A DNA stretch of 64,000 nucleotides from Oscillospiraceae bacterium. Its GTDB lineage: Bacteria; Bacillota; Clostridia; Oscillospirales; Acutalibacteraceae. The position numbers were made by a program, and so were the translations under genes. Location: assembly GCA_015066525.1 (NCBI GenBank), contig SVOG01000042.1:1-64000 (forward strand), in the 5' to 3' direction. Below, piece after piece: positions 1 to 64,000 of this stretch. Positions within the stretch are counted from its first letter, which is position 1. Every line of letters begins with the position of its first letter. The notes below the pieces were generated by a model. The model searched no databases. It worked only from the letters and a program-made list of their open reading frames with translations, and had not been told where the DNA came from.

Positions 1-59
1 CTGTGACTTTTATTCGTTCCACCTTTTGGTCGTCCCATTCTTTTCATCTCCTTTTTTCT

Positions 60-115
60 ATCTTACCACAAAAAATGATGGCAGACACTTTTTTGTGTCT
101 ACCATCATTATATCA
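60..115. terminator. Rho-independent terminator-like hairpin downstream of the HD-domain gene
   Basis: aaaaaatgatggcagacac...gtgtctaccatcatt inverted repeat just after the minus-strand gene end. Confidence 0.7.
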
Positions 116-138
116 TTTCAGACATTCCGCAGCTTTTT

Positions 139-729
139 TTATTTCGTATGTTCGTCGAGGGTGAGGTAATAGGACGGGAGGAAATGCTCGCTGAAGTATT
201 GCACCTCGGGAAGGTCGATGGCGCGAATTTTCTCCTCCTGTGCTTTGAGCGCAAGGTCAAATTCGCGGTTGCCCATGCGGTTCTCCTCCACGCACTTAAT
301 CAGCGCGCTGATTTTATCCGCGGCTTTTACAAGTTTCCACAGTTCTCCGTCCGCTTCCTGCTGCTCAAACACAGGGCGGTAATCATCCCTGAATTCATCG
401 GGAAGCATCGCGAGGAGACGCTCTCCTGCCACAGCCTCAATATCCTTATATACATTTTTAATATTATCATTATAATATTTCACCGGCGTCGGCATATCGC
501 CCGTAATCACTTCGGTCGTATCGTGGTACAGCGCCAGCACCGCCGCGCGGTCGGCATCGTAATCCTTGCCGAATTTCTTATTACCGATGAGGGCAAGCGC
601 GTGGGCAATCACTGCCACGCTATGGCTGTGCTCGGCGATATTTTCCTTAGAAGTATTACGCATCAGCGCCCAGCGGTCAATCAGTTTCATTCGGTTGACC
701 ATAGCGAAAAAGTGATACTTACTCATCAT
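139..729 (-). CDS. HD-domain 5'-nucleotidase, YfbR-like
   Basis: ORF MSKYHFFAMVNRMKLIDRWALMRNTSKENIAEHSHSVAVIAHAL; HD motif; YfbR-like N-terminus. Confidence 0.85.
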   Translation of the reverse strand: MMSKYHFFAMVNRMKLIDRWALMRNTSKENIAEHSHSVAVIAHALALIGNKKFGKDYDADRAAVLALYHDTTEVITGDMPTPVKYYNDNIKNVYKDIEAVAGERLLAMLPDEFRDDYRPVFEQQEADGELWKLVKAADKISALIKCVEENRMGNREFDLALKAQEEKIRAIDLPEVQYFSEHFLPSYYLTLDEHTK

Positions 730-2507
730 TCCTCTTCCTTTGTCACCGCGATGGAGAGCTCTTCAAGCTGCACATCGTCGATAAAGGACGGTGCGCCGCT
801 CATCAGTTCGCTCGCATTTTGCACCTTCGGGAATGCGACGACATCGCGCAGCGAGTCCGCGCCGCAGATGAGCATCGCCAGTCTGTCGAGACCGATACCC
901 ATACCGCCGTGGGGCGGTGCCGCGTAGTGGTACGCATCTACAAGGAAGCCGAATTTCGCGTCGATTTCCTCCTGCTCCATACCAAGGAGTTCAAACATTT
1001 TCGTCTGCAGGTCGCAATCCGTGATACGCATCGAGCCGGAGGATAGCTCCGTGCCGTTGAGCACGAGGTCAAACGCCTGCGCCTTTACCTTGCTCTTATC
1101 CGTGTCGAGATACTGCACGCTCTCATCCATCGGCATCGTAAACGGATGGTGCGCCGCCACGTACTCACCCGTCTCCTCATCGAGCTCGAAGAACGGCATC
1201 TCGGTAATCCATAGATAGTTCCACTTGCCCTCGGGAATGATATCGAGTTCCTTGGCAACCATCAGACGCAGCGCGCCCATAATGGTCAGCGCCTTGCGCG
1301 TCTTGTCGCTGACGATAAGCACGACATCGCCCTGCTCTGCGCCGAGAGTTTCAATCAGCGCGCCGAGTTCGCCGTCCTTGAGGAATTTGGCAAACGAGCA
1401 GTTCGGCGTTTCATCCGCCCAGCGAATATACGCCAGTCCCTTGGCGCCGATTCCCTTTGCATGCTCGGTGAGTTTATCAATCTTCTTGCGTGTATAGTGC
1501 TGCGCCGCGCCCTTGGCAACAATCGCCTTAACGGCACCGCCGTCGGCAATCGCATTCTTAAAGACGACGAAGTCCGTCTTGTCCGCCCACTCGCTGATGT
1601 CCTCAATCAGCATATCGAAACGGGTGTCGGGCTTATCGGAGCCGTACCGATTCATCGCATCGGCAAAGGTCATACGCGGCAGTTTTTCGGGGACATCGAC
1701 ATTGATAGTCTCCTTCATCAGCGTCTTAATAAAGCCCTCCGCCATATCCATAATATCGTCGCAGTTAACAAACGACATCTCGAGGTCAATCTGGGTAAAC
1801 TCAGGCTGGCGGTCCGCACGCAAATCCTCGTCGCGGAAGCAGCGCGCCAGCTGGATATAACGGTCAAAGCCGGCAATCATCGTCAACTGCTTATAAATCT
1901 GGGGCGACTGCGGAAGCGCGTAGAATTTGCCCGCGTGAATACGCGACGGAACAACATAGTCCCTCGCGCCCTCGGGGGTGGATTTAATCATCATCGGGGT
2001 TTCAATCTCGATGAAATCATTGTCATAGAAATAGTCGCGCGCAATCTTTGCAATCTTATGGCGCATCAGAATATTCTGCGTCAGTTTCTCACTGCGCAGA
2101 CCGAGATAGCGGTATTTCAGCGTCGTCTCGTCGCCGACCGTATCAATCTTTTCAATCTCAAAGGGCGGCGTCTGCGCCTTGGAGAGAATGCGAAAATCGG
2201 TGACCATTACCTCAATATCGCCCGTGGGAATTTCCTTATTCTTGCTCTCGCGCTCAGCGACAGTACCGACTGCCGCTACGACGTATTCCGTTCTGACAGA
2301 CTGCGCCTTGGCAAAAATCTCGCGGTCCGTCTTGTCATTAAAGGAGAGCTGAATGATGCCCGTTCTGTCTCTGAGGTCGATGAAGATGAGGTTACCGAGG
2401 TCGCGCTGGCGCTGTACCCAGCCGAAAACGGTAATCTCCTCACCGACATTGTTCATATTGAATTCTGCGCAGTACGCAGTTCTCTTAAGTCCGCTAAGTG
2501 TATCCAT
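726..2507 (-). CDS. aspS: Aspartate--tRNA ligase
   Basis: ORF 726..2534, start likely at MDTLSGLKRTAYCAEF; class II aaRS motifs (FRDEDLRADRQPEFTQID, GMGIGLDRLAML). Confidence 0.97.
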   Translation of the reverse strand: MDTLSGLKRTAYCAEFNMNNVGEEITVFGWVQRQRDLGNLIFIDLRDRTGIIQLSFNDKTDREIFAKAQSVRTEYVVAAVGTVAERESKNKEIPTGDIEVMVTDFRILSKAQTPPFEIEKIDTVGDETTLKYRYLGLRSEKLTQNILMRHKIAKIARDYFYDNDFIEIETPMMIKSTPEGARDYVVPSRIHAGKFYALPQSPQIYKQLTMIAGFDRYIQLARCFRDEDLRADRQPEFTQIDLEMSFVNCDDIMDMAEGFIKTLMKETINVDVPEKLPRMTFADAMNRYGSDKPDTRFDMLIEDISEWADKTDFVVFKNAIADGGAVKAIVAKGAAQHYTRKKIDKLTEHAKGIGAKGLAYIRWADETPNCSFAKFLKDGELGALIETLGAEQGDVVLIVSDKTRKALTIMGALRLMVAKELDIIPEGKWNYLWITEMPFFELDEETGEYVAAHHPFTMPMDESVQYLDTDKSKVKAQAFDLVLNGTELSSGSMRITDCDLQTKMFELLGMEQEEIDAKFGFLVDAYHYAAPPHGGMGIGLDRLAMLICGADSLRDVVAFPKVQNASELMSGAPSFIDDVQLEELSIAVTKEEE

Positions 2508-2508
2508 A

Positions 2509-3858
2509 TTAGTCCTCCGTGATATCTGTGCCAAACAAAGTGCCGAAGTCGAACGCCTCGCCGTTAATCTCTAAATCCTTGAGCTGCTCGTCCATACTGA
2601 TGCGGTAAAAATCGTTCACAAAAGTCGTCAGAGAAATATCGCAGGACTCGCCGTTTTGCATATTTTTCAGCGTTGCCGCTTTATTTTCAACCTCGTTATC
2701 GCCGATGACGACATTAAAACTTGCATTCATCTTATCGGCATATTTCATCTGCGCGCGAAGGGAGCGCTCGTTGAGGTCATAAAGTACCGAAAATCCCTCG
2801 TCGCGCATATCCTTGGCGATTTCAACCGCCTTCAGCTTCGCCTTCTCGCCGAGTGCGACGATAAACAAATCGGGCTTTTCGGGTGCGGGGAATTCGCACC
2901 CCTGCGCCTCCATCACAAGTTGAAGTCTCTCGAGTCCCATACCGAAACCGAGGGAGGGCGTTTTCGCACCACCGAGTTCCTCAATCAGTCCGTCGTAGCG
3001 ACCGCCGCCGCAGACAGTGCCCTGTGCGCCGATGGAGTCGGCGACAAATTCAAACACGGTCTTTGTATAATAATCGAGTCCGCGGACAATCTGCGGATTA
3101 ATACGGTATGCAATTCCCATCGAATCAAGATATTTCTTCACGCTCTCAAAATGCTCGCTGCACTCCTCGCAGAGGTAGTCGAGCACAACGGGTGCCTTCT
3201 CGGCAAGCGCCTTGTCCTCGGGGCTCTTGCAATCAAGCAGACGCATCGGGTTGCGTTCCAGTCGCTCCTTACAGGTATTGCAAAGTTCGTCCCTGTGCGC
3301 GCCGAAGTATTCCTTAAGCGCCTCCTGGTACTTCGCTCGGCAGGTCGGGCAGCCGATGGAATTCAGCTCGAGGTGCAAATCCTTCACGCCGAGTTCGTCA
3401 AACACCTGCTTGGCAAGTGAAATCATCTCCGCGTCGGCAAGCGGTGAGGAAGCACCGAAGCACTCGATACCGAACTGATGAAATTCACGGAGTCTGCCCG
3501 CCTGGGGTTTTTCATAGCGGTAGCAGGAGGTGAAATAATATACTTTCTGCGGGAGCGCCTCGTTGCTCAGTCCGTTCTCAAGGAACGAACGCGCCGCGCC
3601 CGCCGTACCTTCGGGGCGAAGGGTAATCGAACGACCGCCCTTATCGTCGAAGGTATACATCTCCTTCTGCACGACATCGGTGGTATCGCCGACACCGCGC
3701 TGAAAGAGTTCCGTGTGCTCAAACACGGGGGTGCGGATTTCCTTGTACCCAAAGCGCTCCGCCGCACCGCGGCAAACCGCCTCTATGTAGTGATTCTTAT
3801 GCACCTCGGCGGGTAAAACATCCTTGGTGCCCTTAATTGCTTTTGTGATTAATGCCAT
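2509..3858 (-). CDS. hisS: Histidine--tRNA ligase
   Basis: KGTKDVLPAE, RPEGTAGAAR, GGGRYDGLIEELGG motifs. Confidence 0.97.
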   Translation of the reverse strand: MALITKAIKGTKDVLPAEVHKNHYIEAVCRGAAERFGYKEIRTPVFEHTELFQRGVGDTTDVVQKEMYTFDDKGGRSITLRPEGTAGAARSFLENGLSNEALPQKVYYFTSCYRYEKPQAGRLREFHQFGIECFGASSPLADAEMISLAKQVFDELGVKDLHLELNSIGCPTCRAKYQEALKEYFGAHRDELCNTCKERLERNPMRLLDCKSPEDKALAEKAPVVLDYLCEECSEHFESVKKYLDSMGIAYRINPQIVRGLDYYTKTVFEFVADSIGAQGTVCGGGRYDGLIEELGGAKTPSLGFGMGLERLQLVMEAQGCEFPAPEKPDLFIVALGEKAKLKAVEIAKDMRDEGFSVLYDLNERSLRAQMKYADKMNASFNVVIGDNEVENKAATLKNMQNGESCDISLTTFVNDFYRISMDEQLKDLEINGEAFDFGTLFGTDITED

Positions 3859-3918
3859 GTGTGTTCTCCTGTATATAATAGTACAGGCGGAAACTACGTT
3901 CCGCCTCAGTATTTTCTA

Positions 3919-4332
3919 TTAGTCACGGTTATAGCGTGGGTTGACAATCTCGCGCCACTCAAAGTCGCCGCGCTCGACGCCGCGAATCAGCGCCTCGGCA
4001 GTCGCGATATTCGTCGCAAACGGAATGTTATGCACGTCGCAGAGCCGAAGCAAATCGTTGTCGTTGGGCTCGTGCGGTTTTGCAGTAAGCGGGTCTCTGA
4101 AGAAAATCAGAAGGTCAATCTCGTTGCAGGCGATACGGCTGGCAATCTGCTGACCGCCGCCCTGCGAGCCACTGAGGAAACAGTTAATTTCGAGTCCCGT
4201 TGCCTCTTTCACGAGCTTGCCGGTAGTACCCGTTGCACATACATCGTGACGACTGATGATGCCGCAATATGCAATACAAAACTGAACGAGTAATTCTTTC
4301 TTTGCGTCGTGGGCAATTAATGCGATGTTCAT
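3919..4332 (-). CDS. mgsA: Methylglyoxal synthase
   Basis: [15 protein letters not shown]...ATGTTGKL...[11 protein letters not shown]...[15 protein letters not shown]. Confidence 0.95.
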
Positions 4333-4420
4333 AAAAACTCTCCTTTGGGAATGCGGGGGGATGTGCTTATTTATAATATAATAGCATAAAAAAGATTTTT
4401 AGACAACCCTCAATTTTTGT

Positions 4421-6466
4421 TTAGTCGAGGAGCGAAGAATAGTTCTGCGCCGTTTTCTCGTGTGCGTTATGGCTGTAATAATAGTTAATGACCGACTTCG
4501 TAATCTCTGCAGTCGAGGTACCCGAGCCCGCCATCTCGATAGCGGTGGCGACACTGATTTCGGGATTTTCATACGGTGCGAAGGTAATGAGGAAGCCGTT
4601 ATTATGCTTCACGCCCTTGATAACGACCTGGGAGGTACCCGTCTTGCAGGCAACCTTCGTCTTAAGGGAATTGAGTATATAGGACGGTCCGCCCTCGGTC
4701 GCAACAAGACGCATACCCTCCTGAACAATCTTGATATTCTTGCTCTTTACACTGATTTTGCCGAGAGATGCGTGCTCCGTCTCGCTGACAGCACCTGTCG
4801 CACGGGAAATCGTCGATTTCACAAAATGCAGACGGTACTTCGTGCCGCCGTTGGCAATCGTGGCGGTGTAGTTGCAAAGTTGCAGCGGGGTAAAGAGGTT
4901 GTCGGACTGACCGATGGCTGCCTGGACGGTATCACCGGGTGCCCAGAGCATACCGTAGCGCTTTCTGTACTCAGGTCCTGCAAGGATACCCTTTGCCTCG
5001 GGAATTTCGACGCCGGTTTTCTCGCCGAGGCCGACCATCTTGCCGTAAGTATTCATACGGTCGATTCCGAGTCTCTGCGCGCAGGTGTAAAAGAAAATAT
5101 TGCACGAATCCCTGAGTGCCGTGCGGACGGTTTCACCGCCGTGGTCCCAGGTGCATTTGAAGGTGTGGTCCGCGACCTTGAGATACTGGTTGCAGACAAT
5201 CACCGAGTTTTCGTCAATAACGCCCTCCTCGAGTGCCGCGAGGCTCATCATCGGCTTAAAGGTCGAGCCGGGAGCATATGTACCCATCGCAAAACGGTTA
5301 TAAAGCGGGGTGTTTCGCTCCTTGGTGAGCTCGTTATAATGCTCGTAATAATCATTGAGGTCAAAGGACGGATAACTCGCCGCTGCCAGCACCTCACCGT
5401 TATTACAATCCTCCACAACAACCGCGCCCGTCGAATGAGCAACACTGACCTGGCGGCAAATTTTTCGCAGGCGGTTTTGCACGAGTTTCTGCAAATCTTT
5501 ATCGATACTGAGGACAACCGTGTCTCCCTGGACGGGTTCCTTCGTTACCTCTTCGCTGACATTGCCGTCGCCGTCAATCGTCACAGTCTTTTCACCGGGA
5601 ATGCCGCGTAGATTGCCCTCCATCGCAGCCTCGATGCCGCTCTCGCCGATTTCATCGGTGATGCCGTAGCCCTCGCTCTTGAGACGCTCATATTCCTCGG
5701 CGTTAATCTTACGTACGGTACCGATAATATGGGGCGCAAGGGTGGAATCCGCATACTCGCGGTATGCCACCACGCGCACATCCGCGCCGCGGTACAGGCT
5801 CATATTCTCCTTTATCTGCGCCACGGTCTTATCGCTGACGTCGTCGGCAATCGTAACGGGATTGGACACCGAGAAGAGCAGGCGCGTCAGTTCATAACGG
5901 ATATTACCGAGTTCGAGCGCCGTCTTAATACCGTACTTTTCGAGATAGTCCTCGAGCTCGTACTTCTCTATCATCGCGTCAAAACAGTTCTGCGCCGTCG
6001 CGTAGGACTGGAGATTAAACATATCCTTATTCTTCATCGTGGCGATATCCGCCTCAAAATTTTCGTCGTCCTCTTCGGTGAAGAAAACAATCTTGCCCTT
6101 CTTCAGCTTTAGGGGCAGATTCCGGGCATACTCTTCCTTATTCTTCTTAAAGAGTTGAAGGAGGTTATAGACGATTTCGTTTCGTTTATCGTTTTCTTTT
6201 GTGGACGGGAAGTATGCCGCGTTGAGCACAATACTGTTGCCCTGACGGTTCGTCACAAGCGGGTTGCCGTTTCGGTCGACAATCTCACCGCGCGCCGCTT
6301 CCAGTTCGACCGTGTAGGTCTTGACGGTATTATTCTGCGCCGCATAGTATTCGTTATTCTTAATCTGGATATCGTACAGCTCGGCACAAAAGCCGAACAC
6401 CATCAGTATTACGAGAATAATCGCAAATGTTGTTCTCGCGCTCTTATAGATACTGCCCACACGCAT
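4421..6466 (-). CDS. mrdA: Penicillin-binding protein 2 (elongasome transpeptidase)
   Basis: N-terminal TM, PBP dimer domain, transpeptidase motifs (APGSTFKPM, KTGTSQ); adjacent to mreDCB. Confidence 0.93.
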   Translation of the reverse strand: MRVGSIYKSARTTFAIILVILMVFGFCAELYDIQIKNNEYYAAQNNTVKTYTVELEAARGEIVDRNGNPLVTNRQGNSIVLNAAYFPSTKENDKRNEIVYNLLQLFKKNKEEYARNLPLKLKKGKIVFFTEEDDENFEADIATMKNKDMFNLQSYATAQNCFDAMIEKYELEDYLEKYGIKTALELGNIRYELTRLLFSVSNPVTIADDVSDKTVAQIKENMSLYRGADVRVVAYREYADSTLAPHIIGTVRKINAEEYERLKSEGYGITDEIGESGIEAAMEGNLRGIPGEKTVTIDGDGNVSEEVTKEPVQGDTVVLSIDKDLQKLVQNRLRKICRQVSVAHSTGAVVVEDCNNGEVLAAASYPSFDLNDYYEHYNELTKERNTPLYNRFAMGTYAPGSTFKPMMSLAALEEGVIDENSVIVCNQYLKVADHTFKCTWDHGGETVRTALRDSCNIFFYTCAQRLGIDRMNTYGKMVGLGEKTGVEIPEAKGILAGPEYRKRYGMLWAPGDTVQAAIGQSDNLFTPLQLCNYTATIANGGTKYRLHFVKSTISRATGAVSETEHASLGKISVKSKNIKIVQEGMRLVATEGGPSYILNSLKTKVACKTGTSQVVIKGVKHNNGFLITFAPYENPEISVATAIEMAGSGTSTAEITKSVINYYYSHNAHEKTAQNYSSLLD

Positions 6467-6493
6467 ACCTCCTTTCGTTTGAATGATTGCAGA

Positions 6494-7018
6494 TTACTCC
6501 GTGACGCCCTTATTGAGTTTCGCCTTCAGCGGAGAGAGCGCCGTAGCGAGCACTGCGCCAATGACGGCGGTATAGGCAAAGCTCGGCAGGTAAAACCACA
6601 GAAGGCTCATCACCGCGCCGTCTCCGCCGTGCGGCAGAACAATGACCAGCCAGTAGCTCACGCAGTAGAGAAAAGCGCCAACCGTCGCGGAGACGACCGC
6701 CACACTGAAAATATTGCGAAATACGAAATTCACAAACGCCGCCGCAAAATAGCAAAGAAACATCAGCACAATACAGTTAAATCCCATATGTGCCGCGCTG
6801 ACAGCGTCCCAAAGCAGCCCGCCGAACAATCCGAGCAGCGCCGCATTGCGTTCATCTTCGCCGAGCGAAAGCAGCACGACAACGGGCACGATGAAAAAGC
6901 AGCGCGCCCCGCCGATTTCAAACCACAGTCCGCTCACATTCTGCAGCAGCGCAGCCGCTGCAATGAGCAAACCGTAGACGGTATATTTAATTGTCAAATC
7001 ACGCTTTGACAGTTTCAT
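6494..7018 (-). CDS. mreD: Rod shape-determining protein MreD
   Basis: Small multi-TM protein between mreC and mrdA. Confidence 0.85.
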   Translation of the reverse strand: MKLSKRDLTIKYTVYGLLIAAAALLQNVSGLWFEIGGARCFFIVPVVVLLSLGEDERNAALLGLFGGLLWDAVSAAHMGFNCIVLMFLCYFAAAFVNFVFRNIFSVAVVSATVGAFLYCVSYWLVIVLPHGGDGAVMSLLWFYLPSFAYTAVIGAVLATALSPLKAKLNKGVTE

Positions 7019-7027
7019 ATAAAATCC

Positions 7028-7861
7028 TTAATTCTTGAATTCAGTGAGAATAAAGACTGAGGTAATCTCGTCGATGTCCACGCCCGGTGTAATCACAGCG
7101 TAGGAGGAGATATCCGTCGATTCGTCGTCAATCTCGTCGACCGTGCCGATAATCAGTCCCTTCGGTACGGAGGTGCTCAGTCCTGCGGTACAGATAATCG
7201 AGCCGTAGGATACCTTCGTCGAGGAGGAGAGATTCGCCATTTTGCACTTGCCTTCGCGCGCGAGGCGGGCGTTGCCCGTGACATACGAAATTTCGCCCGA
7301 AAGCACCTCATAGGCTGAGATGTTAAAGGTGGCGTCGAGGACGGATTTTACTACACTGTAATCGGGATAAACCTTGTCCACCACGCCGACGAGATACTTG
7401 CCCCAGAGAACGGCATTGCCCTTCTTGACGCCGTTTACCGCGCCCTTGCTAATCGTAAAGGATTTATAAATATCCGCGCCGTCGCGACCGATGACCGATG
7501 CCTCGGCAAATTTGAAGTCGGAGTTTTCCTCTTTCAGTTCGAGGAATTCTTTATACAGTTCATTCTGGTTCTTGAGGTTTTCGTAATCGACAAGCTGCGA
7601 GCGCAAATCGCCGATTTCCTCATTCAGTTTCTCAATCTCTTTCTCATAACGGGCGTTGCCGCTGACGGTGCCGAATACACTGTCGACGCCGTTTGCAATC
7701 TTCTGCGCGACATAGTGGCAGGGCGCAAAAACAGTACCCACCACCGTGGACTGTACCGTTTCACCGTGACCTGCTACCGCCGCAAGAAACGCGCCGACAA
7801 GCAGCAGACCCACAATGCCCGATATTAACTTAAAACGGGTATTCTTAAACAAATTCTTCAT
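7028..7861 (-). CDS. mreC: Rod shape-determining protein MreC
   Basis: N-terminal TM, coiled coil, MreC beta domain; next to mreB. Confidence 0.93.
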   Translation of the reverse strand: MKNLFKNTRFKLISGIVGLLLVGAFLAAVAGHGETVQSTVVGTVFAPCHYVAQKIANGVDSVFGTVSGNARYEKEIEKLNEEIGDLRSQLVDYENLKNQNELYKEFLELKEENSDFKFAEASVIGRDGADIYKSFTISKGAVNGVKKGNAVLWGKYLVGVVDKVYPDYSVVKSVLDATFNISAYEVLSGEISYVTGNARLAREGKCKMANLSSSTKVSYGSIICTAGLSTSVPKGLIIGTVDEIDDESTDISSYAVITPGVDIDEITSVFILTEFKN

Positions 7862-8853
7862 TATTTTGCTCCGCTCATCGCTCTCTTAAGTTTAACGGAA
7901 GTGCCGAGCGCAACACAGTCGGCAGGGTTCTCGGGTAAGATAACGGGAATCTTGATTGCCTCCTCGATTGCTTCGCGCAATCCGCGCAGCTGAGCGCCGC
8001 CACCCGTCAGATAAATGCCGCGGTCGATAATATCCGCCGCGAGTTCGGGGAGCGTTACCTCGAGCGTCTCCTTAATGGCAAGGATAATCGCACTCACGCA
8101 ATCCTCAAGAATCAGACGCACATCCGAGCTTGAAAGCTCGACGCTGCCCGGCAGACCGTCGTTCAGATTTCTGCCCCTGACTTCCATGACTGCCTCGCCG
8201 TCATACTCCTTGGCAGAGCCGATTTTAATCTTGATATCCTCGGCGGTGTTCTCGCCAATCAGAAGGTTATGCTTGCGCTTCAGGTTCGCGATAATCGCCT
8301 CGTCAAATGCGCCGCCGCCCATCTTGATACTCTTGCTCGCAGCGATACCACCGAGGGATACGACTGCAATATCGCAGGTACCGCCGCCGATATCCACAAT
8401 CATCGAGCCCGTCGCCTCAAAGACGGGAAGTCCTGCGCCGAGGGCAGCCGCCATCGGTGCCTCAATCAGTTCGACTTCCTGAGCGCCCGCAGAACGCACG
8501 GCGTCCTCAACAGCGCGGCGCTCCACCTCGGTAACGCTCGACGGGACGGAGATGACGACCTTCGTCTTGGTAAAAATGCCCTTTCTGCTCGAGCGGTCGA
8601 TGAAGTCGTGCAGCATATCCGCCGTCATATCAAAGTCCGCGATAACGCCGGCAGTAATCGGTCTCACGGCAACAATCGAGCCGGGAGTTCTGCCAATCAT
8701 ATTCTTCGCCTCGCTGCCCGTGGCAAGGACGCGCTTTGATTTCACATCAACGGCAACGACACTCGGCTCGTTGATGATAATATGTCCCTTTTTGTCGGTA
8801 ACGACAGTATTGGATGTACCCAAATCAATTCCGATTTCCCTTGAAAAAATCAT
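7861..8853 (-). CDS. mreB: Rod shape-determining protein MreB (actin-like)
   Basis: MIFSREIGIDLGTSNTVV...DIGGGTCDIAVVSLGG...YLTGGGAQLRGL; ORF opens at 8940 but start likely 8853. Confidence 0.97.
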   Translation of the reverse strand: MIFSREIGIDLGTSNTVVTDKKGHIIINEPSVVAVDVKSKRVLATGSEAKNMIGRTPGSIVAVRPITAGVIADFDMTADMLHDFIDRSSRKGIFTKTKVVISVPSSVTEVERRAVEDAVRSAGAQEVELIEAPMAAALGAGLPVFEATGSMIVDIGGGTCDIAVVSLGGIAASKSIKMGGGAFDEAIIANLKRKHNLLIGENTAEDIKIKIGSAKEYDGEAVMEVRGRNLNDGLPGSVELSSSDVRLILEDCVSAIILAIKETLEVTLPELAADIIDRGIYLTGGGAQLRGLREAIEEAIKIPVILPENPADCVALGTSVKLKRAMSGAK

Positions 8854-8978
8854 ATATGTATCTCTCACTTTCGCGGTAATAATAAAATTTAAGAATTCAG
8901 TGAATATTATATAATATACCTCGACTAATCTCAACAGCAAAACTCAAATTATTAAAAAATTTTTATTTCATCAAAATA

Positions 8979-9004
8979 TGGGGGAGAAACCCTCCCCCAT
9001 CCAC
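8979..9004 (-). terminator. Rho-independent terminator
   Basis: atgggggagaaaccctcccccat hairpin with A-rich left flank (T-run on minus strand). Confidence 0.8.
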
Positions 9005-9009
9005 ATAAT

Positions 9010-9876
9010 TTAGATATCGACTGTGAACTCGTAGCCCTGCTTGCGAATATCGTCAATCGCATCGCCGAGAATATCGGCGTTTGTCTTGCTGACGGCGTGG
9101 AGCAGGATAATTTCGCCCGGGTGGGTGCTCTCGGTAATATGCCTGAGCGCCTCCGCCTCGTCGGGCTGGCTTTCCGGCTCCCAATCGGCATAGGCAAACG
9201 ACCAGAACACGCTCGTGTAACCGAGGTCTCGCAGGATGCCGAGGCTCTGCTCGGAGAACTCGCCCTTCGGGAAACGGAAATAACTCATTGTATAATTATG
9301 CTTTTCTTTGAGATAGTCGTGGAGGAAGCGCACCTCCTCCTTCGCCGTGGAGACATCCAGCTCGTCCATCGCGTAGTGGTGATACGAGTGATTGCCGACG
9401 ATATGCCCCTCTTTAATCATCCGCTCAATCAGGGCGCTGTTTGAGGCGGCGAAGTCGTAGGTCACAAAGAAAATCGCCTTGACATTCTTTTCCTTCAATG
9501 TGTCGAGAATGCTTGGAGTAAAGCCATTTTCATACCCTTCGTCAAAGGTGAGACACACACTCTTTTCCTCACTCAGAAGCCACCGTGCCTCGAGGTCGAA
9601 GTAATTACTTTGCAGTTGGAGCGGCTCGCTCGGCTGCTTATGGTCGACGATGTTGCCGGGGCCCCATATCACCTTCTGCGTGGACATCGCCTCGACGCCC
9701 GCCACCGCCTCCGCCGTCGGCTCGGTCGCGGTATCGTCCGTCGTTTGTTCCTCCGTCGTTGTCTCAGAAATATTACTTTCCGTATTATCCGTGCCCACCT
9801 TTACCGTACATCCGCAGAGCAGCGCCAGGCAAAGGAGGGACAGCAAAAACTTTTTCAAAATAAAAACCTCCTTCAT
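9010..9876 (-). CDS. Polysaccharide deacetylase lipoprotein (NodB-like, PdaA-type)
   Basis: Lipobox LCLALLCGC; CLTFDEGYENGFTPSILDTL; GNHSYHH. Confidence 0.9.
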   Translation of the reverse strand: MKEVFILKKFLLSLLCLALLCGCTVKVGTDNTESNISETTTEEQTTDDTATEPTAEAVAGVEAMSTQKVIWGPGNIVDHKQPSEPLQLQSNYFDLEARWLLSEEKSVCLTFDEGYENGFTPSILDTLKEKNVKAIFFVTYDFAASNSALIERMIKEGHIVGNHSYHHYAMDELDVSTAKEEVRFLHDYLKEKHNYTMSYFRFPKGEFSEQSLGILRDLGYTSVFWSFAYADWEPESQPDEAEALRHITESTHPGEIILLHAVSKTNADILGDAIDDIRKQGYEFTVDI

Positions 9877-9916
9877 CCATATTGTTTGAAAAAAGGAGGT
9901 TATCATTGATGTAAAA

Positions 9917-11032
9917 TTAATCCGCGTTTTCGATGCTCTTCATCTTCAGATACGCATTGATAAAGCCGTCGAGGTCGCCGTCCATCACCGCGGTAATATT
10001 TCCCATTTCAAAATTCGTGCGGTGGTCCTTTACCATCGTGTAGGGCATAAAGACATAGGAGCGAATCTGGGAGCCCCAGGCGATTTCCTTCTGGTCGCCC
10101 TTAATATCCTCGATTTTCTCGAGGTTTTCGCGCTCTTTGATTTCGACAAGTTTCGACTTGAGCATACGCATCGCGACCTCGCGGTTCTGATGCTGGCTGC
10201 GCTCAATCTGGCAGGAGACGACAATGCCCGTCGGCACATGGGTCAATCGGACGGCTGATGAGGTCTTATTGACCTTCTGTCCGCCCGCGCCCGAGGCACG
10301 GTACACATCCATCTTAATATCCTCTTCGCGGATTTCGACATCGACATCGTCATTGATTTCGGGCATAACCTCAAGTGAGGCAAACGAGGTGTGGCGTCTG
10401 CCCGACGAGTCAAACGGCGACACACGCACGAGGCGGTGAATACCCATTTCGCCGTGAAGATAACCGTACGCATTCTCACCCTCAATCAGAATCGTGGCGC
10501 TCTTAATACCCGCGACATCGCCGTCGAGATAGTCGAGCGTCGACACCTTATAGCCGTGGCGCTCGCCCCAGCGGGTATACATACGAAACAGCATTTCCGC
10601 CCAGTCCTGCGCCTCGGTGCCGCCGGCACCTGCGTGGAAGGTCAGAATCGCGTTATTATCATCAAATTCGCCGCTGAGAAGCGTGGAAAGCGTCAGGCTC
10701 TCAATTCTCTTTTCAATATCCTCGACGGACGCGGTGCAGTCCCCGAGAAGGTCGGCGTCGCCCTCTTCGTCGGCAAGTTCAATCATCACCATCGCGTCGT
10801 CATAATCATTCTTCAGTCCTTCGTAGGACTGTACCTTTGCTTTGAGCGAGCCAATCTTTTGCATCACCTTCTGGCTGTTTTCCATATCGTCCCAGAAGTC
10901 CGGCTTTGCGCTCTCGGCTTCAAGCGAGGCAATCTCTTCCTTAACGGAATCAATATTCAGTGCTTCCTTCAGATTGCCGATTGGCTGCTCGCTCTCGGCA
11001 AGGCGTTGCCTGAGTTCTTCATATTCTAACAT
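9917..11032 (-). CDS. prfB: Peptide chain release factor 2
   Basis: GGQKVNKTSSAVRLTHVPTGIVV GGQ motif; full length in one frame. Confidence 0.96.
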   Translation of the reverse strand: MLEYEELRQRLAESEQPIGNLKEALNIDSVKEEIASLEAESAKPDFWDDMENSQKVMQKIGSLKAKVQSYEGLKNDYDDAMVMIELADEEGDADLLGDCTASVEDIEKRIESLTLSTLLSGEFDDNNAILTFHAGAGGTEAQDWAEMLFRMYTRWGERHGYKVSTLDYLDGDVAGIKSATILIEGENAYGYLHGEMGIHRLVRVSPFDSSGRRHTSFASLEVMPEINDDVDVEIREEDIKMDVYRASGAGGQKVNKTSSAVRLTHVPTGIVVSCQIERSQHQNREVAMRMLKSKLVEIKERENLEKIEDIKGDQKEIAWGSQIRSYVFMPYTMVKDHRTNFEMGNITAVMDGDLDGFINAYLKMKSIENAD

Positions 11033-11167
11033 AATGTTCTCCCCATAATCTTTTTAATGATTATATAGCAGATTGTAAGATTTTTCAAGTTCTTAATATT
11101 GATTTTTCTCTGTTTTATCAGTATAATAGAAATGATATATCTTTACGATGAAAAGAAGGAGGTCATT

Positions 11168-12133
11168 ATGCCTTTACTCGAAGGAATCCAATGCCCCGTG
11201 TGCGGCGCGGAATTTGCCGAGGGCGACGACGTCGTCTACTGCCCCGACTGTGGCACCCCGCACCACAGGGAATGCTATAAAATGGCAGGACACTGCGTCA
11301 ACGCAGGACTGCACCACACCGGTTATAATTTCTACGACGATAAAATTGCACCGAAAAAAGAAGAACAGCCGGAAAAACCCGTCGGCATCTTCACCCCGCA
11401 GGCGCAGGAGAAGCAGACGGAGGGCGAAACACCGTTTTCGGGAATGTTCGCGCCCATACAGCCCGAGGTTTACACGGAGTACGAGGGCGACAGTATCGAC
11501 GGCATCAGTACAAAGGACTATGCCGCGGCGGTGAATTCCAACGCCTCGCGTTTCATTCCGCTTTTCAAAGCGTTTGATAAGAAGGAGCGCAAAACCTCCT
11601 GGAACTGGGGCGCCTTTATCTTCGGCCCGTACTATCTGCTGTTTCGCAAAATGTACTCGCAGGGCATCGGACTGATTTGTATTCAGACCGTCATCAACTA
11701 TCTCGGCGGTTACTTCATCGCACTCAAAGCGCCGAAATTCAACACGGCAATGCAGACACTGATGGCATCCTCGGGCAAGGGCGGATTCAAGATGGAAGAC
11801 ATCCAGGCTGCCGCAACCGCGAGCGACGCGCAGATTGCCGCAAACATCACGATGATTGTGTTTGCTGCCTATATTATTATTCGCATTCTGACAGCACTTT
11901 TTGCGGACAAATTCTATTTTACGACAATTAAAAACCTCGTCAAAAATGTCAACGACAAGATTCGCGACGGCGCCACCTTTTCTGCCGCACCCGGTATGAT
12001 GGTACAGCCGATGCAGAATCTTGACAGCGACCAGATGAAATATCTCTACCTCGCACGGCGCGGCGGCGCGTCCTTTATGGCGCCGCTGATGGCGTATCTG
12101 GCGCTGAGTTTGATTCAAATGTTTTTGCAATAA
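11168..12133 (+). CDS. RING-finger/zinc-ribbon protein with C-terminal membrane domain (DUF2628-like)
   Basis: CPVCGAEFAEGDDVVYCPDCGTPHHRECYKMAGHC zinc-binding N-terminus; WNWGAFIFGPYYLLFRKMY DUF2628-like segment; ggagg RBS before ATG 11168. Confidence 0.75.
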   Translation: MPLLEGIQCPVCGAEFAEGDDVVYCPDCGTPHHRECYKMAGHCVNAGLHHTGYNFYDDKIAPKKEEQPEKPVGIFTPQAQEKQTEGETPFSGMFAPIQPEVYTEYEGDSIDGISTKDYAAAVNSNASRFIPLFKAFDKKERKTSWNWGAFIFGPYYLLFRKMYSQGIGLICIQTVINYLGGYFIALKAPKFNTAMQTLMASSGKGGFKMEDIQAAATASDAQIAANITMIVFAAYIIIRILTALFADKFYFTTIKNLVKNVNDKIRDGATFSAAPGMMVQPMQNLDSDQMKYLYLARRGGASFMAPLMAYLALSLIQMFLQ

Positions 12134-12163
12134 TCACCGCATATCAATATAAGGAGTAAAATT

Positions 12164-13030
12164 ATGAAAATCAGAAAAGCAATTATCCCTGCCGCGGGGC
12201 TTGGCACAAGAGTGCTCCCCGCCTCCAAGGCAGTTCCGAAGGAAATGCTCAACATCGTGGATAAACCCGCCATTCAGTACATTGTGGAAGAGGCGTTTAA
12301 CAGCGGTATTGAAGAAATATTAATCATCACCAACCGCGGTAAGGGCGCTATCGAGGACCATTTCGACCACGCCTATGAACTCGAAACCAAGCTCGCGGGC
12401 AATCCGTCGAAGGCGGAAATACTCAAAGATGTAGCAAAGCCTGCCAATCTCGGCAATATCTACTTTTTGCGTCAAAAAGTAACGGGCGGTCTCGGTCACG
12501 CCGTCCTCTGTGCAAAGGGATTTGTCGGAAACGAGCCGTTTGCCATTCTCTACGGCGACGATGTGATTATTTCCGAAACCCCGGTTACGAAGCAGCTTAT
12601 CGACGCCTACGAAAAATACGGCAAGGGTGCCGTCGGCGTCAAGGAAGTACCCGATGCGGACATCGTGAAATATTGCTCGCTGAATGTCAAGCACCTCGAA
12701 GGAAACTGTTACGAATGCGACGATATGATTGAAAAGCCGAAAAAAGAAGAAATTATGAGCAATTTCTCCATTCTCGGCAGAGTTGTTATGCCGCCCGAAA
12801 TCTTTGACATTCTCGAAGAGACGGAAAACGGTGCAGGCGGCGAGCTCCAGCTCACTGACGCGATGAAAACCCTCGCCGAAAAAGAGGGCGTCATTGCCGT
12901 GGACTACGAGGGCACGCGCTACGATATGGGCAATAAACTCGGCATCCTCAAAGCAAATATCGAGGTGGGTCTCAACCATCCCGAAGTCAAAGACGAACTC
13001 AGAGAATATCTGAAAAACCTCGATATTTAG
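12164..13030 (+). CDS. galU: UTP--glucose-1-phosphate uridylyltransferase
   Basis: RKAIIPAAGLGTRVLPASKAVPKEMLNIVDKPAIQYIVEEA. Confidence 0.97.
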   Translation: MKIRKAIIPAAGLGTRVLPASKAVPKEMLNIVDKPAIQYIVEEAFNSGIEEILIITNRGKGAIEDHFDHAYELETKLAGNPSKAEILKDVAKPANLGNIYFLRQKVTGGLGHAVLCAKGFVGNEPFAILYGDDVIISETPVTKQLIDAYEKYGKGAVGVKEVPDADIVKYCSLNVKHLEGNCYECDDMIEKPKKEEIMSNFSILGRVVMPPEIFDILEETENGAGGELQLTDAMKTLAEKEGVIAVDYEGTRYDMGNKLGILKANIEVGLNHPEVKDELREYLKNLDI

Positions 13031-13039
13031 GAAAATACT

Positions 13040-13672
13040 ATGATTAAGATTGAAAGAACAAGCGTTATGAATTTCGATAACGCTATGCGCGGAGCAAGAA
13101 ATCCGCTCAATTCCTGGGGCAGGTACGATTCGTACTACGACGACGAGGGCAACTTCGTATTTGGTGAAAACGACCTCAGCCTCGCAAAGAGGCTCTGCAA
13201 AGCCGGCACCGACCACAGAAAATTCATCAGAATGATTATGGTCAGCGTGGATGTCACCGCGCCGATGTACTGGTGGAAAGAGTACGACACATATAAGGTT
13301 GCGACGGTGGCGAATTCCACCTCGACCATGCACAAGATTACATCCAAACCCTTCGAACTCTCGGACTTCTCGGTTGACCATATGAACGACGAGGGCATCA
13401 AGGCGATGGAGGCGGTCATCGAAACGCTCGAAAAGCTCCGCCTCGAATACCTCGAAACGAAGGATAAGACAATATGGTACACGATTATCCAGCTCCTCCC
13501 GAGCTCCTACAACCAGATGAGGACCTGCACGCTCAATTATGAGACGCTTTGCAGCATCTACTACGCACGCAGAAATCACAAGCTCGACGAATGGCACACC
13601 TACTGCGACTGGATTCTCGGCCTGCCGTATTTCAAAGAATTTTTCTTACAAGAGGAAGAAAACGAAACATGA
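13040..13672 (+). CDS. Hypothetical protein with ThyX-like sequence pattern (phage-common family)
   Basis: VSVDVTAPMYWWKEYDTYKVATVANSTSTMHKI...LLPSSYNQMRTCTLNYETL...HKLDEWHTYCDWI. Confidence 0.6.
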   Translation: MIKIERTSVMNFDNAMRGARNPLNSWGRYDSYYDDEGNFVFGENDLSLAKRLCKAGTDHRKFIRMIMVSVDVTAPMYWWKEYDTYKVATVANSTSTMHKITSKPFELSDFSVDHMNDEGIKAMEAVIETLEKLRLEYLETKDKTIWYTIIQLLPSSYNQMRTCTLNYETLCSIYYARRNHKLDEWHTYCDWILGLPYFKEFFLQEEENET

Positions 13673-14727
13673 ATCAAAACTCCTACCACTATCCACCGCA
13701 GCAAAACGGTATCTATTACCACCCGCAGCAGCCTCAGCAACCGCAGCAATATTTACTGCAACAACAGATAAAGCGGGATAAAGCGCACGAAATGACCGAA
13801 ATTCTCACCGCAGGACTTGCACTCGGCGCCGCGTTGATTGCGACCCTGGTGCTCCAGGTAATCGGCGTATCATTCCTACAGTTGTCGGGTAAGTATGAAC
13901 TGTTTGAAAAATCGTTTTTATTTCAGCACTCGGCGAATATTATCATTGTCGATGTCATCGGGTTGATTATCCCCTTCGCCGTGATGTCGTTGCTGCTGAA
14001 AAACCGCTATACCACCCCCGTCATCCCGCGCGAAAAGGTAAAATTCGGTGTGACAGTCTCGTGGGTGGGCGTCGGACTTGCCATTTGTATGGGCGCCAAC
14101 TTCCTGACAAATTTCGTCATTCAGGTGTTTAAGCAGTTCGGCTACGAGCTAACGCAATTTGAGACGCTCAAACCGAATTCGGTTTTTGAGTGTATTCTGA
14201 TGATATTCTCCACCGCGATTGTACCCGCAATCTGCGAGGAATTCGCGATGCGCTGCACCGCGCTCGGCGCGCTGAGAAAACACGGCAAGGCATTTGCCGT
14301 CGTAGCGGTCAGCATCGTATTCGGTCTGCTGCACGGCAACGTGATTCAGTTTGTATTCGCTTTTATCATCGGACTGATTCTCGGCTATGTCACCATTGTG
14401 ACGGACAGCGTTATTCCCGCGATGTTCATCCATGGACTCAATAACGGCCTCTCCGTATTCCAGGACATTCTGGCGTATGCCATCAACAGCAAAAATACGC
14501 AGGACCTTATTGTCAGCATTGTAATGATTGCTTATATTGCTGCCGGGGTCGGCGGACTCATCTATCTGCTCGTAACGAAACAGTTTTTGCCAAAGAAGGA
14601 AGTAAAGCAGCCGAAGCCGTATAAAATTCATTTTTTGAGGAAATTAGTGCTGCTGATACCCGGGCTCATTCTTCCGTTTGCCATCCTGATTTATCTCACT
14701 TCTAAGACCATCGTACCGATATCGTAA
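13669..14727 (+). CDS. CPBP family intramembrane metalloprotease
   Basis: Pro/Gln-rich N-terminus, multi-TM, EEFAMRCTALGAL and HGLNN motifs; ATGA overlap with previous gene. Confidence 0.88.
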   Translation: MNQNSYHYPPQQNGIYYHPQQPQQPQQYLLQQQIKRDKAHEMTEILTAGLALGAALIATLVLQVIGVSFLQLSGKYELFEKSFLFQHSANIIIVDVIGLIIPFAVMSLLLKNRYTTPVIPREKVKFGVTVSWVGVGLAICMGANFLTNFVIQVFKQFGYELTQFETLKPNSVFECILMIFSTAIVPAICEEFAMRCTALGALRKHGKAFAVVAVSIVFGLLHGNVIQFVFAFIIGLILGYVTIVTDSVIPAMFIHGLNNGLSVFQDILAYAINSKNTQDLIVSIVMIAYIAAGVGGLIYLLVTKQFLPKKEVKQPKPYKIHFLRKLVLLIPGLILPFAILIYLTSKTIVPIS

Positions 14728-15167
14728 TGGAAAATAAGTATATGCGACGCGCGCTCACACTTGCCGAAGAATGCCAAAGCATCGGCGAGGTACCCGTGGG
14801 CGCAGTCATCGTCAGAAACGGCGAGATTATCGCCGAAGGTACCAACCGCAGAGAAACCGACAAAACCGCCCTCGGTCACGCCGAAATCGAGGCGATTCAA
14901 AACGCTTGCCGTGCGCTGGGAGGATGGCGGCTCGACGACTGCGATTTATATGTCACGCTTGAGCCGTGCCCGATGTGCGCCGGCGCCATTATCAACGCAC
15001 GGATAAAGACCGTGTATTTCGGCGCCTACGACAGCAAGGCAGGCTCCTTCGGCTCCGTGGAGGATTTCAGCCGCTTCAAGTATCCCTACACGCCCGAAAT
15101 TATCGGCGGCGTAATGGAAAAAGAATGTGAAAAAATCCTCACGGAATTTTTCAGAAAACTAAGATAA
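14727..15167 (+). CDS. tadA: tRNA-specific adenosine deaminase
   Basis: GHAEIEAIQNACRALGGWRLDDCDLYVTLEPCPMCAGAI. Confidence 0.95.
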   Translation: MENKYMRRALTLAEECQSIGEVPVGAVIVRNGEIIAEGTNRRETDKTALGHAEIEAIQNACRALGGWRLDDCDLYVTLEPCPMCAGAIINARIKTVYFGAYDSKAGSFGSVEDFSRFKYPYTPEIIGGVMEKECEKILTEFFRKLR

Positions 15168-15169
15168 AA

Positions 15170-15200
15170 TAATCCCCCGACTGAGTCGGGGGATTTCATA
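15170..15200. terminator. Bidirectional terminator between tadA and leuB
   Basis: aatcccccgactgagtcgggggatt hairpin between convergent genes. Confidence 0.85.
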
Positions 15201-15203
15201 TTT

Positions 15204-16274
15204 TTATAAGAGTTCTGCAACGAGGTCGCCCATCTCAGAGGTTGTTACAGCCTCAAAACCGTCCTCGTAAATATCGGGGGTGCGCGCCTTGGTGAGAGCG
15301 GCGTCAACAGCCTTTTCAATGGCGTCGGCTGCCTCGCTTTCGCCGAAGGTGTAGCGCAGCATCATCGCGCCGGAGAGGATGGTCGCAAGCGGGTTTGCCT
15401 TACCCTGTCCCGCGATATCCGGAGCGGAGCCGTGAATCGGCTCATAGAGTCCGAAGGTGCCCTCGGCAAGCGACGCGGACGCAAGCATACCGATGGAGCC
15501 GCTAATCATCGACGCCTCGTCGGAGAGGATGTCGCCGAAGATGTTGGAGGTGACGATGGTGTCGAACTGATTGGGATTGCGCACAAGCTGCATCGCGCAG
15601 TTATCGACATACATATAGGAAACCTCTACCTCGGGATAATCCTTCGCGGTCTCCTCCATCACCTTGCGCCAGAGACGTGAGGAATCGAGGACATTCGCCT
15701 TGTCGACACAGGTCAGTCGCTTCTCACGCTTCATCGCGTACTCGAAGCCCGCTTTAACGATGCGCTTAATCTCAGGGTAGGTGTAGCGCTCCGTGTCAAA
15801 GGCGCCGACCACGCCGTTTTCCTCGTAAGTGCCGCGGTCGCCGAAATAGATACCGCCGGTGAGCTCACGCACGATGAGAATATCCAGTCCGTCGCCGATG
15901 ATTTCCTCCTTAATTGGGGAGGCGCTCTTCAGCGGCGCAAAAATCTTCGCCGGGCGAAGGTTTGCAAAAAGACCTAAATCCTCGCGAATCGCAAGCAGTC
16001 CCTTCTCAGGGCGGTTGTTACCCGGCTGGCTGTCCCATTTCGGTCCGCCCACTGCGCCGAGCAGAACGGCATCCGATGCCTTGCACGCGTCCGCCGTTTC
16101 CTGCGGATAGGGTACTCCCGTCTCGTCAATCGCGCAGCCGCCGAGCAGCTGATAGTTATAATCGAAATGAAAGCCGAATTTCTCACCCGCTTTGTCGAGT
16201 ACTTTAATTGTCTCGTCAACAATTTCGGGTCCGATTCCGTCGCCTTTTAATACGGTAATATGATAATTCTTCAT
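15204..16274 (-). CDS. leuB: 3-isopropylmalate dehydrogenase
   Basis: [14 protein letters not shown]...[14 protein letters not shown]...[22 protein letters not shown]. Confidence 0.96.
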
Positions 16275-16285
16275 ACTAATCTCCT

Positions 16286-18022
16286 TTAGCAGATGTCAAA
16301 GATGCCGGGCATTGTGTCGTCGCGGTAGGTATCGGGCTGGTCGCGGTTAATCGCGCAGATTATACCCTTCATCGACGCATAACTGATATTATGGCTCACG
16401 CCGATGCCGAACACGTCCTTACCTTCAGGATTCTTAAGGTGGATATAACTGATTGCCTTCGAGTCGGAGCCGACGGCAATCGCGTGCTCGCTGTAATCAA
16501 TGAACTCGTAACCCGTTACGCCGATTGCCTGAATCGCGGTGAAAAATGCACCGATGGGTCCGCTGCCCTCACCCGAAATATTAACAGGCTCGCCGCCCTT
16601 ATAGGTAATCGTGCCTTCGAACTTAACCTTGGAAAGCTCCTCGTCCTCAACCTTCTCCTCATACACCTTATAGTTGCGGAGTTTATAAGGGCCTGCGACA
16701 TTGCGGTACTCCTTCTGGAAGAGGTCGAATACCTCGCCGGCAGAAAGCTCCGTGCCCTTCTCATCGCAAGCTTTCTGGACAACCGCACCGAACTCGGGGT
16801 GCATAGCCTTAGGCATCTTGATACCGTAATCATTGGCAAGAATAAACGCCGTGCCGCCCTTACCCGACTGCGAGTTGATGCGGATAATCGGCTCGTATTC
16901 TCTGCCGACATCGGCGGGGTCGATGGGAAGATACGGAACTTCCCACATATCCGTTTTGCTCTCCTCCATATACATCTTGCCCTTATTGATTGCATCCTGG
17001 TGGGAGCCGGAGAAAGCGGTGAATACGAGTTCGCCCGCATACGGATGACGGGGCGGGACCTCCATCTTCGTGCAGCGCTCGTAAACCTCGCGGATTTTAT
17101 TAATATCGTGGAAATCAAGCTCGGGGTCGACGCCCTGTGTCCACATATTCAGCGCAAGCGTCACAACATCGACATTACCCGTTCTCTCGCCGTTGCCGAA
17201 GAGTGTACCCTCGACACGGTCGGCGCCAGCCATCAATGCAAGTTCGGTAGCCGCAACGCCTTCGCCGCGGTCATTATGCGGATGAAGGGAAATAATCGCA
17301 GCCTCACGGTTTGGCAAATGGCGGCAGAAATACTCAATCTGGTCCGCATAGCCGTTCGGGGTAGAGCACTCGACAGTCGACGGCAGGTTGAGGATAATCG
17401 GATTTTCCTTCGTAATATGGAGTTCCTCCATCACCCGACGGCAAATCTCAACCGCATTGTCCATCTCCGTTCCCGTAAAGGACTCGGGAGAATACTCAAA
17501 GCGGATATTCATATCGGGATTATTCTTCTTCTCTTCCTCGGTGAGCTCGTAGATGAGCTTGGCGCCCTTAACCGCGATGTCGATAACGCCCTGCATATCG
17601 GTCTTAAATACGACTTTACGCTGGAGGGTCGAGGTGGAATTATAAAAATGCACGATGACATTCTTCGCGCCGTGGATCGCTTCAAATGTTTTCTTAATAA
17701 GATGGGGTCTTGCCTGTACGAGCACCTGAATCGTCACGTCGTCGGGGATGTAACCGCCGTCGATGAGGGTGCGCAGAATCTCATACTCGGTCTCGCTCGC
17801 CGAGGGGAAACCGACCTCAATCTCCTTAAATCCGACATCCACAAGCGTCCGGAAGAACTCGAGCTTTTCCTGCAGATTCATCGGGTCAACGAGTGCCTGA
17901 TTACCGTCGCGCAAATCGACCGAGCACCATATGGGCGCCTTGGTAATCACATTGTTCGGCCACTGTCTGTCCGGAATCTGAATCGGAGTAAACGGTGTGT
18001 ACTTTTCAAAACCTTTTTTCAT
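16286..18022 (-). CDS. leuA: 2-isopropylmalate synthase (long form)
   Basis: [16 protein letters not shown]...[41 protein letters not shown]. Confidence 0.96.
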
Positions 18023-18049
18023 AATGTTCTCCTTCCTGTGCGGAGCATA

Positions 18050-18370
18050 ATAAAAGCCCCCACACTTGCGTATAGGGGCGTAATAACACGCGGTACCACC
18101 CTACTTCGGCAGAAGGTAAACTGCCCTTTAGCGTCAAACAACGCCTTAACCGATAACGAGGTTAAAGGTAAACTGCCCTTTAGCGTCAAACAACGCCTTA
18201 ACCGATAACGAGGTTAACCGTCTGCTCCTATTGATTTCTATTCAGAGCAGCGACTCCGCAGAGAGCTATACACTCAACACTTTGTATCGGCTCACACCAA
18301 CCGCCGACTCGCTGAAACGAAAATGAAGAATCTTTTTCTGCATCACAGTCTTTTGTAGGTACTGTTAAAT
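18050..18370 (-). promoter_or_regulatory. T-box leader riboswitch upstream of leuA
   Basis: Minus-strand AGGGTGGTACCGCG T-box (18090-18104) followed by GCCCC...GGGGC hairpin with TTTT (18051-18079) ahead of leuA; ~320-nt leader. Confidence 0.93.
18113..18216. repeat. Exact 52-bp tandem duplication within the T-box leader
   Basis: aaggtaaactgccctttagcgtcaaacaacgccttaaccgataacgaggtta at 18113-18164 and again at 18165-18216. Confidence 0.97.
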
Positions 18371-18383
18371 TTTCAGTAAAATT

Positions 18384-18411
18384 ATTATAGCAGATTAAAA
18401 ATATTTGTCAA
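18384..18411 (-). promoter_or_regulatory. Sigma-A type promoter for the leuA T-box transcript
   Basis: Minus strand TTGACA (18406-18411) - 16 bp - TATAAT (18384-18389). Confidence 0.85.
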
Positions 18412-18421
18412 GTGTGAAATA

Positions 18422-18626
18422 GGTGCGACCGTATGAAAACGATGCGAACGCATGCGAACGGATGCGAACGCATGCGTTCGATGCCGATATAGATATAGAA
18501 ATAGATATAAATATAGAATAAGATAATGATATAGAATCAGATTTAGATAATGATAGTGATACAGAAAAAGAAGCAGTAAGGACTGCGGCGCCCGAACCGG
18601 CGATGGAACAAACAGATGACGGCATC
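18422..18626 (+). pseudogene. Low-complexity remnant of a coding sequence (decamer plus hexamer repeats, acidic DIDIEID tail, in-frame stop)
   Basis: Four decamers gatgcgaacg/catgcgaacg/gatgcgaacg/catgcgttcg (18441-18480), then gatata-type hexamers; one frame reads ..YENDANACERMRTHAFDADIDIEIDINIE*DNDIESDLDNDSDTEKEAV.. Confidence 0.5.
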
Positions 18627-18654
18627 AAAAAAAGCGGCAACGCCGCCTTTTTTA
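18627..18654. terminator. Terminator, probably bidirectional
   Basis: aaaaaaagcggcaacgccgcctttttttatt. Confidence 0.85.
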
Positions 18655-19449
18655 TTCTGCCAGAAGCATTCTGTCGTTTTCGAGGTCCTCGCCCGCGCCC
18701 GTCTTGAATTTCTCAAGCAGGTCGGATTTATGGAGAGCCTTCTTTTCCTCGCCCGACACGTCGTAAATAATCTTGCCGTCGTTCATCATAATCAGACGGT
18801 TGCCGATATTGATAGCGTCGCGCATATTATGGGTAATCATAATCGTAGTGAGGTTATTCTCGCTGACAATTTTTTCAGTAAGGTCGAGCACCTTCTTCGC
18901 CGTCTTGGGGTCGAGGGCAGCGGTGTGTTCGTCAAGTAAAAGGAGTTTGGGCTTTTTAAGCGTCGCCATAAGCAAAGTGATTGCCTGGCGCTGACCGCCC
19001 GAAAGGAGTCCGACCTTGGAAGTCAGTCTGTCCTCAAGACCGAGGTCGAGATGGGCGAGCATTTCTCTGAGCTGTTCCTTTTCCTTGCGGCGTACGCCGG
19101 GAGCAAGTCCTCTGCGCTGACCTCTGCGGGAAGCGAGCGCGAGATTCTCGAGAATCTGCATATTCGCAGCCGTACCCGTCATCGGGTCCTGGAATACTCT
19201 ACCGATATATTTCGCTCTCTTGTGCTCGGGAAGTTTGGTCACATCCACGCCGTCGATGGTGATCGTGCCGCAGTCGACGGGATACACGCCCGCGACCATA
19301 TTCAGCATCGTGGATTTGCCTGCGCCGTTGCCGCCAATAACGGTAACGAAATCGCCCTCATTGAGCACGAGGTCGATGCCACGCAGCGCCTTTTTCTCAT
19401 TTATCGTACCGGGGTTAAAGGTTTTGTGAACATTCTTAATTTCGAGCAT
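18652..19449 (-). CDS. ABC transporter ATP-binding protein (aromatic amino acid / TrpXYZ-like family)
   Basis: GGNGAGKSTMLNMVAG Walker A; LLSGGQRQAITLLMATLKKPKLLLLDEHTAALDP. Confidence 0.93.
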   Translation of the reverse strand: MLEIKNVHKTFNPGTINEKKALRGIDLVLNEGDFVTVIGGNGAGKSTMLNMVAGVYPVDCGTITIDGVDVTKLPEHKRAKYIGRVFQDPMTGTAANMQILENLALASRRGQRRGLAPGVRRKEKEQLREMLAHLDLGLEDRLTSKVGLLSGGQRQAITLLMATLKKPKLLLLDEHTAALDPKTAKKVLDLTEKIVSENNLTTIMITHNMRDAINIGNRLIMMNDGKIIYDVSGEEKKALHKSDLLEKFKTGAGEDLENDRMLLAE

Positions 19450-20351
19450 TATTCCTTAACCTCCTTTACCTTGACTGTCTTGGAGGCAATCTTATTCTTC
19501 CAATACGGAACGCCGAGGAAGATTGCCACAACGAGTGCAATAAAGAGCTTGAGGTCGTTCGGGTTGAGACCGAGACGAAGTACAAGCGTAATCACCACAT
19601 AGTAGATAACGCCGCCGATAGCCACCGCAACAAGTTTGAGCGCAAAATTCTTGAAAATCTTGCCGAACAATACTTCTCCGATGATGACTGCAGCAAGACC
19701 GATAACAATCGCGCCACGGCCCATATTGACATCCGCATAACCCTGGAACTGGGTCAGCATTGCGCCGGAAAGTGCAACGATACCGTTGGAAAGCACGAGA
19801 CCGATAACCTTATTCGTATCGGTATTGATACCGTTTGCGCGGGACATCGCCTCGTTATTACCCGTTGCTCTGAGCCCGAAACCGAGCTCCGTGCCGAAGA
19901 ACCAGTACAAAACGCAGACGACGACAACCACGAAGAGCGCGCCGATAATCAGCGTCTTAGGTACCTCGCCGAGTGAGAACAAAAGGTGATAGTTGCGTGC
20001 GCTGATGGGCTGATTCGCCTTGTTGCCGAGCAGTCGCAGATTCACGGAATACAGCGAAAGCTGGGTCAGAATACCCGCGAGGATGGCAGGAATACCGAAT
20101 TTCGTATGGAAAATACCCGTCGCAAGACCCGCAATGCATCCTGCGCAAAATGCTAAAATCATACTGATATAGACATTCATGCCGTGCGTCATACAGAGCA
20201 CGAGCATCGCGCCGCCCGTACCCATCGAGCCGTCGACGGTCAGGTCGGCTACGTCGAGAACTCTGAAAGTGATATACACACCGATTGCCATGATGCCCCA
20301 AATAAGTCCCTGGGCAGCGGCTCCCGGCAGTGCAGCTAAGAATCCACTCAT
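19449..20351 (-). CDS. ABC transporter permease
   Basis: Multi-TM; GLRATGNNEAMSRANGINTD motif of this permease family; between ATPase and SBP genes. Confidence 0.9.
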   Translation of the reverse strand: MSGFLAALPGAAAQGLIWGIMAIGVYITFRVLDVADLTVDGSMGTGGAMLVLCMTHGMNVYISMILAFCAGCIAGLATGIFHTKFGIPAILAGILTQLSLYSVNLRLLGNKANQPISARNYHLLFSLGEVPKTLIIGALFVVVVVCVLYWFFGTELGFGLRATGNNEAMSRANGINTDTNKVIGLVLSNGIVALSGAMLTQFQGYADVNMGRGAIVIGLAAVIIGEVLFGKIFKNFALKLVAVAIGGVIYYVVITLVLRLGLNPNDLKLFIALVVAIFLGVPYWKNKIASKTVKVKEVKE

Positions 20352-20438
20352 AATGTATCTCCTTAAAGATAATTTTTATTAATAGTTATAAAATCAGCAA
20401 TATATAGAATATCAAAAAAGTGTCAAAAGGTCAAGAAG

Positions 20439-20605
20439 TTTTTTAGGCTCAAGGCTCAAGGATTGCCCTGCGGGCAAAAGGCTCAAGAGAAACGGCGGGC
20501 GTTGCCCGCACCCAGAATTAAAATTGCCGTGCGCAACACCCAACACCTTGAGCCTTGCGTGCGCCAGCGCGCTCCTTAAGCGCAGCGCTCCTTGAGCCTA
20601 AAAAA
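20439..20605. repeat. 167-bp MITE-like/intercistronic element with 15-bp perfect terminal inverted repeats
   Basis: ttttttaggctcaag (20439-20453) and cttgagcctaaaaaa (20591-20605); internal GGCTCAA heptads and hairpins ttgccctgcgggcaa, cgggcgttgcccg. Confidence 0.75.
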
Positions 20606-20638
20606 TTACAGCCGCTCATCGAGCGGCTGTAATTTTTT
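20600..20638 (-). terminator. Strong hairpin/terminator directly after the substrate-binding protein gene
   Basis: aaaaaattacagccgctc-atc-gagcggctgtaatttttt, 18-bp perfect arms. Confidence 0.9.
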
Positions 20639-20645
20639 GATTGAA

Positions 20646-21674
20646 TTATTCAGCGTCGAGCGCCAGCTCCTCATAATCATCGGGAACGGTGATGCCGAGT
20701 GCCTTTGCACGCTCGGGAACATACTTAAAGATAACATCGTCCTTCGTCGGAATCATAATATCCATCGTTGCCGGGTCTTTGCCGTCCTTGAGGATTTCGT
20801 AAGCCATCTTGCCCGCATTTCTGCCGATAGCGTCATAGCTGATGGAAAGTGTTGCAAAACCGCAACCCTTGCAGATACCCTCTTCGCCGGCGATAACCGG
20901 GATATTCGCCTTGGAAACGATGGGTTCGATGGTGCCGGTAGCCTGTGCCATTGTGTTATCCGTCGGGATATAAAGTGCGTCACAGGTATCGCAAGCGGAC
21001 TGTACAACCGATGCGATATCGTTGGTGTCAGCAGCAGTGAATTCCTTAGCCTCGATGCCGAGCTTCTTCAGTTCCTCACCGACTACCTTCGCCTGGTAAA
21101 CAGAGTTTGCCTCGGCGGAGCAGTAAATGATGCCGACTTTCTTGGCATTCGGGGTAAGGGTCTTAAACATGGCAGCCTGCTCGGAAAGCGGTGCGAGGTC
21201 GGAGGTACCGGTTACATTGATACCGGTAGCGCCCGTCCACTTGTCCTCGGGGATATCAAGCGCACTTGCGAAATCAGTAACAGCGGTAGCCACAATCGGA
21301 ATGGTTGTGGTCGACTGAGCCGCAGCCTGAAGAACAGGTGTCGGGTTTGCGAGAATGAGGTCAACGCCGTCCGCTGCAAAGCCGTTTGTGATGGTAGCGC
21401 AGGTCGGGATGTCGCCCGCTGCATTCTCTTCTACGAATTCAATCTTGTTTCCGTCAGCCTCAGCAAGCTTGGTAAGCTCTTCTTTGAAGCCGTTGGTTGC
21501 TGCGTCAAGCGCAGGGTGCTGTACGAGCTGAGCAACACCGACCTTCCAGGTCTTACCTTCCGCCGTGCTCGCATTTTCTGTCTGTGTTCCGCCGTTGGCG
21601 CATGCTGCGAAGATGCCGCCTACCATTGCAACCGCGAGTCCAACGCCGAGAACTTTCTTTACAACTTTATTCAT
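20646..21674 (-). CDS. ABC transporter substrate-binding lipoprotein (TrpX-like family)
   Basis: Lipobox-type signal MNKVVKKVLGVGLAVAMVGGIFAACANGG; periplasmic-binding fold; gene neighbourhood. Confidence 0.92.
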   Translation of the reverse strand: MNKVVKKVLGVGLAVAMVGGIFAACANGGTQTENASTAEGKTWKVGVAQLVQHPALDAATNGFKEELTKLAEADGNKIEFVEENAAGDIPTCATITNGFAADGVDLILANPTPVLQAAAQSTTTIPIVATAVTDFASALDIPEDKWTGATGINVTGTSDLAPLSEQAAMFKTLTPNAKKVGIIYCSAEANSVYQAKVVGEELKKLGIEAKEFTAADTNDIASVVQSACDTCDALYIPTDNTMAQATGTIEPIVSKANIPVIAGEEGICKGCGFATLSISYDAIGRNAGKMAYEILKDGKDPATMDIMIPTKDDVIFKYVPERAKALGITVPDDYEELALDAE

Positions 21675-21987
21675 CTGTAAAATCTCCTTTATGTATTTTT
21701 CGATTTTGTTGCAAGTCACAGTTTAGCACATAAAAGCGCTAAAGTCAACACTTTTTTTGGCGAAACTTCCGTCATCAAAATGTTATCAATTTGTAAACAT
21801 CTCCCCGATTGGGTCCATAATTCCTTGACAAGTACAAGATATTGTTGTAATATAATATGGAAATTCTATATGCCGAGTATTTTGTGATGGCAGATAGGAC
21901 TTTATATTGCATAAAACTGTACCTTTTCTGATGAAATTTTGAGTGAATGCTATTAAAAAATCTAAACAGAAGGAGGTGCTATTGATT

Positions 21988-23544
21988 ATGGTAAAAATTC
22001 CCGTATTAGTGATATTAATAATCGTCGCTCTTGTGATTGGCGGAGCTGTCGGCGCTGTTATCGGCTCTCTTATAAAGGAAAAGAAAGCGCTCAACGACAA
22101 GGAATCCGCTCAGCAGCAGGCGCGCAAGATTATTAATGATGCCTTAGCCGAGGCGGAGTCATCTAAAAAGGCTCAGCTCCTCGAAGCCAAGGACGAAATA
22201 CACAAACTTCGTTCAGACGCCGACAAAGAAATTCGCGAAAGACGAAATGAAGTCCAGCGTCAGGAAAAAAGACTCAATCAGCGCGAGGAATACCTCGATA
22301 AAAGAGCTGATACTCTTGAAAACAAAAGTGAACATTTAAGCGAAAAGCTTAAGCAAGTTGATGAAAGATTACTTGAAATCGATGGCATCAAGAAAAGCCA
22401 GTTTGATATGCTTGAAAGAATCTCGGGTCTCTCCCAGGAGGACGCCAAGAAGCAACTTATGCAGTCCCTCGAGGCAGAGCTCGACGTAGAAAAGAGCAAG
22501 CGTATTCTCGAATACGAGCAGATGATTCGCGACCAGAGCGATGTTCTCGCAAGAGAAATCATCGGCACCGCGATTCAGCGCTGCGCGGCTGACCACACAG
22601 CCGAGACCACCGTTTATGTCGTATCCCTGCCCTCGGATGATATGAAGGGCAGAATCATCGGCAGAGAGGGCAGAAATATCCGCTCCATCGAGCAGATTAC
22701 GGGCGCCGAACTCATCATCGACGATACGCCCGAGGCAATTACAGTCAGCGCCTTCGACCCCGTAAGACGAGAGATTGCACGGCTGACTCTCGAGAAACTC
22801 ATTCAGGACGGCAGAATCCATCCGACCCGAATTGAGGAAATGTACGAAAAGTCCAAAAAAGAGGTCGAGCAGACCATCCGCGCAGAGGGTGAAAAGGCAG
22901 TCATCAGTGCAAACTGCGGCTCCATCCACCCCGAGCTCGTCAAGCTGCTCGGCAAACTCAAATACCGTACCTCCTACGGTCAGAGCGTACTCAAGCACTC
23001 GCTTGAGGTGTCCTATATCGCAGGTCTTATGGCGGCTGAACTCGGCGTAGACGAGAAACAGGCACGCCGTGCAGGACTTCTCCACGATATCGGTAAAGCG
23101 GTCGACCACGAGATGGAAGGCGGTCATATCGCACTCGGTGTCGAGTACGCGCGTAAGTACAAGGAGAGCGAGGCAATCGTTCACGCTATCCAGGCGCACC
23201 ACGGCGACGTGGAATGTAAGACCGTTGTCGCTGCGCTCGTACAGGCAGCGGACGCTGTTTCCGCAGCGAGACCCGGTGCAAGACGCGAAAATATTGAGAA
23301 CTACATCAAGCGCTTACAGCAGCTTGAAGAAATCTCATCAAGTTTCGAAGGTGTTGAAAAGGCTTACGCCATCCAGGCAGGCAGAGAAGTGCGTGTTATG
23401 GTTAAGCCTGAAATCATCGACGACAGCAAGATGCCGCTTATTGCCCGCGAGATTGTGAAGAGAATCGAGGACGAGATGGACTATCCCGGCCAGATTAAGG
23501 TCAACATCATCCGCGAAAGCAGAACATCGGACATCGCAAAATAA
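21988..23544 (+). CDS. rny: Ribonuclease Y
   Basis: N-terminal TM, coiled coil, KH domain [33 protein letters not shown] domain [12 protein letters not shown]. Confidence 0.97.
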
Positions 23545-23545
23545 A

Positions 23546-23578
23546 ACTTTGAGGGGCGGAGCAATCCGCCCTTTTTTG
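23546..23578 (+). terminator. Terminator after rny
   Basis: gggcggagcaatccgcccttttttg. Confidence 0.8.
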
Positions 23579-23590
23579 AAAGGAATTACT

Positions 23591-23884
23591 ATGATTAAAC
23601 ATATTGTATGTTTCAAATTGAGCGACAATTCCCCCGCCGAGGTGCAAAAAGCGGCGGACATCCTCCGCTCAATGGAAGGCAAAGTGCCGCAAATCAGGGA
23701 CATCGAAGTCGGATGCGACTTCCTTCACTCGCCTCGCTCCTTCGACATTATTCTGCAGGTCGTGCTCGACGACGCCGCATCACTCGACGACTACCAGAAC
23801 GACCCCTATCACTGTGAAGTGGTCAAAACGCATATGCACGCCGTCGCAGAGCGTTCTGTCGCGCTCGACTATAACCTCGACTGA
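23591..23884 (+). CDS. Dabb family (stress-responsive alpha/beta barrel) protein
   Basis: MIKHIVCFKLSDNS...GCDFLHSPRSFDIILQVVLDDAASLDDYQNDPYHCEV. Confidence 0.88.
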   Translation: MIKHIVCFKLSDNSPAEVQKAADILRSMEGKVPQIRDIEVGCDFLHSPRSFDIILQVVLDDAASLDDYQNDPYHCEVVKTHMHAVAERSVALDYNLD

Positions 23885-23888
23885 TACA

Positions 23889-23920
23889 ATACCAACCGTT
23901 TCCTCGGTTGGTATTATTTA
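23889..23920 (+). terminator. Terminator
   Basis: aataccaaccgtttcctcggttggtatt hairpin followed by T-rich tract. Confidence 0.8.
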
Positions 23921-23946
23921 TTTATAATATATTTAATTATTTATAA

Positions 23947-23975
23947 TTGACTTTGAATTATATAGTTGCTATAAT
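23947..23975 (+). promoter_or_regulatory. Promoter of the EPS locus
   Basis: TTGACT - 17 bp - TATAAT. Confidence 0.75.
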
Positions 23976-24022
23976 ACATTATGTATCATTATGGGCATCG
24001 TCTGCCCGAATGGAGGTTAAAC

Positions 24023-24841
24023 ATGGAAGAGAACAGAGAAATCGAAATCGACCTGAGAAAAATTGTATATATGATGAGGGACAAGCTGATATATATCTTC
24101 CTCATCACGATTCTGGGCGGTGTTTTGCTGGGCGCATTTACACAGCTCTTTATTACGCCGACTTATACCGCGACGGTAAAGTTCTTTGCCAAGAGCAGCA
24201 CAAGCCAAATCAGCACCTCCTCGACCAAAACCGAGGCGGAACTCAACGCCGAGGAAAAACTCGCCGAGCTCTATGTATACATCATCCAGAGCGACACGGT
24301 GGTGGACAAGGTTGCCAAGGAATTACAGATTAACAACGCCAAGGAAATCAAGGAATCCATCAAGGCAAAGGCAGTTGAGGGCATCCAGGCGTTCACCGTA
24401 ACGGTCACCCATCCCAACCCCGACACGGCGGAAAAAATTGCCAACGCCATCGCGCGCATCGCGCCCGACGAAGTCGTCAAGATTGTCGAGGGCGGCGGCA
24501 TCAAAGTCATCGACTACGCCAAGGTGCCGAAGAAACCTTCGTCACCGAATCTCAAGCGTAATATCCTCATCGGCGCGCTTGCCGGTTTTGTGCTCTCATT
24601 TGCGGCATTCTTCATCTATGAAGTATTCGACACCTCGATTACCGAGACGAAGGACCTCGTCAGAGAGTTCGACATTCCCGTACTCGGTACCATCCCGCGC
24701 CTCGATTCCAAGAGCAATGCGGACAAGTCCTCCCGCACGGAGGCGCCTGTTTCGGCAAAAACAGAGGTGCAGCCGAGCGATTCCCTGTTAAAAAGTATTC
24801 AGTCTGTGAAAGGAGAAGTGTCAAATGAGCAAAAGAAATAA
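24023..24841 (+). CDS. Wzz-type capsular polysaccharide chain-length/co-polymerase protein (YveK/CpsC-like)
   Basis: Two TM segments flanking an extracytoplasmic domain; IDYAKVPKKPSSPN before TM2; next to BY-kinase. Confidence 0.9.
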   Translation: MEENREIEIDLRKIVYMMRDKLIYIFLITILGGVLLGAFTQLFITPTYTATVKFFAKSSTSQISTSSTKTEAELNAEEKLAELYVYIIQSDTVVDKVAKELQINNAKEIKESIKAKAVEGIQAFTVTVTHPNPDTAEKIANAIARIAPDEVVKIVEGGGIKVIDYAKVPKKPSSPNLKRNILIGALAGFVLSFAAFFIYEVFDTSITETKDLVREFDIPVLGTIPRLDSKSNADKSSRTEAPVSAKTEVQPSDSLLKSIQSVKGEVSNEQKK

Positions 24842-25580
24842 GAGAAGAAAGCTTGCGGAAAACAACGGTTTTAACCGCGCTGACCCGAATAAAATCCTCA
24901 GTGCCGACACCTCCTTCCAGGTAAAAGAGGCATATAACTCCATCCGAACGAATCTGCTCTTCAGCCAGCAGGGTGAGAAGTGCCCCATATTCGTCATCAC
25001 CAGCCCGACAGCAAATAACGGCAAGACGATTAACACGATTAATCTCGCCGTCAGTTTCGCACAGATGGGCAAAAAGACGCTGATTATCGACTCCGATATG
25101 CGTAACCCCACGATGCACAGAATGTTCTCCATCCCCGTGAAGAACGGACTGAGCGAAATTCTCGCGGGTCTCACCGACAGCATCTCAGTCTCCAAGACAC
25201 AGATTGAGAATCTCTCCGTGCTCACCGCGGGCAAGATTCCCCCGAACCCGGCGGAGCTCCTCTCCTCGAGCCGTATGGATAAGCTTCTCGATTTCGTCAA
25301 GGAGCATTACGACTGCGTGTTCATCGACACGCCGCCGATTAATATTGTCACCGACTCCACTCTCTTTGCACAGAAGGTAACGGGTTACGTACTCATCATC
25401 AAGACGGATACGACGAATATCAACGATGTCAAAACCACCGTATCCAACCTCGAGAAGGTGGACGCCGACATCCTCGGCTTTATCCTCAACGATGTCAGCT
25501 CGGACAAGAAGAAGTACTACTATTCTTATTACCGAAAGTACAACTATAATTACAATTACAACTATAACTACAACTATTAA
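24825..25580 (+). CDS. CpsD/CapB-family tyrosine-protein kinase (BY-kinase) with Tyr-rich tail
   Basis: TSPTANNGKTINTINLAVSFAQMGKKTLIIDSDMRNP; C-terminal YYYSYYRKYNYNYNYNYNYNY. Confidence 0.93.
   Translation: MSKRNKRRKLAENNGFNRADPNKILSADTSFQVKEAYNSIRTNLLFSQQGEKCPIFVITSPTANNGKTINTINLAVSFAQMGKKTLIIDSDMRNPTMHRMFSIPVKNGLSEILAGLTDSISVSKTQIENLSVLTAGKIPPNPAELLSSSRMDKLLDFVKEHYDCVFIDTPPINIVTDSTLFAQKVTGYVLIIKTDTTNINDVKTTVSNLEKVDADILGFILNDVSSDKKKYYYSYYRKYNYNYNYNYNYNY
25539..25577 (+). repeat. In-frame 6-bp microsatellite encoding (Tyr-Asn)n
   Basis: tacaac tataat tacaat tacaac tataac tacaac tat. Confidence 0.95.
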
Positions 25581-25592
25581 TCAGGTGATAAA

Positions 25593-27071
25593 ATGAACAG
25601 AAAGGGTAAGGTGCAGTTCTGGCTCGAATTCATCTTCGACCTGGTGTGCCTGGTGATAGCAAACGCGCTGTCCTTCCTTGTATTTCATTACATATATGTC
25701 AAAATCGGCTACTATCCTCCAAGCGAATGGTTGCGCTATTTTCTCGCGCTGCTGCTGGCATTCATCGTCGTATTTACAGGTTTTTACTCCAGCATTGACA
25801 TCAAGCAGCGCAACCGCAAAAACGAAATGATCTCGCTGATACGCAACTCCTCGCTGACCTATCTGATATTCTCGGCGTTCATCCTGCTCATCAAGAGCCC
25901 GATTATCGAATCGCGCTTTATGCTGCTTGGCAGTTTCCTCTTCTACACAGCCCTGCTCGCGCCTGAGAAATATTTTCTCAAGCGCTGGATTACGGGATTC
26001 TTTACGCACAGCAAAACCGCTTCTCTCGTCGGTATTATCACGACGAGCGACATCGCCGAAGAATTCGTCAAGGGTATCAAGGAGGACTGGTCGCTGAACG
26101 TATCGGGTATTATCCTCGCTGACAAAGTGTTTTCCCGCTCCACTGTCACGACAAACGGTGCGGTAATTCCCGAAGAACGCGTGGTATTTCCCAAAAGCAT
26201 CTGCGACATTCCCGTCGTCTCGAGCGACGATACCTTTATGGATTGGGTGCGTTCAGCGCCGCTCGACGAGGTATTCATCAATCTCGACCACGCATCCAAC
26301 GATGAAATCCAGGAAATCATCGAGGAACTCGAGGATATGGGCATCACGGTCCACCTCAACATTCCCCGACTGACAAAAATGCTCGACCAGAGCAAATTCA
26401 ACAACATCAACTGCCGTGTTTACGCGGGTTACCCGATGGCGACCTTCGCGGCAACGCAGTATAACACCGCGTCCCTCGCGGCAAAGCGCATCTTCGACAT
26501 CTTCGCGGGGTTCATCGGCTGTCTCGTCGCACTCATCGCGATGGCAATCGTGGCAATTCCGCTCAAGAAAGAATCCGAAGGACCGCTGATATTCAAGCAG
26601 CAGCGCGTCGGCAAAAACGGCAGACTCTTTAACATCTATAAAATCCGCTCGATGTACGCCGACGCTGAAGAGCGCAAGGCGGAACTGATGAAAGAAAATG
26701 AAATGGACGGGCTGATGTTTAAGATGTCCGACGACCCGCGCATTACGAAGGTCGGCAAATTTATCCGCAAGTACAGCATCGACGAACTGCCGCAATTTTT
26801 CAACGTCATCAAGGGCGAGATGAGTCTCGTCGGCACAAGACCGCCGACCATCGAAGAATTTGAGGCATACGAGAGCCGCCACAAGCGCCGCCTCTCGATG
26901 CGCCCCGGCATCACGGGAATGTGGCAGGTCAGCGGACGCAGCGACATCACCGACTTTGAAGAAGTGGTGGAACTCGACTGCAAATACATCGACGAATGGT
27001 CCGTCGGACTGGATATTAAAATCCTGTTCAAGACCGTATTCGTCGTATTAACGCACAAGGGAGCAGAATAA
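25593..27071 (+). CDS. Exopolysaccharide polyprenyl glycosylphosphotransferase (priming transferase)
   Basis: Multi-TM N-terminus; bacterial sugar transferase domain KRIFDIFAGFIGC...FKQQRVGKNGRLFNIYKIRSMY...MSLVGTRPP. Confidence 0.94.
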   Translation: MNRKGKVQFWLEFIFDLVCLVIANALSFLVFHYIYVKIGYYPPSEWLRYFLALLLAFIVVFTGFYSSIDIKQRNRKNEMISLIRNSSLTYLIFSAFILLIKSPIIESRFMLLGSFLFYTALLAPEKYFLKRWITGFFTHSKTASLVGIITTSDIAEEFVKGIKEDWSLNVSGIILADKVFSRSTVTTNGAVIPEERVVFPKSICDIPVVSSDDTFMDWVRSAPLDEVFINLDHASNDEIQEIIEELEDMGITVHLNIPRLTKMLDQSKFNNINCRVYAGYPMATFAATQYNTASLAAKRIFDIFAGFIGCLVALIAMAIVAIPLKKESEGPLIFKQQRVGKNGRLFNIYKIRSMYADAEERKAELMKENEMDGLMFKMSDDPRITKVGKFIRKYSIDELPQFFNVIKGEMSLVGTRPPTIEEFEAYESRHKRRLSMRPGITGMWQVSGRSDITDFEEVVELDCKYIDEWSVGLDIKILFKTVFVVLTHKGAE

Positions 27072-28184
27072 GTGAAAATCGCTATGTTAGGTCACAAGAG
27101 AATACCCTCGCGTGAAGGCGGCATCGAAATCGTCGTGGGCGAACTGTCGCAGCGTATGGCAGCGCACGGTCACACGGTTTGCGCCTACAACCGCAAGAGC
27201 GACCACATAGCGGGCAAACAATACGAAAAAATCAACGAGTATAACGGCGTTCGCATTAAATGGGTAAAAACCCCGAACGCGTCGAAGCTCAACGCCATCG
27301 TGTACAGCTTCTTTGCGACAGTGCGCGCGATATGCGGCGGCTATGATATTCTGCATTACCACGCCGAAGGACCCTGTGCCATGTTACCGCTGGCAAAACT
27401 CTGCGGCAAAAAATGCGTCGCAACCATTCACGGGCTCGACTGGCAGCGCGCGAAATGGGGCGGCTTTGCAACAAAATTCTTAAAGTACGGCGAAAAATGC
27501 GCCGCAAAATATGCCGACGAGGTCATCGTGCTGTCCAAAAATGTGCAGCAGTATTTCCTTGCGACCTACGGCAGAGAAACAAAATATATTCCAAACGGCA
27601 TCTCCGCTCCCGAGCATATCGGCGCGGAGATTCTCCACGAGAAGTACCGTCTCGACAAGGACGGATACCTCCTTTTCCTCGGCAGACTGGTGCCCGAGAA
27701 GGGAGTGCACTATCTCATTCATGCCTACCAAACTCTCGACACCGATAAAAAACTCGTCATCGCCGGCGGCGCAAGCCACACGAACGAATATGAACGCGCC
27801 CTGCACGAAATGGCGGGCGACGATGTCATTTTCACAGGGTTTGTCCAGGGAGATGAACTCGGCGCGCTGTATTCCAACGCGTATCTCTATTGCCTGCCGA
27901 GCGACCTCGAGGGAATGCCCATCAGCCTGCTCGAAGCGATGAGTTACGGCTGTGCGTGCCTGACCTCGGATATTCCCGAATGCACTGAAGTGTGCGGCGA
28001 AAACGCCGTTTATTTCCAAAAGGGCAACGAACGTGACCTCGCAGAAAAGCTCGCCGCCCTGCTTGCGGACAGCGCGACTGTCGAAAGGCTCCGCCGCGAC
28101 AGCGCCGCCTATATCTGCGACAAATTCAACTGGGACGAGGTCACCGCAAAAACACTCGAACTTTACGAAGGACTGCTGTCATGA
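27072..28184 (+). CDS. Family 4 glycosyltransferase
   Basis: HKRIPSREGGIEIVVGELS...ATIHGLDWQRAKWG...FLGRLVPEKGVHYLIHAY...PSDLEGMPISLLEAMSYG. Confidence 0.92.
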   Translation: MKIAMLGHKRIPSREGGIEIVVGELSQRMAAHGHTVCAYNRKSDHIAGKQYEKINEYNGVRIKWVKTPNASKLNAIVYSFFATVRAICGGYDILHYHAEGPCAMLPLAKLCGKKCVATIHGLDWQRAKWGGFATKFLKYGEKCAAKYADEVIVLSKNVQQYFLATYGRETKYIPNGISAPEHIGAEILHEKYRLDKDGYLLFLGRLVPEKGVHYLIHAYQTLDTDKKLVIAGGASHTNEYERALHEMAGDDVIFTGFVQGDELGALYSNAYLYCLPSDLEGMPISLLEAMSYGCACLTSDIPECTEVCGENAVYFQKGNERDLAEKLAALLADSATVERLRRDSAAYICDKFNWDEVTAKTLELYEGLLS

Positions 28185-29359
28185 AAATCTTAATGGTCAA
28201 CAAATTTCTCTACCCAAACGGCGGGTCGGAGACCTATATCTTCAATCTCGGCGAGCAGCTCATGTCACTCGGACACGAGGTGCAATACTTCGGGATGGAG
28301 CATGAGGGCAGATGCGTCGAGAACCACGCACAGCAGTACACGACCGATATGGATTTTCACGGTGGGAGCAAACTGAAAAAACTGACCTACCCTGTCAAGA
28401 CGATTTACTCCGCCGAGGCAAAGCGCAAGATGAAAATCGTGCTCGATGATTTTCAGCCTGACGTCATCCATATCAACAACTTTAACTATCAGCTCACGCC
28501 GAGCATTCTCTACGCCGCGCAACACTACAAAACACGCGCCGGAAAACCGGTGAAAATCGTCTACACCGCGCACGACCACCAGCTAATTTGTCCGAATCAT
28601 CTGATGTTTGATGCCGACGGCAATCCCTGCACGGCGTGTATCGGCGGTAAGTTTTCGCACTGCGCCAAAAAGAATTGTATCCACGCTTCCAAGGCGAAGA
28701 GCCTCATCGGAACTGCCGAGGCAACACTCTACAAGATACTCGGCACTTACCGGTATCTGGATACCATCATCTGCTGCAGCGAGTCGCTGAAAGACAAAAT
28801 GGACACCAATCCCATCTTTGCCGGCAAAACCGTGGCACTGCATAATTTCATTGAAAAGCAACCGAAAAAAGAGGTCAAAAAAGAGAATTATGCCCTCTAC
28901 TTCGGCAGGTACGGCAAGGAAAAGGGCGTTGCCTTAATTCCGCAAGTCAGCGATATTTCATTTATCTGCGCCGGTTCGGGCGAACTTGAGCCTCTGTTGG
29001 ACAGCGCACCGAATGTGAAAAATGTCGGCTTCAAAACCGGTGAAGAGCTCGAAATGCTCATCCGAAAAGCCGCCTGTTCTGTCTGTCCGAGCACCTGCTT
29101 TGACAACTGCCCGTTCTCCGTAATGGAAAGCATTATGTACGGCACGCCCGTCGTTGGCGCCGACATCGGCGGTATTCCCGAGCTGATTGAGAAGGGCAAA
29201 ACGGGCGTCCTCTTTGAAAGCGGCAACAGCGCCGACTTTGAACGCGCGATAAAAGAAGCAATGCGACATTCCGAAGAAATGAGCAAGCACTGCTTTGCGG
29301 CAGAATTCGACACCGCACAGACCTACTGTGATAAACTGATAGAAATCTATACTTCGTAA
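28181..29359 (+). CDS. Family 4 glycosyltransferase
   Basis: KFLYPNGGSETYIFNLGEQLMSLGHEV...CPSTCFDNCPFSVMESIMYGTPVVGADIGGIPELI. Confidence 0.92.
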   Translation: MKILMVNKFLYPNGGSETYIFNLGEQLMSLGHEVQYFGMEHEGRCVENHAQQYTTDMDFHGGSKLKKLTYPVKTIYSAEAKRKMKIVLDDFQPDVIHINNFNYQLTPSILYAAQHYKTRAGKPVKIVYTAHDHQLICPNHLMFDADGNPCTACIGGKFSHCAKKNCIHASKAKSLIGTAEATLYKILGTYRYLDTIICCSESLKDKMDTNPIFAGKTVALHNFIEKQPKKEVKKENYALYFGRYGKEKGVALIPQVSDISFICAGSGELEPLLDSAPNVKNVGFKTGEELEMLIRKAACSVCPSTCFDNCPFSVMESIMYGTPVVGADIGGIPELIEKGKTGVLFESGNSADFERAIKEAMRHSEEMSKHCFAAEFDTAQTYCDKLIEIYTS

Positions 29360-29372
29360 GAGGTAAACACAA

Positions 29373-30506
29373 ATGACAAAAAAACTGAACGGCACTGTCA
29401 TCGTCACCTACCGCTGCAACGCGCGGTGCACGATGTGCAACCGCTACAAAGCCCCCTCGACTCCCGAGGAGGAAATCACGCTCGACACAATAAAGAAACT
29501 CCCCCCGATGTATTTCACCAACATCACGGGCGGCGAGCCCTTTATCCGCACGGACCTCAAGGACATCGTGCGCGAGTTATATAAGAAAAGCGACCGCATT
29601 GTTATCTCGACAAACGGGTTCTTCACCGACCGTATTATTGACCTCTGCGAGGAATTCCCCGAGGTCGGTATCCGCATTTCCATTGAAGGACTCGAGGACA
29701 CGAATAACGCCATCCGCGGTCTCGACGACGGATTCAACAAGGGTTATACCACGCTGAAGAAACTTGTGGAAATGCATCACCCCGATGTCGGTTTCGGTAT
29801 GACGGTACAGGACGCAAACGCAAAGGACCTCGTACCGCTCTATAAACTCAGCGACGAGATGCATATGGAATTTGCGACAGCATCGCTGCACAATTCCTTC
29901 TACTTCGTCGAGGCGAAGAATATCATCCACGACCGACAGATGGTCGCGGAAAATTTCGAGGAGCTGATTAACGAACTCCTCAAATCAAACGAACCGAAAA
30001 AATGGTTCCGTGCTTACTTCAATCACGGACTGATTAACTATATCTACGGACAAAAGCGCCTCCTCCCCTGCGATATGGCATTCGACACCTTCTTCATCGA
30101 CCCGTACGGCGACGTAATGCCCTGCAACGGCACGAAGGAAAAGGAGGTTATGGGCAACCTCACTGAGCAGGACTGGGACACGCTCTGGAACAGTGAGCAA
30201 GCGGAAAAGGTGCGCGAAAAAGTGCGCCACTGCGACCGTCAGTGCTGGATGATAGGCTCTGTTTCCCCCGCGATGCACAAGTATATCCGGGTGCCCGCAG
30301 CGTGGGTCATCAAGCATAAATTCCTGCGCTTTTTTAAGGAGCAAAAGTACTCGATGTACGAAAATCAAATTTGCCGCGATTTGCGCGACGGCAAGGTCAC
30401 GAAGGAAGAACTCGACCGGCTCTCGACCTGCGACTTTGACGCTGTGGCAAGCGACGGCTTGTCCGCAACCTCAAAATCCGCACTCGGCACAGAGGCATCA
30501 GAATGA
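29373..30506 (+). CDS. Radical SAM protein with SPASM-like C-terminal cysteines
   Basis: CNARCTMC (CxxxCxxC), NITGGEPFIRTDL; later Cys in LLPCDMAFDTFFIDPYGDVMPCNGT and HCDRQC. Confidence 0.92.
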   Translation: MTKKLNGTVIVTYRCNARCTMCNRYKAPSTPEEEITLDTIKKLPPMYFTNITGGEPFIRTDLKDIVRELYKKSDRIVISTNGFFTDRIIDLCEEFPEVGIRISIEGLEDTNNAIRGLDDGFNKGYTTLKKLVEMHHPDVGFGMTVQDANAKDLVPLYKLSDEMHMEFATASLHNSFYFVEAKNIIHDRQMVAENFEELINELLKSNEPKKWFRAYFNHGLINYIYGQKRLLPCDMAFDTFFIDPYGDVMPCNGTKEKEVMGNLTEQDWDTLWNSEQAEKVREKVRHCDRQCWMIGSVSPAMHKYIRVPAAWVIKHKFLRFFKEQKYSMYENQICRDLRDGKVTKEELDRLSTCDFDAVASDGLSATSKSALGTEASE

Positions 30507-31579
30507 AAGTATTAATTGTAAACGCCATCCTTTATACCAGCGAAACACACTGCGTCAAGAAGGTATCGTCCATCGACGACTGCATGATTTACGACCTATG
30601 TCTCGCGTTTCAGAAAGCGGGGCACGAGGTAACGCTCTTTGCCGCCGAGGATTACCGCCCGACTGAGCAGACGGAGTTTCCGTTTGAAATCGTCTGGGCG
30701 AAAACAAAACTGACAAAGCTGTTCCCCGCCAACGTACTGCCTTATTGTCCGTACATTCGTAAACTACTCAAAGACAGGGACTTTGACTTAGTGATAACGA
30801 GCGAGGTATTCTCCCTCCTGTCGCTTATGGTGGTGCGGCACGCGCGCTGCAAGGTCATCGTATGGCAGGAACTCGCCAAGCATAATAACCTGCTGCACAA
30901 ACTGCCGTCAAAGTTCTGGTACAATATCATCGCAAGGCTGTTTTTCCGTGATGTTACCGTGGTGGGCCGCAGCAACAACGCGAGGGAGTTCATTTCTCAC
31001 TACTGCAACAATGTTGCCTCCACCTTCATCGACCACGGCGTCAATCCCGATAAATTCAGACCGCGCGCGGACAAGGAAAAATTCTTCATCATTCCGTCGC
31101 AGCTGATTCAGCGCAAGCAGATTGACCTGTCAATCCAAGCGTTTTCGGAATTTGCCGCGGAGAACGGGGACTACTCCCTCTATATCTTCGGCGAGGGCGA
31201 GGAACGGGAGAATCTCGAGACATTTGCCGCTATCTGCGGGGTCTCGGACAGAGTAAAATTCTTCGGCAAGGTGCCGCACGACACCCTCACGGAGTATCTC
31301 GCCAAAGCATCGGCGATGCTGGTTTATACGCGCAAGGACAACAATATGATTTCCGTTGTCGAATCCATCGCCTGCGCTACCCCCGTAGTTACGACCAGCG
31401 TGCCCTATAATGCAGCATACATTAAAAAGTATCAGCTCGGTATTGTCAGCGACAACTGGGGCAAGGACGAACTAAACGAAATTATCAATAGCAACAGCTT
31501 TTACATCAATAACTGCATCAATTACAGAGAGGAACTCTCTGACGACAGACGTGTAAAACAGTTTTTGGAGTTAAGATAA
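30503..31579 (+). CDS. Glycosyltransferase
   Basis: HEVTLFAAEDYRPTEQ...IIPSQLIQRKQIDLSIQAFSEFA...SVVESIACATPVVTT. Confidence 0.88.
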   Translation: MKVLIVNAILYTSETHCVKKVSSIDDCMIYDLCLAFQKAGHEVTLFAAEDYRPTEQTEFPFEIVWAKTKLTKLFPANVLPYCPYIRKLLKDRDFDLVITSEVFSLLSLMVVRHARCKVIVWQELAKHNNLLHKLPSKFWYNIIARLFFRDVTVVGRSNNAREFISHYCNNVASTFIDHGVNPDKFRPRADKEKFFIIPSQLIQRKQIDLSIQAFSEFAAENGDYSLYIFGEGEERENLETFAAICGVSDRVKFFGKVPHDTLTEYLAKASAMLVYTRKDNNMISVVESIACATPVVTTSVPYNAAYIKKYQLGIVSDNWGKDELNEIINSNSFYINNCINYREELSDDRRVKQFLELR

Positions 31580-32581
31580 ATGTATTCCATCGCATATGTA
31601 ATTCCCTACTTTGGTAAATTTCCGAAATATATGAAACTGTGGCTGATGAGCACAGGCTGTAATCCCACGGTCGATTTCCTGATATTTACTGACGATAAAA
31701 CAGAATATGACTACCCCGAAAATGTCAAGGTCACCTATATGAGCTTTGACGAGATGAAAAGCAAGGCGCAGTCTGTATTCGACTTTGACATCTGTCTTGA
31801 AAAGCCGTATAAAATCTGTGACTTCAGGCCGGCGTACGGTCAAATATTCAAAAGTGAGCTGGAGGGCTACGACTTCTGGGGACACTGCGATATTGACTTA
31901 ATCTGGGGTAACATCCGCAAATTCTATACGGACGAAATATTGAATCAGTACGAGCGTATCGGCTTTAACGGTCACTCGACACTTTACAGAAACACACCCG
32001 AGGTAAATGCAAGATACCGCCATATTTCGGAAAAATTCGAGAATTATATCGAAGTGTTCTCCACCGACAGGGGCTACGCCTTTGACGAGCCGTATATGCA
32101 GTCGATTTACGAAGAACGCGGCATACCCGTCTATATGGGGATTGACTTTGCCAACCTCGCAAAATACGACTATTCGTTCAATCTCTCGTGGCAGACTGAA
32201 GAAGAGAAATACAAAAACGAGCACCAGATATTTACCTGGCAGAACGGCACTCTCCTCAGACGCTATGTCCACAAGGGCAAGCTTTTCAGCGAGGAAATGA
32301 TGTATCTGCACTACTGGTGCAGACCGACAACACTGAAAATGAAGCATTACGACAAAAGCCGTATGCTCACCATATACCCCGATGTCACCACGGACAAGCC
32401 GTACGACATCACTGCGGATTTCGTGCTGAAAAAGAGCAGGCAGAATAAGATCGTCTACTATGCAAAAAGCATCTGGAAAAACCGCAAAAAAATCACCCTT
32501 GAACGCATTATTTTTAACATCAAGGGTATGACAAAATACAAAACCACCGATTACAATACCTACAAGCCCAAACAACCATAA
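31580..32581 (+). CDS. DUF6625-like putative glycosyltransferase
   Basis: MYSIAYVIPYFGKFPKYMKLWLMSTGCNPTVDFLIFTDD; WGHCDIDLIWGNIRKF; family name from recall. Confidence 0.7.
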   Translation: MYSIAYVIPYFGKFPKYMKLWLMSTGCNPTVDFLIFTDDKTEYDYPENVKVTYMSFDEMKSKAQSVFDFDICLEKPYKICDFRPAYGQIFKSELEGYDFWGHCDIDLIWGNIRKFYTDEILNQYERIGFNGHSTLYRNTPEVNARYRHISEKFENYIEVFSTDRGYAFDEPYMQSIYEERGIPVYMGIDFANLAKYDYSFNLSWQTEEEKYKNEHQIFTWQNGTLLRRYVHKGKLFSEEMMYLHYWCRPTTLKMKHYDKSRMLTIYPDVTTDKPYDITADFVLKKSRQNKIVYYAKSIWKNRKKITLERIIFNIKGMTKYKTTDYNTYKPKQP

Positions 32582-32596
32582 TACAAGGAAAGGAGC

Positions 32597-33997
32597 ATGG
32601 AAATGAAATTCAAGTTTCATCATATCTTGGCGTTTATCACCACTGTGCTGTTTCTGATTGCTCCTTTATTCAAAAGCACCGTCAGATATGCCCTGCTCGG
32701 TGCCACGCTTGCCATGTGCTTACTCTGCATTGTCTTGATAAAAAAGGCTTACATAGGCGTTATATTCTTTTTAATGGCAATGCAAAATGCGCTTCAGATG
32801 ACAGTGCCGAAATCCATGCTTACCGTCGTGACGTATTATGATGAGGTTTTTCAGATTGTCATTGTGCTGTATCTTTTATATGTCATGCTGCAAAAGCGCA
32901 TTACCATCAGTTATACGGAACGAATCCTGATGATGTTCTACGGTTTGTATCTGCTGATGTGCTTTTTATCCTCCGTATTCAACAACTATGCGACCATCAC
33001 GGTTATCGTGCTTGACGCCTTTGTGTGCATCAAATTCTTCCTCTTCTACCGCGGCGGATTTGAACTATCGCGGCAAGGTGTTGCGGATACCAAAACCTTC
33101 TACGAGCACACCAATGCTGTGTGTAAAATCATAACGGTGGGACTCTTTTTATATGCGCTGCACGAATTATTTTTGACACCGTTTTTCCCAAAATACGATT
33201 TCAGATATTTCACCGAATCGCTGCAGCTCTTCTTCTTCCACCCGACATACCTTGCGGCGTTCAGTATTCTGATGATATCCGTGCTGATACTGAATCTGAA
33301 ATACGACAAAAGTAATATGGTTTTCATCGTGATGATGTCGTTTGTGACGCTGACCACCCTGCGCACAAAGGCGATTGCCGCCATACTCATCATCTTTCTG
33401 ATTTATTTCGCGTTTGTCAAATACAACCTTCCCTTCAAGGGTCTAATCATTATAGGAGCGATAGGTGCGGCGCTGTACCTGGGTCTTGACCAGATTGAAC
33501 TGTATTTTACCGAAAGCGCGGGACGGTATGCGCCCATCCGTCTCAAAATGATGCGCGACGGTATCGGAATTGCCAACGACCACTTCCCGCTCGGTGCGGG
33601 CTTCGGCACCTATGGCACTACGGTAGCATATGACTACGGCTCATCGTTCTACTACAATCTCGGCTATATGGGCGGTCACTATAAGGACCAGCCCGTGGGC
33701 GATGTGTTCTGGCCGGGCATCTTTGCCGAAGCAGGCTGGATCGGCACCGTATTCTTTGCGCTCACCGTCATTATTATGATTATCATAGGCGTACAGAAAA
33801 TCAAAGTGGATAAATATGCAGGCTGGTGTATGCTGTCCATTATGACGTATGCACTTTCCTCCTCCACATCGGAGACCGGTTTCTTCCACCCGGCTGTCGC
33901 CATTATGTTTATTGTGTACGGCATCGCCGCCGGCTCTACGGCTAACGAAAACGAGAATCCCAAGCAGACAGGATTGAAATTCAAAATAAAAATCTGA
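32597..33997 (+). CDS. O-antigen ligase/polymerase-like (Wzy) membrane protein
   Basis: ~10-12 TM segments, ligase-like loop RDGIGIANDHFPLGAGFGTYG; locus context. Confidence 0.8.
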   Translation: MEMKFKFHHILAFITTVLFLIAPLFKSTVRYALLGATLAMCLLCIVLIKKAYIGVIFFLMAMQNALQMTVPKSMLTVVTYYDEVFQIVIVLYLLYVMLQKRITISYTERILMMFYGLYLLMCFLSSVFNNYATITVIVLDAFVCIKFFLFYRGGFELSRQGVADTKTFYEHTNAVCKIITVGLFLYALHELFLTPFFPKYDFRYFTESLQLFFFHPTYLAAFSILMISVLILNLKYDKSNMVFIVMMSFVTLTTLRTKAIAAILIIFLIYFAFVKYNLPFKGLIIIGAIGAALYLGLDQIELYFTESAGRYAPIRLKMMRDGIGIANDHFPLGAGFGTYGTTVAYDYGSSFYYNLGYMGGHYKDQPVGDVFWPGIFAEAGWIGTVFFALTVIIMIIIGVQKIKVDKYAGWCMLSIMTYALSSSTSETGFFHPAVAIMFIVYGIAAGSTANENENPKQTGLKFKIKI

Positions 33998-34008
33998 CGG
34001 AGTTTGAT

Positions 34009-35472
34009 ATGGCAGGCAACAAAAAGATAGCCAAAAATTATATATTTAATACGAGCTATCAGCTTCTTGCAATTATCGTGCCGCTCGTCACGACCCCGTA
34101 TATTTCGCGCGTGCTTGGGGCTGAGGGAATCGGTATCAATAGCTATACCTATTCCATCGTCAGTTATTTTGTCATTTTTTCCATTCTCGGCACCGCCACC
34201 TACGGCAACCGCCAAATCGGGATTCTCCAGGATGACCCCGTGAGCAGGACACAAAAGTTCTGGGATATACTTACGCTCAGAATCCTCACTTCGGGCAGTG
34301 CGCTGATACTGTATCTCTGCTATGCTTTACTGTTTGCTAAACACAAGAGCATTGCTCTGCTGCAGACCTTTTATCTGCTCGCCACACTCTGCGACACCGC
34401 GTGGTTCTTCCAGGGAATGGAGGACTTCCGCCGCATTGCGGTGCGTAATTACGCTATCAAATTGCTCAATGTGGCAGGAATATTTCTCTTGATTCATAAT
34501 CCCGACGATTTATGGAAATATGTACTGATGTTCACCGGGCTGAATTTCGTTGGTAATTTATCTATCATACCGTATCTCAGGAAGTATCTCGTCAGAGTCA
34601 AGGGATATAAACCGCAGCCCTTCAACGATATCATAGTGGTGCTGCAACTCTTTATTCCGGCAACGGCTCTGTGGCTCTATGAAATGTTTGACAAGACGAT
34701 GATTGGCGTTATCACCCAGAGCGCCGCGCAAAATGGCTACTACGAGCAGAGTAACAAAATCATCAAGATGGCGCTCATTCTCGTCACCGCACTCAACACA
34801 GTGTTGCTGCCGAAAAGCTCCAAGGCGTTCGCCGAGGGAAAGCTCGGGGAAATGAAGGAATATCTGTATCAGTCCTACCGCTTCGTCTGGTTTCTCGGTG
34901 TGCCGCTGATGTGCGGCGTCATCGGCACGGAAAGCGTGCTCGTGCCTGTTTTCTTCGGCAAAGGCTACGAGCCTGTCATAACAGTACTGTGCATTATGTC
35001 ACTGCTCTTTATTCCTATTTCGCTCAATTCCACCTCGTCGGCGCAATTCTTCATCTCAACCGGCAGACAGAATATCTATACCCGTTGTGTTCTCATCGGC
35101 GGCGGGGTGAATATCCTGCTGAATGCGCTGTTAATACCGCATTTTCAGGCAAACGGCGCGGGTATTGCTTCCGTTACGGGCGAAACCGTCATTATGGCCT
35201 GTATGCTATGGTATATGGGCAAAAACGGGCATATTAAAGTATCCGAGGTGTTCAGAATCAGCCCCAAGTATTTGATTGCAGGCGGCGTAATGCTTTTATG
35301 TCTGCTATTTGCAGCGCGCTATCTTCCGCTTCGGGTATGGAGTCTGGCAGCGCTTATTATCGGCGGCGCAGCGATATATTTTGCTGTGCTGCTCGTAGAA
35401 AAGGAATATTTTGTAGTGACCGGTATACATCACGCGGTATATTTCGCAAAAAAGCGAAGGGCGAAAAAATAA
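34009..35472 (+). CDS. Polysaccharide flippase (Wzx, MATE-like)
   Basis: KIAKNYIFNTSYQLLAIIVPLVTTPYISRVLGAEGIGINSYTYS. Confidence 0.93.
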   Translation: MAGNKKIAKNYIFNTSYQLLAIIVPLVTTPYISRVLGAEGIGINSYTYSIVSYFVIFSILGTATYGNRQIGILQDDPVSRTQKFWDILTLRILTSGSALILYLCYALLFAKHKSIALLQTFYLLATLCDTAWFFQGMEDFRRIAVRNYAIKLLNVAGIFLLIHNPDDLWKYVLMFTGLNFVGNLSIIPYLRKYLVRVKGYKPQPFNDIIVVLQLFIPATALWLYEMFDKTMIGVITQSAAQNGYYEQSNKIIKMALILVTALNTVLLPKSSKAFAEGKLGEMKEYLYQSYRFVWFLGVPLMCGVIGTESVLVPVFFGKGYEPVITVLCIMSLLFIPISLNSTSSAQFFISTGRQNIYTRCVLIGGGVNILLNALLIPHFQANGAGIASVTGETVIMACMLWYMGKNGHIKVSEVFRISPKYLIAGGVMLLCLLFAARYLPLRVWSLAALIIGGAAIYFAVLLVEKEYFVVTGIHHAVYFAKKRRAKK

Positions 35473-36281
35473 TGAATCATGAAATTTTGACAAATGAACA
35501 ACTGAAAAAAGCGCTTCTTGACATCACACTCGACGTGGCAAAATACTGTGATGAAAACGGCTTGAAGTATATGATGGTCGGCGGTACGCTGCTCGGCGCC
35601 GTGCGTCACAAGGGTTTCATTCCTTGGGATGACGATGTGGACCTTGCGATGCCGCGCGAGGATTACAACCGACTGCACGAGCTTGTGAAGACAAAACCAA
35701 TCGGCGAAAACTATCAACTTGTCAGCATCATGGCAAATAATTCTCCGTATCCCTTTGCAAAAGTGCTTGATAGGAACACCAAAATCATCAATTCAAGAAC
35801 CTCTCTTCACACAGAACTGTGGGTTGACATTTTCCCGATTGACGGGCTGGACGACCTGAGCGAGGGCGCTCTGTCAAAAAAAATAAAGCGTCTCAAAAAA
35901 GACGCCTTTTTGCTGGAAAACGCGTGCTGTGAATACGGCAGCGGTAAAACCGTGCTGCGCAAAATAGTAAAAGTGCCAACCATTGCATACTCCCGTATCA
36001 AAGGAGCTTACTACTATGGCAGAAAAATAGACGAGGAGGCACAGTCCTGCCCGCTCGAAAGCTCAAAAACAGCCGCTTTGACCGTATGGGGCGGCGTTCA
36101 TGCCGGAATACCCAAAGAAAAAATGCTCACAACCTGTGAACTGGAATTCGAAGGCGCTATGCTGAAGGCACCCGTCGGATATGAGGAGTATCTGACCAAA
36201 ATGTACGGCGACGATTATATGACCCCACCGCCCGAAAATCAGCGCATCAATCATAACATCAAAGCCATTAAAATTAATTAA
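35472..36281 (+). CDS. LicD family phosphotransferase
   Basis: YMMVGGTLLGAVRHKGFIPWDDDVDLAMPREDYNRL; overlaps Wzx stop by 1 nt. Confidence 0.92.
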   Translation: MNHEILTNEQLKKALLDITLDVAKYCDENGLKYMMVGGTLLGAVRHKGFIPWDDDVDLAMPREDYNRLHELVKTKPIGENYQLVSIMANNSPYPFAKVLDRNTKIINSRTSLHTELWVDIFPIDGLDDLSEGALSKKIKRLKKDAFLLENACCEYGSGKTVLRKIVKVPTIAYSRIKGAYYYGRKIDEEAQSCPLESSKTAALTVWGGVHAGIPKEKMLTTCELEFEGAMLKAPVGYEEYLTKMYGDDYMTPPPENQRINHNIKAIKIN

Positions 36282-36304
36282 ACGGACGGCGGCGCCGTCC
36301 GTTT
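36280..36304. terminator. Bidirectional terminator at the end of the EPS locus
   Basis: aacggacggcggcgccgtccgttt. Confidence 0.85.
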
Positions 36305-36308
36305 CTCT

Positions 36309-36839
36309 TTATCTTCTTTTGATGACATTAACCATAATCTTCTCGATTTCATCACGGTTGAAATTCGGCATCATACGGATGATAACATCCGCACAGCCGC
36401 CCACTAAGAAGGTTACCTTCGCCACCTCGTGGTAATTATCGACCACATTAATATCGTTCGCCTTGCAAATCGACTGGATGAAGCTCTCCTTAAGCGATTT
36501 AATCGCAGAATCATAAATTACGCTATTCTTAAACCGCTCAAAATATTTCAGATTCTGCTCGACGACATCGAGGATGGAAGCGACCGTCTTTTCGGGAGCG
36601 ACGGACATATCAATATAATTAATGCCCTTGCTCAAATCGAGAATTCTGCCCGCGAAGTAATCAAAGCATTGCTGAAAACAGTCGTCAATACTCCGATAGT
36701 GCAGATAGAAGGTACTCTTATTAATCCCCGCTCTGGCACAGAGTTCGACCACTGTTATCTTGTCGAGTTCTTTTTCCGTCGACAGGTCAAACACCGCATT
36801 AAACACGGCAAGCCTTGTCTTCACAATTCTTTTATCCAT
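36309..36839 (-). CDS. TetR/AcrR family transcriptional regulator
   Basis: KTRLAVFNAVFDLSTEKELDKITVVELCARAGINKSTFYLHYRSIDDC. Confidence 0.93.
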   Translation of the reverse strand: MDKRIVKTRLAVFNAVFDLSTEKELDKITVVELCARAGINKSTFYLHYRSIDDCFQQCFDYFAGRILDLSKGINYIDMSVAPEKTVASILDVVEQNLKYFERFKNSVIYDSAIKSLKESFIQSICKANDINVVDNYHEVAKVTFLVGGCADVIIRMMPNFNRDEIEKIMVNVIKRR

Positions 36840-37025
36840 AATCTTTCACCCCATGGCGTATATCATACCATATAAAAATACATTTAGCAAATTTTTTATC
36901 AATTTTTATGCATTTTTTATTCACTTTTGTATACCTGACCAAATAATCGCAACAAATTATTGTAATATATTTGCTTTTATTGTATAATTAAATAGAAAAT
37001 ATGCATTTACCGGAGGTAACAGAAA

Positions 37026-37865
37026 ATGGCTGAATGTTGGCTTACAGGAAAAACCGTTATCGTAACGGGCGCATCGGGAGGTATGGGCGCAGGAATTGCC
37101 GCCACCCTCATCAAAAAACACGGATGCACCGTAATCGGCGTGGCACGTAGCGAACCGAAAATGCTGAAATTCATTGAGGAACTCGGTGACGAATACAGGG
37201 AGCAGTTTTCCTACAAGCTCTTCGATGTATCGAGCCGCGAGAACTGGGAGACCTTTGCCGAAGAGCTCAAGGCAAACGGCACCAAGGTGGATATCCTCAT
37301 CAACAACGCGGGTATTCTTCCGAAATTCAAGCGTTTTGACCGCTACTCCTACGAGGAAATTGAGCAGGCAATGAATATCAATTTCTTCTCCTGCGTATAC
37401 TCGATTAAAACACTGCTGCCGATGATTCTCGAATCGGACACACCGGCGATTATCAATATCGACTCTGCGGCGGCACTGATGACGCTTGCCGGAACCTCCG
37501 TCTACTCCGCGTCAAAATCGGCGCTCAGAAGTCTGACCGAAGCGCTGCGCAGCGAATACAAGGGCAAAATGTTTGTCGGACTGGTATGCCCCGGCTTTAC
37601 CAAAACGGATATTTTCCGCAACCAGGGCCCCGAAACCAATGACAAGGGGCAGAAGATGATTGATATGGTCTCCACGGACTGCGATAAGATGGTGCGCCTG
37701 ATTATGCACGGTATCGAGCGCAAGCACCACCTCCAGGTGCACGGTTTTGACTCCTTTGCAATGTCGGCATTTAACCGTATGATGCCGGTACACGGCTCCA
37801 TGCTCTTCAGCGCCGTGATGAAAATGGCAAACGTGGATATCTTCAAGGAAGTATTTGACGATTAA
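37026..37865 (+). CDS. Short-chain dehydrogenase/reductase
   Basis: VTGASGGMGAGIA, NNAG, YSASKSALRS. Confidence 0.94.
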   Translation: MAECWLTGKTVIVTGASGGMGAGIAATLIKKHGCTVIGVARSEPKMLKFIEELGDEYREQFSYKLFDVSSRENWETFAEELKANGTKVDILINNAGILPKFKRFDRYSYEEIEQAMNINFFSCVYSIKTLLPMILESDTPAIINIDSAAALMTLAGTSVYSASKSALRSLTEALRSEYKGKMFVGLVCPGFTKTDIFRNQGPETNDKGQKMIDMVSTDCDKMVRLIMHGIERKHHLQVHGFDSFAMSAFNRMMPVHGSMLFSAVMKMANVDIFKEVFDD

Positions 37866-37882
37866 TCTTAAGGAGTAAAATT

Positions 37883-39325
37883 ATGTCAAACGAAATCACC
37901 GATATCACCAAGCAGAAACATCTGAAATTCAAGGAAATCCTCGCGTATTCCCTGGGGCTCTTCGGATTCCAGGCAATCGTGGGACTCCTCTTTACCTATC
38001 AGGCAGAGTTCTCGGGCTCGATTCTCGGCGCAAATGTCATCGTGGTCGCCATTCTCGTGCTCGTGGCAAAGATTGTATCCGCTGCCGCTGACCCGATTGT
38101 CGGCAACCTCGTCGACCGCTCGCAGAGCAAACTTGGCAAGTTCAAATCCATGATTGTCTACTCGCTCGCACCCCTGCTGATTGCGACCGCCATCATCTTC
38201 GTCAAGGTGCCGTTTAAGGGTGTCGGACTGTATGTCTGGATTTTCATCGTGAGCCTCATCTGGTCCATCGCAATGACGATGGGCGATGTGCCGTCGCAGG
38301 GTATTGCTGCGGCGCTCACACCAAACCCGACCGAGAGAACGAACGTCGTTTCCATTTCCAACACGGCGAAGCAAATCGGTTTTTCCGCGTGTGCGGTTAT
38401 CGTGCCGATTGTCTGCCTCATCGTGCCGCAGGGCTCTCAGGTCATCGGTTTTGAAGGCGACCAGGACACCCCGATGAACGCAACGGAATTCCTCTTCGTC
38501 GGCATTCTCACCGCCGTTCTCGGCTGCGTACTCTTTGCGCTGATTCCGCTGATAAATAAAGAGCGCGTAACGAATGCTTCCAGTGAAACCGTCGGTTTCA
38601 AGGAGATGTTCGCTGCGCTGAAATCAAACAAACCGTTTATGCTCGTCATCATTTCCTACTTCCTCGGCTTCGGCCGTCAGATGGCAATGGGCATCCAGGT
38701 ACAGGCGGCTACCATCATCCTCGGCAGCCAGAATCTCGTTGTCGTGCTCGGCATTGTCACCGCTATCGGCTCGATGATCAGTATGGCAATCTGCCCGTTT
38801 TTGATTAAGAAACTCAATGAAAAGAAGGCATACATCCTGCTGTCGGTTTACGGTTTTGCAGCCTCCATCTTCTCGTTCATCATCGGACATTTCTGGTTCG
38901 ACAATCCGAAGAATATGGTACTCACCGTTCTCTTCTACGCATCGCTCTTCCTCATCGGCTTACAGTTCGGTGCGGTAACGCTGATGCCGATGATTATGAC
39001 AGCGGACTGCGTGGACGCTTACGAATACGAAACGGGCAAGAGAAATGAGGGCGCTTGCTACTCCATTCTCACCCTCACTATCAAGGTTTGCCTCGCGCTC
39101 GGTATGGCAGTCGGTCTCGTCTTTGTCGGCGCTTCGGGTTATTACGAGGCACTCAGCGCGCAGAATTTTGAAGCGTGCAACAAGGACGTCATCTTCTTTG
39201 CCTACACGGCGCTGCCCGGTATCCTCGCCCTTCTCTCCATCATCCCGATGCTCAAATACGACATCGTGGGCGAGAAGAAGGCAAAAATTTCCGCGGCACT
39301 CGCTGCCAGAAGAACCGAAAACTGA
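37883..39325 (+). CDS. MFS transporter, glycoside-pentoside-hexuronide (GPH) type
   Basis: 12 TM; DPIVGNLVDRSQSKLGKFK; TADCVDAYEYETGKRNEGACYSI. Confidence 0.9.
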   Translation: MSNEITDITKQKHLKFKEILAYSLGLFGFQAIVGLLFTYQAEFSGSILGANVIVVAILVLVAKIVSAAADPIVGNLVDRSQSKLGKFKSMIVYSLAPLLIATAIIFVKVPFKGVGLYVWIFIVSLIWSIAMTMGDVPSQGIAAALTPNPTERTNVVSISNTAKQIGFSACAVIVPIVCLIVPQGSQVIGFEGDQDTPMNATEFLFVGILTAVLGCVLFALIPLINKERVTNASSETVGFKEMFAALKSNKPFMLVIISYFLGFGRQMAMGIQVQAATIILGSQNLVVVLGIVTAIGSMISMAICPFLIKKLNEKKAYILLSVYGFAASIFSFIIGHFWFDNPKNMVLTVLFYASLFLIGLQFGAVTLMPMIMTADCVDAYEYETGKRNEGACYSILTLTIKVCLALGMAVGLVFVGASGYYEALSAQNFEACNKDVIFFAYTALPGILALLSIIPMLKYDIVGEKKAKISAALAARRTEN

Positions 39326-39375
39326 TAAACTACAAATGGGCGGTCTTGTGCCGCCCGTTGTTTTAGGAGATACTT

Positions 39376-40752
39376 ATGGATTATCGTATTGAACACGACT
39401 CAATGGGCGAGGTAAAGGTACCCGCCGACAAATACTGGGGCGCCCAGACGCAGCGCAGCAAGGATAATTTCAGAATCGGCGCCGGAATTGAGACAATGCC
39501 CAAAGAGATTATCACCGCATTCGGAATGCTCAAGAAAGCGGCAGCGCTCGCCAATCATCAACTGAAAAGCGAGAAGATGACCGACGAAAAATGCGCCGCT
39601 ATTTGTAAGGCGTGCGATGAAGTCATCGCGGGTCAGCTCTCTCAGCATTTCCCGCTCGTTGTATGGCAGACGGGCTCGGGCACGCAGTCAAATATGAACG
39701 CCAACGAAGTCATCGCCAACCGCGCAAACGAAATCGCGGGCAAGGCGCTCTGCCACCCGAATGACGACATCAATATGAGCCAGAGTTCCAACGATACCTT
39801 CCCAACCGCAATGCACATCGCAGCGGCAAAGATTATCAAGGACGCGGTATTCCCCGCGCTCGACGGACTTATCTCCACCTTTTGCCGTCTCGAAAAAGAG
39901 AACGAGGGCATTGTCAAGAGCGGCAGAACGCATCTCCAGGACGCGACGCCGATTACCTTCTCGCAGGAAATCAGCGGCTGGCGCAGCAGTCTCCAAACAG
40001 ACAGACGTTTGCTTGAGACGGCGCTCGACGAGCTTTCGGAAATCGCACTCGGCGGCACGGCAGTCGGTACGGGACTGAACGCCCCCGCAGGATTCGACAC
40101 CACGGTCGCAGAAAAACTCAGCGAAGTGGCAAATATGCCCTTCCGAAGCGCAGCGAATAAATTTCACGCGCTGACCTCGAAGGACGAAATCGTCTTTGCC
40201 CACGGTGCGCTCAAAGCGCTCGCGGCGGACTTAATGAAAATTGCCAACGATGTGCGCTGGCTCGCAAGCGGTCCGCGCCTCGGTCTCGGGGAAATCAAAA
40301 TTCCCGAAAACGAGCCGGGCTCATCGATTATGCCGGGCAAGGTCAATCCCACACAGTGCGAGGCGCTGACGATGGTCGCCGTGCAGGTCATGGGTAACGA
40401 CGCGGCAATCGGCTTTGCGGCAAGTCAGGGCAATTTCGAACTCAACGTGTTTATGCCCGTGACGATTTATAATTTCCTGCAGTCGGCAAGGCTACTCGCC
40501 GACGCGATGCAGTCATTTAATAAAAACTGTGCATCGGGCATCAAAGCGGACAAAGAAAAAATGCACCATAACCTGCACAATTCGCTGATGCTGGTCACGG
40601 CACTCAATCCCTATATCGGCTACGAAAACGCGGCAAAAACCGCCAAGAAAGCGTACGCCGAAAACATCTCGCTCAAAGAAGCTTGTCTCGCTCTCGGCTT
40701 CCTCACCGAAGAGGAATTCGACAAGGCATTCAAGCCCGAAGAAATGGTATAA
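39376..40752 (+). CDS. fumC: Class II fumarate hydratase
   Basis: [28 protein letters not shown]...[16 protein letters not shown]. Confidence 0.97.
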
Positions 40753-40754
40753 GA

Positions 40755-40785
40755 AAAAGGCTGTCAACGACAGCCTTTTACTATT
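40755..40785 (+). terminator. Terminator after fumC
   Basis: aaaaaggctgtcaacgacagccttttac. Confidence 0.85.
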
Positions 40786-41957
40786 ATAAACTGTTAATCA
40801 TACTGAGGTGCTGCGTGTAGAAATCGCGGACATCCATCGTTTTCATCAGACCGCCCTGGAGCGACATATGGTCGCCGTCGAAGGTCGGCATAATGTTCCA
40901 CTCGCCCGCTTTCACCTTGCCCGCCACATACTCCGTCTGCGGTGCGCTAAAGGGTGCGCGCTGAAATCGTGTTGACAAGTCCGTCGTTTTCGTACCAGCT
41001 CTCGTCGGCTTTGATACCGCCTTCGGACTCCTCGGTGAACTTACCCATCAGGCGCGAAGTCTTAATGAAGAGGCTCTCCATCTTGCTCTCGTCGGGGATA
41101 TAAGTACCGTCGTCCTGCTTCACCGTCGCAGTGCAGGGTACTGAGAAATAATACACATTTTTGAGGGTGCTGATACTGTCGTTGAGCGCCTTTGCATTAT
41201 CGAGGAGCATATCGAAATTCGCATTGTCGAAATCCGCTCTGCCGTCGTCCTTTTCCTGATTGGCGGACGCCATCATTTTATTCAGCACATCCTGCATCTT
41301 ATTTTTCGCGGTATCGGGCACATCGTCCTCAACGCCGCCCACATCGTACGCCGTCGTGCCGTTATGCGGTGAGGCAAGCGCCGTAATGCTGTAAATCCAG
41401 TCCGCCTTGCCGCCGGCAAAAAGCGGGGACAAATCGTCCGCGTCGGTCGCCTTTCGCTCCGCTTCACTACCGTTTGCCATCAATTCACTCAGCAGACGCA
41501 CTGTCGCGCCGCCGAAGGAGTGCCCGAGCAGGTTAATCTTATGCTCGCTATCCCATTCTTCAATCAGCGGTTTCTTTGTAAAGTCCGTGCCGTAGCGCGC
41601 GTGGTGGCAGCGCTCGCTATGCTCCTTGCCGTAATCCACGACGCTACCCGTCAGCTGCGCATAGAGTTCGCACGCTCTGTCCCACGCGCTGCCGTGGGGT
41701 GCGACCGAAGCACTGACGCAGTCGAAGCCCTGCTTGTTGAGATATTTCATCAAATCGCCGCCGCGCATTCCCCAGTATTTGAGAAAATGATTCTGAAAAT
41801 CATAACTGCCCCAGCCCGACAGTCCGTGCACAAAGACAAAGGTGTAATTTGTCTTGAAGTTCTCCGGCTCCGCCTTGGCTGTCGGCTCACTCTTCGCGCA
41901 GGAAGAAAAGAGCAGGGTCAACGCTAAAACAAGTACTAATAATCGAGACTTTTTCAT
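40784..41957 (-). pseudogene. Frameshifted secreted lipase-like alpha/beta hydrolase (lipoprotein)
   Basis: ORF 40947..41996 (FVHGLSGWGSYD, LLGHSFGGATVRLL, ASPHNGT, ending WYENDGLVNTISARTL*) continues in the +1 frame as ORF 40784..40978 (RAPFSAPQTEYVAGKVKAGEWNIMPTFDGDHMSLQGG); break at GCGCGC. Confidence 0.85.
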
Positions 41958-42004
41958 AATCATACCCAAAAGGGCGCCCGTTAAGGCGCCCGACATTATT
42001 TTAA

Positions 42005-42310
42005 TTAGCTGATAGCCGCTACAATATTTTCCTTCGGGGTTACGCCGATGAATGTCTCGGCAACCTCTCCGTCCTTAATCACAAGGATGGTCGGGATGGA
42101 CATTACCTGGTACTTCTCAGCCAGGTCGTCGTTCTCATCCACATCCACCTTGCCGACAACAATATCCGGATTCTCCGCTGCAATCTCGTCAATAACGGGG
42201 GACATCATCTTGCAGGGACCGCACCATACTGCGTAAAAGTCGATAAGGCAGGTCTTGCCCGAATTTAATACTTCGTTTTCAAAATTTGCTTCTGTGATTT
42301 CTTTAACCAT
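42005..42310 (-). CDS. trxA: Thioredoxin
   Basis: FYAVWCGPCKMMSPVIDEIA. Confidence 0.97.
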   Translation of the reverse strand: MVKEITEANFENEVLNSGKTCLIDFYAVWCGPCKMMSPVIDEIAAENPDIVVGKVDVDENDDLAEKYQVMSIPTILVIKDGEVAETFIGVTPKENIVAAIS

Positions 42311-42312
42311 AA

Positions 42313-43164
42313 TTAGTTCTCCTTGGATTTCAGATATTTTACAGCCGACAGTCCAGCCTCGGCGCCCTCGTAGACCGCCTTGCAGACCTGGAGGAGTCCG
42401 CCCGTCACATTACCACAGGAGTAAACTCCCGGGAGGTTGGTGGACATATCGGGATTCACCTTAATACTGTCGCCGTCAAGCGCGATGCCAAGCTTCTTCG
42501 CAAAATCCGCACCGCCCGCTACGCCGAGCGCAACGAAGAGTCCGTCAAGTTCGAGTTCGCTGCCGTCCTCAAATACCACGGAGCCGACTTTGCCGTCGCC
42601 TTTGATTTCGGCAATCTTCTTCGTAATGACTTCGTACTTATCGGTCTCGGGCGCGTCCAGTCCGTCCGTAAGGACATAAAGCTTTGCCACGATGTTCTCA
42701 AGGTCGCCCGCCTCGCTGAGCGCATAGTCGCCGTTTCCGAGCACGGCTACCGTCTTCTTGCGGTAAAAGAATCCGTCGCAGATGGCGCAGTAGCTGACGC
42801 CCCTGCCCTCGAAATCGACGGCACCCTTAATATTCGGGCGCACTTTCTTATTACCCGTGGCGAGAATGAGTGTCTTGCCCTCGTAGCCGTTGACCTGATA
42901 GGTCATCGAGGCGGTCATCGCGATATGCGTAACCTCTTCCTCGATTACCTCGACGCCGAGTTCCCTCGCCTGAGCGATACCGTCACGGTATAAATCCGTG
43001 CCGGTGATACCGCCCTTGAAACCGTAGTAATTATCAATCATATGCGCCTTTTCGAGCTGCGACTCGCCGTGATAGAGCACGAGCACGCTCTTATTGGCAC
43101 GCTTTGCGTAGAGCGACGCGGAGATTCCCGCAGGACCCGCTCCTATTATTATAACATCATACAT
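42313..43164 (-). CDS. Thioredoxin reductase-like FAD-dependent oxidoreductase
   Basis: GAGPAGISASLYAKRANKSVLVL; redox CAIC in GVSYCAICDGFFY; adjacent to trxA. Confidence 0.92.
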   Translation of the reverse strand: MYDVIIIGAGPAGISASLYAKRANKSVLVLYHGESQLEKAHMIDNYYGFKGGITGTDLYRDGIAQARELGVEVIEEEVTHIAMTASMTYQVNGYEGKTLILATGNKKVRPNIKGAVDFEGRGVSYCAICDGFFYRKKTVAVLGNGDYALSEAGDLENIVAKLYVLTDGLDAPETDKYEVITKKIAEIKGDGKVGSVVFEDGSELELDGLFVALGVAGGADFAKKLGIALDGDSIKVNPDMSTNLPGVYSCGNVTGGLLQVCKAVYEGAEAGLSAVKYLKSKEN

Positions 43165-43182
43165 CAGGAATTACCACCGTAA

Positions 43183-43647
43183 TTATAAAATAGCCTCTAC
43201 CTTAGCCTCGATTTCCTCGGGAGTAACCTTGGAGCCGAAACGCTCGACAATATTGCCGTCACGGTCAATGAGGAATTTCGTGAAGTTCCAGCCGATTTTT
43301 GCGCCGCCCGTCTGCTCCACAAGATATTTGTAAAGCGGGTCTGCGTCCTTGCCGTTAACCTTAATCTTCTTAAATCTCGGGAAGGTTGTGCCAAACTTAC
43401 GCGAGCAAACCTGGTTGATACCCTCGTCGCTTTCGCGTGCCTGGAAAGCAAACTGATTGCAGGGGAAGTCGAGAATTTCAAATCCCCGGTCCTTGTACTT
43501 CTTATACATTGCCTCAAGTCCGTTGTACTGAGGTGTGAAGCCGCAGTGTGTTGCCGTGTTGACGATAAGAAGCACCTTGCCTCTGTACTGGTCAAGCGCA
43601 ACTTCTTCACCCTTCTGTGACATTACTTTGAAATCTAATACGTTCAT
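43183..43647 (-). CDS. Glutathione peroxidase family (Cys-type, probably thioredoxin-dependent)
   Basis: VNTATHCGFTPQYNGLEAMYKKYKDRGFEILDFPCNQF; WNFTKFLIDRDG. Confidence 0.94.
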   Translation of the reverse strand: MNVLDFKVMSQKGEEVALDQYRGKVLLIVNTATHCGFTPQYNGLEAMYKKYKDRGFEILDFPCNQFAFQARESDEGINQVCSRKFGTTFPRFKKIKVNGKDADPLYKYLVEQTGGAKIGWNFTKFLIDRDGNIVERFGSKVTPEEIEAKVEAIL

Positions 43648-43769
43648 TTCTGCTTCCTCCTTGATTTTGTAAAATTAAATTGTGTACAATTCATTTCGTT
43701 ATCATTATAACAATATCATTTCCATTTGTCAAGCATTTTTTCAAAATAATTGATTTGCACAAATACGCA

Positions 43770-43800
43770 AATGGAGGGACAAGAGTCCCTCCATTACATT
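43770..43800 (-). terminator. Terminator-like hairpin after the secreted toroid-protein gene
   Basis: aatggagggacaagagtccctccatt. Confidence 0.75.
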
Positions 43801-43801
43801 A

Positions 43802-45370
43802 TCATTTTACTTTGATTGTAACAGTCACGGTCTTTGTAGCTGGTTTGTAGTTTGCGTTACCTGCCGCTGTAACCTTAACTTTTACTTTGTAAGCGCCTTT
43901 TTTCAGACCCTTTTTAACGGTAATCTTGCCGTTTTTAGCAACCGTGATTTTCTTGTTGCCGCTTGCTTTTTTGTAAGTAACCGCGCCCTGCGCCTTGCTG
44001 ATAGCAAACGCCTTTTTTGCGGTAACGGTCTGGTTTTTCTTTTTAAGACTTGCAAACTTAACGGTTGCGGTCTTGCCCTTTGCAACAAGTGTATTCGCCG
44101 CTTTCGTTATTCTGAAATTCAAGTTTAAACTGCCGAAATATAATCCGCTGAAAGTAACAGTTGCTGTCGCCGTGCCGACTTTAATATTATTTGTATACTT
44201 AACAGTATAATACTTGCTGTTAACAACGTTGCCCTCAACATCCTTGACTGTAACGGCAGGAGTTTTTGCGCTGCCACTGTATGTGTACGACGTTGCTGAA
44301 AGTGTAACGCTTTTGAGTGCAGGAATGTACTCAGCAGAAATATTGCCGCAGATTGGGCATTTGCTCAGATACACGCCGTTGTGGTTAAAGCCTGCGGCTT
44401 TTGTAACCTGCCAAATATCAGTTGTAACGTGTACTTTGCCGACAATACGCTTGAACTGGATGAGTGAAAGCAAAGCGTCCTTTGTGGCATAAGTATCGTC
44501 TTTACCGTTTACGGTGAACGCACCTGTTTCAGAATTATAGAAATTGTCAATCAGCTTTTGATAGTACCAATAAGCGCTATTTGCGTCAAGCGCCGAGGAG
44601 AAGCCAAGCATTGCAAGCGCAGTTGAGTCTGCGTTTACTGTTGTAACGTAATTATTGTCGGCATACGCGCCGTCCTCTTTTGTATATGATTTAAGAACAC
44701 CGCAAGCGTCGTCAATATACTCGTTATAAAGACCTGAAATCGCTGTCGGATACAGCGCAGCAAGGAAGTGTCCAGTGTTGTCGCACGAATAGCCGTAGTA
44801 GTTCATGCCGCTGCCTTTGGTGTAAAAACGGGCAATCAAATCGTCTGCGAGCGTTTTTGCAAATTCATCCTGAACTGCTGCCCAGATTGCGAGCCTGTAA
44901 GAATATGGGTTTGAAATTGTAGTAAGGTCAAAACTCTCAAATGCCGCAGTGATGTCAAAGCCTTCAAAATCTGCGGGGTCAAGTTTCATACTGCGAAGGG
45001 TGAGGATAACAGCGCCGTAAACGCCGATATCTTCATAACTGTAGGAATATGACTTCCAGTCGCCGTTTTCGTCCTGATACCATTCTGTGCCTTCGATAAT
45101 AATTTTACCATCGTTTTTGGTAAGATTTGCCTTCAGGTTTTCAAGATAATTCGCCTTGTAAGCGCTCATATCGTAACCTGCGTCAGTCAAAAGCCAGTAG
45201 TCGCCGTAACTGAGCGAACTCATATCGCTGTTGTTTGCAATATAATTTGCCGCATTTGAAATCTGGTTGCTTAACTGACTTACTCCGCTTGTTTCTGCCT
45301 GTGCGGTAAAAGTGCCGAAGCAGGAAAGCAGCATTACAAGCGCCAGTGTGAGTGATAATACTTTTTTCAT
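43802..45370 (-). CDS. Secreted protein with prenyltransferase/terpenoid-cyclase-like toroid region and C-terminal Ig-like repeats
   Basis: Signal peptide MKKVLSLTLALVMLLSCFGTFTAQA; repeat-like helical motifs (NADSTALAMLGFSSALD..., TYATKDALLSLIQFKRI); CPICG knuckle; Lys-rich beta repeats; start 45370 behind GGGAGG RBS. Confidence 0.75.
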   Translation of the reverse strand: MKKVLSLTLALVMLLSCFGTFTAQAETSGVSQLSNQISNAANYIANNSDMSSLSYGDYWLLTDAGYDMSAYKANYLENLKANLTKNDGKIIIEGTEWYQDENGDWKSYSYSYEDIGVYGAVILTLRSMKLDPADFEGFDITAAFESFDLTTISNPYSYRLAIWAAVQDEFAKTLADDLIARFYTKGSGMNYYGYSCDNTGHFLAALYPTAISGLYNEYIDDACGVLKSYTKEDGAYADNNYVTTVNADSTALAMLGFSSALDANSAYWYYQKLIDNFYNSETGAFTVNGKDDTYATKDALLSLIQFKRIVGKVHVTTDIWQVTKAAGFNHNGVYLSKCPICGNISAEYIPALKSVTLSATSYTYSGSAKTPAVTVKDVEGNVVNSKYYTVKYTNNIKVGTATATVTFSGLYFGSLNLNFRITKAANTLVAKGKTATVKFASLKKKNQTVTAKKAFAISKAQGAVTYKKASGNKKITVAKNGKITVKKGLKKGAYKVKVKVTAAGNANYKPATKTVTVTIKVK

Positions 45371-45385
45371 CTTAATCCTCCCAAT

Positions 45386-45410
45386 AAAAAAGCTCTGCCT
45401 CGGGCAGAGC
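45386..45410 (-). terminator. Intrinsic terminator between cobalamin aptamer and ORF (expression platform)
   Basis: Minus strand GCTCTGCC-CGA-GGCAGAGC followed by TTTTTT just upstream of the RBS. Confidence 0.9.
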
Positions 45411-45480
45411 GAAAATGAGTACGACGAAAAAGCCGCAAACACCCATCCCTCTTCCGCTTGCCCAAGAGTATGAATTAACG

Positions 45481-45611
45481 CTGAAACTCGTCTCCCGACT
45501 TATGACAACACAAATCGCCTTCTCAGTTTCCCGATGGCTGATGATTTGCTCTCCCGTCAAATACGGTAATGGCGGTTGTGCAGGATTCGCACCTGCTTCC
45601 GTTAGTTTCAG
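45481..45611 (-). promoter_or_regulatory. Cobalamin riboswitch aptamer
   Basis: Minus strand GAAGCAGGTGCGAATCCTGCACAACCGCCATTACCGTA...AAGTCGGGAGACGAG, closed by P1-like CTGAAAC/GTTTCAG at 45605-45611 and 45481-45487. Confidence 0.9.
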
Positions 45612-45623
45612 ATTTGCAAAAAC

Positions 45624-45651
45624 ATTATAGCATATTCAGTAAAAAATACAA
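45624..45651 (-). promoter_or_regulatory. Promoter of the riboswitch transcript
   Basis: Minus strand TTGTAT (45646-45651) - 16 bp - TATAAT (45624-45629). Confidence 0.65.
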
Positions 45652-45707
45652 CCCCCAGTCGCATAAATGCAACAACTCCCCTTACACAGAGGAGCTGTAC
45701 CATATCG

Positions 45708-46187
45708 TTATTTGTGATATTTGGCATTGTTTGAAATGGAGAGCGCGCGGTAAACCTGCTCGAGAAGGATGACGCGCATTAACTGATGCGGGAAGGTCAT
45801 CTTTGAAAACGAGAGTTTCAGTCTGCCGAGGCGTTTCACCTCGTCCGACAGACCGAATGAGCCGCCGATGATAAAGGTAATCTCGCTGGTTGACAGCGCA
45901 ATCTTTTCGATTTCCGCCGAAAACTCCTCACTCGTTTTCTGCACGCCTTCAATACACATCGGGACAACAAATGAGCCGCGCGGAATCTTTGCAATAATCC
46001 GCTCGCCCTCTTTTTCGAGTACCTGCTGAATTTCCGCAGGCGAGGGATTGTCGGCACACTTATACTCGTTTACCTCAACGACATCAATTTTGGCATAGGC
46101 GGAAATGCGCTTCGTGTATTCCGCCACGGCATCGCGCAGGTATTTCTCCTTCAGCTTGCCGACGGTGATAATATGTATCTTTATCAT
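45708..46187 (-). CDS. rlmH: 23S rRNA (pseudouridine1915-N3)-methyltransferase
   Basis: IHIITVGKLKEKYLRDAVAEYTKRI...FIIGGSFGLSDEVK...LSFSKMTFPHQLMRVILLEQVYRA. Confidence 0.97.
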   Translation of the reverse strand: MIKIHIITVGKLKEKYLRDAVAEYTKRISAYAKIDVVEVNEYKCADNPSPAEIQQVLEKEGERIIAKIPRGSFVVPMCIEGVQKTSEEFSAEIEKIALSTSEITFIIGGSFGLSDEVKRLGRLKLSFSKMTFPHQLMRVILLEQVYRALSISNNAKYHK

Positions 46188-46972
46188 AATATAATCGCTC
46201 TCTCGCTGTTTTCGGGCGCGGACACACGCAGCCGAAAATCATATCCCTCGTGGAATCCTGCCTCGCCGAGCGCTGCAAGCGTCGTCTGGCGCGCGATATC
46301 GGGATGGTTATTGTCCCGCGACAGATGCGCGAGCACCAGCCGCGTTGTACCGCTTTCGAGGAGTTCGCGCGCAAACACGCTGCATGCCTCGTTTGAGAGG
46401 TGTCCCCTGTCGGAGAGGATGCGGATTTTCAGGTGATACGGATAGCTGCCGTTCTGGAGCATACGGATTTCGTGGTTGGACTCGAGAAATACGAGGTCGC
46501 TGCCTCTGACGGTAGCCTTCGCATCGTCGGTAATATAGCCCGTGTCGGTACAGACCGCCACGCTGCGCTCGCCGCAGAGGTTAAAGCGGTAGCCGAGACA
46601 CGCCGCACTGTCGTGGCTGTTTTCAAACGGCAGAACTTCAATTCCGTTCAGTTCCATCCCGCGGGTTACCGCATCGGCGTGCATCTTATCCGTCACATCG
46701 CCGCTGCCGCGCATCGCATCGAGAACCCGCGCATCCGCAAATACGGGAATATCATAGCGCGAGGCAAGCACGCGCAGCCCCTTAATATGGTCGGTGTGCT
46801 CGTGTGTGACAAAAATCGCCGAGAGGTCGGACGCGTTCTCACCGATGTCGGAGAGCGCATTTTCAATCCGTTTGGCGCTCACGCCCGCGTCAACCAGAAT
46901 CTTCGTCTCGCCCGAGGAGATAAATATGGAATTTCCGCTGCTGCCCGAAAAGAGCTGACAAAGTTTTGGCAT
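46184..46972 (-). CDS. MBL-fold metallo-hydrolase (YycJ/WalJ-like)
   Basis: LFSGSSGNSIFISSGETKILVDAGVSAKRIENAL; FVTHEHTDHIKGL. Confidence 0.92.
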   Translation of the reverse strand: MPKLCQLFSGSSGNSIFISSGETKILVDAGVSAKRIENALSDIGENASDLSAIFVTHEHTDHIKGLRVLASRYDIPVFADARVLDAMRGSGDVTDKMHADAVTRGMELNGIEVLPFENSHDSAACLGYRFNLCGERSVAVCTDTGYITDDAKATVRGSDLVFLESNHEIRMLQNGSYPYHLKIRILSDRGHLSNEACSVFARELLESGTTRLVLAHLSRDNNHPDIARQTTLAALGEAGFHEGYDFRLRVSAPENSERAIIL

Positions 46973-46987
46973 TTGAACTCCTAATAA

Positions 46988-47016
46988 AACGGAGCGATGT
47001 GGTCATCGCTCCCTGA
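46988..47016 (-). terminator. Terminator-like hairpin after murA
   Basis: ggagcgatgtggtcatcgctcc. Confidence 0.7.
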
Positions 47017-47023
47017 TTATTTA

Positions 47024-48310
47024 TTAACCTGCTGTGGGTACGGCATTCTTTTCCTTCACCTCGACGCGCTTAATATCAGCACCAAGCGAGGAAAATTTTG
47101 TGACGACGTCCTCGTAGCCTCTGTCGATATAATTAATATTCTCAACCGTGGTTACGCCGTCCGCCACAAGTCCCGCGATAATCATCGCAGCACCGGCACG
47201 CAGGTCGGTCGCCTTGACATTCACACCCGTGAGTCTGTCGACGCCTTCAAACACGGCAATCTTACCGTCCACCTGCACCCGGGCACCCATTCTCAAAAGT
47301 TGTCCGATATACTGATAACGGTTATCCCACACATTCTCGGTCAGGATGCTCGTACCGTTTGCGACGGAGAGGATAATCGCCATCTGCGGCTGCATATCCG
47401 TCGGGAAACCGGGATGGGGCATCGTCTTGACATTACATTTCGTCAGCGGCTTGAAGCGCGTCACACGCACCGCGTCATCATACTCGATAATCTCAGCGCC
47501 AGCCTCGATAAGCTTCGCGCTGATGGACTCGAGGTGCTTGGGAATGACATTTTTCACGAGCACATCACCGCCGCAGGCTGCTGCTGCCACCATATAGGTG
47601 CCCGCCTCAATCTGGTCGGGGATAATCGAATAGGTGCAACCGTGCATCTTCTCCACACCGCGGATTTTAATCACGTCCGTACCCGCGCCTCTGACATCGG
47701 CGCCCATGGAGTTGAGAAAGTTTGCAAGGTCAACGATATGCGGCTCCTTGGCTGCATTTTCAATAACGGTGAGGCCGCGCGCAAGCACTGCTGCGAGCAT
47801 CACGTTAATCGTCGCGCCGACGGATACGACGTCCATATAAATGGAGGTGCCGACGAGTTTATCCGCCTTGGCACACACCATACCGTCGATAATGTTTACA
47901 TCCGCACCGAGCATCTCGAAACCCTTGATATGCAAATCAATCGGGCGCACGCCGAAATTACATCCGCCAGGCATTGCCACCTGCGCCTGCTTAAATCTGC
48001 CGAGCATAGCGCCAATAAGGTAATAGCTCGCTCTGAACTTAGAGCTGAGCTCATACGGCACCGCCTGGTACTGCAGATTCGTCGAGTCAATCTCGATGGT
48101 GTTCTTATTAATCATTTTAATACCCGCGCCCATACTGTCGAGTATTTCGATAATCAGATGTACATCGCTGATTTGCGGGATATTTTCAATTCTGACAACG
48201 TCGCCGGCTAAAATTGCCGCGGGGATAATCGCCACCGCCGCATTCTTGGCGCCGCTGATATTCACTTCGCCGAACAATTCGTGTCCGCCGGTAATCACAA
48301 AATTTTCCAT
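47024..48310 (-). CDS. murA: UDP-N-acetylglucosamine 1-carboxyvinyltransferase
   Basis: GGHELFGEVNISGAKNAAVAIIPAAIL; PGGCNFGVRPIDLHIKGFEMLGA. Confidence 0.96.
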   Translation of the reverse strand: MENFVITGGHELFGEVNISGAKNAAVAIIPAAILAGDVVRIENIPQISDVHLIIEILDSMGAGIKMINKNTIEIDSTNLQYQAVPYELSSKFRASYYLIGAMLGRFKQAQVAMPGGCNFGVRPIDLHIKGFEMLGADVNIIDGMVCAKADKLVGTSIYMDVVSVGATINVMLAAVLARGLTVIENAAKEPHIVDLANFLNSMGADVRGAGTDVIKIRGVEKMHGCTYSIIPDQIEAGTYMVAAAACGGDVLVKNVIPKHLESISAKLIEAGAEIIEYDDAVRVTRFKPLTKCNVKTMPHPGFPTDMQPQMAIILSVANGTSILTENVWDNRYQYIGQLLRMGARVQVDGKIAVFEGVDRLTGVNVKATDLRAGAAMIIAGLVADGVTTVENINYIDRGYEDVVTKFSSLGADIKRVEVKEKNAVPTAG

Positions 48311-48702
48311 GGTTCGTCCTCCCGTTGTGGGATTTTATATAAAAGAAGATAATATCAAATTAATTCTTTAGTATTATAGCAAAAGATGCACGCAAATGAA
48401 ACAAAACACTATTTATTTTATCCAAAATGTAACTTGCGTATACAACAAAATAGCAGGATTTTTCAAAAAACCAGCACCATATATTGTGCACCGACAAAAA
48501 TATGTTTGAAGCTCACAAAATATGGACTTTTGCGTGGGTAACAAAAAGGTAACATATAATTACAAATTTGTCAATAGTTTGCAGGGCGTTTCGTCAATTT
48601 TTTATAACCCGCCAAAAAACGCGCTTAAGTATTGACTTTGGCGCAAATTTTTTATATATTAGAATAAGTCTAACTAATTATATATTAATTTAGGTACGCA
48701 AA

Positions 48703-50028
48703 ATGGAAAAAGAAAGTTATATTAAAACGCAAATCGTCATCGTCGGCTCGGGTGTTGCCGGACTTTTCACAGCGCTCTGCCTCCCCGAGGACAAAGAGAT
48801 TCTGATTATCACCAAGGAGGACCTCAAGGACGCGGACTCCTATCTCGCGCAGGGCGGCGTCTGCGTGCTCAAAAGCGTAGACGACTATAACTGCTACTTC
48901 GAGGACACGATGAAGGCGGGACACTACGAAAACAATCCCGACGCGGTACGCGTAATGATTGAATCCTCCCCCGAAATCATCGGCACGCTGGTACAACTCG
49001 GCGTTCAATTTGACACCAATGACGGCGGCGAATTCGACTACACGCGCGAGGGCGCCCACCGTCAAAACAGAATTCTGCATTTCAAAGACGAAACGGGCAA
49101 ACAGATTACCGACACCCTGCTCGCCATCGCGATGCAGCGACCGAATATCACCTTCGTCACCCGCACCACGATGATTGACTTCATTGAGCGCGACAACGAG
49201 TGCTTTGGCATCGTCTGCGAGGACGAATACGGCGAGATGGGTGCGATTATTGCAAACGACATCATTCTCGCGACGGGCGGCATCGGCGGGCTCTTCCTCA
49301 ATTCCACGAATTTCCCGCATATCACGGGCGACTCCTTTGCGCTCAGCCTCAAGCACGGCGTTGAGCTGCAGGATATGAACTACATCCAGATTCACCCGAC
49401 CACCCTTTACAGCAAGAAGAAGGGCAGGCGCTTCCTCATTAGCGAAAGTGTCCGCGGCGAGGGCGCTATCCTGCTCAACGAAAACGGCGAACGCTTCACG
49501 GACGAACTCCAACCCCGCGATGTTGTCACGAACGCCATCGTCGAGGAAATGAAGAAATTTGGCACCGACCATGTGTATCTCACACTCCCGACTATGTCGA
49601 GCGAGGAGGCGGCAGAGCGTTTTCCCAACATCTACGAAGCGTGCAAGGAGGAAGGCTACGACCTCACGAAAGACCGCGTACCCGTCACCCCTGCGCAGCA
49701 CTATATGATGGGCGGTGTCAAGACGGATATCAACGGCGCGACCTCGATGAAACATCTCTGGGCAGTGGGCGAAACCGCCTGCAACGGCGTACACGGCAAG
49801 AACCGTCTCGCCTCCAACAGTCTGCTCGAGAGTCTCGTGTTCGCAAAGCGCGCGGCTGACTTAATCGGCGCTGACAAGAGCGAAAAAGGTGCCGATTTTC
49901 CCGAAGTTGACCTCGCATCCTACCCGAATAAAACCGAAATTCAGAAAGAGTTTAAGCAGCTCATTATGAATGAAATCAGAAGAAAGGACGAGCAGTTCTA
50001 TGATAAATGGTGTGACAATGAAAATTAA
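48703..50028 (+). CDS. nadB: L-aspartate oxidase
   Basis: GSGVAGLFTALCL; DADSYLAQGGVCV; TREGAHRQNRILH; AVGETACNGVHGKNRLASNSLLE. Confidence 0.95.
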   Translation: MEKESYIKTQIVIVGSGVAGLFTALCLPEDKEILIITKEDLKDADSYLAQGGVCVLKSVDDYNCYFEDTMKAGHYENNPDAVRVMIESSPEIIGTLVQLGVQFDTNDGGEFDYTREGAHRQNRILHFKDETGKQITDTLLAIAMQRPNITFVTRTTMIDFIERDNECFGIVCEDEYGEMGAIIANDIILATGGIGGLFLNSTNFPHITGDSFALSLKHGVELQDMNYIQIHPTTLYSKKKGRRFLISESVRGEGAILLNENGERFTDELQPRDVVTNAIVEEMKKFGTDHVYLTLPTMSSEEAAERFPNIYEACKEEGYDLTKDRVPVTPAQHYMMGGVKTDINGATSMKHLWAVGETACNGVHGKNRLASNSLLESLVFAKRAADLIGADKSEKGADFPEVDLASYPNKTEIQKEFKQLIMNEIRRKDEQFYDKWCDNEN

Positions 50029-50857
50029 TGTTGACGATTATATCATCAACACACTTAAAGAGGATATTACCAGCGAAGATGTGTCCACCAACGCCGTAAT
50101 GCCGGAAAATAAAAACGGCAAAGCCGACCTCATCTGCAAGCAGGACGGTATCGTGTGCGGGCTCGATGTATTTGAGCGCACCTTTAAGATTCTTGATGAT
50201 AATTCCCGCTTCGAAGCGAATTTTAAGGACGGCGACGCCGTAAAAAAAGGTGATTTAATCGGTGTCATCTACGGCGACATCAAAGCAATTCTCAGCGGCG
50301 AGCGCACGGCGCTCAACTATCTGCAGAGAATGAGCGGTATCGCGACAATGACGCGTGAATATGTCAACGAGCTTGCGGGCTACAAGACAGTCCTGCTCGA
50401 CACAAGAAAAACAACGCCGAATATGCGCCCCTTTGAAAAGCACGCGGTGACTGTCGGCGGCGCAACCAACCACCGCTACAACCTCTCCGACGGCGTCCTC
50501 CTCAAGGACAACCACATCGGCGCGGCAGGCTCGGTAACAAAAGCAATCAAAATGGCAAAGGCTTACGCCCCGTTTGTCAGAAAAATCGAGATTGAGACCG
50601 AGACGCTCGACCAGGTGCAGGAGGCAATCGACGCGGGCGCGGATATAATCATGCTCGATAATATGGACAACGACACGATGAGAAAAGCGGTCGAAATGAT
50701 TGGCGGCAGAGCTGAGACCGAGTGCAGCGGAAACGTCAACAAGGCAAGGCTGAAGGAAATCGCCGAAATCGGTGTGGATTTCGTATCCTGCGGCGCACTC
50801 ACCCACTCGGCACCGATTATGGATGTGAGTCTGAAAAATCTCGCTCCGCTCGATTAG
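50018..50857 (+). CDS. nadC: Nicotinate-nucleotide pyrophosphorylase
   Basis: LSGERTALNYLQRMSGIAT; DTRKTTPNMRPFEKHAV; GGATNHRYNLSDGVLLKDNHI. Confidence 0.96.
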   Translation: MKINVDDYIINTLKEDITSEDVSTNAVMPENKNGKADLICKQDGIVCGLDVFERTFKILDDNSRFEANFKDGDAVKKGDLIGVIYGDIKAILSGERTALNYLQRMSGIATMTREYVNELAGYKTVLLDTRKTTPNMRPFEKHAVTVGGATNHRYNLSDGVLLKDNHIGAAGSVTKAIKMAKAYAPFVRKIEIETETLDQVQEAIDAGADIIMLDNMDNDTMRKAVEMIGGRAETECSGNVNKARLKEIAEIGVDFVSCGALTHSAPIMDVSLKNLAPLD

Positions 50858-50911
50858 CTAAGAGCTACAAGCTAAGAGCTAAGAGCTTGCGGTTTACTCG
50901 CTACGCTCAAA
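50857..50911. repeat. Intergenic heptad-repeat element
   Basis: gctaaga gctacaa gctaaga gctaaga gcttgcggtttactcgctacgctc. Confidence 0.7.
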
Positions 50912-50933
50912 CAATTATTTTAAGGAGATAACT

Positions 50934-51707
50934 ATGTTGTATAAACCGAACTATGACGAAAACGGAAAAAAAGTACTGTGCGAAATGAACGGCGTCAACG
51001 CCGATATGCTGATGGATATCTATGTCAAGAAACTCGCAAAAGGCGAGGTACTCGACATCGATGAAACCGAAAACGAGACAGCGATTCTACTGCTCTCGGG
51101 CAAGGTGAATTTCCACATCGGCGACACGATTGACGAGACCTGCGCGCGCGAAAATCCGTTTCAGAAAACGCCCTACGCCGTGCACTTTTCCCACGGCACG
51201 CACGGTGTCGTAACGGCGCTCGAGGACAGCGAAGTGCTCGTGCAGATGACCGATAACGACAGAACCTGGGAGCCGCAGTTTTATAACCCCGAAAACTGCC
51301 TCTATCAGCACTTTGGCAAGGGACAGTGGGACGGCACGGGATACCGCATCGTATCCACCATGTTTGACCTCGAAAACGCACCGTACTCCAATATGGTTAT
51401 GGGCGAGGTGTTTAACCAGCAGGGCCGCTGGTCCTCCTACCCGCCGCACCATCACCCGCAGCCGGAACTGTATTATTATCAGTTCAACCCGTCGCAGGGA
51501 TTCGGCGCAGGATTCGAGGGCGACACCCCCTATAAGACTGAGAACGGCACCTGCCTTTGCATCCGCGGCGGCAACGCTCACCAACAGGTAACCGCTCCGA
51601 TGTACGAGATGTACTATGTGTGGCTCATCCGTCATCTCGACGGCGACCCGTGGGAGAAAACGAGAATCAACGACCCCGACCACGAATGGATACTGGACGC
51701 TGAATAA
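50934..51707 (+). CDS. iolB: 5-deoxy-glucuronate isomerase (IolB family)
   Basis: GRWSSYPPHHHPQPELYYYQFNPSQGFG; cupin layout typical of IolB. Confidence 0.88.
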   Translation: MLYKPNYDENGKKVLCEMNGVNADMLMDIYVKKLAKGEVLDIDETENETAILLLSGKVNFHIGDTIDETCARENPFQKTPYAVHFSHGTHGVVTALEDSEVLVQMTDNDRTWEPQFYNPENCLYQHFGKGQWDGTGYRIVSTMFDLENAPYSNMVMGEVFNQQGRWSSYPPHHHPQPELYYYQFNPSQGFGAGFEGDTPYKTENGTCLCIRGGNAHQQVTAPMYEMYYVWLIRHLDGDPWEKTRINDPDHEWILDAE

Positions 51708-51708
51708 G

Positions 51709-52377
51709 ATGCAATATAAATACGAAATGCACTGCCACACCAAGATGGTGAGTCAGTGCGGACAGGTGGAACCCGAGGAAGTGGTGAAACTCTATAAAGA
51801 AAAGGGTTACAGCGGTATCGTTGTGACCGAGCATTACTCCCCGCTCACCTACGGACTCGACAGTTATTACAAACCCGAACGGCGCATCCATTTCTACCTT
51901 TCCTCCTATCGTAAGATGAAGGAGTACGAGGACGAGAATTTCAAGGTGTTCCTCGGAATGGAACTGCGCCACTACGCCACCGCAAACGACTATCTCATTT
52001 ACGGTGTAACGGAGGAGTGGTTGCTGGGGCAAAGCAATCTGATGCTCCTCTTTGAGCGCAGTATGTATAAAAAAATGCACGAGGCAGGTTTCCTCGTGTA
52101 TCAGGCGCATCCGTTTCGCCCGTTTATCCGCCGCTGCAACCCGAAATATGTGGACGGTATTGAAATCTATAACGGCAAAACGGACAGATACCGTAACTAT
52201 AAAGCACTTAACTGGGCAGCGACGCATAAGAAGCTGATGATTTCAGGCTCGGACTTCCACGAGAAAGAGCACCTTGCCCGCGGCGGTATCATCACGACGC
52301 GCCCGATTAAAGACAACGCCGACCTCGTCAGAATCCTCAAGGCGCAGGATTTTGAAATGATACGGACTTTTGACTAA
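51709..52377 (+). CDS. PHP-domain phosphoesterase
   Basis: KYEMHCHTKMVSQCGQVEPEEVVKLYKEKGYSGIVVTEHYSP; GSDFHEKEH. Confidence 0.85.
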   Translation: MQYKYEMHCHTKMVSQCGQVEPEEVVKLYKEKGYSGIVVTEHYSPLTYGLDSYYKPERRIHFYLSSYRKMKEYEDENFKVFLGMELRHYATANDYLIYGVTEEWLLGQSNLMLLFERSMYKKMHEAGFLVYQAHPFRPFIRRCNPKYVDGIEIYNGKTDRYRNYKALNWAATHKKLMISGSDFHEKEHLARGGIITTRPIKDNADLVRILKAQDFEMIRTFD

Positions 52378-52387
52378 TATCCAACAC

Positions 52388-52426
52388 GAAAAAATGTGTA
52401 AGGCATATGCCTTACACATTTTTTAT
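52388..52426. terminator. Bidirectional terminator
   Basis: aaaaaatgtgtaaggcatatgccttacacatttttt perfect palindrome between convergent genes. Confidence 0.85.
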
Positions 52427-53890
52427 ATGCTGCTTTTCGTCCGTTTGGATAAACTGAGAAAAGCCGTATTTCTTTTTCACCGATTTCACGCTGAGTTTTT
52501 CGCGACGGACAATCATTTTTGCAAGCAGTTTCGTCGCCTGCGTGTTATAGCGATAGAGCCCGTGCGACGCATATTTCACAAACCAGGTATTATCGGGCAG
52601 GGTACAGGTCGACGCGTCGATAATCTTATCGGGCGAGACATATCTTCCCTTACTCTTCAACTTCTTGCCGTACTGCGCCACGGTAGCACCCGCCGACGCA
52701 TATTTTGTGTCGATAATGAGGTCGGTATGGTTATTCGTCTTGGAGGTGAGCGGCAGTGCGCGGGTGCCGTAATTGGCGATAATCATCACATCGGCGCCGT
52801 GCTGCTTCACCCACTTGAGATTGCGCTTAAATCTGCCCTGTATCTTATGATAACGGGTGATTTTCCGATACAGTCCGCTCTTTTTATCGAGAATGCCGAG
52901 TTTGCTCATCTGCTTGACACAGGCGTCAAATTCGCCGTAAGGAATGCACTCCCACGGGGACGGGCAGTTCGTCATCCATGGTTTCAGCGCCGTGAGATAG
53001 AATTTTTTGCGCATCTTCGGGTTATGCGCGACTTCTCGGTTGAGTTTCTCTACGGCGGTACCGATACGGGCATCGCCGAGCGCGAGAATCGCACGAATCG
53101 TATCGCGCTGCGCACCGCCCTCAAAGGCGGTCTCAAGGTGTTTCAGATAGGAGAGCACACTCTTCTTGTCCATCGTGAAATCGAGACGGAACAGGCGTGC
53201 CGTATCCAGTCCGAGCTGCGCACCGTTGAGAAAGACGTAGCGCGCGACATCCTGCTTTTCCTTATACGCGTCCATATAGGCGCTGATGACCGCACCGCCG
53301 AGCGACATACCGACAATGGTAACTTTCTTTGCGCCCGTCTGCTTCTTCACCGCGACGACGAGTTTTCGCAGTTGCTTCGCCGTCTCGTGTACATCGAGTC
53401 GCCAGTCATAATTAAATGCGTAAAGATTCTTTGCACCGATAAGGTCGCGCATCTGCTTGGCAAAGGAATTAATCGAAAAATTGCGTAGTTCGAAATACGC
53501 GGGGTGGTATTTCAGCGAGTCGTCCCACGCGCAGTCAATGCCCTGCCCCGGCTGGGGATTACCGTCGGGGGTGCAGTTAAATCCCGTCGCGCCGAGAATT
53601 TTGCCGAGTGCGGCAAAGAGTTTATCGTAGTTCACCTTACGCCCCTTGTCGAGGAGCTTGAGCGCTTCCTGCATCACGGTCGGATTTCTCAGCATCGCCG
53701 ATGTATCGAGTCCGTACTGGGCAATCATACTCTCGTTTTCGGTGCCGAAATTGTTAAACAAATCGCTGCCGCCGAGTCCGTGCATCACGATGACGGGGGT
53801 GACCTTTTCCTTGGCAAACGCGACGCTTGCCGATGAGAAAACCGTCACAAAGGCGAGGAGAACACAGAGGATTTTTCCTAATCTTTTCAT
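52412..53890 (-). CDS. Secreted alpha/beta hydrolase (LCAT/lipase-like)
   Basis: Signal peptide; PVIVMHGLGGSDLFNNFG; KKVTIVGMSLGGAVISAY (GxSxG). Confidence 0.82.
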   Translation of the reverse strand: MKRLGKILCVLLAFVTVFSSASVAFAKEKVTPVIVMHGLGGSDLFNNFGTENESMIAQYGLDTSAMLRNPTVMQEALKLLDKGRKVNYDKLFAALGKILGATGFNCTPDGNPQPGQGIDCAWDDSLKYHPAYFELRNFSINSFAKQMRDLIGAKNLYAFNYDWRLDVHETAKQLRKLVVAVKKQTGAKKVTIVGMSLGGAVISAYMDAYKEKQDVARYVFLNGAQLGLDTARLFRLDFTMDKKSVLSYLKHLETAFEGGAQRDTIRAILALGDARIGTAVEKLNREVAHNPKMRKKFYLTALKPWMTNCPSPWECIPYGEFDACVKQMSKLGILDKKSGLYRKITRYHKIQGRFKRNLKWVKQHGADVMIIANYGTRALPLTSKTNNHTDLIIDTKYASAGATVAQYGKKLKSKGRYVSPDKIIDASTCTLPDNTWFVKYASHGLYRYNTQATKLLAKMIVRREKLSVKSVKKKYGFSQFIQTDEKQHIKNV

Positions 53891-53904
53891 AACACTTTCC
53901 TAAT

Positions 53905-53935
53905 AAAATACTGCCCCGAAACGGGGCAGTGTTTT
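53905..53935 (-). terminator. Terminator hairpin
   Basis: aatactgccccgaaacggggcagtgttttt. Confidence 0.8.
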
Positions 53936-53939
53936 TAAT

Positions 53940-54929
53940 TTACTGAGCGAGATAGAGCGGACGGGTGCTGATGTTGGTATTGTCCACATACCAGCTTCTG
54001 CCGATTTTTACGACGAAAACCGTCTGAGTTAAATCAATCTTGCCGCTCTCATCCTTAACGGCTACGGTAACCTCGGCAACCGACTCAATCTCATCTGCGT
54101 GATTGAGTGCTGCGAAGGTATCGACCATAGCGGTCTTGTTTTTATTTTTCTCATCCACATCGGTAACGCCGAGTGCGTCAGCGCGACCCTCGCCGCTCTC
54201 TGCAACGGGAGTAATGCGCGCCTTGTACTGCTCTACGTAAGCCTTCGTTTCGTCAGCCGTGTATTCCTTGCAGTCGGTAACGGTGCAGGTGATTTTATAA
54301 TCCTTGCCGAGCATCTTCTGATAAGCGCCCTGTGTCGCCTCGGCGAGGACGGTCTTATTATCCGCTGCGAGCACCTCTTCGGTACCGGTCAGGGAGTCGG
54401 CATAGGTCTGGACATTCGCCTCGAGCGCGCCGAACATATACTCCATACTCATATACTCGTCACCGTAAACCGCGTGTCTTACCTCAACGAGTTTGTCGAA
54501 GTACTTGGTGAACATACTGTCATAATCGTCCCAGCCGTAAGTCTTGAGGAGTTCTACATAGTAATCGTACATCGTCGAATAAACCGTGTCGATTGCCTTT
54601 TGCTCTTCCTCATTACCCTTGCCGACGAAGTCAGCCTGCTTCACATCGTCGCCGTCATTCACATAGGCAATCATATACGCCTTGCGGATGAAGTCGCCGT
54701 ACTTCAGTTTACCGTTTTTGGAAACGAGGGTGGTCTTATAGGAATTGTAGCCGTCGCCCGTCTGGACAATACCGTCGACATAAGACTGCGCGACCTTTTC
54801 AGGGGAGAAAGCAGTGTATCTTGTCGTGTAAGCGAAGATAGTCAGCAAGACAAGAACGACTGCCATTACAATGCCGACACACACGGCATAAGCACCGGGT
54901 CTGAAGCCCTTCTTTTCTTTATCAGCCAT
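53940..54929 (-). CDS. Hypothetical single-TM protein
   Basis: ORF with N-terminal TM (YAVCVGIVMAVVLVLLTIFAY), extracytoplasmic domain; directly downstream of the MFS gene. Confidence 0.75.
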   Translation of the reverse strand: MADKEKKGFRPGAYAVCVGIVMAVVLVLLTIFAYTTRYTAFSPEKVAQSYVDGIVQTGDGYNSYKTTLVSKNGKLKYGDFIRKAYMIAYVNDGDDVKQADFVGKGNEEEQKAIDTVYSTMYDYYVELLKTYGWDDYDSMFTKYFDKLVEVRHAVYGDEYMSMEYMFGALEANVQTYADSLTGTEEVLAADNKTVLAEATQGAYQKMLGKDYKITCTVTDCKEYTADETKAYVEQYKARITPVAESGEGRADALGVTDVDEKNKNKTAMVDTFAALNHADEIESVAEVTVAVKDESGKIDLTQTVFVVKIGRSWYVDNTNISTRPLYLAQ

Positions 54930-54931
54930 TA

Positions 54932-56524
54932 CTACCCCTCCTTACTTTCAAGTTGCTCGCCGTTTTCATTCGCCTCTACTGCCTGCGCCTCTACTGCCTC
55001 GGCAACCTCTTCGACAACGGATGTATCATCATTGTCAGCGGCGCCTTCGGCTGCTCTCTTTTCCGCAAGAGCAGCAGTGATTCTGTCCTTCTTCTCGCCT
55101 ACCATATCGTAGAAGAGAATCGGTACGAACTGAAGCACAACGAAAATAGCGGGGATAATCGTATAAATTGCGAGGAATTTATTGAGCGTTGCGTCCGTCT
55201 GGGTTGCGTAAGCGATATTGGCACTCTTGGAGAACTGATAGCCCGACCAGGTGTAAACAAGGAACGGAGCAAAATACTTCGTGCCTGCCGACGCAATCTT
55301 GGAAAACAGACCGTAGCCCGCATATGCAAGACCTTCCTGGCGCTTGCCCGTCTTGTATTCCATCTCGTCAACGCAGTCCGCAATCATAATATTCGGCGTT
55401 ACGTTCGTATTACCGTGCTGAATGCCGCAGAAGAAGTTGAGGATAAGGAACGGAACGATAAGCGTGCTGTTAAAGCCGATACCGCGCGATACGAAGTAAA
55501 GAATCGCGAGCGAGGTAGCGCCGTAGCAGCAGAAGAGGATAAAGGTCTTCTTGGTGGAGAACTTCTTAAGTACAAAGTTTACGAGCAGCGTACCGACCGC
55601 CGTACCGATACCCATCGGGAGCATCAGCGCGAGCTTCAGTCCCTTGGAACCGAGGAGATAAACGGCGATATAAAGCGATACCGTACCGTAAACGCCACGT
55701 CCGAAACCGCAGAGTTTGGTAAGCGATACCATCAGAAGGTTTTTATTGGTAAATACGAGTTTGATGGACTCGATAAGCGAAACCTTCTCGGTGGTGTACG
55801 GAACACGCTCCTTATTATTCGCGAAGAAAATCATCACGAAGATAATCATACCGAGCGCGCAGACCGCGGTGGAGATAATCAGGTCGAGACCCTGACCTTC
55901 CGCATTCTTGTACTGCTGCTGACCCATCAGTGCCTTCATAATTGCGGGCACAACGATGATGATAACCTGACCGCCCGACTGTCCGACGGAGCGCAGGAAG
56001 GACGCAATGGAAATCGCGCTCGACCTTTCCTTGGGATTCGGTGAGCAGAGCGCGCCGAAGCAGTTTGACGGTGATTCCACCGCGCACGAAACCGCCGTAT
56101 ACAGCGCATAAATCACAAACATCCAGATGGTCGCGAAAGTAAAGTTATTGGTATTCGGTGCGACAAATACGAGCATTGCGATAATCGCAAGCGGAATCGC
56201 GCCGAAACCTACCCAAGGCTTTACCTTACCGAGCGGCGTTCTCGTTCGGTCGACGAGAATACCGATAACCAGTTCCATCACTGCGCCGACAACGCCTGCC
56301 ACACCGAAAACGGATGCGACAACCGATGCCAGTTTCGCAGAATCGAAACCCTGACCCTTGAAGGCGAAGTCAGCAAAGAAGGTCATCGTATAATCGGGCA
56401 TCCAGCCGGTGAGCAATGCGACACCGAAGAGTCCGATACCAAAGGTGACAATCTCGGATGGCTTCATATACTTCTTTTCCGCCGGTGCAGCCGATACCGC
56501 AGCGGCGGCTTTCTTTTTAGCCAT
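54932..56524 (-). CDS. MFS transporter, GPH type
   Basis: 12 TM; LVIGILVDRTRTPLGKVKPW; IADCVDEMEYKTGKRQEGLAYAGY. Confidence 0.9.
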   Translation of the reverse strand: MAKKKAAAAVSAAPAEKKYMKPSEIVTFGIGLFGVALLTGWMPDYTMTFFADFAFKGQGFDSAKLASVVASVFGVAGVVGAVMELVIGILVDRTRTPLGKVKPWVGFGAIPLAIIAMLVFVAPNTNNFTFATIWMFVIYALYTAVSCAVESPSNCFGALCSPNPKERSSAISIASFLRSVGQSGGQVIIIVVPAIMKALMGQQQYKNAEGQGLDLIISTAVCALGMIIFVMIFFANNKERVPYTTEKVSLIESIKLVFTNKNLLMVSLTKLCGFGRGVYGTVSLYIAVYLLGSKGLKLALMLPMGIGTAVGTLLVNFVLKKFSTKKTFILFCCYGATSLAILYFVSRGIGFNSTLIVPFLILNFFCGIQHGNTNVTPNIMIADCVDEMEYKTGKRQEGLAYAGYGLFSKIASAGTKYFAPFLVYTWSGYQFSKSANIAYATQTDATLNKFLAIYTIIPAIFVVLQFVPILFYDMVGEKKDRITAALAEKRAAEGAADNDDTSVVEEVAEAVEAQAVEANENGEQLESKEG

Positions 56525-56637
56525 AAAGAAACCCCTTTTCTAAATATATTCAATTAATTATATCAAATAATATTAGGTAATACAAGTAATTATTTACATA
56601 TTAATTGCATTTTTTTATATATTTTATGGCAAATTAA

Positions 56638-56668
56638 ACAAAAAAGAGGGCGGAAATTCCGCCCCCAC
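56638..56668 (-). terminator. Terminator after the Rrf2 gene
   Basis: aaaaaagagggcggaaattccgccccc. Confidence 0.75.
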
Positions 56669-56677
56669 ATGAAATAC

Positions 56678-57076
56678 TCAGAATAAATCCGCCAGCGTTT
56701 TGGAATTGAGGAAGTCCATAATGACCTCGTTGAGCTCGTTCCACATCGGTCGCGTGAGACAGGAACCCGCCTTAGAGCACTCCTGCTCACAGTCAACACA
56801 GGCGACGGGAGCGAGCGATTTTTCGGTCAGTATCAGAATTTCGCCGACTTTGTACTCGCAAATCTTACGGTTCAGTTTATAGCCGCCGCTCTTGCCGCGG
56901 GCACTGTCGACCAGTCCGCCCTTAGAGAGTTTGGCGATAATCGCCTCGAGATATTTCATACTGATTTCCTGGCGTTCGGAAATATCCTTGAGCGAAATAT
57001 AGGTGTCCTCCCCGCTGTGCTGCGCGAGGTCGAGCATAATGCTCAGGGCGTATCTGCCCTTGGTTGAAATCATCAT
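56678..57076 (-). CDS. Rrf2 family transcriptional regulator with Cys cluster
   Basis: MMISTKGRYALSIMLDLAQHSGEDTYISLKDISERQEISMKYLEAIIAKL; CVDCEQECSKAGSC. Confidence 0.93.
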   Translation of the reverse strand: MMISTKGRYALSIMLDLAQHSGEDTYISLKDISERQEISMKYLEAIIAKLSKGGLVDSARGKSGGYKLNRKICEYKVGEILILTEKSLAPVACVDCEQECSKAGSCLTRPMWNELNEVIMDFLNSKTLADLF

Positions 57077-57104
57077 AGCTTTTCTCCTGACAGTGGTATT
57101 AGGG

Positions 57105-59414
57105 TCAGTCCCCGATAGCACTAAAATATTCCTGCGCGATGCGGACGCTCTCCATCGCGTCCTTCGCATAATAATCGGCGTCAATCATCCGCGCGTACTC
57201 CTTCGTCAGGACGGCGCCGCCGACAAACACCTTCGCATCCGTGTTTTCGTGAATTAAGTGAATCGTCTTTTCCATATTCGGCACCGTCGTCGTCATCAGC
57301 GCCGAAAGTCCCACGAATTTCGCGCCGTGCTCCACCGTCTTTTCGAGCACGGTTTCGCATTTGACATCCTTGCCGAGGTCGATGACGTCAAAACCGTAGT
57401 TTTGCAGCAGCACCTTGACGATATTCTTGCCGATATCGTGGATGTCGCCCTCGACCGTGGCGATGATAATCTTGTCGCCCTTTACCTGGGGCGTACCTTT
57501 TGAGGCAAGGCACGCCTTAATCTCATCAAATGCCGCCTTTGCCGCATCCGCAGCCATCAGCAGTTGGGGCAAAAACAGTTTATTTTTCTCAAATCCGTCT
57601 CCCACGATGTCGAGTGCAGGGATAATATGCGCATTGATAACCTCGAGCGGTGCGGTATCCTGCAACAGCACGCGTGCACAGGAGGCGCTCTCGTCCTTCA
57701 TACCCTTAATAATTGCGTCCTTGAGCGTCACATCGGCGCTCGCCGTTTGCGCGATTTCGACCGCGGTTGCCGAAGCAATGTACTCCGTACAGTTATCGTC
57801 AAGCCCCGCCAGCGCGTTAAACGAATAATAGGCGTTCATCATACTCTGTGACTTCGGATTGATGATACCGCCGCTGAGTCCTGCGCCGAGCGCCTGCGTG
57901 TAAAAGGCAGTATTAATCACTTCTCTATTCGGCAGACCGAAGCTGATATTCGACACGCCGAGTACGGTATTCACACCGAGGGTGTTCTTACAGTAGTCAA
58001 CGACCTTCAGCGTTTCGACCGCATTTTGCTGATTCGTGCTGATCGTCATCGTCAGCGCGTCGATAACAAGGTTTTTCTTGTCAATGCCGTACTCTTTGGC
58101 AGTCTCGATCATCTTCTCGGCAATCTTAATTCTGCTCTCGGCATCCTCGGGAATGCCGCTCTCATCGAGACAGAGACAGACGACCACGCCGCCGTATTTC
58201 TTCGCAAGCGGGAAAATCTCCGCCATGGACTTCGCCTTGCCGTTGACGGAGTTAATCATCGCCTTACCGTTATAGATACGCAGCGCCTTCTCGAGCGCGA
58301 GCGGGTCGGAGGAGTCGAGCTGCAAAGGCGTCGGCAGCACCGACTGGAGTTGATAAACTGCGTCGGTGAGCATCTGTACCTCATCAATCTCAGGCAGTCC
58401 TACGTTGACGTCGAGAATGTGGGCGCCGCAGTCACGCTGCGTAATGCCCTCCTTGAGAATATAATCCATATCGCCGTTTCTCAGCGCTTCCTTAAGCAAT
58501 TTCTTGCCCGTCGGGTTAATGCGCTCGCCGATAACGGCGCTCTTTTTTCCGAGTTCCACGCACTCGCTGTAACTCGACACGAGGGTGGTATGCTTAAAGG
58601 AGGGAGCGCAGTCGGGAATATCTTTTGTCGCGGCAATCAGCGCGCGGATATGGTCGGGATTCGTTCCGCAGCAACCGCCGAGATACGACACGCCGAGGGC
58701 GGCAATCTCCTTCATATATCCCGCAAACTCGTCGGGAGTTACGTTATAGACCGTCTCGCCGTTCACACTCTCGGGCAGTCCCGCGTTCGGGTTTACCATA
58801 ATCGGCGTGGATGAAACGCTGACGAGCTCCTCCACGAGCGGTATCATCTGTTTCGGACCGAGTCCGCAGTTAAAACCGATAACATCGACGCCGAGTCCCT
58901 CGCACATGGCGACCGCCGTTTTCACATCGGCGCCTGTAAGCAGTCTTCCCTTTTCGTCAAAAATCATCGAGACAAAGACGGGCAGGTCGCAGTTTTCCTT
59001 AGCCGCGAGCACAGCCGCCTTGATTTCATAGGTGTCTCCCATTGTTTCAATCAAAACGAAATCCGCGCCGTCGGCTCCCGCCTTGACCACCTCGGCATAA
59101 AGGGACACGCAATCCTCAAAATCGAGGTCACCCATCGGTTTCAGCAGTTTTCCCGTCGGTCCGAGGTCGAGCGCAACCTTTTTGCCTGCCTTCTTCGCGA
59201 GGGCAACGCCCGCGCGCACAATCTCGGCACAGTTTTCGTATTTCAGCGGATTCGCGCCGAAGGTGTTGGCGGTAATAATATCCGCGCCCGCCTCGGCGTA
59301 TGCCCGATGCACGCGCAGGACACGCTCGGGGTCGGTGATATTCAGTTGTTCGGGAAGCTCTCCCGCTGCCAGCTGCAACATCGTTCCCATTCCGCCGTCA
59401 AAATACTGTATCAT
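57105..59414 (-). CDS. metH: Cobalamin-dependent methionine synthase (Hcy-MT, pterin and B12 domains; no activation domain)
   Basis: DGGMGTMLQ, GGCCGTNPDHI, GERINPTGKKLLKEAL, B12-binding VEGDIHDIGKNIV. Confidence 0.94.
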   Translation of the reverse strand: MIQYFDGGMGTMLQLAAGELPEQLNITDPERVLRVHRAYAEAGADIITANTFGANPLKYENCAEIVRAGVALAKKAGKKVALDLGPTGKLLKPMGDLDFEDCVSLYAEVVKAGADGADFVLIETMGDTYEIKAAVLAAKENCDLPVFVSMIFDEKGRLLTGADVKTAVAMCEGLGVDVIGFNCGLGPKQMIPLVEELVSVSSTPIMVNPNAGLPESVNGETVYNVTPDEFAGYMKEIAALGVSYLGGCCGTNPDHIRALIAATKDIPDCAPSFKHTTLVSSYSECVELGKKSAVIGERINPTGKKLLKEALRNGDMDYILKEGITQRDCGAHILDVNVGLPEIDEVQMLTDAVYQLQSVLPTPLQLDSSDPLALEKALRIYNGKAMINSVNGKAKSMAEIFPLAKKYGGVVVCLCLDESGIPEDAESRIKIAEKMIETAKEYGIDKKNLVIDALTMTISTNQQNAVETLKVVDYCKNTLGVNTVLGVSNISFGLPNREVINTAFYTQALGAGLSGGIINPKSQSMMNAYYSFNALAGLDDNCTEYIASATAVEIAQTASADVTLKDAIIKGMKDESASCARVLLQDTAPLEVINAHIIPALDIVGDGFEKNKLFLPQLLMAADAAKAAFDEIKACLASKGTPQVKGDKIIIATVEGDIHDIGKNIVKVLLQNYGFDVIDLGKDVKCETVLEKTVEHGAKFVGLSALMTTTVPNMEKTIHLIHENTDAKVFVGGAVLTKEYARMIDADYYAKDAMESVRIAQEYFSAIGD

Positions 59415-59431
59415 AGTGTTTTCTCCAAAAA

Positions 59432-59517
59432 CAGTTTTGAGTTGCTAAACATTAGTATCTTCTCGATGCCTTGCGCAGCTCAAAACTCAATGCTCAAAAC
59501 TTGTGAGCGCAGCGAAC
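59432..59517. repeat. Intergenic heptad/inverted-repeat element
   Basis: agttttgagttg ... cagctcaaaactcaatgctcaaaacttgtgagcgcagcg. Confidence 0.6.
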
Positions 59518-60080
59518 TACTCATCGGCAATGCCGATGATTGCCGTAACGCTTTTAGTCGGTATCATTTCAAAGGTATCGGTCAGGGTAACGCCGATACG
59601 CTTGGTTATCTCAATCAGGTCAAAAACCTGCTTCTGCGCTGAAATATCGAGGTCAAAATATCCCGGTGAGTACCGCTGACGCAGGGCGACGCCCTCCGTC
59701 TCTTTTATCTGCTCCTCGAGTGCGTCGCAGACTTCCTCAATCTTACACGCCGCAGCCGCCTGCAGTGCCATCGCGAGCGCCACATCGGTAGCGGACGCGC
59801 GCTGAATCAAGCGGTCGCACGCCGTGCCGAGCGTCGCGCCGAATACCACCGCGCGCTGACACCCTCTGAGATTGTCAGCGAGATGGCTGCTGCGAAATAC
59901 CGCGCCGCCGATGGTACAAACGTCGCCCTCCACCGTGCAGGCAAAAATGCGGCTGAGCGTTTTCGGCTGTGCCTCATTTTCAATCATCTGAGCCGCCTTG
60001 TCGGCGAGGGCAAGGATATGCGCGTCGGTCGTGTGACTGTTCGTGCGCATATAGCGCAAAATCTCCGCCCTATCCATCAA
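59517..60080 (-). CDS. Standalone methionine synthase activation-domain protein
   Basis: RQRYSPGYFDLDISAQKQVFDLIEITKRIGVTLTDTFEMIPTKSVTAIIGIADE. Confidence 0.88.
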   Translation of the reverse strand: MMDRAEILRYMRTNSHTTDAHILALADKAAQMIENEAQPKTLSRIFACTVEGDVCTIGGAVFRSSHLADNLRGCQRAVVFGATLGTACDRLIQRASATDVALAMALQAAAACKIEEVCDALEEQIKETEGVALRQRYSPGYFDLDISAQKQVFDLIEITKRIGVTLTDTFEMIPTKSVTAIIGIADE

Positions 60081-60936
60081 TGATATCCGACAACCCGTTC
60101 ATAATCGCCGCGGCGACATCGGGCTTGTTCATCGTATAAATATGGATATTATTGACACCGTTTGCCATCAGGTCGATAATCTGCTCGGTTGCATAGATGA
60201 TGCCCGCCTGCTTCATTGACTTCGGGTCGTCGCCGAAGCGCTCCATAATGCGATAAAACTTCTTCGGCACGGAGCAGTTGGACAGTTCGATGCTGCGCAT
60301 AATCTGCTTCGCATTCGTAATCGGCATAATGCCCGCGATAATCGGCACATTGATACCCTTAATGCGGCACATCTCATAGAAATTCAGAAATTTGTCGTTA
60401 TCAAAAAACATCTGCGAGGTCAGAAACTGCGCGCCGCAGTCGACTTTATATTTCAGATAACCGATATCCTCCACGCGGTCGCGGCTCTCGGGATGAATCT
60501 CGGGATAGCATGCGCCGCCGATACAGAAATCGCCCATTTCCTTAATCTCGTTAATCAGTTGATAGGCATGCTCGAAATACTGCTTGTCGGGAAAAACAAA
60601 GCCCTCGGGAATATCGCCGCGCAGCGCAAGGATATTCTCAATTCCGTTTTCCTGGAGTTCATTCACCACATGATGAATCTTGTCGCGGGTGGAGGTAAGG
60701 CAGGTGAGATGCGATAGGGGTGCCACGCCGCTATTCTTAATCTCGTTGGCAATCTCGGTCGTAAATCCCGACTGCGTGCCCGCTGCACCGTAGGTCACGC
60801 TCATAAAAGACGGCTTTGCGTCGCACATCTCGCGCACAACCGTCTTCGTGCTCTCGATCTTGTCCCACTGCTTGGGAGGGAACACCTCGAAGGAAACCGT
60901 CACTCTGCTTTTTTGAAGAATCTCGCTGATTTTCAT
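60070..60936 (-). CDS. metF: Methylenetetrahydrofolate reductase
   Basis: VSFEVFPPKQWDKIEST; MSVTYGAAGTQSGFT; LTCLTSTRDKIHHVVNELQENGIENILALRGDIP. Confidence 0.95.
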   Translation of the reverse strand: MKISEILQKSRVTVSFEVFPPKQWDKIESTKTVVREMCDAKPSFMSVTYGAAGTQSGFTTEIANEIKNSGVAPLSHLTCLTSTRDKIHHVVNELQENGIENILALRGDIPEGFVFPDKQYFEHAYQLINEIKEMGDFCIGGACYPEIHPESRDRVEDIGYLKYKVDCGAQFLTSQMFFDNDKFLNFYEMCRIKGINVPIIAGIMPITNAKQIMRSIELSNCSVPKKFYRIMERFGDDPKSMKQAGIIYATEQIIDLMANGVNNIHIYTMNKPDVAAAIMNGLSDIIDG

Positions 60937-60999
60937 ACAAATCACCCTAAATTGATATAAAATAAATTATAGCACGAATTCCTACTTTGTCAATATGAT

Positions 61000-62370
61000 T
61001 TAACTGAGGATGGCGGTGACAATCGTATCGGCAGGGACAAAAAGCGTTTGGCAAAACGCACCGTCGTAAACGGTCGTCAGTTTCTCCTGCTGATTCGAAG
61101 AAATCACCCGCATCGTGCTGAAATCGCCCGCGATGTCGAGCGTGTTATCCGCGCCTTCATTCACCGCGACAAGCACCGTTTTACCCTCGGGTGTGCGGAA
61201 AGCGAAGGCGTTAAAGTCGTTATTGTCCTCCGTCGGGCGCAGACCGATATCGAGCGCCACGGAACCCTTCGGAACATATTTAGAGAAATGCGCGTAGCCG
61301 TAGTAACGCTCGGCAACGCTCCACTCGCTGAAGTCCGCACTCGCGGAAATCAGGCTGTCGGCATAGTCAAGACCGTCCTCGTGTTTTGCAATCCCGTTTA
61401 CGGCAACCCACGAGGTCCAGGTAACCGCCCGGCAGATGGTCATATCCTGCCCGATAATGCGCGCGGTAATCAGCGCGCCCTTGAAGTCACGCGTATGATG
61501 CTTACACGGCAGCTCGCACCACTCCGTCATATCGAAACGATACTGCGGGTGCGCCATCACAATCTGCTTGCAGAATTCGCGGCGTGATTCGGGAGAATGA
61601 TCCACATGGTAGGAATGATACGCGATAATATCCGTCACGCTCATAATCTCGTCGTCCGCAAGAATTGCCCAGAGATATTTCGGTGTGGTCTGGAGCAGCT
61701 CACCGCTCTCGGGAATGCAGAGCTTTACGGGCATATTGCGGCGCTTAATCTCCGTGGCGAAAATATGCAGCACCTCGGCAACCTCCTCGGGCTCATAGTG
61801 ACAGCCCTCCTGCCACACGACGTCGCCGCCCCATTTCCACTGCGGCTCGTTAATCGGGCTGATATAATCGACGGGCAGTCCCTCGTCGAGGAAGTGCTGC
61901 GTCACTGTCAGAAAATAATCGGCAAATGCCTTATATTTCGATTTGGGGATATTGCAGGTATGCATCAGCAGTCCGCCCGACGCCTGCCCTGTCGCGGTCT
62001 GGGAGTAATGCGGCGAATTCGCAAAGAGAATCAGGGTGTCAACATTACCCGTCGCCACCGCTTTTTTCATCACCTCGACGGCAGTTTTATCGCGCGAGAA
62101 ATCCCACGAGGTCTCCTCCTTCTCCTTATCGAAGAGCATCATCGACTCCGTTCTGCGCCACGGGTCGGGCACGCGGCAGTTCGTCTCGTCCGTGCCGCCG
62201 CCGACATTATAACGGTAGATATTCAGACCGAGTCCGTCGTCGCCGTAGAGCAAATCAATAATCTTGTCCTGCGTGTCACTGTCCGCGCACGCCTGGCTCC
62301 ACCAGCACGCCGATGTGCCCCAGCCTTTAATAGTCTGTAAATCCTTTGCTGCGTCTAAATGAATTTTCAT
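61000..62370 (-). CDS. Glycoside hydrolase family 30-like protein, no signal peptide
   Basis: IKGWGTSACWW; NIYRYNVGGGTDETNC; FANSPHYSQTATG; YISPINEPQWKW. Confidence 0.87.
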   Translation of the reverse strand: MKIHLDAAKDLQTIKGWGTSACWWSQACADSDTQDKIIDLLYGDDGLGLNIYRYNVGGGTDETNCRVPDPWRRTESMMLFDKEKEETSWDFSRDKTAVEVMKKAVATGNVDTLILFANSPHYSQTATGQASGGLLMHTCNIPKSKYKAFADYFLTVTQHFLDEGLPVDYISPINEPQWKWGGDVVWQEGCHYEPEEVAEVLHIFATEIKRRNMPVKLCIPESGELLQTTPKYLWAILADDEIMSVTDIIAYHSYHVDHSPESRREFCKQIVMAHPQYRFDMTEWCELPCKHHTRDFKGALITARIIGQDMTICRAVTWTSWVAVNGIAKHEDGLDYADSLISASADFSEWSVAERYYGYAHFSKYVPKGSVALDIGLRPTEDNNDFNAFAFRTPEGKTVLVAVNEGADNTLDIAGDFSTMRVISSNQQEKLTTVYDGAFCQTLFVPADTIVTAILS

Positions 62371-62445
62371 AGGACTACCGCCTTTACATTTCAATGAATT
62401 TATTATAAAATTATATTCATAATAAGTCAAACAAAAGGTGCAAAT

Positions 62446-63276
62446 ATGTATAAAAAAATTGAATTAATCGGCACGGACCTCGACGGCACGCTCCTCACCG
62501 ACGACAAAACCCTGTCGCCCGCTACGGTAAATGCCGTCAAAAAAGCCTACGCCGCAGGCATTCATATCGTGCCCATCACGGGCAGACCGCTGAAAGGGAT
62601 TCCCGCCTGCGTGCGCGAACGCGAAGAAATTGAATATATTATCGCCAGTAACGGCGCGCATATCTACGATGTCAAAAATGACAGGGACATCTACTCCGGC
62701 GCCATCGACAGCGAGAAAAGCCGCGCGCTGATTGACCGGCTGCGAAAACTCGACTGTATGTTTGAGCCATTTGCGGATGGCGCGGGATATGCAGAAAAAG
62801 ATGTATTTGACTATTACATCAAAACCTTTCGCGGCACGCCGCTCGAGGATTACTTCTTCTCGTCGCGCATTGTCTGCGAACGCTACGAGAAGTTATTTGA
62901 CGGGAAAAGCCGTCGGGCGGACGAAATCTTCATCAACTGCGCCGACGAAGCAATACGCGAAAGCGTCATTAAAATCACAAATGACCTCGGCGGACTGCAG
63001 TACTGCAATCTCGGCGACCGGTTCATCGAGGTCACGAAGGCAGGCACCGACAAGGGCACGGCACTTGCAAAAATCTGCGCGCATCTCGGCATTTCTGTCG
63101 ACAACACCATCGCCTTCGGCGACGGCGAAAACGATTTACAGTTTATGCAGACGGCGGGCATCTCCGTCGCAATGGAAAACGCCTTCCCCGTCATCAAAAA
63201 CGCCGCCGACATCATCACAAAATCCAATAACGACGACGGCGTGGCAGCCATCCTGAACGAAATACTGCGCCCATAA
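62446..63276 (+). CDS. Cof-type HAD family hydrolase
   Basis: LIGTDLDGTLLTDDKTLSPATVNAV; TDKGTALAKICAHLGISVDNTIAFGDGENDLQFMQTAG. Confidence 0.95.
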   Translation: MYKKIELIGTDLDGTLLTDDKTLSPATVNAVKKAYAAGIHIVPITGRPLKGIPACVREREEIEYIIASNGAHIYDVKNDRDIYSGAIDSEKSRALIDRLRKLDCMFEPFADGAGYAEKDVFDYYIKTFRGTPLEDYFFSSRIVCERYEKLFDGKSRRADEIFINCADEAIRESVIKITNDLGGLQYCNLGDRFIEVTKAGTDKGTALAKICAHLGISVDNTIAFGDGENDLQFMQTAGISVAMENAFPVIKNAADIITKSNNDDGVAAILNEILRP

Positions 63277-63308
63277 TAAAAAGGACAAGATTATTTCTTG
63301 TCCTTTTT
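63277..63308. terminator. Bidirectional terminator
   Basis: aaaaaggacaagattatttcttgtccttttt. Confidence 0.85.
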
Positions 63309-63971
63309 CTGATTGCGCACCACAATCATAAATATCATACCGATGACGCCGCCGATGGTATTCATCATCATATCCGTCACCGTATCAAACAATCCGAGGT
63401 AACCGTACTCGTTTCGAAAACGCGTAATATCGTACGCTGCAGTCTCCTCGCCCGCCTTGGCGAGCTGGAGATTCGTGCCATGCAGGGTATCCATCAGAAA
63501 TTCATAAAACTCCCAGCCCACTGCGATGGAGAGCGCAAACATCAGGCTGAAAATCGCGGCAAGCGTCGCGGCGCATTCCCCCTTCTTGCGCTGGATAATC
63601 ACCGCAAAATCGTAGCCGAACACGGCGCACACCATACCCGACATAATATGCATAAATTCATCAAACCATTTATAGTGGTCAAAAAGCCCGAGATACGAGC
63701 CAAAGACGATGCCGATGAAAATGATGATATTGAGCATCGTCTGATTCAGCGGAGGCACCTCTTCAATAAAGGAGCCGTTGCCGAGTATCTGGAACAAATC
63801 CCACAGATGCGTGAAGATAAAGCAGAACACACTCTCAAATCCCATCACCAAATCGCCGTGGACAAACGAGTACGCGGCGCAAACAATCATCGCCGCGCGC
63901 ACGATAATCCAGAAGATAAGCTGCGCTGCGGGCACGTCCTTATAATTTACTTTTTTCACCTTGTAAGTCAT
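63291..63971 (-). CDS. Multi-TM membrane protein, possibly YjdF/DUF2238-like
   Basis: WFDEFMHIMSGMVCAVFGYDFA; VGWEFYEFLMD; LFDTVTDMMMNTIGGVIGM. Confidence 0.7.
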   Translation of the reverse strand: MTYKVKKVNYKDVPAAQLIFWIIVRAAMIVCAAYSFVHGDLVMGFESVFCFIFTHLWDLFQILGNGSFIEEVPPLNQTMLNIIIFIGIVFGSYLGLFDHYKWFDEFMHIMSGMVCAVFGYDFAVIIQRKKGECAATLAAIFSLMFALSIAVGWEFYEFLMDTLHGTNLQLAKAGEETAAYDITRFRNEYGYLGLFDTVTDMMMNTIGGVIGMIFMIVVRNQKKDKK

Positions 63972-64000
63972 ATCTGTATCCGCCTTGCACTATATTAATG

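Follow-up and report, generated by a model that had tools for sequence, protein, structure and literature searches.

The question raised by this locus is why a cobalamin riboswitch should stand in front of a gene for a secreted protein, P0001, that belongs to no recognised family. The locus lies in a window of 64,000 nucleotides (the whole stretch of DNA analysed) from a metagenome-assembled genome (MAG) of the Eubacterium coprostanoligenes group, to which the contig RUG741 is near-identical (97%). The original prediction was of a surface protein that captures B12, or of a partner of one. This is the best explanation, and a supported one: binding of B12 is presumed, and linkage across the genus argues for it much more strongly than the single locus. 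We consider it probable that the locus encodes one half, the toroid, of an intrinsic-factor-like pair of proteins that captures B12 (cobamide) at the cell surface, and that B12 represses it. Support comes from the riboswitch, a leader computed to be bistable, a predicted toroid fold, the genus-wide linkage, the DUF4430 gene and the B12 gene content.

The leader of the gene has the following features, in the order of transcription:

45624..45651, minus strand: promoter-like TTGTAT-N16-TATAAT, 5' of the riboswitch (direct reading)
45468..45644, minus strand: cobalamin riboswitch aptamer RF00174 (Rfam match)
45564..45578, minus strand: L5 region CAACCGCCATTACCG, candidate kissing partner (CCGC) of L13 (direct reading; pairing putative)
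45449..45468, minus strand: P13 hairpin CTCTT(GGGCAAGCGG)AAGAG, with L13 GCGG (conserved stem and direct reading)
45399..45466, minus strand: antiterminator, CTTGGGCA (45466-45459) with TGCCCGAG (45406-45399) (computed folding)
45386..45410, minus strand: intrinsic terminator GCTCTGCC-CGA-GGCAGAGC-TTTTTT (scan and direct reading)

An aptamer of about 131 nt had been predicted on the minus strand. The Rfam model RF00174 matches there (45644-45468) at full length (model positions 1-189) with 62.5 bits against a gathering cut-off of 31.5 (E 4.6e-13), which by score makes the aptamer a regular member of its family. Its P1 is an 8-bp helix, read directly, of CTGAAACT (45611-45604) with AGTTTCAG (45488-45481), and the stretch bounded by P1 measures about 131 nt, as predicted. 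A search of the genome finds one cobalamin riboswitch in the 1.64 Mb, 74%-complete MAG. The window also has a T-box leader (RF00230, 109.5 bits) at 18071-18355 on the minus strand. The two hexamers of the predicted promoter, with their N16 spacing, are seen by direct reading; they are absent from the list given by a consensus promoter scan. The terminator predicted between aptamer and ORF was recovered by the terminator scanner at 45410-45392 with its T-run, as one of two terminator-like sites where 0.5 are expected in shuffled sequences.

Between aptamer and terminator, P13 lies 3' of P1. Its stem forms in all 56 genus sequences that have the motif. Several of its pairs show compensatory changes (pair 6 is G-C in 24 and A-T in 23), and the mean stem of 6.09 pairs compares with at most 5.80 across 200 partner swaps. 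By its sequence, L13 can pair with L5. The 5' strand of P13, CTTGGGCA, can alternatively be taken up by TGCCCGAG, the first half of the terminator, and this antiterminator excludes both P13 and the terminator. The two folds are close in energy as computed with ViennaRNA: the antiterminator, at -32.0 kcal/mol, lies 1.8 kcal/mol below P13 with the terminator (-30.2), and the leader is therefore predicted to be bistable. Contact of L5 with L13, if stabilised by ligand, could switch it to the OFF state. In having P13 and a putative transcription-terminating expression platform the leader is like other RF00174 riboswitches; it differs in its target, which here is a surface toroid and neither B12 synthesis nor BtuFCD transport nor an isozyme.

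The gene behind the leader encodes P0001, with these features:

45377..45382, minus strand: ribosome-binding site GGGAGG (direct reading)
43802..45370, minus strand: ORF of P0001, toroid surface protein of 522 aa, stop codon included
45293..45370, minus strand: signal peptide MKKVLSLTLALVMLLSCFGTFTAQA|E, residues 1-26 (direct reading)
44441..45292, minus strand: alpha/alpha toroid domain, about residues 27-310 (fold prediction; riboswitch linkage)
44345..44359, minus strand: CPICG motif, residues 338-342, start of a generic surface module
43805..44314, minus strand: Ig-like, Lys-rich C-terminal repeats, residues 353-522 (module matches elsewhere in the genus)

The plan originally read for this gene, a GGGAGG ribosome-binding site followed by one ORF with a signal peptide, holds in each part: GGGAGG (45382-45377) precedes an ATG at 45370, the ORF ends at 43802, and its N-terminus reads MKKVLSLTLALVMLLSCFGTFTAQA|E. 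A signal-peptide-like start is found in all 59 complete homologues. Reading LLSC in the signal peptide as a lipobox was rejected, the cysteine not being conserved in relatives. The gene appears monocistronic because the next gene, for a glutathione peroxidase, has its own near-consensus promoter 5' of it (TTGACA...TATAAT, window 43704-43732, minus strand, direct reading). Past P0001, a run of genes from 43647 to 42005 encodes glutathione peroxidase, a thioredoxin-reductase-like protein and thioredoxin.

A CPICG knuckle and Ig-like repeats had also been predicted; they are present, and what changes is their meaning. Residues 320-522 have matches in numerous further secreted proteins across the genus, with several in each genome, and the CxxC and Ig-like module is not recognised by Pfam above cut-off. 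A Cadherin match within these repeats (E 0.0014) is below the Cadherin cut-off and was discarded. The C-terminus is exchanged among relatives: of the 59 complete homologues, 28 have a sortase-like tail at their end, a CxxC module is present in 21, and cell-wall-binding repeats in several. Judged by these sequences, the CPICG/Ig part is a generic surface module outside the B12 function. The toroid is the constant part of the homologues, with interchangeable anchoring, and the domain of residues ~27-310 is the conserved, B12-linked core of P0001.

What, then, is this core? The sequence of P0001 gives nothing over any cut-off in Pfam, NCBIfam or PDB. Its N-terminal half had been likened to prenyltransferase and terpenoid-cyclase toroids, and structure prediction confirms an alpha/alpha toroid: the AlphaFold2 model of residues 25-345 is a mostly helical toroid (pLDDT 90.9, pTM 0.88), and its Foldseek matches are alpha/alpha toroids, namely glucuronyl hydrolases, terpene cyclases, transcobalamin and intrinsic factor. 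Rat transcobalamin (8ixt) ranks 16th and intrinsic factor (3kq4) 31st, the latter at 17% identity, and TM-scores are modest (about 0.4-0.57) to any toroid match. The Pfam families of prenyltransferases and squalene-hopene cyclases (PF00432, PF13243, PF13249) do not match P0001, and a profile of the toroid against PDB gives no significant match to intrinsic factor and only a chance match to an antibody. The likeness to prenyltransferases and squalene-hopene cyclases is one of fold only, and fold alone does not prove P0001 a carrier. The best Foldseek matches, an unsaturated glucuronyl hydrolase and squalene-hopene/terpene cyclases, would also suit an enzyme with the alpha/alpha toroid superfold (for instance GH88/GH105/GH76-like or terpene-cyclase-like) that is under B12 control by coincidence. 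We consider such an enzyme improbable, however: searches of Pfam and NCBIfam give no enzyme family above its cut-off, it is hard to see what B12 control would serve, and in and outside the genus the toroid is almost constantly paired, by fusion or adjacency, with the B12-capping domain DUF4430.

Linkage of the riboswitch to the toroid can be followed through the genus. Cobalamin riboswitches are present in 73 of 80 genomes, nearly always in single copy, and 77 such loci were classified by the gene behind the riboswitch. The toroid family follows directly in 63, and a giant DUF4430 protein in seven. A further two loci are truncated and show the start of a member of this giant family, two have an aBig_2-domain surface protein behind the riboswitch, two are cut off by the end of the contig, and one has only a divergent DUF4430 gene. 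Among the downstream genes inspected at these 77 loci there is no known gene of B12 synthesis or transport. Neighbours past the toroid vary (DeoR/PfkB/PTS, HD/PrmA, glycyl-tRNA synthetase, glutathione peroxidase). A homologue of P0001 is also present in cultured Eubacterium coprostanoligenes ATCC 51222 (locus L224). The giant DUF4430 surface proteins behind riboswitches (L070, L104, L121, L127, L129, L131 and L132) are of 1225-2561 aa, and that of L070 has a prenyltransferase-like toroid as well. At L062 (1935-4178, genome G103) and L067 (genome G027) a second cobalamin riboswitch precedes a surface protein of 750-800 aa with aBig_2 and CarboxypepD_reg-like domains, without DUF4430 or toroid.

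In intrinsic factor and transcobalamin, DUF4430 is the B12-capping domain. No DUF4430-like segment had been apparent in the ORF, and Pfam likewise finds no match to PF14478 in P0001. The domain is missing there because it has a gene of its own, which in relatives is either in the operon of the toroid or divergent from it and which here is unlinked. DUF4430 is found in 75 of the 80 genomes, usually once, at about 60 bits against a cut-off of 23.8. Its gene, for a lipoprotein, sits operonically between riboswitch and toroid in 22 loci, is the divergent neighbour of the toroid locus in 15, and lies elsewhere in the remainder. The source genome has one such lipoprotein (contig C20, 224 aa, 57 bits against 23.8). 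Its gene is unlinked to the toroid and no riboswitch was detected before it, so the pairing of these two proteins is argued from the analogy of its relatives. A profile of the genus DUF4430 against PDB gives only seven matches, which include transcobalamin-2 and intrinsic factor; each of these two is weak (E 0.27-0.32) and aligns in the B12-capping domain.

The association extends beyond the genus. As an independent test, the toroid profile was searched in 396 genomes of the same order, and relatives, most of them distant, were found in 92. A DUF4430 domain fused to the toroid, or encoded next to it, is seen at 26 of the 27 best distant loci. Three of the 27 are preceded by their own cobalamin riboswitch, scoring up to 136.6 bits; L257 and L250 have riboswitch, toroid and DUF4430 in that order. 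Comparison of the N-terminal domain of the fused relatives with DUF4430 (hhalign) gives a short match (26 columns, probability 82.7), suggestive of a DUF4430-like domain. Foldseek of a fused relative returns mostly multi-domain matches to complement and macroglobulin.

These loci also bear on whether the toroid, acting alone, might be a B12-regulated adhesin or structural surface protein whose linkage to DUF4430 is one of co-regulation only. The generic surface modules of P0001 would fit such a role, as would L062 and L067, where a DUF4430-less aBig_2 surface protein is under the second cobalamin riboswitch. We regard it as very improbable, however, since fusion or adjacency of toroid and DUF4430 recurs across the order, and animal carriers sandwich B12 with the same two folds (PMC1796856).

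The window also carries metH, whose product is the likely consumer of captured B12, with a gene for a MetH-activation protein and metF:

57105..59414, minus strand: MetH, B12-dependent methionine synthase, 769 aa (S-methyl_trans, Pterin_bind, B12-binding_2, B12-binding)
59517..60080, minus strand: small MetH activation-domain protein (PF02965, E 2.1e-8)
60070..60945, minus strand: MetF, methylenetetrahydrofolate reductase (PF02219, E 2.4e-82)

A MetH-type B12-binding domain exceeds its cut-off in 79 of the 80 genus genomes, a MetE-like gene is found in two, and CobS in none. To judge from this gene content, the genus needs B12 yet cannot make it, and the host is best explained as a B12-dependent, B12-non-synthesising gut or rumen Clostridium. 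Only one genome, G108 (contigs C2 and C3), has no MetH-type match over cut-off; it has a MetE-like gene, three FecCD matches and no detected riboswitch, and retains the toroid with a divergent DUF4430 gene. The absence of CobS bears too on the nature of the ligand, which is not deducible from sequence. Various corrinoids can act on cobalamin riboswitches (PMC9600662), and the protein might capture, in place of complete B12, other corrinoids or a precursor or remnant of a cobamide, cobinamide for example. This seems unlikely, since completing cobinamide requires CobS, which is absent from the 80 genomes and without which the usual route could not finish incomplete corrinoids.

As to import, the toroid locus has no linked gene for a B12 importer. 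FecCD/BtuC permeases occur in 10 of the 80 genomes, and several matches to ECF S-components are present, which make an ECF-type importer the likely next step after capture. One ECF S-component adjoins an FMN riboswitch (94.1 bits; L239, 2146-2340, minus strand, contig C7) and probably belongs to a riboflavin importer.

The favoured reading, a two-protein capture system repressed by B12, suggests the following course. When B12 is scarce, the leader would fold as the antiterminator and the toroid protein would be made and exported. Outside the cell it would cradle B12 and pair with the DUF4430 lipoprotein as its cap (in the source genome, that of contig C20). The ligand would then pass to an importer in the membrane, for which the ECF type is the likeliest, and so reach MetH. 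With B12 in plenty, P13 would be stabilised by the aptamer through the L5-L13 contact, the terminator would form, and synthesis would stop. Binding, pairing, hand-over to ECF and the direction of regulation are what we infer within this reading. More tentatively, and with somewhat less than even confidence, we suggest that the toroid cradle and the lipoprotein cap, separately made and anchored, close on B12 at the cell surface and open to the ECF importer, that the cobalamin-riboswitch regulon of the genus consists almost entirely of such capture, and that the ancestor of the animal carriers has in this system a living relative.

The idea of bacterial B12 scavengers built of a toroid and DUF4430/SLBB has already been published. 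Burroughs et al. (2007; PMC1796856) united the C-terminal domain of transcobalamin with bacterial SLBB proteins, described SLBB fusions to toroids, linkage to CbiO/CbiQ transporters and paired SLBB proteins, and proposed B12 scavenging for secreted or anchored proteins of Gram-positives without B12 synthesis; their text makes no mention of riboswitches. At the level of genus and order, the present proteins resemble that group in having a secreted toroid linked to an SLBB protein of the transcobalamin clade and no B12 synthesis. They differ in riboswitch control, in chains that are often separate, in a toroid invisible to Pfam and in the lack of a linked transporter; in the source genome, moreover, the toroid and SLBB genes are unlinked. 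With intrinsic factor, transcobalamin and haptocorrin they share an alpha/alpha toroid and a DUF4430-type beta domain, both secreted, whereas here these are two chains, attached to the cell surface and riboswitch-controlled, without significant sequence similarity in the toroid. Neither the same-chain nor the sequence-homology test places P0001 in the intrinsic factor family; the analogy supports the view that it would work like intrinsic factor split in two, with B12 binding presumed. BtuG of Bacteroides is likewise a surface protein that captures B12 for import, as is proposed here, but is unrelated, being a surface-exposed lipoprotein that works with BtuB in Gram-negatives (PMC6143338). A riboswitch-controlled split form was not found in the open-access literature, subscription papers being mostly outside the scope of that search. 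New in the present system are its control by a riboswitch, its split architecture and its toroid family, which is unrecognised by Pfam.

The riboswitch before the toroid provides direct regulatory evidence for a prediction of B12 scavengers made in 2007 from domains, and that prediction is now testable in cultured E. coprostanoligenes ATCC 51222. Competition for B12 among Gram-positive gut bacteria is poorly known compared with that of Bacteroides, where BtuG and BtuB serve. The finding also bears on the origin of the animal B12 carriers, which it would inform because Burroughs et al. proposed that these carriers were transferred from low-GC Gram-positives (PMC1796856).
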